Assembly: GCA_025934995.1 (NCBI GenBank)
Contig: JAICWC010000012.1
Coordinates: 1 to 40,091 of the forward strand
DNA: 40,091 nt
Direction of reading: 5' to 3'
DNA from: Thermoleophilia bacterium
GTDB lineage: Bacteria; Actinomycetota; Thermoleophilia; Gaiellales; Gaiellaceae
Shown here: positions 1 to 40,091 of the stretch, one piece after another
Position numbering within the stretch: position 1 is the first letter of the stretch
How the letters are laid out: every line of letters starts with the position of its first letter
Notes under the pieces: model-generated
Told to the model about the DNA's origin: nothing
Seen by the model: the letters and a program-made list of their open reading frames with translations, nothing else
The model's database searches: none
Program-made: the position numbers and the translations under genes

Positions 1-685
1 CGTTCATCGCGTCGTTCCCCAGGTGGTACGCCTCGGTGCCGATGACGCCGGGGACGATCGCGTTGCACGTGATGCCGTGGCGCGCGCCCTCCATCGCGAG
101 CGTCTTCGTCAGCCCAAGGAGGCCCGCCTTCGTCGTCGAGTAGCTCGCCTGTCCGAAGCCCCCGAGCGTGCCCGCGACGGACGACATGTTGACGATGCGG
201 CCCCAGCCGCGTTCGCGCAGGTGCGGCCAGACGGCCTGCGCGCAGTTGAAGGCCCCGGTCAGGTTGACGCGCAGGTCGCGCTCCCAGAGCTCCGCCGACT
301 GATTGTGGAACTGCCCGACGTGGTCGAGCGTGCCGGCGTTGTTGATCAGGATGTCGACCGACCCGAGCTCGTCGACCGCGCGCGCCACGGCGGCGTCGAC
401 CTCGGCTCGGCTCGTGACGTCGCAGCGGAGGGCGAGCGCGCGCCGGCCCAGCTCGCGGATCTCGGCGACCGTCTCCTCGGTGTGCACCAGACCCTGCCGG
501 CGCGCGGCGGTCGCGAGCGCGCCGTACCGGTCCGTCTCTTCGGAGAGCTCGGACTCGACGAGCAGGTCCGCGACGACGACGTCGGCGCCGGCGCGCGCGA
601 GGGTCAGCGCGTCGGCCCTGCCCAGTCCTCTCGATCCTCCGGTGACGAACGCGACTCGGCCGGAGAGGTCGATCTCAATCGCCAC
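1..685 (-). CDS. SDR family NAD(P)-dependent oxidoreductase (3-oxoacyl-ACP reductase type), 3' end cut by window edge
   Basis: Classical short-chain dehydrogenase that would reduce or oxidise a keto/hydroxy acyl group with NAD(P)H. The GTG start at 685 gives VAIEIDLSGRVAFVTGG; the cofactor loop TGGSRGLG follows. The NNAG strand motif, catalytic Ser in MSSVAGTLGG and the YSTTK catalytic Tyr/Lys are all present, then NAIVPGVIGTEAY. About 228 codons are visible; classical SDRs run about 250, so only a short C-terminus lies outside. The start overlaps the stop of the upstream acyl-CoA dehydrogenase by 11 bp, so the two are probably co-translated and work on the same acyl-CoA/acyl-ACP pathway (inference). 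Substrate cannot be assigned. Confidence 0.9.
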   Translation of the reverse strand, partial: MAIEIDLSGRVAFVTGGSRGLGRADALTLARAGADVVVADLLVESELSEETDRYGALATAARRQGLVHTEETVAEIRELGRRALALRCDVTSRAEVDAAVARAVDELGSVDILINNAGTLDHVGQFHNQSAELWERDLRVNLTGAFNCAQAVWPHLRERGWGRIVNMSSVAGTLGGFGQASYSTTKAGLLGLTKTLAMEGARHGITCNAIVPGVIGTEAYHLGNDAMN

Positions 686-1853
686 GCGGCAAGAATATTT
701 CCTTCGCGATCACGAGCCGCTGGATCTGCGATGTCCCCTCGTAGATCTGGAACAGCTTGGCGTCGCGCATGAGCTTCTCGACCGGGTACTCCTTGATGTA
801 GCCGTACCCGCCGAAGACCTGCACCGCATCCGTCGTCACCTTCATGGCGGTGTCGGCGGCGAAGCGCTTCGCGAAGGACGAGTACAGCGTCGCCTTGCGG
901 CCGTAGCCCTGATCCAGCATCCACGCGGCCTGCCAGCAGAGGAGACGCGCGGCCTCGATCTCCGTCGCCATGTCGGCGATCATGAAGTTGACGCCCTGGT
1001 GCATCGCGATCGGCACGTCGAACGTGACGCGCTGCTTCGCGTACTCGACCGAATGCTCATAGGCCGCCTGCGCGACGCCGACCGCGCCGATCGCGGTTCC
1101 GGGCCGCGTCGCATCGAGCGTCGCCATCGCGATCTTGAAGCCGTCGCCCTCCCGGCCGAGCAAGTTCTCGGCGGGAACCCGCACGTCCTGGAGTGCGAAC
1201 GCCGACGTGTCGGTCGAGCGCTGGCCCATCTTCTCGAGATGCGACTCGATCGTCACGCCCGGGGCGTCCATCGGGACGATGAAGGCCGACATCCCCTTCG
1301 CGCCGCCTTTCGGATCGGTCTTGGCGAAGACGGTCGCCCACGCGGCGTAGCCGGCATTCGTGATGAACGTCTTCGAGCCGTTCAAGACGTACTCGTCGCC
1401 GTCGCGGACGGCAGTCGTCTTCAGCGCGGCGACGTCGGAGCCCGCGCCGGGCTCGGAAAGGCCGAACGACGCGAGGATCGGCTCCTCGATCAGCGGTGAC
1501 AGCCATTTCCGCTTCTGCTCGTCGGAGCCGAAGACGATGACCGGCCCGGAGCCGAGGCCGTTTGCCGAGATCGACGTGCCGATGCCGGAGCAGCCCCAGT
1601 AGAGCTCCTCGCCCACGAGCATGCCGTCGAACGCGGAGAGCCCGGGGCCGCCGTACTCCTCCGGAACGTGGAGGTTCATCAGGCCGAGGTCGTGCGCCTT
1701 GGCGATCACGTCGGCGGGGTGGCGCATGTGCTCGTCGTACTCGCGCTCCTTCGGGCGGATCTCGTTCGCGGCGAACTCCCGCGCGAGCTCCCGCAGCGCC
1801 TTTTGCTCGTCCGCCAGCGCGAAGGAGATGCCTGTCGCTTCGATCGTCGCCAT
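675..1853 (-). CDS. acyl-CoA dehydrogenase (short/medium-chain type)
   Basis: FAD flavoenzyme that introduces an alpha,beta double bond into acyl-CoA in fatty-acid or branched-chain degradation. The product is 392 residues, normal for the family. It shows the N-terminal helical domain (LADEQKALRELAREFA), the FAD/substrate motif GLSEPGAGSD, NGSKTFITNAG, and the C-terminal YGYIKEYPVEKLMRDAK helix followed by IYEGTSQIQ, where E372 is the expected catalytic base. The ATG at 1853 is chosen because the open frame further upstream has no family similarity. A perfect palindrome lies 23 bp upstream of the start. Downstream it overlaps the SDR gene by 11 bp. Confidence 0.93.
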   Translation of the reverse strand: MATIEATGISFALADEQKALRELAREFAANEIRPKEREYDEHMRHPADVIAKAHDLGLMNLHVPEEYGGPGLSAFDGMLVGEELYWGCSGIGTSISANGLGSGPVIVFGSDEQKRKWLSPLIEEPILASFGLSEPGAGSDVAALKTTAVRDGDEYVLNGSKTFITNAGYAAWATVFAKTDPKGGAKGMSAFIVPMDAPGVTIESHLEKMGQRSTDTSAFALQDVRVPAENLLGREGDGFKIAMATLDATRPGTAIGAVGVAQAAYEHSVEYAKQRVTFDVPIAMHQGVNFMIADMATEIEAARLLCWQAAWMLDQGYGRKATLYSSFAKRFAADTAMKVTTDAVQVFGGYGYIKEYPVEKLMRDAKLFQIYEGTSQIQRLVIAKEIFLPRGD

Positions 1854-1875
1854 GTCTCGAAACTCCGGAAGTTGC

Positions 1876-1891
1876 TTGACTGACCAGTCAA
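1876..1891. promoter_or_regulatory. 16-bp palindromic operator candidate between divergent genes
   Basis: TTGACTGACCAGTCAA has two perfect 7-bp arms (TTGACTG / CAGTCAA) around a 2-bp centre. It sits 23 bp upstream of the acyl-CoA dehydrogenase ATG and 22 bp upstream of the amidase start. Size, symmetry and position beside an acyl-CoA dehydrogenase fit a TetR-family operator of fatty-acid genes (family knowledge). The cognate regulator is unknown; a TetR gene lies at 12375-12968, but no copy of the site is seen in front of it. Confidence 0.6.
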
Positions 1892-1912
1892 TCAGCGATT
1901 CTAGCAGGGAAA

Positions 1913-3022
1913 TTGTGCGACGCTGCAGCGATGCTGATCGCGCCCGTGCCGGCCGCGGCCGCCAACTATTCGCACCACCACCGCCCGGCCGCGTCGGTGC
2001 GGATGGTCGTCGTCCACGCGACGGAAGGCTCGTACGACGCGACCGTCTCGTGGTTCCGCAACCCGCGCGCACGCGCAGCGGCCAACTACGTCGTCGGCCG
2101 GGACGGCCGGATCGCGCACATGGTCCCGGACAATGAGGTTGCCTGGCATGCCGGGAACGGCTACGTGAACGCCCACTCGATCGGCGTCGAGAACGAGGGC
2201 TACACGGCAGTGGACGGCACCTTCACCGATGCCGAATACCGGGCGTCCGCTCAACTCGTCGGCTCGCTGCTGCAGCGCTACCGCATCGCCGCCGACCGCA
2301 CGCACGTGATCGGCCACAGTCAGGTCCCCGATCCGTTCCACCGCGGCGAGTTCGGCGGCTGGGCACATCACACCGATCCCGGCGCGTTCTGGGATTGGAC
2401 GCGGTACATGGCGTACGTGCGCGACTATCGCGCAGGCCGCACGCCGCCGCCGCGGCCGATCGACGTGACGATTCCCGACCTCGAGCTCGGGCAGACGGTG
2501 ACCGGACTGGTGGCGTGGAACGCCGTCGCGACGGGCGAAGCGGTCGACCACGTGGACTTCATCGTCGACGGGGTCGTCCGCGCAAGCGTCACGAGCGAGC
2601 CGTACACGTGGGCGTGGGACACGTCGCTCGAGAAGAAAGGCCGCCACATCCTGACCGTCCGCGCCGTCGGCATCGACGGGCGAAGCGCAATCGCGACGGT
2701 CGTCGTCGAGTCGAACACGCCGCCTCCGGCGGCGCCGGGCGTCTCGCTCCCGCCCGAGCTGCCGCCGTTCGTCGGAACGGTCGCGCTGACCCCGAACCTG
2801 GACGGGCGCGTCGTCCGGGTCGAGCTGTGGATCGACGGCGCCGTCGCACAGACGGTCGACGCGGCGCCCTGGACGCTCACGTGGGACACGAGCACGGTCA
2901 CGCCGGGCGAGCACACGCTCGCGATTCGCGCCGTCGGGCCCACGGGCAAGGCGGGCGCGGCGGTCACGCTCGTGCAGGTTCAGGCTCCGCCGTCGCCCGT
3001 GCCAGCGCCGCGGCGGCGATGA
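1913..3022 (+). CDS. N-acetylmuramoyl-L-alanine amidase (Amidase_2) with two Ig-like C-terminal domains
   Basis: Predicted zinc amidase cleaving the MurNAc-L-Ala bond of peptidoglycan. Zinc ligands by analogy with AmpD are H35 (VVHATEG), H135 (IGHSQVPD) and D155 (HHTDPG); E94 in GVENEG matches the second-shell Glu. After residue about 178 come two similar Ig-like beta modules, each with a V-x-F/L-x-(V/I)-D-G strand and a W-x-W-D-T-S motif (about 180-265 and 270-355), which probably bind wall or extend the enzyme. A TTG start at 1913 has an AGGGA 3-7 nt upstream; ATG at 1931 is an alternative. An in-frame TGA at 1877 prevents extension, so the N-terminus has only a very short, weak export signal. 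The 3' end overlaps the convergent EamA gene by 59 bp. Confidence 0.85.
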   Translation: MCDAAAMLIAPVPAAAANYSHHHRPAASVRMVVVHATEGSYDATVSWFRNPRARAAANYVVGRDGRIAHMVPDNEVAWHAGNGYVNAHSIGVENEGYTAVDGTFTDAEYRASAQLVGSLLQRYRIAADRTHVIGHSQVPDPFHRGEFGGWAHHTDPGAFWDWTRYMAYVRDYRAGRTPPPRPIDVTIPDLELGQTVTGLVAWNAVATGEAVDHVDFIVDGVVRASVTSEPYTWAWDTSLEKKGRHILTVRAVGIDGRSAIATVVVESNTPPPAAPGVSLPPELPPFVGTVALTPNLDGRVVRVELWIDGAVAQTVDAAPWTLTWDTSTVTPGEHTLAIRAVGPTGKAGAAVTLVQVQAPPSPVPAPRRR

Positions 3023-3758
3023 GCACCAGCGCGAACGCGGCGAGCCGCATCGCGCCTCCCGAGCCCTCCGCGAAGAGCAGCATGCCGCCGGCGATCGGGA
3101 GCGCGTTGGTCCAGAGGACCGCGACTCCTGCCGTCGCGAGCCGGCGGCCACGCTGCAGGGCGAGCTGGAACGCCACGAACGCGAGGCCGTGACATGCGAG
3201 CAGCGCTGGCACGAACCAGAGGCGGACGCCGCCGACGACCGCGATCTTCGTGCCGACGTCGCCCGCGGCATAGAGAATCCCCGCCGCCGTGCCGAGACCT
3301 GCACCGCCGGGCAGCGCAGCGGCGGCCGCCCCGGCGGCGACGATCGATCCGCCGATCCAGAGCGCGACGGCGAGCAACGAGCCGCGGCTGGATGCCGTGT
3401 GCGAGCCGAGCGACAGCCCGAGCAGAAGCAGGCCGGCGAGCGCGAGCGCGACGCCGAGCCGCTCGTGTGCCGCCAGGCGCCCACCACCGACCGCGAGCAC
3501 GACGATCCCGCCCGCTGCCGCTGCCTGGACCACCGAGAGCGGTGCGATGCGAAGCGCGACGACGTAGAACACCCAGCCGCCGATGCCGCCGGCAAAGCCG
3601 ACGACCCAGCGGCGGTTGCGAAAGAGGGAAAGCAGCGATCGCACGGGATGGCGCACCGCCAACGGCGGCAACGACGACGCCGCGTCGTGTTGGAGCGCAT
3701 AGCCGCGGTTGATCGCGACCGTCGACGCGATCGCGAGCAGCAGCCCGAGGGCGATCAC
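2964..3758 (-). CDS. EamA/DMT-superfamily membrane transporter
   Basis: 264-residue integral membrane protein with about nine to ten hydrophobic helices, consistent with the drug/metabolite transporter fold (two five-helix halves), for example VIALGLLLAIASTVAI at the N-terminus, a central LALAGLLLLGLSLG and a final AFALVLIAAAALARA. Direction and substrate cannot be told. The GTG start at 3758 overlaps the TGA stop of the MprF-like gene in a 4-bp GTGA, so it is translationally coupled to that gene and may serve the same envelope function (inference). Convergent overlap with the amidase 3' end. Confidence 0.82.
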   Translation of the reverse strand: MIALGLLLAIASTVAINRGYALQHDAASSLPPLAVRHPVRSLLSLFRNRRWVVGFAGGIGGWVFYVVALRIAPLSVVQAAAAGGIVVLAVGGGRLAAHERLGVALALAGLLLLGLSLGSHTASSRGSLLAVALWIGGSIVAAGAAAAALPGGAGLGTAAGILYAAGDVGTKIAVVGGVRLWFVPALLACHGLAFVAFQLALQRGRRLATAGVAVLWTNALPIAGGMLLFAEGSGGAMRLAAFALVLIAAAALARATAEPEPARA

Positions 3759-5821
3759 TGGAACGGAAGATACGACTCGGCAGCGAGCGCAGCCACGCCC
3801 ACGCGAGGCAGATCGCGCAGGCGCTCGATGACGACGAAGCGCGGCTGCCACTCCGGGAAGAACTTCCGGTTGAACTGCAGCAGGTTGTCGAGCTGGAACC
3901 ACCCCTTCAAGCGCTGCAGCACGCCGCGGACGATGCGCTCGCTGAAGGCGAGGTCGGCGCGCTCGAACAGCTGCGCGAACGGCGCGAAGTTCAACGAAAC
4001 CCGCGCAAAGCCGTTCGCGCGAGCCCAGTCGACCGTCTCGCAGATCAGCCACTCCGTGAACCCGTTCGGAACGAGCCTGCGTCGCGGCATCGAGGAGAGC
4101 GAGAGCGCCGAACCGGGACGCGAGACGGCGAAGTGGAGGAAGCCCGCCGGTCGCATTTCGTCGTCGAACCCGACGATGAACAGCGAGTCGTCGTCGCCGA
4201 GCCGGAAAAGCGTGTCGAGCGCCATCACGAAGCCGCGCTCGGGCTTCTCCCCGCGCCACTCCGCAGCGATCGCTTCGAGCTCGTTGCGGAGCCGGCTGTC
4301 GAGCTCGCTGGGGCGCAGCACGCGCACCGTGTAGCCGGCCTTCTCGAGCCGGTGCGTGGACTGCCGAACCTTGCGAATCGCACGACCGTCGAGCGAGAAC
4401 GACGCCGTCGCGACGACGGCCTCGTCGCCGTGATAGAGCGCGCGCAGTCCGAGCTGACGGTAGTCGTCGATGCACTCACGGCATGCACCGAGGATCGCAA
4501 CGCGCCAGCCGCGCTCATGCGCGAAATCGAGAAATCGCCTCGTCAGGTCTCGTCGCAGCTCCGCCGGGCCGATCGGATCGCCCGCGACGAGCGCGACGCC
4601 GCCGACGACGCGATACGCCAGGAACGCAGCGCCGTCGTCGGAGAAAAAGTACGACTTGTCCGCGCGAAGCGCGAACGGCGCGAGCGTGTCGGCGCCCCAC
4701 GTCGCAACGAGCCTGTGCGCGAGTGAATGCTCGTGCGCCTCCCGATGCTGACGGTACCGCCACGGCGCCGTCCACTCCGCGAGCACGAGCGCGACCGACC
4801 CCCAGGCGAGCAGGAAGGCGGAGATCGGGAACCAGTCCGCGACGGGGTCGCTCAGGTGCGCGGCGCCGCGGAAGCTCAAGCCGGCGATCGCACGACCCGT
4901 CACGTCGAGCGCGAAGCCCAGCGTGTACGACTGATCCGCCATGAGCCGGTTGAGCCAGAGCGTGACGACGCCGTAGAGCACGACTCCGGCTGCGGCGACG
5001 ACGGCATGCACCAGAACGCGCGGCCGGGAGGCCGGGTCGCCCGGCGCACGAAAATCTGCGCGGCGCGCGAGGAGCGACACGACCGCGATGCCGGTGACGA
5101 CTGCGCCTTCGTCGAACCGCCGCCCGACGTGGAGCACGAGCAGCACCGCAAGAAGGCCGATCGCGACCTGCCACGCGCGGCGGCTGCCGCGCGCGAGCGC
5201 CCGCGCCGAGACGAGCAGGGCAGCCGCGATCGGAACGACGAGCGCTTTCGAGACTCCGTGCACATGCGCCGGATCGAACGCGGCGACGAGCGACTGCCGG
5301 TGTTCCGGCAGCATCGCGTCGAAGATCGCAAGCGCGGCCACGCCGCCGACGAGCCACGAGAGCACCGACCGCGCGCGTGTCCGCGCCGAGACGCGTGAGT
5401 GCCCGAGCAACGCGCCGAGGACGCCGGCGAGCACGGCCGGCACGATCACGGCCTGTTCCGAAGCCGCAGCGTGGAACGCGCTGTGCGCCGAGATCTGGCG
5501 AACGACGAGGATCGAGACCCCGTTCAACGAGTAGAGCCAGCCGCCGACCGCGAAGCCGAGCAGGAGCCCGGCGACGAGCGCGTCGGCGCGCGCCCAGCGC
5601 GCGAGCCGGGCGAGCAGCGCGCCCGCGACGATCCAGACCCCGACGTAGAGGACGAGCGGGACGCCCGCTCGATGTGGAAGCTCGTCCAGCGCGAGCGCGT
5701 CGCGAACGCCCGGGCCCGGCAGCTTCAGGTGGCGGTGGACGACGTACAGCCAACCGCTCGTCCCGACGATCGTCGCTCCTCCGAGCACGGTCGCGGTCAG
5801 CGTGCGCGCCGCACTACGCAC
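3755..5821 (-). CDS. MprF-like membrane protein: multi-TM domain plus DUF2156 aminoacyl-lipid synthase domain
   Basis: 688 residues. The N-terminal half (about 1-345) has many hydrophobic segments typical of an MprF flippase-like domain. The C-terminal half (about 365-685) is a DUF2156 / GNAT-fold region with hallmarks such as YFFSDDGAAFLAYRV, VALVAGDPIGP, RKVRQSTHRLEKAGY and LLQFNRKFFPEWQPRF. In MprF/LPG synthase this domain moves an amino acid (often Lys or Ala) from aminoacyl-tRNA to phosphatidylglycerol, changing surface charge and resistance to cationic peptides. The amino acid used cannot be read from sequence. GTG start at 5821 overlaps the upstream esterase stop by 8 bp; GTGA overlap with the downstream EamA gene. 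Confidence 0.85.
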   Translation of the reverse strand: MRSAARTLTATVLGGATIVGTSGWLYVVHRHLKLPGPGVRDALALDELPHRAGVPLVLYVGVWIVAGALLARLARWARADALVAGLLLGFAVGGWLYSLNGVSILVVRQISAHSAFHAAASEQAVIVPAVLAGVLGALLGHSRVSARTRARSVLSWLVGGVAALAIFDAMLPEHRQSLVAAFDPAHVHGVSKALVVPIAAALLVSARALARGSRRAWQVAIGLLAVLLVLHVGRRFDEGAVVTGIAVVSLLARRADFRAPGDPASRPRVLVHAVVAAAGVVLYGVVTLWLNRLMADQSYTLGFALDVTGRAIAGLSFRGAAHLSDPVADWFPISAFLLAWGSVALVLAEWTAPWRYRQHREAHEHSLAHRLVATWGADTLAPFALRADKSYFFSDDGAAFLAYRVVGGVALVAGDPIGPAELRRDLTRRFLDFAHERGWRVAILGACRECIDDYRQLGLRALYHGDEAVVATASFSLDGRAIRKVRQSTHRLEKAGYTVRVLRPSELDSRLRNELEAIAAEWRGEKPERGFVMALDTLFRLGDDDSLFIVGFDDEMRPAGFLHFAVSRPGSALSLSSMPRRRLVPNGFTEWLICETVDWARANGFARVSLNFAPFAQLFERADLAFSERIVRGVLQRLKGWFQLDNLLQFNRKFFPEWQPRFVVIERLRDLPRVGVAALAAESYLPFQ

Positions 5822-6746
5822 GGAGCTTCTCCGCAGCAGTCTCGTACGCGGCAGCCGCGTTCTTCCGCCACAACGCCCAGTTGTGCCCGCCGAAGCTGGC
5901 GAAGAAATGGTTGCGAACCCGCAGCTTCGTCAGCTCGCGTGCGAACCTGCGGTTCTGCGCGCGAAAGTGATCCTCCGTCCCGGAGTAGAACCAGAAGTAC
6001 GTGCCGAGCCTGCGGAGCGTCGGCGCGACGCGCGGCAGCCGCAGCGCCGGGTCGTTACGCGAGAGCAGCTGCAGCTTCGCGCCGAAGATGCTGCGCAGCG
6101 GATCCGGCTTCGCGTAGCCCGACCAGCTCTCGACGACCGAGAACTCGTCCGGGTGCTGCAGCGCGAGATTGATCGCGCCGTATCCGCCTTCCGAGAGCCC
6201 CGCGATGCCGCGCGCGGCGCGTGTCGGAGCGGCGCGGTAGTGCGTGTCCACGTAGCGCACGAGGTCACGCGTCACGAAGGTCCCCCAGCCGTTGCCGGGC
6301 GTCGCTCCATCCGCCCACTCCTTGTCGCTGTACGTTCCCGTCGAGCCGAACGGCATGACGAGGATCAGCGGTTGCGCACGATGCCGCGCGGTCAGCGCGT
6401 CCTCGAGCACACCGAGCTGCACCGTAGTGATGAACGCGAGGGGGCGCCCGGGGAAGCCGTGCAGGAGGTAGAGCACCGGATACCGCCGCTGCGGCTGCGA
6501 CGAATAGCCCGGCGGCAGGTACACGTACGTCTCCTGGCTGCGGCCGCCGAGCGCGGGGCTACGGACGAACACCTTCTCGAGCGTGCCGGGGTGCTTGACG
6601 AACGCGGCCTCCCGCGGGGGCGCGAAGCCGCGGTACATGAGGAAGTTGTCGACATAACCGCGTACGCCGAAGAGGCCGACGGCGAGGAACGCGGCGAGCG
6701 CCGCACCCACGCCCGCTCCCAGGACGTTGGAACGACGGAGTGTCAC
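5814..6746 (-). CDS. membrane-anchored esterase, alpha/beta hydrolase (putative esterase / antigen 85 fold)
   Basis: 310-residue alpha/beta hydrolase of the esterase D/antigen-85 type. One N-terminal hydrophobic segment (about 9-28) acts as signal anchor. The oxyanion region is LYLLHGFPG, the nucleophile is S185 in GLSEGGYG, and D259 (SGTEDHF) and H288 (GGHNW) complete the triad. Starts with GTG at 6746 and overlaps the MprF-like gene by 8 bp. A related esterase is encoded divergently at 6780, with only 33 bp between the two starts, which points to an ancient duplication or inversion. Likely acts outside the membrane on an ester substrate that is not predictable. Confidence 0.87.
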   Translation of the reverse strand: MTLRRSNVLGAGVGAALAAFLAVGLFGVRGYVDNFLMYRGFAPPREAAFVKHPGTLEKVFVRSPALGGRSQETYVYLPPGYSSQPQRRYPVLYLLHGFPGRPLAFITTVQLGVLEDALTARHRAQPLILVMPFGSTGTYSDKEWADGATPGNGWGTFVTRDLVRYVDTHYRAAPTRAARGIAGLSEGGYGAINLALQHPDEFSVVESWSGYAKPDPLRSIFGAKLQLLSRNDPALRLPRVAPTLRRLGTYFWFYSGTEDHFRAQNRRFARELTKLRVRNHFFASFGGHNWALWRKNAAAAYETAAEKLRA

Positions 6747-6779
6747 GGTGCGAGGCTACGGTGACGGTCTAAGGCGAGG

Positions 6780-7622
6780 ATGAGTTTTCACAGGCGATTC
6801 ACCGTTCTTCTGCTCGTCGGGGCCGTCGCCGCAGCAATCGCCGCCGTGAGCATCGCGCACCGCTCGTCACGTAAGGACGACCGGGTCGTCTGGACGCACG
6901 TCGGTTCCCTCGGCTACGAGGTTTATCTCCCGAACGGGTACGACACGAGCGGCCTGCGGTATCCGGTCGTCTACTTCCTGCACGGGCTCCCCGCGGGGTC
7001 GAAGTCCTTCGAGTTGTTCGGCTGGCTCGACCGCGCCATCGACCACACGGCGAAACCGGCGATTCTCGTCGTCCCGCAGGCGGCGACCGGCAGCAACACC
7101 GACCCCGAGTATCTGGGGCGCTGGGAGACGGCGATCGCAGGCGACGTCCCGCGCGCGGTCGACGCGCACTACCGCACGATCGCAGCTCGCTCGGGACGCG
7201 CGATCATCGGCGTCTCGGCGGGCGGCTACGGGGCGATGCACCTCGCACTCGCTCACCTCTCCGAGTTCGGCGCGGTCGAGTCGTGGAGCGGCTACTTCCA
7301 CCCGACGGATCCGACGGGTGCGTATCCCCTGGATCTCGGCTCACCGGCGAAGAACGCGGCCGCGAACGTGCACAGGCAGTTCATGAAGATCGAGGCGCGC
7401 CTCGACACGCTGCCGCTCTACATCGCGTTCTACATCGGGCGGCAGGATCCGACCGGGAGCTTCGTCGCGGAGAACGAGCAGCTGAACCAGGAGCTCTCCG
7501 CCGCCGGCGTCGCCCATGTCTTCCGGCTCTACCAGGGCGGCCACCAGCAGTCGCTCTGGTCGGCCGAAGCGACCGAGTGGCTGAACCTCGCGCTGAACCA
7601 CCTCGACCCGGCGTCGCCGTAG
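6780..7622 (+). CDS. membrane-anchored or secreted esterase, alpha/beta hydrolase (putative esterase family)
   Basis: 280 residues with an N-terminal hydrophobic signal/anchor (about 8-25, VLLLVGAVAAAIAAVS). The fold markers are VYFLHGLPAG, nucleophile S146 in GVSAGGYGA, D223 in IGRQDPTG and H255 in QGGHQQSLW. It shares the ESWSGY and GGYGA blocks with the divergent esterase at 5814-6746, so they are paralogs. ATG start at 6780. The stop is about 30 bp before the next gene, gcdH, on the same strand. Substrate unknown. Confidence 0.87.
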   Translation: MSFHRRFTVLLLVGAVAAAIAAVSIAHRSSRKDDRVVWTHVGSLGYEVYLPNGYDTSGLRYPVVYFLHGLPAGSKSFELFGWLDRAIDHTAKPAILVVPQAATGSNTDPEYLGRWETAIAGDVPRAVDAHYRTIAARSGRAIIGVSAGGYGAMHLALAHLSEFGAVESWSGYFHPTDPTGAYPLDLGSPAKNAAANVHRQFMKIEARLDTLPLYIAFYIGRQDPTGSFVAENEQLNQELSAAGVAHVFRLYQGGHQQSLWSAEATEWLNLALNHLDPASP

Positions 7623-7651
7623 GCGGCACGAGCGCGGTAGCCTTGTCCGCG

Positions 7652-8839
7652 GTGGCGACAACCGCGAAGCCCACGTCGCTCGACCCGCGCGATTTCCTGG
7701 CGATCGACGCCCTCCTCGACGAGGAGGAACGCGCGATCCGCGACACGGTCCGCGCATTCGTTCGCGAACGGATCCTTCCCGAGGTGGGCGAGTGGTTCGA
7801 GCAGGGGATCCTTCCGCTCGAGCTCGTGCAGGAGATCGGCAAGCTCGGGCTCTTCGGCATGCACCTGGACGGCTACGGGCTACCGGGTGCAAGCGCGGTC
7901 GCGTACGGACTGACGTGCATGGAGCTCGAGGCGGGCGACTCCGGCCTGCGTTCGCTCGTGTCCGTGCAGGGCTCGCTCGCGATGTTCTCGATCTGGAAGT
8001 GGGGCTCGGAGGAGCAGAAGCAGAAGTGGCTGCCGCGAATGCACACCGGCGAGGCCGTCGGCTGCTTCGGCCTGACCGAGCCGGATGCGGGCAGCGATCC
8101 CGGTTCGATGCGCACGACCGCGAAGCGCGACGGCTCGGACTGGATCCTGAACGGGTCGAAGATGTGGATCACGAACGGCACCGTCGCCGACGTCGCGACC
8201 GTGTGGGCGCGCACGGAGGACGGATCGATCAACGGCTTCCTCGTCGAGCGCGGCACGCCCGGCTTCGAAGCGCCGGAGATGCATCACAAGCTGTCGCTGC
8301 GCGCCTCGGTCACGTCGGAGCTCGTGCTGCACGACGTCCGCGTGCCGGAGGAGAACCGCTTCCCCGAGATCAACTCTCTGCGCGGCCCGCTGTCGTGCCT
8401 GAACGAGGCGCGCTACGGGATCGTGTGGGGCGCCGTCGGCGCGGGGCGCGCGTGTCTCGAGTCGGCGCTCGACTACGCGAAGGAGCGCATCGTCTTCGGC
8501 AAGCCCATCGCCGGGTACCAGCTGACGCAGCAGAAGCTCGCGGAGATGGCGCTCGAAGTGAACCGCGGCACCCTCGTCGCGCTGCATCTCGGCCGCATGA
8601 AGGACGAGGGGACGCTTCTCCCCCAGCATGTGTCGATGGGGAAGATGGGGAACGTGCGCGGTGCGCTCGAGGTCGCGCGCGTCGCGCGCACGATCCTCGG
8701 CGGCAACGGGATCACACTCGAGTACCCGGTGATCCGCCATGCGAACAACCTCGAGAGCGTCCTGACGTACGAGGGGACACACGAGGTGCACACGCTCGTC
8801 GTCGGTCAGGCTCTGACCGGCGAGAACGCGTTCCGCTAG
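7652..8839 (+). CDS. gcdH: glutaryl-CoA dehydrogenase-type acyl-CoA dehydrogenase
   Basis: 395-residue acyl-CoA dehydrogenase whose sequence follows the glutaryl-CoA dehydrogenase subgroup: CMELEAGDSGLRS, VSVQGSLAMFSI, GCFGLTEPDAGSDPGSM, NEARYGIVWGAVGAG, LGGNGI and the terminal TYEGTHEVHTLVVG with catalytic base E374. This enzyme oxidises and decarboxylates glutaryl-CoA to crotonyl-CoA in lysine/tryptophan and aromatic degradation. Start chosen at GTG 7652; TTG at 7643 is possible. Its stop codon shares a 4-bp CTAG with the stop of the convergent cupin gene. The role of glutaryl-CoA rather than another short acyl-CoA is inferred from motif similarity only. Confidence 0.88.
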   Translation: MATTAKPTSLDPRDFLAIDALLDEEERAIRDTVRAFVRERILPEVGEWFEQGILPLELVQEIGKLGLFGMHLDGYGLPGASAVAYGLTCMELEAGDSGLRSLVSVQGSLAMFSIWKWGSEEQKQKWLPRMHTGEAVGCFGLTEPDAGSDPGSMRTTAKRDGSDWILNGSKMWITNGTVADVATVWARTEDGSINGFLVERGTPGFEAPEMHHKLSLRASVTSELVLHDVRVPEENRFPEINSLRGPLSCLNEARYGIVWGAVGAGRACLESALDYAKERIVFGKPIAGYQLTQQKLAEMALEVNRGTLVALHLGRMKDEGTLLPQHVSMGKMGNVRGALEVARVARTILGGNGITLEYPVIRHANNLESVLTYEGTHEVHTLVVGQALTGENAFR

Positions 8840-9282
8840 ACCTCCCCTTCCCAGTAGTCGACGGCGTCCTCGCGCCTGAAGTAGAGGCGGTCCCAGGGCG
8901 GGCCGGCGCCCACCTTGTTGCTGTCCGGATACACCACGCTGCCCTGATTCCGCGTCGAGAACAACGCGACGCGAAACAGCGCGTTGCTGCGATTGAGGAG
9001 CGTATGCGCGCCCGCTTCGCCCTCGACGAAACCGACCACGTCGCCGGCGCGCAGCTCGCGTTCGCCCTCGGCGGTGCGCAGTGTCGGCGTCCCGGAGACG
9101 ACGATCAGCCACTCCTCGTTGTTCCAGTGGTAGTGGTAGGGCCAGAGCTGCTTGCCGGGCTCGACCTCGTAGAGCGTGCAGCCGATCAGCTCGCCGCCGA
9201 GCGCTTCGCGCACCGAGGTGCTCGAGTGCTCGAAGCCGCGCCGGTCGCCCGTCGGCGGCAGCTCGACGTCACGCAGGTTCAA
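8836..9282 (-). CDS. cupin domain-containing protein (first of two paralogs)
   Basis: 148-residue single-domain cupin. The metal-binding first motif is YHYHWNNEEWLIVVSG, with two His and a Glu, followed by GTPTLRTAEGE; the second motif is GEAGAHTLLNRS. The C-terminus has a VVYPDSNKVG block shared with the neighbouring cupin (VVYPDDDKIG). TTG start at 9282 lies inside the end of the upstream cupin gene (14-bp overlap), so the two are co-translated. Single cupins can be isomerases, dioxygenases or ligand sensors; no function is assigned. Confidence 0.85.
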   Translation of the reverse strand: MNLRDVELPPTGDRRGFEHSSTSVREALGGELIGCTLYEVEPGKQLWPYHYHWNNEEWLIVVSGTPTLRTAEGERELRAGDVVGFVEGEAGAHTLLNRSNALFRVALFSTRNQGSVVYPDSNKVGAGPPWDRLYFRREDAVDYWEGEV

Positions 9283-9667
9283 CCCAGCCCCTGACCGTCT
9301 CGACGTTCTCGTCCGTCCAGCCCGCGATGACGCCGATCTTGTCGTCGTCCGGGTAGACGACGAGCTCAGGATCCGACACGGTCGAGAACATGACGACGCG
9401 AACGGGAACGTCCGTGTCGTTGCGAAAGCCGTGCGCGCCGGCGGGGCCGCGCACGAACCACGCGCAGTCCCACGGCTGGAGGACGCGTTCGCCGTCGCCC
9501 GTGCGCAGCGTCGGCGTCCCCGCGACGACGACCGCGCACTCCTCCTCGCCCATCTGCCAGTGGTACGCCGAAGCCTCAGCCGGCGCGAGCTCGTAGAGCG
9601 TGCCGCCCCACCGCTTCGCCCCCATCGCGTCGGCGAAGCGGCGCGGCTCGTCGTCGAACAGATTCAG
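9269..9667 (-). CDS. cupin domain-containing protein (second paralog), probable CTG start
   Basis: 132-residue cupin paralog with SAYHWQMGEEECAVVVAG, GTPTLRTGDGE and GPAGAHGFRN, aligning along its length with the 8836-9282 cupin. No ATG, GTG or TTG is available in frame near the expected N-terminus; the first ATG, at 9625, would remove about 14 conserved residues. A CTG at 9667 overlaps the TGA stop of the enolase-superfamily gene as CTGA, has GGAG 7 nt upstream, and gives (M)NLFDDEP, matching the MNLRDVELP start of the paralog. It has only one His in the first motif where the paralog has two, so metal binding may differ. Confidence 0.78.
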   Translation of the reverse strand: MNLFDDEPRRFADAMGAKRWGGTLYELAPAEASAYHWQMGEEECAVVVAGTPTLRTGDGERVLQPWDCAWFVRGPAGAHGFRNDTDVPVRVVMFSTVSDPELVVYPDDDKIGVIAGWTDENVETVRGWVEPA

Positions 9668-10671
9668 AAGCCGGCTCCGCTCGGTGCCGGCAACGGGCTG
9701 CGCGTGAGGCCCGCACGCGCCGGCCCTTCGTTGTACTCGGAGGGAGCGACGTCGTTCGGGCCGTCCGGATAGAAGACGCTCGCGAGCTTCTGGATCTGCA
9801 GCCGCCCCGGGCCGAGCTCGAATTGGCCGCCGCCGTACATGCGGATTCCCCGCGACTCGCACTCCTCGATGCACTCGAGCAAGCGCTCGGTCGTACCGAA
9901 CCGCGACGGCTTGATGTTCAGCCAGCGCGCGTCGACAGGCAGCTGCGAGACGTCCTTCCACGAATGGATCGGCGCATCGAAGCTCAACCGGTCGTGCGCG
10001 CCGGCCAGCGCCTCGCCGCACTCGCCTTCGAGCGACGCATCCTCGAGCACCGCGTCCGGCAGCGCCGCCGCGACGCGCCGGTAGAGCGCAGGGTCGGGCT
10101 CGAGGTCGACGGATGTGCCGCGGTAGTACGCCTTGAAGTCGACGACGCGGACGCGATCGGTCGCGGCGAGCCTTTTCACGAGCGCGTCGTCCCAGCTCTC
10201 CTCTGCGTCGAGCTTGAACTCGAGATCCGGATCGAGGCGGCGGTACGGCTGGATGTCCGCGCGTGTCGACGCGACGAAGCGAACGGGCCGGTACTCGCGG
10301 CCGACGGCCTCGGCGAAGGACTTGCCCGCCTGCCGAAGCGCGAGGTCGAGCGCCGCGGATTCGAACGCCCAGCGGCGGTAGTCGTGCGACGCCTCCATCT
10401 CGGGCTCCGCGGCGAACAGCTCGAGCTCGTCGAGGCGACGCGAGTATTCGTGCAGCGACCACGTGCCGGCGAGCATCGGACGCGGGAAATCGTCATGGTC
10501 GGCCGCCGTGTACGTGACGTCCTCGCCATGCCCGGTCTCCCCGTCACCGGCGAGGACGACCGTCGTCGTCACACGCTTGAACTGCGGCGACACGTCGAGC
10601 TCGCGACGCTGCAACGAGTCGTCGTCGATGCGCACCTGCAGGTCGGCGAGCGCATTCCACAGCGACGGCAT
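9664..10671 (-). CDS. enolase-superfamily enzyme (mandelate racemase / muconate lactonizing / OSBS-like)
   Basis: 335 residues with an N-terminal capping domain and a C-terminal barrel. Barrel positions are recognisable: VVDFKAYYRG (Lys at the end of strand 2), VLEDASLEG, SFDAPIHSW and WLNIKPSRFGT, where NIKPSR resembles the catalytic Lys motif of the MLE/OSBS branch. These enzymes abstract an alpha proton of a carboxylate with Mg2+. The exact reaction (synthase, epimerase or racemase) cannot be read. ATG at 10671 has GGATGGAG just upstream. It heads an overlapping operon with the two cupins. The divergent GFA gene starts only 10 bp away. Confidence 0.8.
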   Translation of the reverse strand: MPSLWNALADLQVRIDDDSLQRRELDVSPQFKRVTTTVVLAGDGETGHGEDVTYTAADHDDFPRPMLAGTWSLHEYSRRLDELELFAAEPEMEASHDYRRWAFESAALDLALRQAGKSFAEAVGREYRPVRFVASTRADIQPYRRLDPDLEFKLDAEESWDDALVKRLAATDRVRVVDFKAYYRGTSVDLEPDPALYRRVAAALPDAVLEDASLEGECGEALAGAHDRLSFDAPIHSWKDVSQLPVDARWLNIKPSRFGTTERLLECIEECESRGIRMYGGGQFELGPGRLQIQKLASVFYPDGPNDVAPSEYNEGPARAGLTRSPLPAPSGAGF

Positions 10672-10681
10672 ACTCCATCCT

Positions 10682-11056
10682 ATGCGGGAGCGGACAGGTG
10701 GCTGTCTCTGCGGCGCCGTGCGCTATGCCGTTCGCGGCGAGCCGACACACGTCGGCTGCTGTCATTGCGCCGACTGCCGGAAGCGGTCGGGGAGCGCGTT
10801 CGCGATCTACGCTCACTGGCCGCTCGAGGCCGTCGACCTCGACGGCGAGCTCCGGGAGTACGACGGCGACCGATTCTGCGCGACGTGCGGCTCGCGCCTG
10901 GGATCGATCGAGGACGACACCGTCGAGATCAATCTCGGCACGCTCGACGATCCGCCGTTCGACCTCGTGCCACAGGCGGAGCTCTGGATCAAGCGGCGCG
11001 AGCCGTGGCTGCACCCCGTCGAGGGCGCGTCGCAGTATCGGGAGAACCGACATTGA
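10682..11056 (+). CDS. GFA family zinc protein (formaldehyde-activating enzyme / CENP-V fold)
   Basis: 124 residues with the Cys sets of the GFA fold: GGCLCGAVRY near the N-terminus, CCHCADCRKRSG, and RFCATCGSRLG. The family binds two zinc ions; the founding member was linked to S-hydroxymethylglutathione formation, but most members are uncharacterised. ATG at 10682, only 10 bp from the divergent enolase-superfamily start, with no Shine-Dalgarno sequence, so the transcript may be leaderless. Its stop overlaps the next gene (TTGA). Confidence 0.88.
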   Translation: MRERTGGCLCGAVRYAVRGEPTHVGCCHCADCRKRSGSAFAIYAHWPLEAVDLDGELREYDGDRFCATCGSRLGSIEDDTVEINLGTLDDPPFDLVPQAELWIKRREPWLHPVEGASQYRENRH

Positions 11057-11466
11057 TCGCCGCCCTGCCTGCCGCAGCGGCGTTCATCCCGGGTCGCACT
11101 CTCGCCGGCATCCGTCTCGGCGAGCCGGCGGCGCAGGTGCGCGCTCGACTCGGCCGCGATTACGGCATCTGCCGCGGCTGCGCAACGACGACGTGGTACT
11201 TCACCTACCGCCGCTTCGACGACCACGGCCTCGGCGTCGAGTTGACCGGCGGTCGCGTCTCTGCGGTGTACACCCTCTGGCAGCCGCGCGGCTGGCACAC
11301 CGCGACGCTGCGGCTCGGCGACCCGCAGGCCAAGATCGGCAGCGCGTTCACGGAGCAGTGCTCCGGCTACGACGCGCTCGTGAGCGGCACCTCGGTGTAC
11401 TACGTCCTCGGCGGCAACGTCTGGGGCTTCGGCTTGATCCCCAAGGGACGCTCGCCGTGCCGGTGA
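11053..11466 (+). CDS. small protein of unknown function with an imperfect LG repeat
   Basis: 137 residues, not recognised as a named family. The N-terminus is hydrophobic (LIAALPAAAAFIPG) and may be a short export signal. It has two similar segments, GIRLGEPAAQVRARLG and LRLGDPQAKIGSAF, reminiscent of the 'LG...V...LG' pattern in small periplasmic/exported proteins, plus a CRGC pair and two more Cys near the C-terminus. TTG start at 11053 overlaps the GFA stop (TTGA), and its own stop lies within the start of the dehydratase gene, so it belongs to the same operon. Confidence 0.68.
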   Translation: MIAALPAAAAFIPGRTLAGIRLGEPAAQVRARLGRDYGICRGCATTTWYFTYRRFDDHGLGVELTGGRVSAVYTLWQPRGWHTATLRLGDPQAKIGSAFTEQCSGYDALVSGTSVYYVLGGNVWGFGLIPKGRSPCR

Positions 11467-12398
11467 TCGAGCTCGCCGACGTCGCGCTCGCGCTCGAGCG
11501 CATCCGCGGCGTCGCGCACCGCACGCCGGTAGTCACGTCGCGCACACTCGGCGAGAACGTCTTCCTCAAGGCAGAGTGTTTCCAACGGACGGGCTCGTTC
11601 AAGTTCCGGGGCGCGTACAACAAGCTCGCGAGCCTGCCGGCCGGGCGAGACGTGATCGCCTACTCGTCCGGCAACCACGCACAGGCGGTCGCGCTCGCGG
11701 CGGGCCTGCGGGGCATCCGCGCGACGATCGTCATGCCCGAGGATGCGCCGGCAGCGAAGCTCGAGGCGACTCGCGGCTACGGCGCCGAGGTCGTCACGTA
11801 CGACCGCTGGACGGAGAGCCGCGAGGAGATCGGCGCCCGGCTCGCAGCCGAGCGCGACCTCAAGCTCGTGAAGCCGTACGACGACCCGTTGATCATGGCC
11901 GGGCAGGGCACGGTCGCGCTCGAGCTGCTCGCCGCGGTGCAGGAGCTCGACGCGCTCGTCGTCCCGGTCAGCGGCGGCGGGCTGATTGCCGGCTGCGCCA
12001 CCGTCGTCAAGGCGATGCTGCCGGGCGCACGCGTGATCGGCGTCGAGCCCGCGGCAGGCGACGACCATGCGCGCTCGCGCGCGGCCGGGGATCGCGTGCG
12101 CGTCGAGATCCCTCGCACGATCGCCGACGGCCTGGGCGCGCCCGAGCCGGGCGAGCTGACGTGGCAGGTGAACCGGGAGCTCGTCGACGATTTCGTCTCG
12201 GTCAGCGACGACGAGCTCGTCGAGGCGATGGCGTTCCTCTTCGACCGCGTGAAGATCGTCGTCGAGCCGAGCGGCGCCGCAGGGGTGGCGGCGCTCCTGC
12301 ACGGCCGGGTCCCCGGCCGCCGCGTCGCGGTCGTGCTCTCGGGCGGGAATGTCGGCGCTGCGCGTTTCGCCGAGCTAGTTGGTCAAGCCGCGGCGTAG
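11457..12398 (+). CDS. PLP-dependent threonine/serine dehydratase (or serine racemase)
   Basis: 313 residues of fold-type II PLP enzyme. K49 in TGSFKFRGAYNK is the Schiff-base lysine, SSGNHAQAVA binds the substrate carboxylate and SGGGLIAG is the phosphate-binding loop. There is no C-terminal ACT/regulatory domain, so this is not the biosynthetic allosteric IlvA form but a catabolic dehydratase or serine racemase. GTG at 11457 is chosen because AAGGGA lies 8 nt upstream; GTG at 11463 is the alternative. Overlaps the upstream gene and is convergent with TetR (24-bp overlap). Confidence 0.88.
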   Translation: MPVIELADVALALERIRGVAHRTPVVTSRTLGENVFLKAECFQRTGSFKFRGAYNKLASLPAGRDVIAYSSGNHAQAVALAAGLRGIRATIVMPEDAPAAKLEATRGYGAEVVTYDRWTESREEIGARLAAERDLKLVKPYDDPLIMAGQGTVALELLAAVQELDALVVPVSGGGLIAGCATVVKAMLPGARVIGVEPAAGDDHARSRAAGDRVRVEIPRTIADGLGAPEPGELTWQVNRELVDDFVSVSDDELVEAMAFLFDRVKIVVEPSGAAGVAALLHGRVPGRRVAVVLSGGNVGAARFAELVGQAAA

Positions 12399-12968
12399 CA
12401 CCTCGACGAGGTGCCGCTCGGCGGCTGCGACCTCGTCGGCGTCGCCGGGGATCCTCCCGAGCACCCAGCCGCTGATCAGCTCGTCGATGCCGCCGTAGAA
12501 GATCACTGCCGCCATCGACGCGTCGAGATCGTCGCGCAGGACACCCTGCGCCTGTCCGCGCTCGATGACGCGGCGGATCGCGCCGATCGGCCGGACGAGC
12601 TCGCCGACGTGCTCGCTGATCTCTTCGGTGCGCGCGATCTCGCGGACGACGACCCGCACGACATCCGGCTCGTTGAGCCAGCCTTCGAACATCGCCGCAG
12701 CGATCCCTCGCAGCTGCTCGATCGGATCGTCGCCGGCTTGCTCTGCTTCGTGGACGCGCTCGAGCAGCGTCGACCAGTGCTCGCGGAAGATCGTCTCGAG
12801 CACCTCGTCCTTCGACGAGAAGTAGTGGTACAGCAGCCCGTGCGCGACACCCGCTTCCTCGGCGATATCGCCGACACGCGATGTGTGGAAGCCCTTGCGC
12901 GCGAAGACGCGCGCCGCAGCATCGAGAATCGTGCGACGTTTCTCCTCCGCTGCGACGGCTCGCTCCAC
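12375..12968 (-). CDS. TetR family transcriptional regulator
   Basis: 197 residues. The N-terminal helix-turn-helix is typical: RRTILDAAARVFARKGF, then RVGDIAEEAGVAHGLLYHYF and SSKDEVLETIF. The C-terminal ligand domain ends MAAVIFYGGIDELISGWVLG, similar to regulators of acyl-CoA metabolism. GTG at 12968 or TTG at 12971 may start it; neither has a clear ribosome site. It is divergent from the CaiB/BaiF-type gene (36 bp apart), which is its most likely direct target. The TTGACTGACCAGTCAA palindrome at 1876 could also be a target (inference). Confidence 0.9.
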   Translation of the reverse strand: MERAVAAEEKRRTILDAAARVFARKGFHTSRVGDIAEEAGVAHGLLYHYFSSKDEVLETIFREHWSTLLERVHEAEQAGDDPIEQLRGIAAAMFEGWLNEPDVVRVVVREIARTEEISEHVGELVRPIGAIRRVIERGQAQGVLRDDLDASMAAVIFYGGIDELISGWVLGRIPGDADEVAAAERHLVEVLRRGLTN

Positions 12969-13004
12969 CAAGGCCGATGCAGGGTAGTGCTAGGTTCGCG
13001 CCGG

Positions 13005-14006
13005 ATGCAAGGGCCGCACCATGGCTCGCCGCAGGCGAGGCCGGTCTCAGGGCCGGGCGTCGGTGGCTTTGCCGCCGACGCTTTCAGCCCACTGGGCGGA
13101 ATGCTGGTCGTCGACCTGAGCCGCTATGTCCCGGGCGCATTCGCGAGCAGGGAATTGCTCCGGCTCGGCGCCCGGGTCGTGCGGGTCGAGCAGCCGGGCG
13201 GCGACCCGATGCGCGCGACCGCGCAGGCGTGGCACGACGAGCTGAACGCCGGGAAGGAATCGGTCGTCGCCGACCTCCCCGGCGATGCGCCGTTCGTTCG
13301 GGCGCTGCTCTCGCGCGCCGACGTCGTCCTCGAGTCGTTCCGTCCCGGCGTCGCCGACCGGCTCGGCGTCGGCCCGGACGACGCCCCTGAGCGCTGCGTC
13401 TACTGCTCGATCACCGGCTTCGGCCTCGGAGGACCGCACGACCAACGGGCCGGCCACGATCTGAACTACCTCGGCTGGGCCGGCGTGCTCGAGCGCACAG
13501 CCCCCGCGTTGCCGCCGGTGCAGTCTGCAGATCTCGCGGCAGGAGGGCTCGGCGCGGTCACGGAGATCCTCGCGGCGCTGCTCGCAGGCGGCGGTGCGCG
13601 CATCGTCGTCTCGATGACGCACCGTTCCTACCCCCTCGCGTCCGGCGCGCGCGTCTTGACGGACGGCTACGCGTGCTACGCCGTATACACCTGCGCGGAC
13701 GGCCGCATGCTGACCGTCGGCGCGCTCGAGCCGAAGTTCTTCGCGCGTCTCTGCGAGGTCCTCGGCGAGCCCGAGCTCGCGGCGCGGCAGTACGACGACG
13801 ATCAAGAGTCGCTCAAGGAGACGCTCGCAGCGGCATTCGCGACGCGTGACTTGGCAGACTGGCTCGCAGTGTTCGAAGGAGAAGACGTGTGCGTAGGGCC
13901 CGTAGCGACGCGCGCCGAAGCGGCCGAGTTCGAGCCGGCGCCGCTCGGCCCCGCGCCGGCGCTCGGCGCCCACACCGAGCTGTGGCGGCGGGAGCTCGCC
14001 GGTTGA
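13005..14006 (+). CDS. CaiB/BaiF family protein, alpha-methylacyl-CoA racemase-like
   Basis: 333 residues of the family III CoA-transferase fold. The core PLGGMLVVDLSRYVPGAF, RVEQPGGDPMR and VLESFRPGVADRLG is clear. RAGHDLNYLGWAGVL, SADLAAGG and TCADGRMLTVGALEPKFF match the racemase branch (His and Asp catalytic positions of bacterial MCR) rather than formyl-CoA transferase. It probably epimerises 2-methylacyl-CoA esters ahead of beta-oxidation. ATG at 13005 adds about 25 unconserved residues, so the real start may be closer to 13080. The TTGA overlap couples it to the lysyl-oxidase-type gene. Confidence 0.83.
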   Translation: MQGPHHGSPQARPVSGPGVGGFAADAFSPLGGMLVVDLSRYVPGAFASRELLRLGARVVRVEQPGGDPMRATAQAWHDELNAGKESVVADLPGDAPFVRALLSRADVVLESFRPGVADRLGVGPDDAPERCVYCSITGFGLGGPHDQRAGHDLNYLGWAGVLERTAPALPPVQSADLAAGGLGAVTEILAALLAGGGARIVVSMTHRSYPLASGARVLTDGYACYAVYTCADGRMLTVGALEPKFFARLCEVLGEPELAARQYDDDQESLKETLAAAFATRDLADWLAVFEGEDVCVGPVATRAEAAEFEPAPLGPAPALGAHTELWRRELAG

Positions 14007-15361
14007 TCCACGCAGAGCCGCATGCGGTGCGCATGCTGGTCGCGATCCACGACGGAATATCTGCAAACGGCAAACAGCTGATCGGCGACGCCGACGATGC
14101 CTCCTACTCCCCCGACGGCACGCTGATCGCGTTCGTGCGCGAGGGAGACCTCTGGCTCGCGAACTCGGACGGCAGCGGCCAACGCCGCCTCGTGCGCACG
14201 CCAAACGTCGCAGAGTGGAAGCCGAGCTGGCTCCCGGACGGACGTGCGATCGTCTACAGCGCCGACGTCGACGGCGCGAAGCAGGTCCGCGTCTTCAAGC
14301 TACCGGTCGGCCCGTCGCAGAAGCTGTACGACGGCAGCGGCGCGGCCGTTTCGGCGACCGGCAAGATCGCGTACGTCGCAAACGGCCACACGATCATGGT
14401 CGGAGCTCAACCCTTCGACACGACGCCGACGGCGTACGCGCAGATCGCGAACCTGTGGTGGTCGCCCGACGGGACGAGGCTCGTGTACAGCGCCGACGGG
14501 ACGATCGTCGTCGACGACGGGACGACGCAGACCCCGGGGCCGCCGGGGACGAACCCCGTCTGGTCACCCGACGGCACGCAGATCTTCTACAACGGTGTCG
14601 ATCTCGCCACGATCGGGAGCGCGTCGCTCCAGCCGGTCGGCCTCGGCCGTGCGGTCGACATGAGGGTCGTCCCCACCGGCGTGCCGAAGTTCCCCAACCT
14701 CGTGCAGCGGCCTCCGAGCGGCCTCGTCATCGAGCGCGCGCACAACGGCCGCTGGCTCCTCGGCTTCACGTCGATGGTCGACAACCGCGGCCCCGGCATC
14801 CTCGAGATCAAAGGAACGCGCAAGCCGGGCGCTCACGTGATGGACGTGCGGCAGTACGTCCAGCTCGCCGATGGAACGGTGCGCGTCGACCCGCCGTCCG
14901 GCGAGCTGCACTACGTCGTCGCGCCGCCCCACTATCACTGGCACATGATCGGCTTCGTGCACGCCGAGCTGCGCACGGCGGCCGACTTCGCGCTACGTGT
15001 GCGCGACCACAAGAGCGGTTTCTGCATGGCCGACCATTACGGCACGGCGATCGGCGTTCCGCACGGCCCGCCGCGCTTCCTCTCGAACTGCGGGCAGTTC
15101 CATCCGAGAGCGTCGGGGGTCACGGAGGGCGTGTCGGTCGGCTACACCGACCGTTACCCCGCCTTCTTCCACGGCCAGCAACTCGACATCACCGGGCTGA
15201 AGAACGGCCGGTACTGGCTCGTGCACCGCGCCAACGAGGACTTCCACCTGCGCGAGTCGCGCTACGACGACAACGCCGCGTCCGTTCTGATCCGGCTCGT
15301 CTGGCGCGACGGGACCCCGTCGGTGACGCCGCTGCGCGCGTGCAGCAAGGAACGCTGTTAG
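14003..15361 (+). CDS. TolB-like beta-propeller fused to a lysyl-oxidase domain
   Basis: 452 residues. The N-terminal part (about 20-215) has PD40/TolB blades with repeated SPDGT motifs (SYSPDGTLIAF, WWSPDGTRLVYS, VWSPDGTQIFYNG). The C-terminal part (about 275-450) is a lysyl oxidase domain: MDVRQYVQL, LHYVVAPPHYHWHMIGF with an H-x-H-x-H copper site (H310, H312, H314), VRDHKSGFCMADHYG and YPAFFHGQQLDITGLKNG with a Tyr that could form the quinone cofactor. Lysyl oxidases deaminate amine side chains oxidatively. The TTG start at 14003 gives no signal peptide, which is odd for such domains. Its stop directly abuts the stop of the convergent SPFH gene. Confidence 0.83.
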   Translation: MIHAEPHAVRMLVAIHDGISANGKQLIGDADDASYSPDGTLIAFVREGDLWLANSDGSGQRRLVRTPNVAEWKPSWLPDGRAIVYSADVDGAKQVRVFKLPVGPSQKLYDGSGAAVSATGKIAYVANGHTIMVGAQPFDTTPTAYAQIANLWWSPDGTRLVYSADGTIVVDDGTTQTPGPPGTNPVWSPDGTQIFYNGVDLATIGSASLQPVGLGRAVDMRVVPTGVPKFPNLVQRPPSGLVIERAHNGRWLLGFTSMVDNRGPGILEIKGTRKPGAHVMDVRQYVQLADGTVRVDPPSGELHYVVAPPHYHWHMIGFVHAELRTAADFALRVRDHKSGFCMADHYGTAIGVPHGPPRFLSNCGQFHPRASGVTEGVSVGYTDRYPAFFHGQQLDITGLKNGRYWLVHRANEDFHLRESRYDDNAASVLIRLVWRDGTPSVTPLRACSKERC

Positions 15362-16231
15362 CTAGCCGTCCTTGTCCTCTTTCGAGCCGATACGCCCGAG
15401 CGCGCGCTGGAACTCGGCCGGCACGATCCACACCTTGTTCGATTCGCCCGCCGCGATCTGCGGCAGTGCCTGCACGTACTGATACGCGAGCAGCTGCGGG
15501 TCGGGATTGCCGTCGTGGATCGCCTGGAACACGGTCCCGATCGCCTTGGCCTGGCCCTCGGCCTCCAGGATCGTCGCCTCGCGCTGCCCCTGTGCGCGCA
15601 GGACGGCCGCCTGCTTCTCGCCCTCCGCCGTGAGGATCGCCGCCTGCTTCTGGCCTTCTGCCTGGAGGATCGCGGCCCGCTTTTCGCGGTCGGCGCGCAT
15701 CTGCTTCTCCATCGTCTCCTTGATCGACGCAGGCGGGTCGATCGCCTTCAGCTCGACGCGGTTGACGCGGATCCCCCACTTCCCCGTGGCCTCGTCGAGC
15801 ACGCCGCGCAGCTGGTTGTTGATCTCGTCGCGTGACGTCAGCGTCTTCTCGAGCGCCATGCCGCCGATCACGTTGCGCAGCGTCGTCACCGTCAGCTGCT
15901 CGATCGCCTGGATGTAGTTCGCTATCTCGTACGAGGCCGACTTCGCATCCGTCACCTGGAAGTAGATGACCGAGTCGATGTTGACGACGAGGTTGTCCTC
16001 GGTGATCACGGGCTGCGGCGGGAACGACACCACCTGCTCCCGCAGGTCGATCAACGGCCGCAGGCGGTCGATGAACGGCACGACGAGCGCCATGCCCGGC
16101 GACAGCGTCCGGTGGTAGCGGCCGAGACGTTCGACGACGCGTGCGCGCGCCTGCGGGACGATGCGAATCGAGCGCGCGAGCGTCGAGACGACGAAGACCG
16201 CGACGACGAGGATGACGATCAGTGCGACCAC
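15362..16231 (-). CDS. SPFH/stomatin-like membrane protein (QmcA/HflK-C-like)
   Basis: 289 residues. One N-terminal transmembrane segment (VVALIVILVVAVFVVSTLA), then the SPFH domain (RARVVERLGRYHRTLSPGMA, DNLVVNIDSVIYFQVTD, LEKTLTSRDEINNQL) and a coiled coil with repeated QAEGQKQAAILTAEGEKQAA units, ending in a hydrophobic LLAYQYVQALPQIA. Such proteins oligomerise into membrane scaffolds. GTG at 16231 is selected by a strong AAGGAG 6 nt upstream, which itself overlaps the NfeD stop. Together with the upstream NfeD gene it forms the usual NfeD-SPFH pair. Confidence 0.93.
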   Translation of the reverse strand: MVALIVILVVAVFVVSTLARSIRIVPQARARVVERLGRYHRTLSPGMALVVPFIDRLRPLIDLREQVVSFPPQPVITEDNLVVNIDSVIYFQVTDAKSASYEIANYIQAIEQLTVTTLRNVIGGMALEKTLTSRDEINNQLRGVLDEATGKWGIRVNRVELKAIDPPASIKETMEKQMRADREKRAAILQAEGQKQAAILTAEGEKQAAVLRAQGQREATILEAEGQAKAIGTVFQAIHDGNPDPQLLAYQYVQALPQIAAGESNKVWIVPAEFQRALGRIGSKEDKDG

Positions 16232-16241
16232 AGCTGCTCCT

Positions 16242-16670
16242 TCATTCGTAGACGAGCGCCGTTGCGCCCTGGATCTCCGCAACCTCGACATGCGCGCCCG
16301 GCTCGAAAACCTGTTCGGGCACGTATGCGCGCGCGGACCACTCCTCGCCGCCGAGCCGAATGCGACCGCCGTTTTCGTCGACGCGCTGCACGACGATCGC
16401 GCGCGCTCCGACGAGAGCGGCCGTGCCTGTCCTGAGCGAAGGCGGCATGTGCAGGTGGGCGCGCGCGAGCGGCCGGAGAACAGCGAGCGACGCGAGGGAC
16501 GCGACGGCGAAGACGATCACCTGGATGGCGATCCCCGCACCGATCGCGGCGACGATCGCAGAGGCGACGCCGGCGACCGCAAGCGGGCCGAGGAAGAACA
16601 AGCCGGGGGTGAATATCTCGCCCACTGCCAGACCTATTGCGACGATCGCCCAGGCGATCCACGCTCCCAT
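16242..16670 (-). CDS. NfeD family membrane protein
   Basis: 142 residues. Two or three transmembrane helices (about 5-65, AIVAIGLAVGEIFTPGLFFLG and onward) precede a soluble OB-fold domain (LVGARAIVVQRVDENGGRIRL ... PGAHVEVAEIQGATALVYE). NfeD proteins partner with SPFH/stomatin proteins in membrane quality control. ATG at 16670; its stop is 10 bp before the SPFH start, and the HAD gene stop is 3 bp upstream of its ATG, so all three are one transcript. Confidence 0.92.
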   Translation of the reverse strand: MGAWIAWAIVAIGLAVGEIFTPGLFFLGPLAVAGVASAIVAAIGAGIAIQVIVFAVASLASLAVLRPLARAHLHMPPSLRTGTAALVGARAIVVQRVDENGGRIRLGGEEWSARAYVPEQVFEPGAHVEVAEIQGATALVYE

Positions 16671-16673
16671 ACG

Positions 16674-17339
16674 TCACACCTTAAGTTCGGCGAGGCTCTC
16701 TATGCGAGGCGCGAACCCGGGATGGAGGCCATATCGGTCGAGCAAGACCGCCTGCATGCCGATCGCGAGCGGCCCTTCGATGTCGGCGTCGATCGTGTCG
16801 CCGACCATCAGCGCCTCGTGCGGCTCGACTTCGAGGAGCTCCAGGACCGCTCGAAAGATCGAGGCGTGCGGCTTCGTCTTCCCGTGGTGGAAGGAGCTGA
16901 TTCCCGCGTCGATCTCGAGCGCGTGGTGCTTCGCGAACTCGCGCACGTCCCGCGAGCTGTTCGAGATGACCCCGAGCTTGATTCCGCGCTCGCGCAGCTC
17001 TCTCAGCGTCGGCAGGACGTCATCGTAGAGCTCGAAGTTCGTGTGCTGCGCCCACCGTGCCGTCAGCTCGACGGCGACATCGCGCGACGCGGGCGGCGTC
17101 CCGCCCATGCCGAGGACGATCCGTTCGGTGAACGCGACCCAGATCTCCTCGTCGTGGTCGAACTCGGGATGGCGCTGCAAGTCGACGAACGCCGCCTCGC
17201 GTGCCGCCTCGTAGCGCGACGGCTCGAGCGTGAGGCCGTGAGTCGACGCGCAGCTGACGTAGCCCTCCGGCATCAGCTCCGGCCCCGGCCGCGCAAGGGT
17301 GAAGTCCACATCGAAGAGGACGGCCTTCACAGGAGCCAT
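16674..17339 (-). CDS. HAD superfamily hydrolase
   Basis: 221-residue HAD phosphatase. Motif I is LFDVDFTLARPG (D10 nucleophile, D12 acid/base), motif II is GVISNSS, motif III Lys is in GKTKPHASIF and motif IV is MVGDTIDADIEG. A helical cap lies between about residues 20 and 90, so it is a C1-cap enzyme of the phosphoglycolate-phosphatase type. Substrate unknown. ATG at 17339 overlaps the upstream kinase-like gene by 13 bp. Confidence 0.92.
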   Translation of the reverse strand: MAPVKAVLFDVDFTLARPGPELMPEGYVSCASTHGLTLEPSRYEAAREAAFVDLQRHPEFDHDEEIWVAFTERIVLGMGGTPPASRDVAVELTARWAQHTNFELYDDVLPTLRELRERGIKLGVISNSSRDVREFAKHHALEIDAGISSFHHGKTKPHASIFRAVLELLEVEPHEALMVGDTIDADIEGPLAIGMQAVLLDRYGLHPGFAPRIESLAELKV

Positions 17340-18121
17340 TCGACGACCTGCATGTGCTCGTCGACGTAGTCCCTGCCGCCGGACCACGCGACCGTCTGCA
17401 CGATCACCCAGCCACGGGCACGCTCGCGGTCGAGCCCGAGCTCGGAACAGAGCCGATCGAGCCGGTAGAGGACGCCGCGCTTCGAATGGCCGAGCTCGGG
17501 CGAGCGGACGATCGGCACGATCGCGAACTCGCGCTCGGCGGCGAGGGGCTTCGGGTCGATCACGAGCCAGGGCTCGCGCTCGGCGGCGAGCACGTTGCCG
17601 CCGTGCAGGTCCTGGTGTGCAAGCACGAGCTCGCCCTGCGTCGGCGCGAGCTCGCGCGCGATGCCGGTTGCGACGTCGCCGTGGCGATTCCTGTCGAACC
17701 GCTCCGCGAACCAGAACGCGACTTCGTCCTCCAGGGTGTGAAAGCCGTCCGCCGACGCCTCCCAGAGCCGTGGGAGAAGTCCGATCAGAACGTCGAGTGC
17801 CCGCGCGCCGTCCAGCGAAGAGAGAAACGCACCCGGCTCGCACCGCTCGAGCAGCATCGCGCGACGTTCGTCGTCGCGGCGAAGCAGACGGATCGCACCG
17901 CCGCCGCTCCAGCGCTCGAGCGCGTCCGGCTCCTGCTCCGACTCGCGGTCGGGGAAGAAGACCTTGAGCACCGCGGGCGCGCCCTCGCCGGTCGTGGCGC
18001 GAACGACGTGGCCGCAGGCTCCCGGCGTGTACGCAGCGCCGAGCGTGAGGCCCCAATCCGCCGCGACGTCCTCGGCGATCGCGGGAGCGCCCGCCCGCCA
18101 CTGCCCAATCGGATCTGGCAC
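17327..18121 (-). CDS. aminoglycoside phosphotransferase-like kinase (APH(6)/hydroxyurea phosphotransferase family)
   Basis: 264 residues. The N-lobe has the nucleotide-binding strand VLKVFFPD and the C-lobe has the catalytic loop LVLAHQDLHGGNVLAA (D171) and the metal-binding LVIDPKPLAAE (D189). The 'AEREPWLVIDPK' block is typical of the streptomycin 6-kinase/hydroxyurea phosphotransferase branch. A chromosomal housekeeping kinase is as likely as a resistance enzyme; context gives no sign of mobility. GTG at 18121 lies 11 bp from the divergent CoA-binding gene. Confidence 0.88.
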   Translation of the reverse strand: MPDPIGQWRAGAPAIAEDVAADWGLTLGAAYTPGACGHVVRATTGEGAPAVLKVFFPDRESEQEPDALERWSGGGAIRLLRRDDERRAMLLERCEPGAFLSSLDGARALDVLIGLLPRLWEASADGFHTLEDEVAFWFAERFDRNRHGDVATGIARELAPTQGELVLAHQDLHGGNVLAAEREPWLVIDPKPLAAEREFAIVPIVRSPELGHSKRGVLYRLDRLCSELGLDRERARGWVIVQTVAWSGGRDYVDEHMQVVEWLL

Positions 18122-18132
18122 GGTTCGAGGAT

Positions 18133-18516
18133 ATGCGGAGCCCGGAGCAGATCCTCCGCGACGCAGAGACGATCGCCGTCGTCGGCGCCTCACCGAGCCC
18201 GGCGAAGCCGAGCCACGGCGTCGCGAACTACCTCGAGCGCGTCGGCTACCGCGTCCTCCGCGTCAACCCGTTCTGCTCCGACGCCGGCTTCTGGCCGTCC
18301 CTCGCATCGCTCGAAGAGCCCGTCGATCTCGTGGACGTGTTCCGCCGGCCGGAGTTCTGTGCGGACGTCGCCCGGGAGGCGGCGGCGGTCGGCGCACCCG
18401 CGCTCTGGCTCCAGCTCGGCATCCGCTCGCACGAGGCGCGGATCGTCGCGGAGGCCTCGGGGATGGACTACGTCGAGAACGCGTGCACGGCCGTGGTTCA
18501 TCGGAACCTCGGCTAA
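18133..18516 (+). CDS. CoA-binding domain protein (YccU-like)
   Basis: 127 residues forming one Rossmann-like CoA-binding domain: TIAVVGASPSPAKPSHGVANYL, YRVLRVNPFCSDA, PVDLVDVFRRPEF, ALWLQLGIRSHEA and the terminal NACTAVVHRNLG, all family markers. ATG at 18133. These stand-alone proteins bind CoA, but their cellular role is not established. The stop is 15 bp before tRNA-Pro. Confidence 0.92.
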   Translation: MRSPEQILRDAETIAVVGASPSPAKPSHGVANYLERVGYRVLRVNPFCSDAGFWPSLASLEEPVDLVDVFRRPEFCADVAREAAAVGAPALWLQLGIRSHEARIVAEASGMDYVENACTAVVHRNLG

Positions 18517-18531
18517 CCTGTCTCGGCTGTT

Positions 18532-18605
18532 CGGGGTGTGGCGCAGCCTGGTAGCGCGCTCCGTTCGGGTCGGAGAGGTCCCCAGTTCGAATCTGGGCAC
18601 CCCGA
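18532..18605 (+). tRNA. tRNA-Pro(CGG)
   Basis: A complete cloverleaf folds by eye. The acceptor stem is CGGGGTG/CACCCCG (18532-18538 with 18598-18604). The D arm is GCGC-AGCCTGGTA-GCGC, the anticodon stem CTCCG/CGGAG with loop TTCGGGT gives anticodon CGG (decoding CCG), and the T arm is CCCAG-TTCGAAT-CTGGG. A18605 is the discriminator; the 3' CCA is not encoded. A strong terminator follows within 8 bp. Confidence 0.96.
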
Positions 18606-18612
18606 TGGAACG

Positions 18613-18640
18613 AAAGAGCCGCGCTCGCGCGGCTCTTTCT
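18613..18640 (+). terminator. intrinsic terminator after tRNA-Pro
   Basis: AAAGAGCCGCG and CGCGGCTCTTT form a perfect 11-bp stem with a CTCG loop (18613-18638), followed by CT; the U-rich tail comes from the end of the stem. It immediately follows the tRNA and precedes the GTG of the next gene by 16 bp. Confidence 0.88.
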
Positions 18641-18653
18641 CTACCGTGGGCGC

Positions 18654-19733
18654 GTGCTGGGATCGCTCGCGAGCATCGCGGCCGCCGCCGTCGCGTCGGT
18701 CTTCGGCATCGCGAACGCGCATGTCACGCTCGACGGCTCGCCGACGTTCCCGGTACTCGCGTACTACCAGTGCGGCACGACCGCGCAGCAGGCTGCCGAC
18801 GCCGGCGTCGACCTCTTCGTCGAACAGCCGTACACCGCATGTTCGCTGCTCCGACCGAACGACTTCGACGCCGATCCGCCGCCACCCGGCGTACGGGTCC
18901 TCAGCGACGATTACTCGTCGACCACTCCGGATGCGGGCTGGTACTTCCCGGACGAGCCGGATGCGCTCGGGCTCACGGCGTCGGAGCTGCCGCAGCTACC
19001 CCCGGCGGAGACGACCGGGAAGCTTCGCGTCGTCAACGTCTCGGAGCACTTCTCCAGCGCACAGGCCCTGATTCGACCCGGCTACGACCGCGGCGAGTAC
19101 GCGCGGTTCGCCGATGCCGGCGACCTGCTCGGCTTCGATCTCTATCCGATCGTCAAGTTCTGCGGCCGTGTGCCTCTGCTCGACGTCTTCCGCACGCAGC
19201 ACGAGCTGATCACCGCCTACGCACCGCACACGCCCACCTTCCAGTGGATCGAGACCGGCCCGATGACCGGCGAGTGCCCGACGATCGACGTGACGCCGGC
19301 GATCGCGAACGCGGAAGCGTGGCTCGCCGTCGCAGGCGGCGCCGTCGGGATCGGCTGGTTCACCGCCGGGTGGGCGCCGGGGACGCTGTGGAACCGGTGG
19401 GACGTCGACGCCGCCATGCTCGCGCAGATGCAGGCGACGGACGCACGGCTCCATTCGCTCGCCCCCGTCCTCACGGCGCCGTGGTCGGAGGTCGCGTTCT
19501 CCGACGCGGCCGGGGTGGCTGCGAGCGGCCGCACGTACGAGGGCGTGCGCTATGTGATCGCAGTCAATTCGACACCGACGCCCCTGACCGTGCCCCTGCG
19601 CGTGCCCCAGCTGGGACGCAGCACGCTGACGGTGCTCGACGAGGAGCGCGCCGTTCGATCCGACGCGCACGGCGTGTTCCACGACCGCTTCGGGCCGTAC
19701 GCCGTGCACCTGTACCGGATCGGCCCCGCCTAG
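18654..19733 (+). CDS. secreted protein of unknown function, possible glycosidase-like TIM barrel
   Basis: 359 residues with a clear Sec signal (LGSLASIAAAAVASVFGIANA, cleavage near residue 22). The mature part has motifs seen in glycoside-hydrolase-like barrels: TFPVLAYYQCG, a DAGVDLFVEQPYT strand, DAGWYFPDEPDALG, LLGFDLYPI, FQWIETG and GIGWFTAGWAPG, then a C-terminal beta-sandwich-like YVIAVNSTPTPLTVPLRV. No family is named with certainty. GTG at 18654, just after the tRNA terminator. The stop shares CTAG with the stop of convergent maf. Confidence 0.75.
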   Translation: MLGSLASIAAAAVASVFGIANAHVTLDGSPTFPVLAYYQCGTTAQQAADAGVDLFVEQPYTACSLLRPNDFDADPPPPGVRVLSDDYSSTTPDAGWYFPDEPDALGLTASELPQLPPAETTGKLRVVNVSEHFSSAQALIRPGYDRGEYARFADAGDLLGFDLYPIVKFCGRVPLLDVFRTQHELITAYAPHTPTFQWIETGPMTGECPTIDVTPAIANAEAWLAVAGGAVGIGWFTAGWAPGTLWNRWDVDAAMLAQMQATDARLHSLAPVLTAPWSEVAFSDAAGVAASGRTYEGVRYVIAVNSTPTPLTVPLRVPQLGRSTLTVLDEERAVRSDAHGVFHDRFGPYAVHLYRIGPA

Positions 19734-20323
19734 CCGAAGCCGTACGTGCCGGGGAACCTCTCCGCGAGCAGGCGCACGAGCAGCGACGCGGGCAACCCGA
19801 CGACGTTCAGGTAGTCGCCTTCGACGCGCTCGACGAGCGCGCCGCCGCGGCCCTGGATCGCGTAGCCGCCGGCGCGCCCCTCCCACTCGCGCGTCGCCAC
19901 ATACGACGCGAGGTCGCGCGGCGTCAGCGTTCGAAAGGTGACACGGGTGTGCTCGGCGTCGACGATCTCCCAACCGGGCGTGACGAGCGCCAGACCCGAC
20001 ACGACGGCGTGCGTCTTCCCGCTCAGCTCGTCGAGCATGCGTTCCGCCTCGCCGGCGTGAGCCGGTTTCGCGTAGATGCGCCCGGCGAGGACCACCGTCG
20101 TGTCGACACCGAGCACGGGACGGTCGCCCGCCTGCGCTGCCACCGACCGAGCCTTGCCGAGCGCGTGGTCGCGCACGAGCTGCTCCGCGTCCGCCTCCAC
20201 CGGATCGTGCTCCTCGTAGTCGGGTGCGACGACCTCGAATGGGATGCCGAGCTGCTCGAGGATCGCGCGCCGTTGCGGCGACGTGGATGCGAGCAGGAGC
20301 GGCGATGCGGGCGGAACGCTCAC
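19730..20323 (-). CDS. maf: Maf-like nucleoside triphosphate pyrophosphatase
   Basis: 197 residues with family motifs LLLASTSPQRRAILEQLGI at the N-terminus, GDRPVLGVDTTVVLAGRIYAKP (active-site Asp) and YAIQGRGGALVERVEGDYLNVVGLP near the C-terminus. Maf proteins hydrolyse non-canonical dNTP/NTPs, such as m5UTP or dTTP/UTP types, and affect septation. GTG at 20323 overlaps the barstar-like stop by GTGA, so expression is coupled. Confidence 0.94.
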   Translation of the reverse strand: MSVPPASPLLLASTSPQRRAILEQLGIPFEVVAPDYEEHDPVEADAEQLVRDHALGKARSVAAQAGDRPVLGVDTTVVLAGRIYAKPAHAGEAERMLDELSGKTHAVVSGLALVTPGWEIVDAEHTRVTFRTLTPRDLASYVATREWEGRAGGYAIQGRGGALVERVEGDYLNVVGLPASLLVRLLAERFPGTYGFG

Positions 20324-20766
20324 TCGCCGATCTCCGCGACGCCGAACTCGGCGAGCACGGCCTCCGCCTCGAGCGGCAGGTCGCGCGCCTGGAAGACGAC
20401 GCGCAGTCGCGTGCGCTCCGAGGCCGTCTTCAGCGCGCCGACGAGGCCGGCGAGCTGCGAAGGCTCATCCGCGAGCAGCCGGTCGGCGTCGAGGATCAGG
20501 AGCGCGATCGTTCCCGTCGGCACTGCACGCGCGACATCGTCCCACCCGGCCGGCTTTTCTTCCAGCTCGAGCGCCGAGCCGAGCTCGGAGAGCGCGTCTG
20601 CCGTCGTTCGCGCGGCGACGCCGGCGACGAAGCGGCACTCGAGGTCGGGCAGGGCTTCCGCCTCGCCGCGCATCAGCCACGCGCCGGTCGCGCCCGATCG
20701 CAGCCGCACCGCCCACGGGCCGTCGAGGACCTCGCGCCACGAAGGCAGGCGTACGACGGGGCTCAC
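20320..20766 (-). CDS. barstar-like protein (tentative)
   Basis: 148 residues. The region about 47-128 resembles the barstar fold: a strand, a helix with TTADALSELGSALELEEKPAGWDDVARAV (the place of the 'LP..FG.NWDAL.D' helix, but degenerate), then TIALLILDADRLL and LRVVFQARDL. Barstar family proteins inhibit RNases, and orphan versions are common in Actinobacteria. No cognate barnase-like gene is seen nearby. GTG at 20766. Overlaps maf by 4 bp. The assignment rests on fold-pattern similarity only. Confidence 0.58.
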   Translation of the reverse strand: MSPVVRLPSWREVLDGPWAVRLRSGATGAWLMRGEAEALPDLECRFVAGVAARTTADALSELGSALELEEKPAGWDDVARAVPTGTIALLILDADRLLADEPSQLAGLVGALKTASERTRLRVVFQARDLPLEAEAVLAEFGVAEIGE

Positions 20767-20781
20767 GCGCTTCCCGCTCCC

Positions 20782-20802
20782 GGCGCCGGCAAAGCCGGCA
20801 CC
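20782..20802 (-). other. intergenic hairpin between methyltransferase and barstar-like genes
   Basis: GCCGGC-AAA-GCCGGC (20785-20799), flanked by one mismatch and two more G:C pairs, gives a stable hairpin in the 63-bp gap. On the transcribed minus strand its loop is UUU and no U-tract follows, so it may be an attenuator or RNA-stability element rather than a terminator. Confidence 0.4.
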
Positions 20803-20829
20803 TCCGCTCCTGATCGTGCTCCGGCGAGC

Positions 20830-21606
20830 CTACGCACGTCGGGCCACCCAGATCTCCTCGGCGGGCCACTTCTCCGCCCACTCGACCGTGACGAAATCGT
20901 AGTAGGCGGGATCGACCGCGCCGGGCTGCGGCCGCAGCTCGTGCAGCGCCTCGACCTCCAGGCCGTTCTCGTGCAGCAGCTCGATCCAGTCGCCGTGCGC
21001 GAGGTGGTATTCGACGCCGATTGCGCCGTCCCATTGGATGCGGTACATCCCGAACTGCTCGCGCTGGAGCTCCTGCCCGACGACGCCCTCGCCGTCCGGC
21101 GCGCACAGGTAGACGAGCGTCGAGTTGACGAGGAAGACGAGCAGCCCGCCGGCGCGCAGGAGCCGCGCCGCTTCCGGAATCCAGCGGTAGGGATCCGCCC
21201 AGAGCGATGCCCCATACTCGGAGACGGCGAGGTCGTACGCGGCGTCCGGCAACGGTACGGCCTCGCCAGGCGCCTCGACGAGTGGGAACTCGATGCCGGT
21301 CTTCGCCATCATCCGCCGCGCCGTCGCGAGCTGGGCGGGCGTCGGGTCGACGCCGGTGACGCGGGCGCCGCGCCGTTGGAGCCAGGAGCCGAAGTACGCC
21401 GTGCCGCAGCCCAGCTCGACGACGTCGAGCCCGTCGACCGACTCCGGCAGCGCACCGACCTGCTCCTCGGGGATCGCGAACACGCCCCAGAGGATTCCCG
21501 GATGCGCCCATGCCTTTTCGGCACTCGCATCCGTGTGCTCCGCATTCGCCTGCGTCCAGTCGGCGATGTTCGCCGCGATCGTGTCTATGTCTTCCTGCAT
21601 TCCCAT
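20830..21606 (-). CDS. class I SAM-dependent methyltransferase (tandem copy 2)
   Basis: 258 residues with a Rossmann methyltransferase core: motif I VVELGCGTAYFG, motif [19 protein letters not shown], then [19 protein letters not shown] and AARLLRAGGLLVFLV. It aligns along its length with the adjacent upstream gene ([10 protein letters not shown], the HGDWI.LL block and ALHEL shared), so the two arose by tandem duplication. ATG at 21606 is chosen for the GAGG a few bases upstream; it overlaps the upstream copy by 22 bp. Substrate unknown. Confidence 0.9.
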   Translation of the reverse strand: MGMQEDIDTIAANIADWTQANAEHTDASAEKAWAHPGILWGVFAIPEEQVGALPESVDGLDVVELGCGTAYFGSWLQRRGARVTGVDPTPAQLATARRMMAKTGIEFPLVEAPGEAVPLPDAAYDLAVSEYGASLWADPYRWIPEAARLLRAGGLLVFLVNSTLVYLCAPDGEGVVGQELQREQFGMYRIQWDGAIGVEYHLAHGDWIELLHENGLEVEALHELRPQPGAVDPAYYDFVTVEWAEKWPAEEIWVARRA

Positions 21607-22349
21607 AGGTCCTCGCCGGGCCAGCGCCGCGCCCAGTCGGCCGGGATGACGAAGTAGTACTCGTGCGTCGTCGCGTCGGCCGGCGCCTGCAGCTCGTGCA
21701 GCGCGTCGATGACGAAGCCGTTGGCGCGCAGGAGCCGGATCCAATCGCCGTGAGAGAGGTGGAACTCCGCGCCGTCGTAGCCCGCCCAGCGCGTTTCCCA
21801 GGGCCCGAACTGAGGACGCACGAGCCGGTTGACGATCGGCTGGTTGTCCTCGTCGGGCGTGCAGAGGTGCGCGAGCGTCGACATCGTCAGGAAGAAGAGG
21901 CGTCCGCCCGGTCGGAGCAGTCGTGCCGCCTCGGGCAACCAGCGCTCCGGATCCGCCCAGAGCGACGCGCCGTACTCGGAGATCACGAGGTCGAACGACG
22001 CGTCCGGAAGCGGGACGCTCTCCGCCGCCGCTTCGACGAGCGGGAAGCGGAGCCCCGTCTCCTCTTGCATCCGCCGCGCCGTGTCGAGCTGCGCCGGCGT
22101 CGGGTCGACGGCGACCGGACGCGCGCCGGCACGCGCGAGCTTCGCCGCGAAATAGGCGGTGCCGGCGCCGAGCTCCACGACGTCGAGGCCGGCGACGTCG
22201 CCGAGCCATTCGTCGCGTGTGCCGAACTCACCCCAGTAGACCTGCGGATCGCGCCATTGCCGTTCCGCGTCGCGGTCCGTGAACTCCGCGTTCGTCCTTG
22301 TCCACTGCGCGACGTTCGCCGCGATCCGCTCGTCCTCAGCCGAGCTCAT
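21585..22349 (-). CDS. class I SAM-dependent methyltransferase (tandem copy 1)
   Basis: 254 residues with [12 protein letters not shown] (SAM loop), [33 protein letters not shown] and [15 protein letters not shown]. Paralog of the next gene downstream. ATG at 22349 overlaps the 3' end of ndk by 14 bp, placing ndk - methyltransferase - methyltransferase in one transcript. Substrate not predictable; the long C-terminal region (about 175-254) shared by both copies may define it. Confidence 0.9.
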
Positions 22350-22755
22350 CCGCGGAGAACCAGAGCGCGACCTCGCGCTGCGCGGACTCGGGCGAATCGG
22401 AGCCGTGGACCAGGTTGTCCGGCATCGAGCTCGCGAGATCGCCGCGGATCGTGCCTGGCTCCGCATTCGCGGGGTTCGTCGCGCCGATCGTCTTCCGCAT
22501 CGTCGCGATCACCCCTTCGCCCTCGACGACCAGGGCCCACGTCGGGCCGGACGTGATGAACTCGACGAGCTCGCCGAAGAACGGCTTCTCGCGGTGCTCG
22601 CCGTAGTGCTCCTCGCCGAGCTCGCGCGTGACAGTGAGCAGCTTGCCGCCCACGACCGTGAAGCCGCGGCTCTCGATCCGCCGCAGGATGTCGCCCGCGA
22701 GGCGCCGGCGCACCGCGTCCGGCTTGATCAGGATCAACGTGCGCTCGACCGCCAT
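22336..22755 (-). CDS. ndk: nucleoside diphosphate kinase
   Basis: 139 residues, standard length. Family hallmarks are [16 protein letters not shown], the Kpn loop region, [18 protein letters not shown] and the active-site NLVHGSDS with phosphorylated H117. It equilibrates NDP and NTP pools by a ping-pong phospho-His mechanism. ATG at 22755. A VOC gene starts divergently 21 bp away. Confidence 0.97.
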
Positions 22756-22775
22756 CGCGGCGGCATGCTATCGAC

Positions 22776-23105
22776 GTGCGGATCGACCACGTCCAGGTAG
22801 CGGGGCCTCCGGGCTGCGAGGAGGATGCGCGCGCGTTCTACGGCGGCGTGCTCGGGCTCCGCGAAATGGAGAAGCCGGACGCGTTGCGCGACCGGGGCGG
22901 CGTGTGGTTCGAGCACCTCCACGTCGGCGTCGAGGAGGGCTTCCGGCCGGCGCGCAAGGCACATCCGGCGCTCCTCGTCGAGGACCTCGACGCGCTCGCG
23001 GCGCGGATCGGCGACGTGGAGTGGGACGACGCCGTGCCCGGCGTCCGCCGGTTCTACGCACGCGACCCGTTCGGCAACCGCTTGGAGTTCCTGCAGAGGC
23101 CCTGA
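22776..23105 (+). CDS. VOC family protein (glyoxalase/bleomycin-resistance fold)
   Basis: 109 residues forming one VOC module: DHVQVAGPPGCEEDARAFYGGVLGLREMEKP, FEHLHVGV, HPALLVEDLDALAARI and the terminal RRFYARDPFGNRLEFLQ. His and Glu at the ends of strands are the usual metal ligands. GTG at 22776. Function within the superfamily (lyase, dioxygenase, binding protein) unknown. It lies 17 bp before the propeller-redoxin gene on the same strand. Confidence 0.88.
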   Translation: MRIDHVQVAGPPGCEEDARAFYGGVLGLREMEKPDALRDRGGVWFEHLHVGVEEGFRPARKAHPALLVEDLDALAARIGDVEWDDAVPGVRRFYARDPFGNRLEFLQRP

Positions 23106-23122
23106 GCCGTCAGAATCGCCCA

Positions 23123-24493
23123 ATGCCGATCACGACACAGACGGTGGCGGCGATTCCGGTCGGTCTCGATCCGGAAGGCACCGCCGTCGACATCCGCCGG
23201 CGCCGCGCGTATGTGGCCTGCTCCCGCAGCGACACGCTCGCCGTCGTCGACCTCGATGCCGCCGCCGTCGTGACGCACGTCTCCGTCGGCGCGGAGCCGA
23301 TCGACGTCGTCTTCGACGAGCGAACAGGCCGGATCTTCACGGCCGACGCGCACGCCGACGCGCTCTCGGTGGTCGATGCCGAGACGCTGACTGTCGAAGC
23401 GCGCGTCCCCGTCGGCGCGTACCCGTCGGGCCTGACGCTCGACAGCGACGAGCGCCGCTTGTACTGCGGCAACTCGATGGGCTCGACGATGAGCATCCTC
23501 GACCTCGACACGCTCGAGACGCTGGCCGTGGTCGACGCCGAGCCGGGAGCCGGAGCCGTCGCGGTCGACGCGACACGGCGGCTCGCGCTCTGCGTCAACT
23601 TCATCGCGGCGTCGGTGACCTTCGTCGATATCGACACGTTCGAGTCGACCGGACGGGTGGAAGTCGGGCAGGGCGCATGCGCGGTCGGCATCGTGCCGGA
23701 GCGGGGCGAGGCGTTCGTCGTCAACTCGCTCGCGGGAACGGTCGCGCGGATCGACCTCGAGTCGCGCACCGTCGTCGAGGAGCTCACCGCCGGGAGCGCG
23801 CCGGTCGGACTGACTGTCGCACCGCAGCACGACCGCGTCTACGTGACGAATCGCGGCGACGGCACCGTCTCGGTTCTCTCCGTCGTGGACGGCTCGGAAT
23901 GCGGGCGCATCGACGTCGGCGAAGGCCCCGGCGGCGTCGTCGTCGATCCCGGCGACGGGCGCCTCCTCGTCGCGAACGCCGGCAGCGGGACGCTCGAGAT
24001 CGTCGAAGAGGTACAGCGGGACGGTGTGGAAGACAGTGCGACCGAAGGCCTCCTTGCGCAGCTCGTCGGCCGCAGCCTCCCCGCGTTCTCACTCCCCGAT
24101 CACCACACGGGTGAGCAGCGCACGAGCCTCGAGTGGGCGGAGAGGCGCTACATCCTCAACTTCTTCGCGAGCTGGTGAGGCCCGTGCAACGCGGAGGCGC
24201 CGTTCCTCGAGGATCTGCGTCGAAGCGAGGGGGCCCGGTCGGGCCTCGACGTCGTGCTCATCAGCGTCTGGGAAGGCAGCGAGGCGCGGCCGGAGGTGGA
24301 GCGGTTCCGCGAGCTGTGGGGCATCGACGCGACGATCCTCCTCGACGAGACCGGCGACTACGCGCGGCAGCTCGGGATTCGCGGCGTGCCGACGAACGTG
24401 CTCGTCGACGCCGACGGGATCGTCCGCGACGTCGGGCTCGTGCGGCTCGACGACCTGCATGCGGCGGTCGACCGGCTGATCGCAGACGGTTGA
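23123..24493 (+). CDS. YVTN/NHL beta-propeller fused to TlpA-like redoxin; in-frame TGA at the redox Cys, candidate selenoprotein
   Basis: ATG at 23123 opens seven propeller blades (about residues 5-305) with repeats such as VPVGAYPSGLTLDSDERRLY and LTAGSAPVGLTVAPQHDRVY. A linker leads to a thioredoxin-like domain (about 322-456): LVGRSLPAFSLPD, RRYILNFFASW, then TGA at 24176-24178 (codon 352), GPCNAEAPFLEDL, LDVVLISVWEG, the cis-Pro site IRGVPTNVLVDADG, and TGA stop at 24491. The internal TGA replaces exactly the first Cys of WCGPC; the frame and protein-like composition continue for 104 more codons. The reading is therefore Trp-Sec-Gly-Pro-Cys. Sequencing error or a nonsense mutation is the alternative. 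If TGA is a true stop, the product is a propeller ending in a truncated redoxin. No signal peptide is seen. The stop overlaps the next VOC gene (TTGA). Confidence 0.8.
24179..24235 (+). promoter_or_regulatory. candidate bacterial SECIS-like RNA structure downstream of the internal UGA
   Basis: Three nested complementary pairs follow the UGA: GGCCC (24179-24183) with GGGCC (24231-24235), ACGC (24189-24192) with GCGT (24217-24220), and GAGG (24194-24197) with CCTC (24205-24208). The apical loop CGCCGTT begins 19 nt after the UGA and has G at its second position. Reported bacterial SECIS rules ask for a loop 16-37 nt from UGA with a G in the first two loop bases. Stems are short, so support is modest. 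Confidence 0.4.
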
Positions 24494-24870
24494 GCGCGCT
24501 CGATCACGTCGGGATCGCCGTTGCCGACTACGCACGGAGCAAGGCGTTCTACGAGCGAGCGCTCGCGCCGCTCGGAATGGCATTGCTCATGGAGTTCTCC
24601 GAAGCGGCGGCCGGGTTCGGCAGGGAAGACGGCGGACGACCCTCGTTCTTCATCGAAGCGCACGGAGAGCCCGTGCGCGGCCGGCTGCACATCGCTTTTG
24701 CGGCTGAGACTCGTGCGCGGGTGGACGCCTTCCACGCGGCAGCCCTCGAGGCCGGCGGCAGGGACAACGGCGCGCCCGGCCTGCGCTGGTACCACGCCGA
24801 TTACTACGGCGGCTACGTCTTCGATCCCGACGGCAACAACGTCGAGGCTGTCTGCCACCTACCCGCTTAG
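24490..24870 (+). CDS. VOC family protein (glyoxalase-like)
   Basis: 126 residues: ALDHVGIAVADYARSKAFYERALAPLGM at the start, FFIEAHGEP, LHIAFAAETRARVDAFHAAAL and YYGGYVFDPDGNNVEAVCH at the end, all hallmarks of the glyoxalase/bleomycin-resistance fold. TTG at 24490 overlaps the stop of the propeller-redoxin gene in a TTGA, so it needs ribosomes that finish that frame. This coupling itself argues that the redoxin frame is translated to its end. Reaction unknown. Confidence 0.88.
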   Translation: MSALDHVGIAVADYARSKAFYERALAPLGMALLMEFSEAAAGFGREDGGRPSFFIEAHGEPVRGRLHIAFAAETRARVDAFHAAALEAGGRDNGAPGLRWYHADYYGGYVFDPDGNNVEAVCHLPA

Positions 24871-24990
24871 GCGGTACCGCAGCCAGAGGCTGCCGCTCGC
24901 AGTCGCTGCAGCCTCGACGAGGCATTCGGCGAGCAGCGGCTTCGCCAGGGTCGGACTGATCGCGGCGCGTGGCGGTGGCAGAATCCCGCA

Positions 24991-25185
24991 ATGCGGCTGC
25001 TCGACCGACTCAGGCGATGGCGGCGCCCCGCGCAGTGGGACGAGGATCACCCGCTGACGGCCGACGAGCGCGTCGCCGAGCCCCTCCACGAAGAGCACTG
25101 GTGGAACGAGGCTCAGAACATCGGCGGCGCGAACTCGTGGGGACGCGTCGATCCGAACCGGGACTTCAAGAAGCCGAAGCCGTAG
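24991..25185 (+). CDS. small hypothetical protein
   Basis: 64 residues, not recognised. It starts MRLLDRLRRWRRP (a basic amphipathic segment) and continues with an acidic middle (EDHPLTADERVAEPLHEEHWW) and a Lys-rich end (NRDFKKPKP). It is highly charged, with no membrane segment or Cys. ATG at 24991 after a 120-bp gap in which no feature is seen. Overlaps the convergent DUF4129 gene by 20 bp. Coding status is supported mainly by composition. Confidence 0.6.
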   Translation: MRLLDRLRRWRRPAQWDEDHPLTADERVAEPLHEEHWWNEAQNIGGANSWGRVDPNRDFKKPKP

Positions 25186-26071
25186 GGACGACCGCGTCGG
25201 CCGTTCGCAGTTCCTCGCGGACGGCTAGGAGGGCATCGATCGCCTCGTCCCGCATCGCCGGCGTGGCCGCATGGTCGCTGAACCTCGCGAGCTGGAAGAG
25301 CTCGGTGAGCCGAGCCGCCGCCGCGCCCGCGTCGAGATCGCGCAGCGCGCGCAGCAGATACTCCGACGGCGCCTCCGCCGGTCGGCGGGGCAGCCCGACG
25401 GCGTCGAATGCACCCTCCATGCGCGCGTAGGCGGCGACGATCGCGCGCCTCGCGTCTCGCTCTCGACGAAGATCGCCGATCGAGAGATCGAGCGCGTCGA
25501 CGATCCCGCCGACGCGGCCGTCGTCGTCCTCGGTCTTCCGCCCGCCGGTCCGGCGTCGTTCGACGGCGAGCAACACGCTTCCGCCGACAAGGAGTGCGAT
25601 GACCGCTCCGATCGGAAACCACGGAAACGGCGACCGGCGGTGCGCCGCGTGCCGCGCCCGCTTCGCACGAGCAGGTGCTTGAACGTCGCAATTCGACGTC
25701 GGCCGGCCATGTGCTTGCTCGAACGCGACGCACGGGACGCCGCGTGACCGTTCGGAGCTCCCGACAGGATGAAAGACACGGCCGAGCCCGTACGAGGCCG
25801 CGGCGACGACCAGGACGAGCACGAGCGCAATCAGGACATCGCCGACACCGAACGGACGGCGCGCCGCGCTGCGAGGACGGTGCGACTCGACCGCGAGCGC
25901 GACGATCAGCAACGCGACGAGCCCGACGGCGCCTGCGATCAGGATGTCCGCGACCCGTCCCGAGCCCGGCGAGCCGCCTCGCGAAAGTGCGTGCGTGCGG
26001 CTGGCAAGGCCGACGGTGATCAGGAGACCGATCGTCACCGCGAGGCTGCCGGCCATGCTCCGCACGCTCAT
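25166..26071 (-). CDS. DUF4129 domain membrane protein
   Basis: 301 residues. Three hydrophobic segments near the N-terminus (about 10-25, 45-62, 79-98) and a fourth near 152-168 surround an extracytoplasmic loop with two Cys (VPCVAFEQ, SNCDVQ). The C-terminal DUF4129 domain reads AIVAAYARMEGAFDAVGLPRRPAEAPSEYLLRAL then LFQLARFSDHA. In Actinobacteria such proteins often accompany transglutaminase/MoxR clusters, but none is adjacent here. ATG at 26071, 3 bp after the stop of the methyltransferase gene. Confidence 0.85.
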   Translation of the reverse strand: MSVRSMAGSLAVTIGLLITVGLASRTHALSRGGSPGSGRVADILIAGAVGLVALLIVALAVESHRPRSAARRPFGVGDVLIALVLVLVVAAASYGLGRVFHPVGSSERSRGVPCVAFEQAHGRPTSNCDVQAPARAKRARHAAHRRSPFPWFPIGAVIALLVGGSVLLAVERRRTGGRKTEDDDGRVGGIVDALDLSIGDLRRERDARRAIVAAYARMEGAFDAVGLPRRPAEAPSEYLLRALRDLDAGAAAARLTELFQLARFSDHAATPAMRDEAIDALLAVREELRTADAVVPTASAS

Positions 26072-26074
26072 CGA

Positions 26075-26623
26075 TCAGAGGATGAACGGCAGCAGCATCT
26101 TGGTCGAGCGCTTGTACGCGGGATATGTGTCGGCGAACTGCACGCTCAGGTAACGCTCCTCGACGGAGGCGCTGTAGAGGAAGTACACGGCAGCGAGGGC
26201 CACCACCACGAGCCACCGCCAGCTGAGCGCCACGGCTGTCCCCGCGCCTGCAAGGAGGATGCCCGAGTAGATCGGGTGGCGCACCCATCGGTAGGGGCCG
26301 CTCGTCACGAGATCCGGCTCGACCTTTTGCGTCATCGGCGTGCCCCAGTTGCGACCCAGCTGCAGACGAGCCCAGAGTGCGAACGACAACCCGACGGCGA
26401 AGACGGCGAGCCCGATCCCGAGGCGCCCTGGATCGGTGTGGATGCCGCGACCGCGAAGCGCTCCCAGGCGGATCAAGACGACCACGACGACCGCGAGCAC
26501 CGCCCTGATGCGCAGCTCACGCGCCCACGGGACCCGGCCCCTCTTCATGGAAAAGGCCGCCACGATCCAGTACGCCCAGAACGCCGCCCAGCCGGCGGCG
26601 AAGACGAGCTCGAGCGCTCTCAT
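26075..26623 (-). CDS. isoprenylcysteine carboxyl methyltransferase-family membrane protein
   Basis: 182 residues with four to five transmembrane helices and the ICMT/PEMT SAM-binding motif LVTSGPYRWVRHPIYSGIL, followed by VEERYLSVQFADTYPAYKRST. Bacterial members methylate lipids or small molecules at the membrane; the substrate is unknown. ATG at 26623. It lies between the zinc-ribbon and DUF4129 genes on the minus strand. Confidence 0.9.
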   Translation of the reverse strand: MRALELVFAAGWAAFWAYWIVAAFSMKRGRVPWARELRIRAVLAVVVVVLIRLGALRGRGIHTDPGRLGIGLAVFAVGLSFALWARLQLGRNWGTPMTQKVEPDLVTSGPYRWVRHPIYSGILLAGAGTAVALSWRWLVVVALAAVYFLYSASVEERYLSVQFADTYPAYKRSTKMLLPFIL

Positions 26624-26644
26624 CGCCGACCGAGCCCGCGCGGG

Positions 26645-27142
26645 CTACCGCGCGCGACGCCGACGCGGCGGCTCGAGCGCCGGCAGCGCGACCGCGGCCG
26701 GCTCGACCTGGGTCTCGCAATACGGGCACACCTGCCACAGCGCCTCGAGCGGCTGCTTGCAGTTCACGCACGCCTGCTTCAGCTTCGTCGTGCAGATCGG
26801 ACAGACGAGGAACGAGACGTCCACCTCGCTGCGACAAACCGGGCAGTGCAGGTCGCGCTTCGAAAGCCTGTCCTCCATCGCCTTGATCTCGAGCTCGCGC
26901 TCGCGCACGTCCTCGAGGTATTCCGGCGGCCGGAACAGCATGTACACGAAGACGCCGAGGAACGGGACGATGACGCCGAGCATGACGCTGACGCCGATCA
27001 GCCACGGGTCCTCGAGCCGCCGGCGCGCGTCCTTGTAGATCCAGAACACGGTCGCGAGCCAGAAGACGACCGCGAAGAAGATCAGCAGGTTGCGCACGGC
27101 AAGCCACGTGCCCGAACTGAAGAAGCTGGCGACCACCGTCAC
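26645..27142 (-). CDS. membrane protein with two zinc ribbons
   Basis: 165 residues. Two transmembrane helices (about 15-36 and 47-70) lead into a cytoplasmic tail with eight Cys in four CxxC pairs: C100/C103 with C114/C117, and C125/C128 with C139/C142, the double zinc ribbon pattern, then a basic PPRRRRAR end. Function unknown. GTG at 27142 overlaps the stop of the 42-residue membrane gene (GTGA). Confidence 0.87.
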   Translation of the reverse strand: MTVVASFFSSGTWLAVRNLLIFFAVVFWLATVFWIYKDARRRLEDPWLIGVSVMLGVIVPFLGVFVYMLFRPPEYLEDVRERELEIKAMEDRLSKRDLHCPVCRSEVDVSFLVCPICTTKLKQACVNCKQPLEALWQVCPYCETQVEPAAVALPALEPPRRRRAR

Positions 27143-27267
27143 AGCAGGATCCTTCCTATGAGATAGCCGGCGGCAAACGCGCCGCCGACGATCACGACCA
27201 GGACGAAGAATGCCAGCGCGAAGACGCTGACCCGGTCGCCGAGGCTATGGACGGTGGCTGGAGTCAC
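27139..27267 (-). CDS. 42-residue single-pass membrane protein after folC
   Basis: GTG at 27267 gives VTPATVHSLGDRVSV, then one long hydrophobic helix (FALAFFVLVVIVGGAFAAGYLIG) and RILL. It overlaps the folC 3' end by 23 bp and the zinc-ribbon gene start by 4 bp (GTGA), so it bridges two coupled genes and is very probably translated. Many Actinobacteria have a small membrane protein directly after folC (DUF4233 in Streptomyces); this one is far shorter, so homology is not claimed. Confidence 0.68.
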   Translation of the reverse strand: MTPATVHSLGDRVSVFALAFFVLVVIVGGAFAAGYLIGRILL

Positions 27268-28345
27268 TGAGCTCTGCCAGAAGATAGAGCGAGCCCGTGA
27301 CGACGACGGCCCCCGCCTGCCCCGCCAGCGCGCGGGCGTGGGCCCGGGCGGCGTATGGGTCGGGGAGGACGTCGACATGGTCGAAGTACGGTTCGGCGCG
27401 GGTTGCGAGCTCCCCTGCAGCCAACGCGCGGGCATTCGCGGATTCCGTGGCCACGAAACGGCGTCCGAGCACGGACAGGGCCTCGAGCATCAGCTCCGGC
27501 CGCTTGTCCTCGAGGATCGAGGCGACGACGACCCAGTCGTCCCGATCGGGCAGGCGCGGCAGGAGGTAGCCGAGGCCGGCGAGGTTGTGCGCGCCGTCCC
27601 AGATCTCCAGCGGCTCGTCGCCGCGATGCTCCAGGCGGCCCGGTAGGGCGACCTCGTCGACGGCGTGCGGATCGACCTCTCGGCCGAGGAAGGCCTGCGC
27701 CGCCGCGATCGCCAGTGCAAGGTTGCTCGCCCCCGTCAGCTCGACGCGTGCGGCGCCGTTCGCACGCGCGAGCTCCTCCCATTCGCGGTCGCCGAGCACG
27801 ACGACGCAACCGGGTTGCACGACGGCGAGCTTCTCGGCGGCGATCTCCTCGCGCGTGTCGCCGAGCACTTCGGTGTGCTCCAGCGCGACGTTCGTCAGCA
27901 CGACCACGCGTGAACGCAGGACATTCGTCGCGTCGTGCCGTCCGCCGAGCCCGGCCTCGACGACAGCGGCATCGACTCCCGCCTCCGCGAACTCGAGCAG
28001 CGCCGCGGCGGTGAGAATCTCGAACTGCGTCGCGTCGGCTGCGTGCGGACGGACGCGATCGACGGCGCGCTCGAAGTCCGCCTCGGCGCCGTCGACACGG
28101 ATGCGCTCGCTCCAGCCGCGCACGTGCGGCGAGTAGTACGCGCCGACGCGCAGCCCCTCGTTCGCGAGCAGCGCCTCGGTCAGTCGCGTCGTCGTCGACT
28201 TGCCGTTCGTTCCGACGACGTGGATCGCGTCGTACGCGAGCTGCGGATCGCCCAGATCGTGCAGCAGGCGGCGCATCCGCTCGAGCCCGAAGCCGTCCTT
28301 CGGCCACGGGCTCAGTGACTCAACCCAGTGCGTCGAGCTCTGCAC
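27245..28345 (-). CDS. folC: folylpolyglutamate synthase / dihydrofolate synthase
   Basis: 366 residues, somewhat short for the family (about 400-450). Mur-ligase-type motifs are present: SPWPKDGFGLERMRRLL, the P-loop HVVGTNGKSTTTRL, YYSPHVRGWSERI, VEAGLGGRHDATN, and LEIWDGAHNLAG at the ligase domain. It adds glutamate to dihydropteroate/folate. GTG at 28345, 26 bp inside the 3' end of valS, is the nearest start that keeps the conserved N-terminus. The valS-folC order is standard in Actinobacteria. Confidence 0.93.
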   Translation of the reverse strand: MQSSTHWVESLSPWPKDGFGLERMRRLLHDLGDPQLAYDAIHVVGTNGKSTTTRLTEALLANEGLRVGAYYSPHVRGWSERIRVDGAEADFERAVDRVRPHAADATQFEILTAAALLEFAEAGVDAAVVEAGLGGRHDATNVLRSRVVVLTNVALEHTEVLGDTREEIAAEKLAVVQPGCVVVLGDREWEELARANGAARVELTGASNLALAIAAAQAFLGREVDPHAVDEVALPGRLEHRGDEPLEIWDGAHNLAGLGYLLPRLPDRDDWVVVASILEDKRPELMLEALSVLGRRFVATESANARALAAGELATRAEPYFDHVDVLPDPYAARAHARALAGQAGAVVVTGSLYLLAELSDSSHRP

Positions 28346-30722
28346 GGTACTGCTCGAGTTTTTCACGCTCGGCAGCGACGACGTCAGGTGCCGCATTCGC
28401 GACGAACTTCTCGTTCGCGAGCATCCGCTCGGAGCGCTCGATCTCCTTCTGCACGCGCGCGCGCTCGGCGTCGACGTCGCCCTGACCGTTCTCGGACGGG
28501 CGCACGACCGCTTCGAAGATGCGCGCAGCATCGCCGTCGAGGCGGATGCGCACACCGCTGCGACGGTAGATCCGCGCCGCGGTCTGTGCACGCTCGATCT
28601 CACCGGGCGCGTCGGCCGGCGCCGGCTCTGGCCAGGGCGCGACGATCAGGCGCGACTCCCGCGCCGGAAGGTGCGACCAGATCTCCTCCGTCACGTGCGG
28701 CAGCACCGGGTGCAGCAGTGTCAGCAGCCGCTCGAGCGCGGCGAACGCGGTCGCTCGCACGTCGTCGTCGCCGAGCCGCGGCTTGATCGCCTCGAGATAC
28801 CAGTCGCAGAAGTCGTCGAACGTCAGGTGGTACAGCCGCTCGACGGCATGCGAGAAGTCGAAGCGGTCGAGATCGGCCTCGATCTCCGCGCGCGTCCCGT
28901 CGATCCGCGCGAAGATCCATCGCTCCTCCGCGCTGTCGGGCCTGGCGACAACCTCACCGCCGCCGGCCATCAGCAGCAAGCGGGATGCATTCCAAAGCTT
29001 GTTCGCGAGGCGGCGCCCTTCCTCGATCGGCTGCGTCGAGAAGCGCACGTCCTGTGTCGACGTCATCTTCAGGAGGCCGTAGCGCGTCGCGTCGGCGCCG
29101 TGCTCGTCGATCAGGTCGATCGGGTCGACGCCGTTCCGGAGCGACTTCGACATGCGACGTCCGTCGCCTGCGAGCACGGTCGAATGGATGATCACGTCGT
29201 CGAACGGGATGTCGCCCATCAGCTCGAGCCCCGCCATCACCATGCGGGCCTCCCAGAGGAAGATGATCTCGCGCGCCGTCGAGTTGACGTCGCCCGGGTA
29301 GTAGCGGCGCAGCTCGGGCGTGTCGTCCGGCCAACCGAGCGTCGCGAACGGCCAGAGCGCCGAGCTGAACCACGTGTCGAGCACGTCCTCGTCCCGCGCC
29401 AGCGCCGTCGAGCCGCACTCGGCGCACGCGGACGGGGTCTCCTCTGCGCACGTGACGTGGCCGTTGTCGCAGTACCAGATCGGCAGCTGATGGCCCCACC
29501 ACAGCTGGCGCGACACGTTCCACGGGCGGATGTTCTTCAGCCAGTCGAGCGCGACCCGGTTCTGCGACGGCGGATGGAACGTGACGCGGCCCGACTCGAT
29601 CGACTCCAGCGCGGCGCCGGCCATCGGCTTCATGTCGCACCACCACTGGAGCGACACGAGCGGTTGGATCCGCGTCTGGCTGCGCTCGCAGTGGCCGACG
29701 GCATGCCGGTAGTGCTCGCGCTTCTCGAGCCGGTCGTTGTCCTTGAGCCATTGCACGACCCGCTCGGCGGCCTCGTCTTCGGTCAGTCCCGCGTAGCCGT
29801 CCGGGACGTCGCCCGTCATCCGGCCGTCGAGGCCGATGACGGTCAGCTCCGGGAGCCCGTGGTCGCGGCCGATGTCGAAGTCCATCGGGTCGTGGCCCGG
29901 CGTGATCTTCACGGCCCCGGTGCCGAACTCGGGATCGACCCGCTCGTCGGCGATCACCGGCACCGCCCGGTCGACGACCGGCACCTGCACGTTCTTGCCG
30001 ATCAGGCTCGTGTACCGCTCGTCGTCGGGATGCACCGCGACGGCGACGTCGGCGAGGATCGTCGCAGGTCGCACGGTCGCGACGGAGATGCCTCCCTCGC
30101 CGTCGACGAGCGGGTACCCCGCGTACGTGAGCGTGTCGTCCACGTCGAGGTACTCGACCTCGAGATCGGAGATCGACGTGCGGCAGTCGCTGCACCAGTT
30201 GACGATGCGGTTGTCGCGGAACAGCCAGCCGCGCTCGTACAGATGCACGAAGAAGCGCATCACGGCGCGGACGTAGCCGTCGTCCATCGTGAAGCGTTCG
30301 CGTTCGTAGTCGAGCGAGCAGCCGAGCCGCCGGAACTGGCTCATGATCACGCCGCCGTACTCGTGCAGCCACGCCCAAACCCGTTCGACGAACGCCTCTC
30401 GGCCGAGCTCGAGGCGCGACGTCCCTTCGCCGCGGAGCTCGCGCTCGACGACCGCCTGGGTCGCGATGCCGGCGTGATCGAAGCCGGGCTGCCACAGCGT
30501 GTTGAAGCCGCGCATGCGGTGCCAGCGGATGAGCGCGTCCTGGATCGAGCCGTTCAGCGCGTGGCCCATGTGCAGCGCGCCCGTCACATTCGGCGGCGGC
30601 ACGGCGATCACATACGTCTCACCCGGCGCATCCACGTCGGCGTGGTAGAGCCGTTCCTCTTCCCAGATCTTCTGCCAGCGTTCCTCGACGCCGCGCGGGT
30701 TGTAGAGAGGCGCGAGCTCCAT
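28320..30722 (-). CDS. valS: valyl-tRNA synthetase
   Basis: 800-residue class I synthetase. The HIGH motif is HMGH at 51-54 (PPPNVTGALHMGHALNG), the KMSKS loop is RRMSKSLRNG near 520, and the editing domain contains TVRPATILADVAVAVHP. A Cys-rich insert (YCDNGH...CAEC) could bind zinc. The C-terminal about 70 residues form the coiled-coil arm (RVQKEIERSERMLANEKFV). ATG at 30722. Its ribosome-binding site AAGGTGGG lies inside a perfect dyad. Located downstream of the GntR gene. Confidence 0.97.
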   Translation of the reverse strand: MELAPLYNPRGVEERWQKIWEEERLYHADVDAPGETYVIAVPPPNVTGALHMGHALNGSIQDALIRWHRMRGFNTLWQPGFDHAGIATQAVVERELRGEGTSRLELGREAFVERVWAWLHEYGGVIMSQFRRLGCSLDYERERFTMDDGYVRAVMRFFVHLYERGWLFRDNRIVNWCSDCRTSISDLEVEYLDVDDTLTYAGYPLVDGEGGISVATVRPATILADVAVAVHPDDERYTSLIGKNVQVPVVDRAVPVIADERVDPEFGTGAVKITPGHDPMDFDIGRDHGLPELTVIGLDGRMTGDVPDGYAGLTEDEAAERVVQWLKDNDRLEKREHYRHAVGHCERSQTRIQPLVSLQWWCDMKPMAGAALESIESGRVTFHPPSQNRVALDWLKNIRPWNVSRQLWWGHQLPIWYCDNGHVTCAEETPSACAECGSTALARDEDVLDTWFSSALWPFATLGWPDDTPELRRYYPGDVNSTAREIIFLWEARMVMAGLELMGDIPFDDVIIHSTVLAGDGRRMSKSLRNGVDPIDLIDEHGADATRYGLLKMTSTQDVRFSTQPIEEGRRLANKLWNASRLLLMAGGGEVVARPDSAEERWIFARIDGTRAEIEADLDRFDFSHAVERLYHLTFDDFCDWYLEAIKPRLGDDDVRATAFAALERLLTLLHPVLPHVTEEIWSHLPARESRLIVAPWPEPAPADAPGEIERAQTAARIYRRSGVRIRLDGDAARIFEAVVRPSENGQGDVDAERARVQKEIERSERMLANEKFVANAAPDVVAAEREKLEQYRAELDALG

Positions 30723-30728
30723 CAGGCA

Positions 30729-30743
30729 CCCACCTTAGGTGGG
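30729..30743 (-). promoter_or_regulatory. perfect dyad covering the valS ribosome-binding site
   Basis: CCCACCTTAGGTGGG has two 7-bp arms around one base. On the valS strand the 3' arm is the Shine-Dalgarno sequence AAGGTGGG, 6 nt from the ATG. As RNA it could fold CCCAC-CUAAG-GUGGG and block initiation; as DNA it could be an operator. No T-box specifier leader is visible. Confidence 0.5.
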
Positions 30744-30830
30744 CGCGGAGAGCGGCCGGTGAGGTCAGGCAGGAACTATGCGACCAGTATGCCGAAAGCG
30801 CTGCGCCCGCGCCAGGAGCCTCCGACGGCG

Positions 30831-31577
30831 TTAGCCCGCGGCCGATCCCGATCGGCCGCGCGCCTTCGCCCAGTCGCGCGGTTGCGCGCCCACCTGCTCG
30901 AGGATCGTCTCGAGGAGGTGGAACGACGAGAGGACGTGCTCTCGCGCGAGCTCGCGGGCGCCGCCGGCGCTGCCGGCGAAGAGCGCCTGCTTGATCGCAC
31001 GATGCTGCTCCGCGTTGCGCGCGTACAGCTCGTCGATCGAATGGTCGCCCGGCGCCCACACGGCCGGGCCGCTGAACGAACGGCGCGCGCTCTTTGCGAG
31101 CTGCTCGACGAGCGGCAGGTCGGCGGCGCGGTAGATGACGTCGTGGAACGAGTGGTTCGCGCGCACCCAGTCCCCCATGATCGAGCGCCGCTCCTCCCCC
31201 GGCTCGCGCGACCGTAGCTCCACCGAGATCTTCGCGAACTGCTGCTCGCAGTCGTCGAGCTCCTGCAGCTGCTCTTTCGTGATCTTCGCGGCCGCGGTCT
31301 CGGTCGCAAGCGCTTCGAGCTCCGCGCGGACGAGGAACGCTTCGTGCAGCTCTTCGCGGGAGATGGTGCGGACCCGGACGCCGCGGTTCGGCACGAACGA
31401 GACGAGCCCGAGCGCGGCGAGGCGCCGGAGCGCCTCACGAATCGGCGTGCGCGAGACGTTGAACTGCTCGGACAGCTGCTCCTGGCGCAGCACCGTGCCG
31501 GGGGCCAGCTCGCCCGAGACGATCGCCTCTTCGATGACGAGCGCGATGTCGTCGGCCTTGGTGCTGTCGAGGCTCAC
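30831..31577 (-). CDS. GntR family regulator (FadR/FCD subfamily) of the glyoxylate operon (inferred)
   Basis: 248 residues. An N-terminal winged helix (IEEAIVSGELAPGTVLRQEQL, then FNVSRTPIREALRRLAALGLV) is followed by an FCD ligand domain (HEAFLVRAELEALATETAA, NHSFHDVIYRAA, EQHRAIKQALF with metal-ligand His residues). FCD regulators bind small carboxylates or acyl compounds. It is the last gene of the aceA-aceB run, 10 bp after the small Cys-rich gene, so it probably autoregulates that operon. GTG at 31577. Confidence 0.92.
   Translation of the reverse strand: MSLDSTKADDIALVIEEAIVSGELAPGTVLRQEQLSEQFNVSRTPIREALRRLAALGLVSFVPNRGVRVRTISREELHEAFLVRAELEALATETAAAKITKEQLQELDDCEQQFAKISVELRSREPGEERRSIMGDWVRANHSFHDVIYRAADLPLVEQLAKSARRSFSGPAVWAPGDHSIDELYARNAEQHRAIKQALFAGSAGGARELAREHVLSSFHLLETILEQVGAQPRDWAKARGRSGSAAG
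30837..30860 (-). other. 24-bp perfect inverted repeat at the end of the GntR gene
   Basis: CGCGGCCGATC and GATCGGCCGCG are 11-bp perfect arms around CC, lying over the last codons of the GntR gene, 4 bp before its TAA on the coding strand. The transcript would form a strong GC hairpin without a U-tract. It may protect or end the operon mRNA, or be a dyad binding site. Confidence 0.45.
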
Positions 31578-31587
31578 GACATCGATC

Positions 31588-31695
31588 TTAGTCCTGCTCG
31601 TGGTCGCGTTCGCAGAAATCCGGGCAGCTGCACTCGGCCTTCTCGGCCGTGCACGGCTCGTCCTCGACGTCTCTTTCGACCTCGACGATCTCCAC
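31588..31695 (-). CDS. 35-residue Cys-rich acidic mini-protein in the glyoxylate operon
   Basis: A short frame with strong translation signals: AAGGAGG 6 nt before GTG at 31695, ending in TAA at 31588. It encodes an acidic peptide with four Cys in the order C15, C22, C24 and C28 (CTAEKAECSCPDFC), suitable for a metal site, and an HEQD end. It starts 12 bp after the aceB stop and ends 10 bp before the GntR start, so it is an operon member. No family is recognised. Confidence 0.7.
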   Translation of the reverse strand: MEIVEVERDVEDEPCTAEKAECSCPDFCERDHEQD

Positions 31696-31707
31696 GGCTC
31701 TCCTCCT

Positions 31708-33114
31708 TCAGTCGAGCTGGTCGTAGGCGGACACGGTCAGGAAGTCTTCGAGCTCGTCGGCGAGCGCGAGCCCGAGGAAGAGCTCTTTCGCTTCGTCGCC
31801 GGCCTCGACGCGCCCGGCCTCGGCGCGCACCTCCTCCGGTGTGAATCGGCCCGAGCGAACCCACTGCCAGACCTGTGAGCGGGAGATCTCGGCAGTCGCG
31901 GCGTCCTCCATCAGGTTGTCGATCGCCGCCGCGCCGACGCCGTGCAGCCATGCGTCGAGATAGCGGATGCCGACGGAGACGTTCGTGCGCAGCCCCTGCT
32001 CCGTGATCTCGCCCGGCGTCTCAGGGATCGAGAGCAGGTCGGCCTCGGTGACGTGCACGTCCTCGCGCAGCACGTCGAGCTGGTTCGCGCGGGCGAAGCA
32101 GTCGGTCGCAACCGGAACGAGATCGGGATGCGCGACCCACGTCCCGTCGAACCCCTGCCCCGCCTCGCGCTCCTTGTCTTCCCGCACCTTCGCGAGCGCG
32201 ACCCGGTTCACCTCGGCGTCCGTGCGCGAGGGGATGAATGCCGCCATGCCCCCGATCGCGTGCGCGCCGTGCGCGTGGCAGGTGGCGACGAGCAGGTCGG
32301 TGTACGCGCGCATGAACGGCACCGTCATGGTCACCTGCACGCGGTCCGGCAGCACCCAGCTTCCGTCCTCGGCGCGCGCGCGGAACTTCTTGATGACGCT
32401 GAAGATGTAATCCCAGCGGCCGGCGTTCAGCGCGCAGCCGTAGTCGCGCAGCTCCCAGAGGATCTGCTCCATCTCGAACGCGGCGAGGATCGTCTCGATC
32501 AGGACGGTGCAGCGGATGTCGTCGCCGCCCGCAATGCGGAACGCCTCCGCCCAGAGCCGCGCCTCGAGGTGCGACTCGATCTTCGGCAGGTAGAAGTAGC
32601 GCGCGCCGTTCGCGTAGGCGAGGCCGAAGTCGTAGAGCGACGCGGACACGGGGTCGCCGTCGATGTCGACGTGCCGCTCGACGAGATGCCAGCCGCGCGG
32701 ACGGATCAACATCGTCGCGATCTCGTCGTTCAGGCGGTAGCTCTTGTCGGGCGTTTCGAACGAGAGCTCGCCGCGGATCGCGTCACGGACGTTCTCGTGT
32801 CCGCGGACGACGTTCTCCCACGTCGGCGAGTTCGCGTCCTCGAAGTCCGCCATGAAGCAGCGCGCACCGGAGTTGAAGGCGTTGATCATCATCTTGCGGT
32901 CGACCGGGCCCGTGATCTCGCAGCGCCGGTCGACGAGGTCGACAGGCGCCCGAGCGACCTGCCAGTCGCCCGGGTGACGGACGAAGGTCGGGTCGTCGCC
33001 GGCGTCGAGGCGCGCCTGGCGCGCGCGTCGTTCGGCGAGCAGGTCGAGCCGCAGCGGCCCGAGATCGCGGTGCAGCTGCTCGACGAGCTCCAGCTGTTGG
33101 GCTATGCCTGGAAT
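31708..33114 (-). CDS. aceB: malate synthase A, non-canonical start
   Basis: Condenses glyoxylate with acetyl-CoA in the glyoxylate bypass. Hallmarks are [46 protein letters not shown] (Arg), [42 protein letters not shown] and [18 protein letters not shown] (catalytic Asp). The family alignment requires the segment [19 protein letters not shown], yet no ATG, GTG or TTG lies in frame from within aceA down to the internal ATG at 32892. Candidate starts are ATT at 33114 (AGGA 6 nt upstream), ATA at 33105 (overlapping the aceA TAG) and CTG at 33093. ATT is used here; about 468 residues. Confidence 0.9.
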
Positions 33115-34391
33115 TGCGCTTCCTCGGTCGAGCCCTTGAGCGCGAGCGTCGAGCTCTCCGGCGACACCGCCTGCGTGACGAGGTCGAAGTAGCCGGCGCC
33201 GACCTCGCGCTGGTGGCGGGTCGCCGTGTACCCGAACTCCTCCAGCGCGAACTCGTGCTCCTGCAGCTGCACGTACGCCGGCATGCCTTCCTCGGCGTAG
33301 CCGCGCGCGAGCTCGAACATGCCCGCGTTCAGCGAGTGGAAGCCTGCGAGCGTGATGAACTGGAAGCGGTAGCCGACCTCGTTGAGCTGATCCTGGAAGG
33401 TCGCGATCGTCCCGTCGTCGAGATGCTTGCGCCAGTTGAACGACGGCGAGCAGTTGTACGCGAGCAGCTTGTCGGGGAACTTCTCGTGCATCGCTGCGGC
33501 GAACTCGCGCGCCTCTCCGAGATCCGGCGTCGACGTCTCGAACCAGACGAGGTCGGCGTACGGGGCGTATGCGAGCCCGCGCGAGATCGCGGCGTCGATG
33601 CCGTCGCGGACGCGATAGAAGCCTTCGGCGGTCCGCTCGCCGGTGACGAAGTCGCGGTCGTACTCGTCGACGTCGCTCGTCAGCAGCGCAGCAGACAACG
33701 CATCGGTCCGGGCGACGAGGACGGTGGGGACGTCGAGGACGTCTGCCGCGAGGCGCGCCGCGTTCAGCGTCCGCACGAACTGCGACGTCGGCACGAGCAC
33801 CTTGCCGCCGAGATGACCGCACTTCTTCTCCGACGCGAGCTGGTCCTCGTAATGCACGCCCGCTGCGCCCGCCTCGATCATCGCCTTCATCAACTCGTAC
33901 GCGTTCAATGGGCCGCCGAAGCCGGCCTCCGCGTCGGCGACGATGGGCGCGAACCAGTACGTCCCGTTGCGCCCTTCCGACCAGTGGATCTGATCCGCGC
34001 GCTGCAGCGCAGCGTTCAGGCGCCGAACGACGGCCGGCACGCTGTTCACGGGATAGAGGCTCTGGTCGGGATACGTCGAGCCGGCGCTGTTCGCGTCGGC
34101 GGCAACCTGCCACCCCGAGAGATAGATCGCCTCGAGCCCGGCCTTGACCATCTGCACCGCCTGGCCGCCCGTCAGCGCGCCGAGGGCGCGCACCGGCTGC
34201 TCGCGCTGCAGGAGGTCCCACAGCCGTTCGGCGCCGAGCCGGGCGAGCGTGTGCTCCGGGACGACCGTGCCGCGCAGCCGTACGACGTCCGCCGCGGCAT
34301 ACGTGCGCTCGATGCCGGCCCAGCGGGCCTCGTCGCGCCAGCGGGCCGACAGCTGATCCGCCTCGGCTTGGATCCGAGCTTCCGGGTTCAT
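33102..34391 (-). CDS. aceA: isocitrate lyase
   Basis: 429 residues. Cleaves isocitrate into succinate and glyoxylate. Motifs include [20 protein letters not shown], the active-site loop [17 protein letters not shown] with catalytic C191, VARTDALSA and [15 protein letters not shown] at 34391 is preferred to ATG 34397 because GGAG lies 6 nt before it but touches the earlier ATG. It heads the operon aceA-aceB-Cys-rich peptide-GntR, so the bypass enzymes are produced together for growth on acetate or fatty acids. Confidence 0.96.
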
Positions 34392-34408
34392 TCGCATCTC
34401 CAGGGTCG

Positions 34409-34429
34409 AGGATCGTTATCTCGGATCCT
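34409..34429. promoter_or_regulatory. inverted repeat upstream of aceA, operator candidate
   Basis: AGGATC and GATCCT are separated by 9 bp (AGGATC-gttatctcg-GATCCT), 17 bp upstream of the aceA ATG in the divergent region with the dimethylformamidase-like gene. It could bind the operon's GntR regulator or another glyoxylate-pathway regulator. No -10/-35 pair is assigned with confidence. Confidence 0.35.
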
Positions 34430-34539
34430 AAATCACCCGGATGACGGAACGCAAACGTGAAAACGGCCAACCTGGGACCCGAAGCCCCATCGCTCTCCTA
34501 TTTGTAACGAGGGCCTGAGGCTGCGAAAACGGGTGTGGG

Positions 34540-36234
34540 TTGCGGGCAGCCTTCTTTGCGGCGTTCGTCGTGCTGCTCGGCGGCGGGCCGGCGCCTGCCG
34601 GCGCCGCGCCGCAGACGCCGACGCAGACCGAGAACGCACGGGCCGGGACGACGGCCTGGCAGCACACCCTGTACACGGGCGTCCAGCTCTACGCCGATCA
34701 GATCGGCGCGCTGCCGGGCGACGCGGTCGGCGTGCACGTGCAGTCCGACTACCGCTACCGCCTGCGGGTCTATCGCCTCGGCTGGTACAGCGGCGACGGC
34801 GCGCGGCTGATGGCGTGCGTGCCGTCGTGTGTGACCGACGAGGCCCCCGTCACACAGCGGAACGACGCCGCGTCCGCAGGGTCGCCGCAGCGGGCCGGCT
34901 GGACGACGACCGACGTCGTGCAGACGGCGGCGGATTGGCCGAGCGGTTACTACCTGATCGAGGCCGAGCTGACGAGCGGCAGCGTGGCCGGCCGGATCGC
35001 CACGACGTACCTCGTCCTCCGCCGGCCGCTCGACCAGCCGCAGTCGCAGATCCTCGTGCAGGTGCCGGTGAACACGTGGGAGGCGTACAACGCCTGGGGC
35101 GGGCACAGCCTCTACAACTTCTCGCCGGCCGGCGCCTCGATCCGCGTCTCGTTCGACCGTCCCTTCGACTAGCAGGCGAGCTCGCCGCTCTGGTGGGAGA
35201 TCCAGACCGTGCGCTTCCTCGAGCGCGAGGGCTACGACGTCTCGTACCAGACCGACGTCGACACCGATGCCGACCCGGACAGCCTGCTGCGACACCGGCT
35301 CGTGATCGTCAACGGCCACGACGAGTACTGGACCGTCGCGATGCGCGACGGCTTCGACGCAGCCGTCGCCGCCGGCACGAACCTTGCCTTCATGGGCTCG
35401 AACGACGCGTACTGGAACATCCGCTACGAGGACGACCGGCACACGATCCTGACGTACAAGTCGCTCTACGATCCGAACCCGGACACGACGCAGAAGACGG
35501 CGATGTTCCGGGAGATCGGCCGGCCGGAGTGCCTGCTCCTGGGCGTCGAGCACTACGGGATCATTCGCGAGACGGTAGGCGGGCTCGACTACGTGGTCAC
35601 GGCTGCGGGCGCCGCCGACCCATGGCTCGCGGGCACAGGCCTGAGCGCCGGTGACACGATCGCGGGCGTCGTCGGACGCGAGCACGACACCGTCAGCGGG
35701 TATCCCGGCTGTCAGCATCCGGGCGAGGTCACGCTCTTCCACTACGACGGCAGCCAGGACGGCATCCCGGCCGACGCGACGCGGTATACGGCGCCGAGCG
35801 GCGCGCGCGTCTTCGCAACGGGCGCGCAGGAGTTCTCGCTGGCACTCGACGGCTATCGCGCGGACGACACGACCGCGCCGGCGATCCCCGTCGGCACCGA
35901 CCGATCTGCGCCCGTCGACCCGCGCGTGCAGCAGTTCATGCGCAACGCGCTCGACGACCTGACGCGCCCGGAGGCGCCGGTGCAGGTGCGGCGGTCGAAG
36001 GAGTCGAACGGCTGGCGCGTGCGCACGGGCTGGCCGGGCGACCCGCGGATCGTCGGCCGGCTCGTCTACCGGGTGCGCAGCGACGGACAACAGGTGCTCG
36101 TCTGCACCGGGCACGCGCCGTGCTATCCGCCGAAGGCGACGGAGCCGGGCACCTATCGGTACATGGCCGAGTACGTGGACGCGTGGGGAGGCACCTCCGC
36201 GCCCGCCTTCTCGACCAGCTGGACCCACCCGTAG
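34540..36234 (+). pseudogene. N,N-dimethylformamidase beta-subunit-like secreted protein, interrupted by in-frame TAG
   Basis: TTG at 34540 starts a signal peptide (RAAFFAAFVVLLGGGPAPAGAA). The first part (to 35169) has YRLRVYRLGWYSGDGARLM, a VPVNTWEAYNAWGG block and VSFDRPFD, followed by TAG at 35170-35172. The same frame then continues without loss: SPLWWEIQTVRFLEREGYDVSY, VNGHDEYWTVAMRDGF and LAFMGSNDAYWNIRYE, and a fibronectin-like end to 36234. Both halves match the dimethylformamidase large-subunit-like family, so one 564-codon gene has a single nonsense codon. It is either a recent pseudogene, a sequence error, or read-through. Two separate proteins are unlikely because the second half has no start with a ribosome site. 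Confidence 0.72.
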
Positions 36235-36245
36235 ATTTCGGAACC

Positions 36246-37022
36246 GTGCGCCTCGAGTGGGAGATCGCCAAGCGCGGTTGGCGGCGCTACGCCGCGTATC
36301 CGCTGGCGACGGTGGCGGGGATGTTCACGAACACGATCTTCGGCTTCCTGCAGGCGTACATCCTGCTCGCGGTGTACCGCCACCGCACGAACGTCGGCGG
36401 CTACGACTCGCACGACACGCTGACCTACGTCTGGCTCGTCCAGGCACTGCTGATGACGGTCTACGCGTTCGGCTGGCAGGAGCTCGCACTTCGGGTTCGC
36501 GACGGCTCGATCACGAGCGACCTCTCGCGGCCCCTCAATCCACAGCGCTACTGGCTCGCGTTCGATCTCGGGCGCGCCCCGTACCACTTCGTCTTTCGCG
36601 GGATCGCCCCGTTCGTCGTCGGCGCGCTCGTCTTCCGGCTGCACTATCCGAATCCGATCGACGGCGTCGTGTTTCTCGTCAGCGTGCTGCTCGCCGTCGT
36701 CGCGAGCCTCGGCTTTCGCTTCCTCTACAACCTGACAGCATTCTGGGTGCTCGACGTGCGCGGCGTGATGATGGTCGCGCTCACGATCAGCCTCTTCTTC
36801 TCGGGGATGATCATGCCGCTGACGTTCTTTCCGACGTGGCTGCGCGACCTCGCCCGCGCGCTGCCGTTCGCCTCGTTCCTGCAGACGCCGGTCGACGTCT
36901 GGCTCGGGCAGTACCACGCGTGGGAGGTCGGCCTCCAGCTCCTCTGGGCCGCCGTGCTGCTCGCGCTCGGCCAGGTCGTGCTGCGCCGCGCGACGCAGCG
37001 GGTGGTGGTGCAGGGTGGTTGA
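36246..37022 (+). CDS. ABC-2 family transporter permease (first subunit)
   Basis: 258 residues with six hydrophobic helices and the pattern of the ABC-2 family found in Actinobacteria next to NatA-like ATPases: WRRYAAYPLATVAGMFTNTIFGF, WQELALRVRDGSITSDLSRPLNPQRYW and FFSGMIMPLTFFPTWLRDLARALPF. GTG at 36246, 11 bp after the upstream gene. It overlaps the second permease gene by 8 bp. Heterodimeric exporter half; cargo unknown. Confidence 0.88.
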   Translation: MRLEWEIAKRGWRRYAAYPLATVAGMFTNTIFGFLQAYILLAVYRHRTNVGGYDSHDTLTYVWLVQALLMTVYAFGWQELALRVRDGSITSDLSRPLNPQRYWLAFDLGRAPYHFVFRGIAPFVVGALVFRLHYPNPIDGVVFLVSVLLAVVASLGFRFLYNLTAFWVLDVRGVMMVALTISLFFSGMIMPLTFFPTWLRDLARALPFASFLQTPVDVWLGQYHAWEVGLQLLWAAVLLALGQVVLRRATQRVVVQGG

Positions 37023-37818
37023 CGCCGCGTTTCTGTGGGGACGGCTGGTCGGCGCTCAGATCCGCTCGCAGGCGCAGTACCGCGTCTCGCTCGTGCTCGA
37101 GATCCTCGGTGCGTTCCTGCTCTCGTTCATCGACTTCCTCGCGATCGTCGTCATCTTCCACAACACGCCGCGGCTCGCCGAGTGGGACGTGCAGGAAGTC
37201 GCGTTCCTGTACGCGCTGTCCTCGATCTCGTTCGCACTGACCGACCTGCTGATCGGCCATCTCGACCAGTTCCCACAGAAGATCCGCGACGGGAACTTCG
37301 ACATCATGCTCGTCCGACCGCGCGGAACGCTGTTCCAGGTGCTCGGCTCCGATTTTCAGCTGCGACGGCTCGGCAAGGCATTCCAGGGCGCTGCCGTGCT
37401 CGCGTATGCGTTGACCGTGCTGCACGTGCACTGGACGATCGCCCGGGTCGCGGTCCTGATCGTCAGCGTGCCGGCCGGCGTCGTCATCTTCGCGTCGGTC
37501 TGGGTCGTCTTCGGCTGCATGGCGTTCTGGACGACGGACGGGGGCGAGTTCACGAACGCATTCACGTACGGCGGCAACTTCCTCGCGCAATATCCGATCG
37601 ACATCTACAGCGCGTGGCTGCGCCGCTTCCTCGCATACGCGGTGCCGCTCGCCTTCGTCTGCTACTTCCCCGCGCTCTTCGTGCTCGGGAAGCACGATCC
37701 GCTCGGATTGCCGCGCGCGCTGCAGGTCGTCTCGCCGGCCGTCGCGATCGTGACGACCTTGATCGCGGGGTGCGCCTGGCGGTTCGCCGTCCGGCACTAC
37801 CGGAGCGCCGGAGGATGA
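37015..37818 (+). CDS. ABC-2 family transporter permease (second subunit)
   Basis: 267 residues, related in layout to the previous permease: QYRVSLVLEILGAFLLSFIDFLAIVVIF, QFPQKIRDGNFDIMLVRPRGTLFQVLG (equivalent of the SRPLNP block), then four further helices and YPIDIYSAWLRRFLAYAVPLAFVCYFP. GTG at 37015. Its TGA overlaps the ATPase ATG (ATGA), giving stoichiometric expression of the exporter. Confidence 0.88.
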   Translation: MVDAAFLWGRLVGAQIRSQAQYRVSLVLEILGAFLLSFIDFLAIVVIFHNTPRLAEWDVQEVAFLYALSSISFALTDLLIGHLDQFPQKIRDGNFDIMLVRPRGTLFQVLGSDFQLRRLGKAFQGAAVLAYALTVLHVHWTIARVAVLIVSVPAGVVIFASVWVVFGCMAFWTTDGGEFTNAFTYGGNFLAQYPIDIYSAWLRRFLAYAVPLAFVCYFPALFVLGKHDPLGLPRALQVVSPAVAIVTTLIAGCAWRFAVRHYRSAGG

Positions 37819-38774
37819 TCGAGGTCGAGCACCTGGCGAAACGCTTCGTCGTGCGGCGCGGCCGCTTCCGGCGCGAGCGGCGCGTCGTCGAGGCCGTGAA
37901 GGACATCTCGTTCCGCGTCGAGCGCGGCGAGCTGCTCGGCTATCTCGGGCCGAACGGCGCCGGCAAGTCGACGACGATCAAGATGCTCACCGGGATCCTC
38001 GTCCCGTCGGACGGGCGCGTGTCGGTCGCGGGCCTGACGCCGTCGCGTCAGCGGATCGAGCTCGCGAAGCGGATCGGCGCCATGTTCGGGCAGCGGATCC
38101 AGCTCTGGTGGGATCTGCCGCTGGTCGACTCGTTCGATTTGCTGCGGCACATCTACAAGGTGCCGGCCGACCGATACCGCACGAACCTCGCACGTTTCCG
38201 CGACGTGCTCGACCTCGATTCGTTCCTCCGCACGCCGGTGCGCCAGCTGTCGCTCGGGCAGCGCATCCGCGGCGAGCTGACCGCGGCGATGCTGCACGGG
38301 CCGGAGCTCCTCTTCCTCGACGAGCCGACGATCGGCCTCGACGTCGTCGCGAAGCAGCGTGTGCGCGATTTCCTGATCGAGATCAACCGCGAGGACGGCG
38401 TGACAGTGCTGCTGACGACGCACGATCTCGGCGACATCGAGCGCATGTGCGAGCGCCTGCTCGTGATCGACCACGGCTCGCTGATCTGGGACGGCGGCAT
38501 CGCCGAGCTGCGCGAGCGCTACGGCGCGGAACGGACGCTGATCGTCGACCTCGAGGAGCCGGCGCCGCCGCTCGAGATCCCCGGCGCGCGCGTCGAGCGC
38601 GTGGACGGGCCGCGGCAGTGGCTGCGCTTTCGCGGCTCGGCTGCGGAGTTGACGGCGCGCGTCGCCGCGAGCGCGCGGCTCGTCGACCTGCAGATCGCAG
38701 AGACGGACATCGAGGAGATCGTGCGGTCTATCTACTCGTCCAGCCGAGATCCATCAGGAACGGCGTCCCGGTGA
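37815..38774 (+). CDS. ABC transporter ATP-binding protein (NatA-like)
   Basis: 319 residues. Walker A is GYLGPNGAGKSTTIKML, the Q-loop region is MFGQRIQLWWDLP, the signature is LSLGQRIRGELTAAML, Walker B is LLFLDEPTIGLD and the switch His is in LLTTHDLGDIERM. A C-terminal extension of about 90 residues follows, typical of this exporter subgroup. ATG at 37815 is within GGAGGATGA, so its ribosome site is immediately upstream. The last 47 bp overlap an SDR remnant on the other strand. Confidence 0.95.
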   Translation: MIEVEHLAKRFVVRRGRFRRERRVVEAVKDISFRVERGELLGYLGPNGAGKSTTIKMLTGILVPSDGRVSVAGLTPSRQRIELAKRIGAMFGQRIQLWWDLPLVDSFDLLRHIYKVPADRYRTNLARFRDVLDLDSFLRTPVRQLSLGQRIRGELTAAMLHGPELLFLDEPTIGLDVVAKQRVRDFLIEINREDGVTVLLTTHDLGDIERMCERLLVIDHGSLIWDGGIAELRERYGAERTLIVDLEEPAPPLEIPGARVERVDGPRQWLRFRGSAAELTARVAASARLVDLQIAETDIEEIVRSIYSSSRDPSGTASR

Positions 38775-38988
38775 CCGCTCGTCCGTCCGGGCCGAGCAGG
38801 AACGCCGCCGCGGCGGCGACCTCCGAAGGCTCGAGCAGCCGCTTGACCGCCTGCGGTGCAAGCAGATCGTCCGCGCCGCGCACGGTGAGCTGCTCCTCGG
38901 CGATCGCGGTGCGGACGTAGGCGGGACAGAGCGCAGACGCGGAGATGACGGCGCGGTTGCGCACGCCCTGCGCGGCGCCGACGAGGAT
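38728..38988 (-). pseudogene. remnant of an SDR (3-hydroxybutyrate dehydrogenase-like C-terminus)
   Basis: The frame encodes LCPAYVRTAIAEEQL, LLAPQAVKRLLEPSEVAAAAAFLL and DGRAVTGTPFLMDLGW, matching the last about 65 residues of 3-hydroxybutyrate dehydrogenase-type SDRs. The Rossmann fold and the Tyr-Lys catalytic region are missing; only a short ILVGAAQGVRNRAVISAS stretch precedes it, right after the MaoC stop. It could start at GTG 38964, but such a protein could not be an active SDR. Probably a deletion product. Confidence 0.62.
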
Positions 38989-39408
38989 TCACTTGTGGTG
39001 GCGGAAAACCACTTCGGCGACGCAGACCGGCTTGTCGCCGCCCTGGCGCTCGATCGTGACCGTGTACGTCGACTGGGTGCCCCAGTCGGACTCCTCGTGA
39101 CTCTCGACCCGGAATGTGCCCCGCACCCTCGAGCCCGAGGGAACGGGCGCGGGAAAGCGCACCTTGTTGAGGCCGTAGTTGATTCCCATGCCGCCTTCGT
39201 CGTGCGGCAGCACCTCGTACGACATGACGGGAACGAGCGAGAGCGTCAGGTAGCCGTGCCCGATCGTCCGGCCGAACGGCCCTTGCGCGGCGCGTGCGGG
39301 ATCGACGTGGATCCACTGGTGGTCGCCCGTCGCGTCGGCGAACGCGTTGATCCGGTCCTGGTCGACGACGACCCACGACGACGGGCCGAATTCGTCTCCG
39401 ATCTTCAT
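38989..39408 (-). CDS. MaoC family (R)-specific enoyl-CoA hydratase
   Basis: 139 residues forming a single hot-dog domain. KIGDEFGPSSWVVVDQDRINAFADATGDHQWIH carries the Asp and His of the hydratase 2 motif (D31/H36 region), then GPFGRTIGHGYLTLSLVP and NKVRFPAPVPSGSRVRG. It hydrates enoyl-CoA to (R)-3-hydroxyacyl-CoA. ATG at 39408 has GGTGGGG upstream. It is followed by the SDR remnant, as if a MaoC-SDR pair had decayed. Confidence 0.92.
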   Translation of the reverse strand: MKIGDEFGPSSWVVVDQDRINAFADATGDHQWIHVDPARAAQGPFGRTIGHGYLTLSLVPVMSYEVLPHDEGGMGINYGLNKVRFPAPVPSGSRVRGTFRVESHEESDWGTQSTYTVTIERQGGDKPVCVAEVVFRHHK

Positions 39409-39485
39409 ACGCCCCACCGTACGACACTCGCCGCCCACGTGTAGCCGGTGCCGGCGGCCAGCGCGAGGCGGCCCGATTTGTCCGG

Positions 39486-40091
<606 letters not shown>

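Follow-up and report, generated by a model that had tools for sequence, protein, structure and literature searches.

In thioredoxin-fold oxidoreductases, the first cysteine of the CxxC motif is the nucleophile. In NHLRC2-type proteins, a thioredoxin-like domain is joined to a beta-propeller and is located at the N terminus. Several types of bacterial UxxC selenoproteins have been catalogued, namely redoxins (PF08534), Prx-like thiol:disulfide oxidoreductases (PF00578), and thiol-disulfide isomerase-like proteins (cd02966) (PMC13188914, May 2026), which agrees with the premise of the first-pass annotation of the locus described here that UxxC versions of thioredoxin-like proteins are genuine bacterial selenoproteins.

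The window (the whole analysed stretch of DNA, 40,091 nucleotides) contains a predicted propeller/redoxin selenoprotein gene at positions 23123..24493 of the forward strand, on which all features given below are located. The gene encodes 456 residues when read through an internal TGA. From the ATG at 23123, the frame reads ...YILNFFASW-TGA-GPCNAEAPFLEDL... and continues for 104 sense codons past the internal TGA, including the cis-Pro motif IRGVPTNVLVD, up to the terminal stop TGA at 24491..24493; homologues stop nearby with TAG, TAA, or TGA. The in-frame TGA at 24176..24178 is the predicted codon 352 of W-U-G-P-C, for selenocysteine (Sec), the rarely used 21st amino acid; it is set in NFFASW-U-GPCNAEAP, and the distal motif reads RGVPTN. 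The putative resolving Cys355 of U-x-x-C is encoded by TGC at 24185..24187 (invariant in alignment A1 and in the protein of G362, a genome of another family). The codon at 24389..24391 specifies Pro423 of GVPT (invariant in A1), which takes the cis-Pro place in the thioredoxin fold. On re-reading the frame, the coordinates given by the first-pass annotation (ATG 23123, TGA 24176-24178, stop 24491) proved exact. Judging from the comparisons presented below, the TGA at 24176-24178 is very probably a selenocysteine codon (probability of about 0.95); the computational tests that might have refuted this earlier proposal favoured selenocysteine.

A Pfam domain search was performed on the protein with Cys written for U. 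The YncE/YVTN-type beta-propeller domain occupies residues 1-297 (23123..24013), with PF21783 (YncE-like propeller) matching residues 49-231 at 55.7 bits (cut-off 27.1). The TlpA/ResA-type redoxin domain occupies residues 315-442 (24065..24448) and is matched by Redoxin PF08534 over the whole of this range (65.6 bits, 5.7e-18; cut-off 26.6) and by AhpC-TSA PF00578 over residues 315-436 (55.9 bits; cut-off 26). The AlphaFold model built with 11 homologues (mean pLDDT 86.9, pTM 0.80) shows strands over all of residues 3-298, followed by a linker of low confidence at 299-309 and then by a thioredoxin-like alternation of strands and helices; the active-site block 351-360 is less confident, about 69. 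The top Foldseek match is E. coli YncE, and a PDB sequence search with the C-terminal part returned ResA and DsbE. In alignments, the TGA codon falls on the first Cys of WCGPC in 3gl3, a solved structure of the DsbE-like type, and on that of WCxPC in Cys-containing paralogues, so that its placement exactly at the first Cys of the WCxxC motif, noticed initially from the sequence alone, is confirmed. The Redoxin match and the frame itself likewise bear out the proposed joined frame of 456 residues with a thioredoxin fold past the TGA. Both W-U-G-P-C and G-V-P-T are invariant in A1; the WCxxC-type active site and the cis-Pro are present, with predicted Sec for the first Cys. The beta-propeller in the first 300 residues was absent from the first-pass annotation.

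No obvious signal peptide or membrane segment was seen by eye in the N-termini of the window protein and its relatives. Some other features of the N-terminal part can be noted. Within the genus, C33, C157, C186, and H77 of the propeller are invariant, and among the propeller cysteines C186 alone appears to be kept in the distant G362 protein. In relatives L034-L043, L080, and L081, the protein is extended at the N terminus by a segment bearing a conserved Cys (GAACRI; ASCLI/AFCQV in distant members), which is absent from the window gene (23123-23140); it is possible that this is an extra redox Cys, lost in the window gene.

Compared with the catalogued UxxC selenoproteins (PMC13188914), the window protein has a thioredoxin-fold domain of the same Pfam families and the predicted Sec in the same first position of U-x-x-C; however, the catalogue includes no propeller fusion, the word "propeller" being absent from its text, and no standard bSECIS hairpin common to the homologues was found in the window family. 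The proteins ResA, DsbE, and TlpA share the redoxin domain and align with it over residues 315-437, including W-C-G-P-C, whereas the window protein has predicted Sec for the first Cys, a propeller fusion, and no signal peptide discernible by eye. The curated NCBIfam cut-offs of these families were not reached (50 of 170 bits for ResA, 47.2 of 123.15 for DsbE, and 37.3 of 230 for TlpA), and the window protein is therefore not classed as any of them. None of the NCBIfam selenoprotein models attains its cut-off on the window protein, and the only match not far below cut-off is that of a general beta-propeller repeat model. The YncE/YVTN proteins have the beta-propeller fold of residues 1-297, but the identity to solved relatives is about 15-22%, and these carry no redoxin domain. 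The NHLRC2-type proteins also combine these two kinds of domain, but their thioredoxin-like domain is N-terminal, whereas that of the window protein is C-terminal.

A TGA at codon 352 and an intact downstream half were found in 12/12 full-length homologues, comprising the window gene, ten congeners (61-68% identity), and one protein of another family (about 46%). The search of 121 related genomes revealed a full-length homologue in 10 of the 15 congeners, each with exactly one internal TGA. When the ten were read one by one, the TGA was at the same codon, in the context W-U-G-P-C-N-A; the tail past it is 103-104 residues long and closes with TAG or TAA. In 399 genomes of the class, a profile search yielded one more full-length member, that of G362, which belongs to a different family; its identity to the window gene is 46% in the propeller and 58% in the tail, and it retains W-U-G-P-C and an intact tail. 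The same search yielded a fragment in G324, whose contig ends before codon 352. No further members were obtained from 396 sampled genomes of the phylum or from 146 of the G362 family. A peptide-pattern scan of 84,980 genomes, which used two propeller peptides only and whose reach is limited to close relatives, returned ten records consistent with the congeners already known; they are labelled mostly Actinomycetota or Thermoleophilia, and one is labelled Acidobacteriota. The homologue query carried the terminal stop as a residue; the weak "1 TGA" matches of G090 and G073, which extend to query position 457, probably reflect the natural stop and were not counted. The propeller matches L082-L086, which fall outside the family, lack a redoxin domain. 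A weak redoxin-domain match (340-434) with an internal TGA was observed in G101.

Retention of the TGA in 12/12 homologues is far beyond chance for these sequences. The source is a draft metagenome-type assembly of 200 contigs, in which a TGC or TGT could have been turned into TGA by a sequencing or assembly error; however, this TGA recurs in 12 separate assemblies, from different species and at identities as low as 46%, which speaks against a base-calling error. The homologues in practice refute an error at this position, and the chance of it is negligible. The TGA might also be a nonsense mutation, leaving either a pseudogene or a shortened gene for the propeller alone and a decaying remainder, and standard annotation would indeed stop the gene at 24178. 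Decay of the downstream half in close relatives would have spoken for this, as the first-pass annotation pointed out; instead, the tail is open, and by sequence comparison it is not decaying and is conserved about as well as the body. The pN/pS values against the window gene, which are rough owing to divergence and high GC, are 0.59-0.75 for the tails and 0.49-0.68 for the bodies of the congeners, and 0.55 and 0.73, respectively, for the G362 gene. In addition, the catalytic C355 and the cis-Pro are invariant, and the identical codon is affected in every species, which leaves a nonsense mutation with almost no credibility. Taken together, a sequencing error or a broken gene is very unlikely for a codon conserved in all full-length relatives. 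The propeller is a complete domain ahead of the TGA, and two proteins could be produced by termination at the TGA and restart downstream; however, the TGA is located within the thioredoxin fold, where the active site is, and the first possible in-frame start past it is a GTG about 26 codons on; a protein begun there would be missing both the first strand and the redox motif. Such an arrangement is extremely improbable, and selenocysteine remains the preferred reading of the TGA.

As for the codon of the relatives at this position, which the earlier annotation had proposed to check, it is TGA and not Cys in all full-length homologues. Redoxin paralogues in related genomes have Cys (WCxPC) at the position aligned with the TGA. 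Thus, Cys is found there at the level of the domain, whereas 1,062 genome searches, in sets that overlap, revealed no propeller-redoxin fusion with Cys at this position. Almost all selenoproteins are reported to have many Cys homologues (PMC12013277), which makes the apparent lack of a Cys form unusual; this lack was not part of the first-pass annotation.

The genome of the source, a soil actinobacterium, comprises 2.85 Mb in 200 contigs, with 88% completeness and 5.9% contamination. It encodes the decoding genes that the first-pass annotation had suggested searching for, and all four, selA, selB, tRNA-Sec, and selD, were found. The tRNA-Sec scores above the Rfam threshold, and ARAGORN also identifies it as tRNA-Sec, giving TCA as its anticodon; selA adjoins selB, and both are on the tRNA-Sec contig. 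In the genus, selB was detected in 13/16 genomes, the other three being 71-88% complete. It was not found in G002 (84% complete) and G003 (71%), although the fusion gene is present in them, and it was found in G362 and G324. A second, partial selA match was observed in the source genome near a contig end (G000:C155:12759-13439; 307.7 bits, positions 17-248 of 455); this is either a second copy or contamination. The frame would also be open if UGA encoded any residue, as a result of general reassignment of UGA or of non-specific readthrough to an amino acid other than Sec. However, UGA terminates both the upstream VOC gene (23103-23105) and the window gene (24491-24493), so the earlier statement that the code is not generally reassigned holds; moreover, the genome has the Sec machinery, and UGA is at the redox Cys in both UGA-containing genes. 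We consider this explanation to have only a slim chance, and insertion of Sec at the internal TGA is preferred.

The second of these genes, L087 (G000:C103:5273-5731), is a frame with one TGA met in the redoxin search of the source genome; it was not reported in the first-pass annotation. It encodes a 153-residue peroxiredoxin-like protein, FDWSAT-U-TSEM, with the TGA at the peroxidatic position, and is unrelated to the window gene. Matches to it were found in 34 of the 61 related genomes, and in all 34 there is a copy with one internal TGA, a pattern like that of the window gene and seen throughout the order; apart from the gene itself, identity ranges from 42 to 83%. Of these copies, 14 were read directly; in them, the TGA occupies one and the same position, and downstream of it comes a hairpin of almost constant sequence, GCUCCUG-CGUGA-CAGGAGC, with 21 nt from the UGA to the 5-nt loop and with G at loop position 2, followed by U. 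This geometry is the published bSECIS pattern (PMC13188914). Covariation was not shown in this hairpin, in which the pairs hardly vary. L087 is thus predicted to be a second selenoprotein of the source genome, and given its conserved TGA and textbook SECIS, the lineage seems capable of recoding UGA by the usual route.

A bacterial SECIS must lie just after the recoded TGA. In the window gene, codons +1 to +11 past the TGA (24179..24211) form a synonymously constrained stretch, the probable SECIS site: codon identity is 0.911 against 0.730 expected (p=0.00025), and codons +3 to +11 are almost frozen (0.980, where 0.770 would be expected from the amino acids encoded). Synonymous conservation is not unusual in codons -12 to -1 and +25 to +60, and the strongest constraint in the gene is located in the codons directly after the TGA. 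A few windows about 236 codons upstream have high scores as well, so that the post-TGA signal is the strongest of the gene, yet not the sole one; this second stretch of high synonymous conservation is located about 228-238 codons upstream of the TGA, in the propeller region (around 23465-23500). A hairpin conforming to the published bSECIS rules gives scattered matches in some homologues and none common to all, a misfit to the standard model that the first-pass annotation did not mention. The fold energy of the 46 and 70 nt past the TGA is no better than that of shuffles and is ordinary for the base composition. An RNAalifold consensus and pair counts revealed no useful covariation downstream of the TGA, which can be explained by the sequences being too conserved. 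A stem at columns 22-31/36-45 with a UCGA loop is 89% paired, without compensatory change. A subset of bSECIS elements is known to fall outside the standard model (PMC13188914). The codon conservation suggests that an RNA element is probably present in the codons after the TGA.

The window gene is flanked by two VOC/glyoxalase-like genes, located at 22776-23105 (ending in TGA 23103-23105) and at 24490-24870 (126 aa), the TTG start of the latter overlapping the TGA at 24491-24493. This overlap had been taken as a sign that translation to the end of the frame is expected. The overlap is indeed present; however, as evidence of readthrough it is weak, because the relatives stop at TAG or TAA and keep no VOC neighbour. 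The flanking VOC pair was not seen in the relatives: seven have divergently transcribed genes, which by eye we take to be acetyl-CoA synthetase, acetate transporter, and M24 peptidase genes, and three others have a different downstream gene. The operon argument was rejected, as the arrangement is not conserved, and the neighbouring genes say little about the function of the fusion protein.

The following mechanism can be proposed. SelA would make Sec-tRNA(Sec), using selenophosphate from SelD, and SelB loaded with this tRNA would insert Sec at codon 352 under the direction of an RNA element that overlaps with the codons immediately past the TGA. The product would be a thiol-disulfide oxidoreductase with the Sec of W-U-G-P-C as its nucleophile. 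Since the first Cys of CxxC is the nucleophile in this fold, Sec352 would attack a disulfide or oxidised thiol of the substrate, and Cys355 would then resolve the selenenylsulfide. The N-terminal propeller would probably be the part on which a substrate or partner docks. The codon and its conservation, the domains, the decoding genes, and the synonymous constraint past the codon are observed, and from these we infer Sec insertion, redox activity, cellular location, and the role of the propeller; the fusion protein is probably cytosolic, because its N-termini show no obvious signal peptide by eye.

Literature searches, which covered few subscription journals, returned only works on animal selenoproteins and human health for selenoprotein with beta-propeller, and no on-topic work for Thermoleophilia with selenocysteine. 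UxxC redoxin selenoproteins are already known; the window gene, once recognised, extends them by a propeller-fused architecture that is absent from the May 2026 catalogue. Standard annotation would truncate the gene at residue 351, with loss of the catalytic motif. The locus also provides a case of predicted Sec use under the label Thermoleophilia; no selenoprotein survey of this lineage was found in the literature searched. A bolder and rather doubtful proposal is that this is a Sec-only family, a fusion without a Cys form in the lineages searched and with a SECIS outside the standard bacterial model, beside a selenoprotein with a textbook SECIS. If true, cells with both a standard and a non-standard SECIS would help in defining the recognition requirements of the SelB of this lineage.
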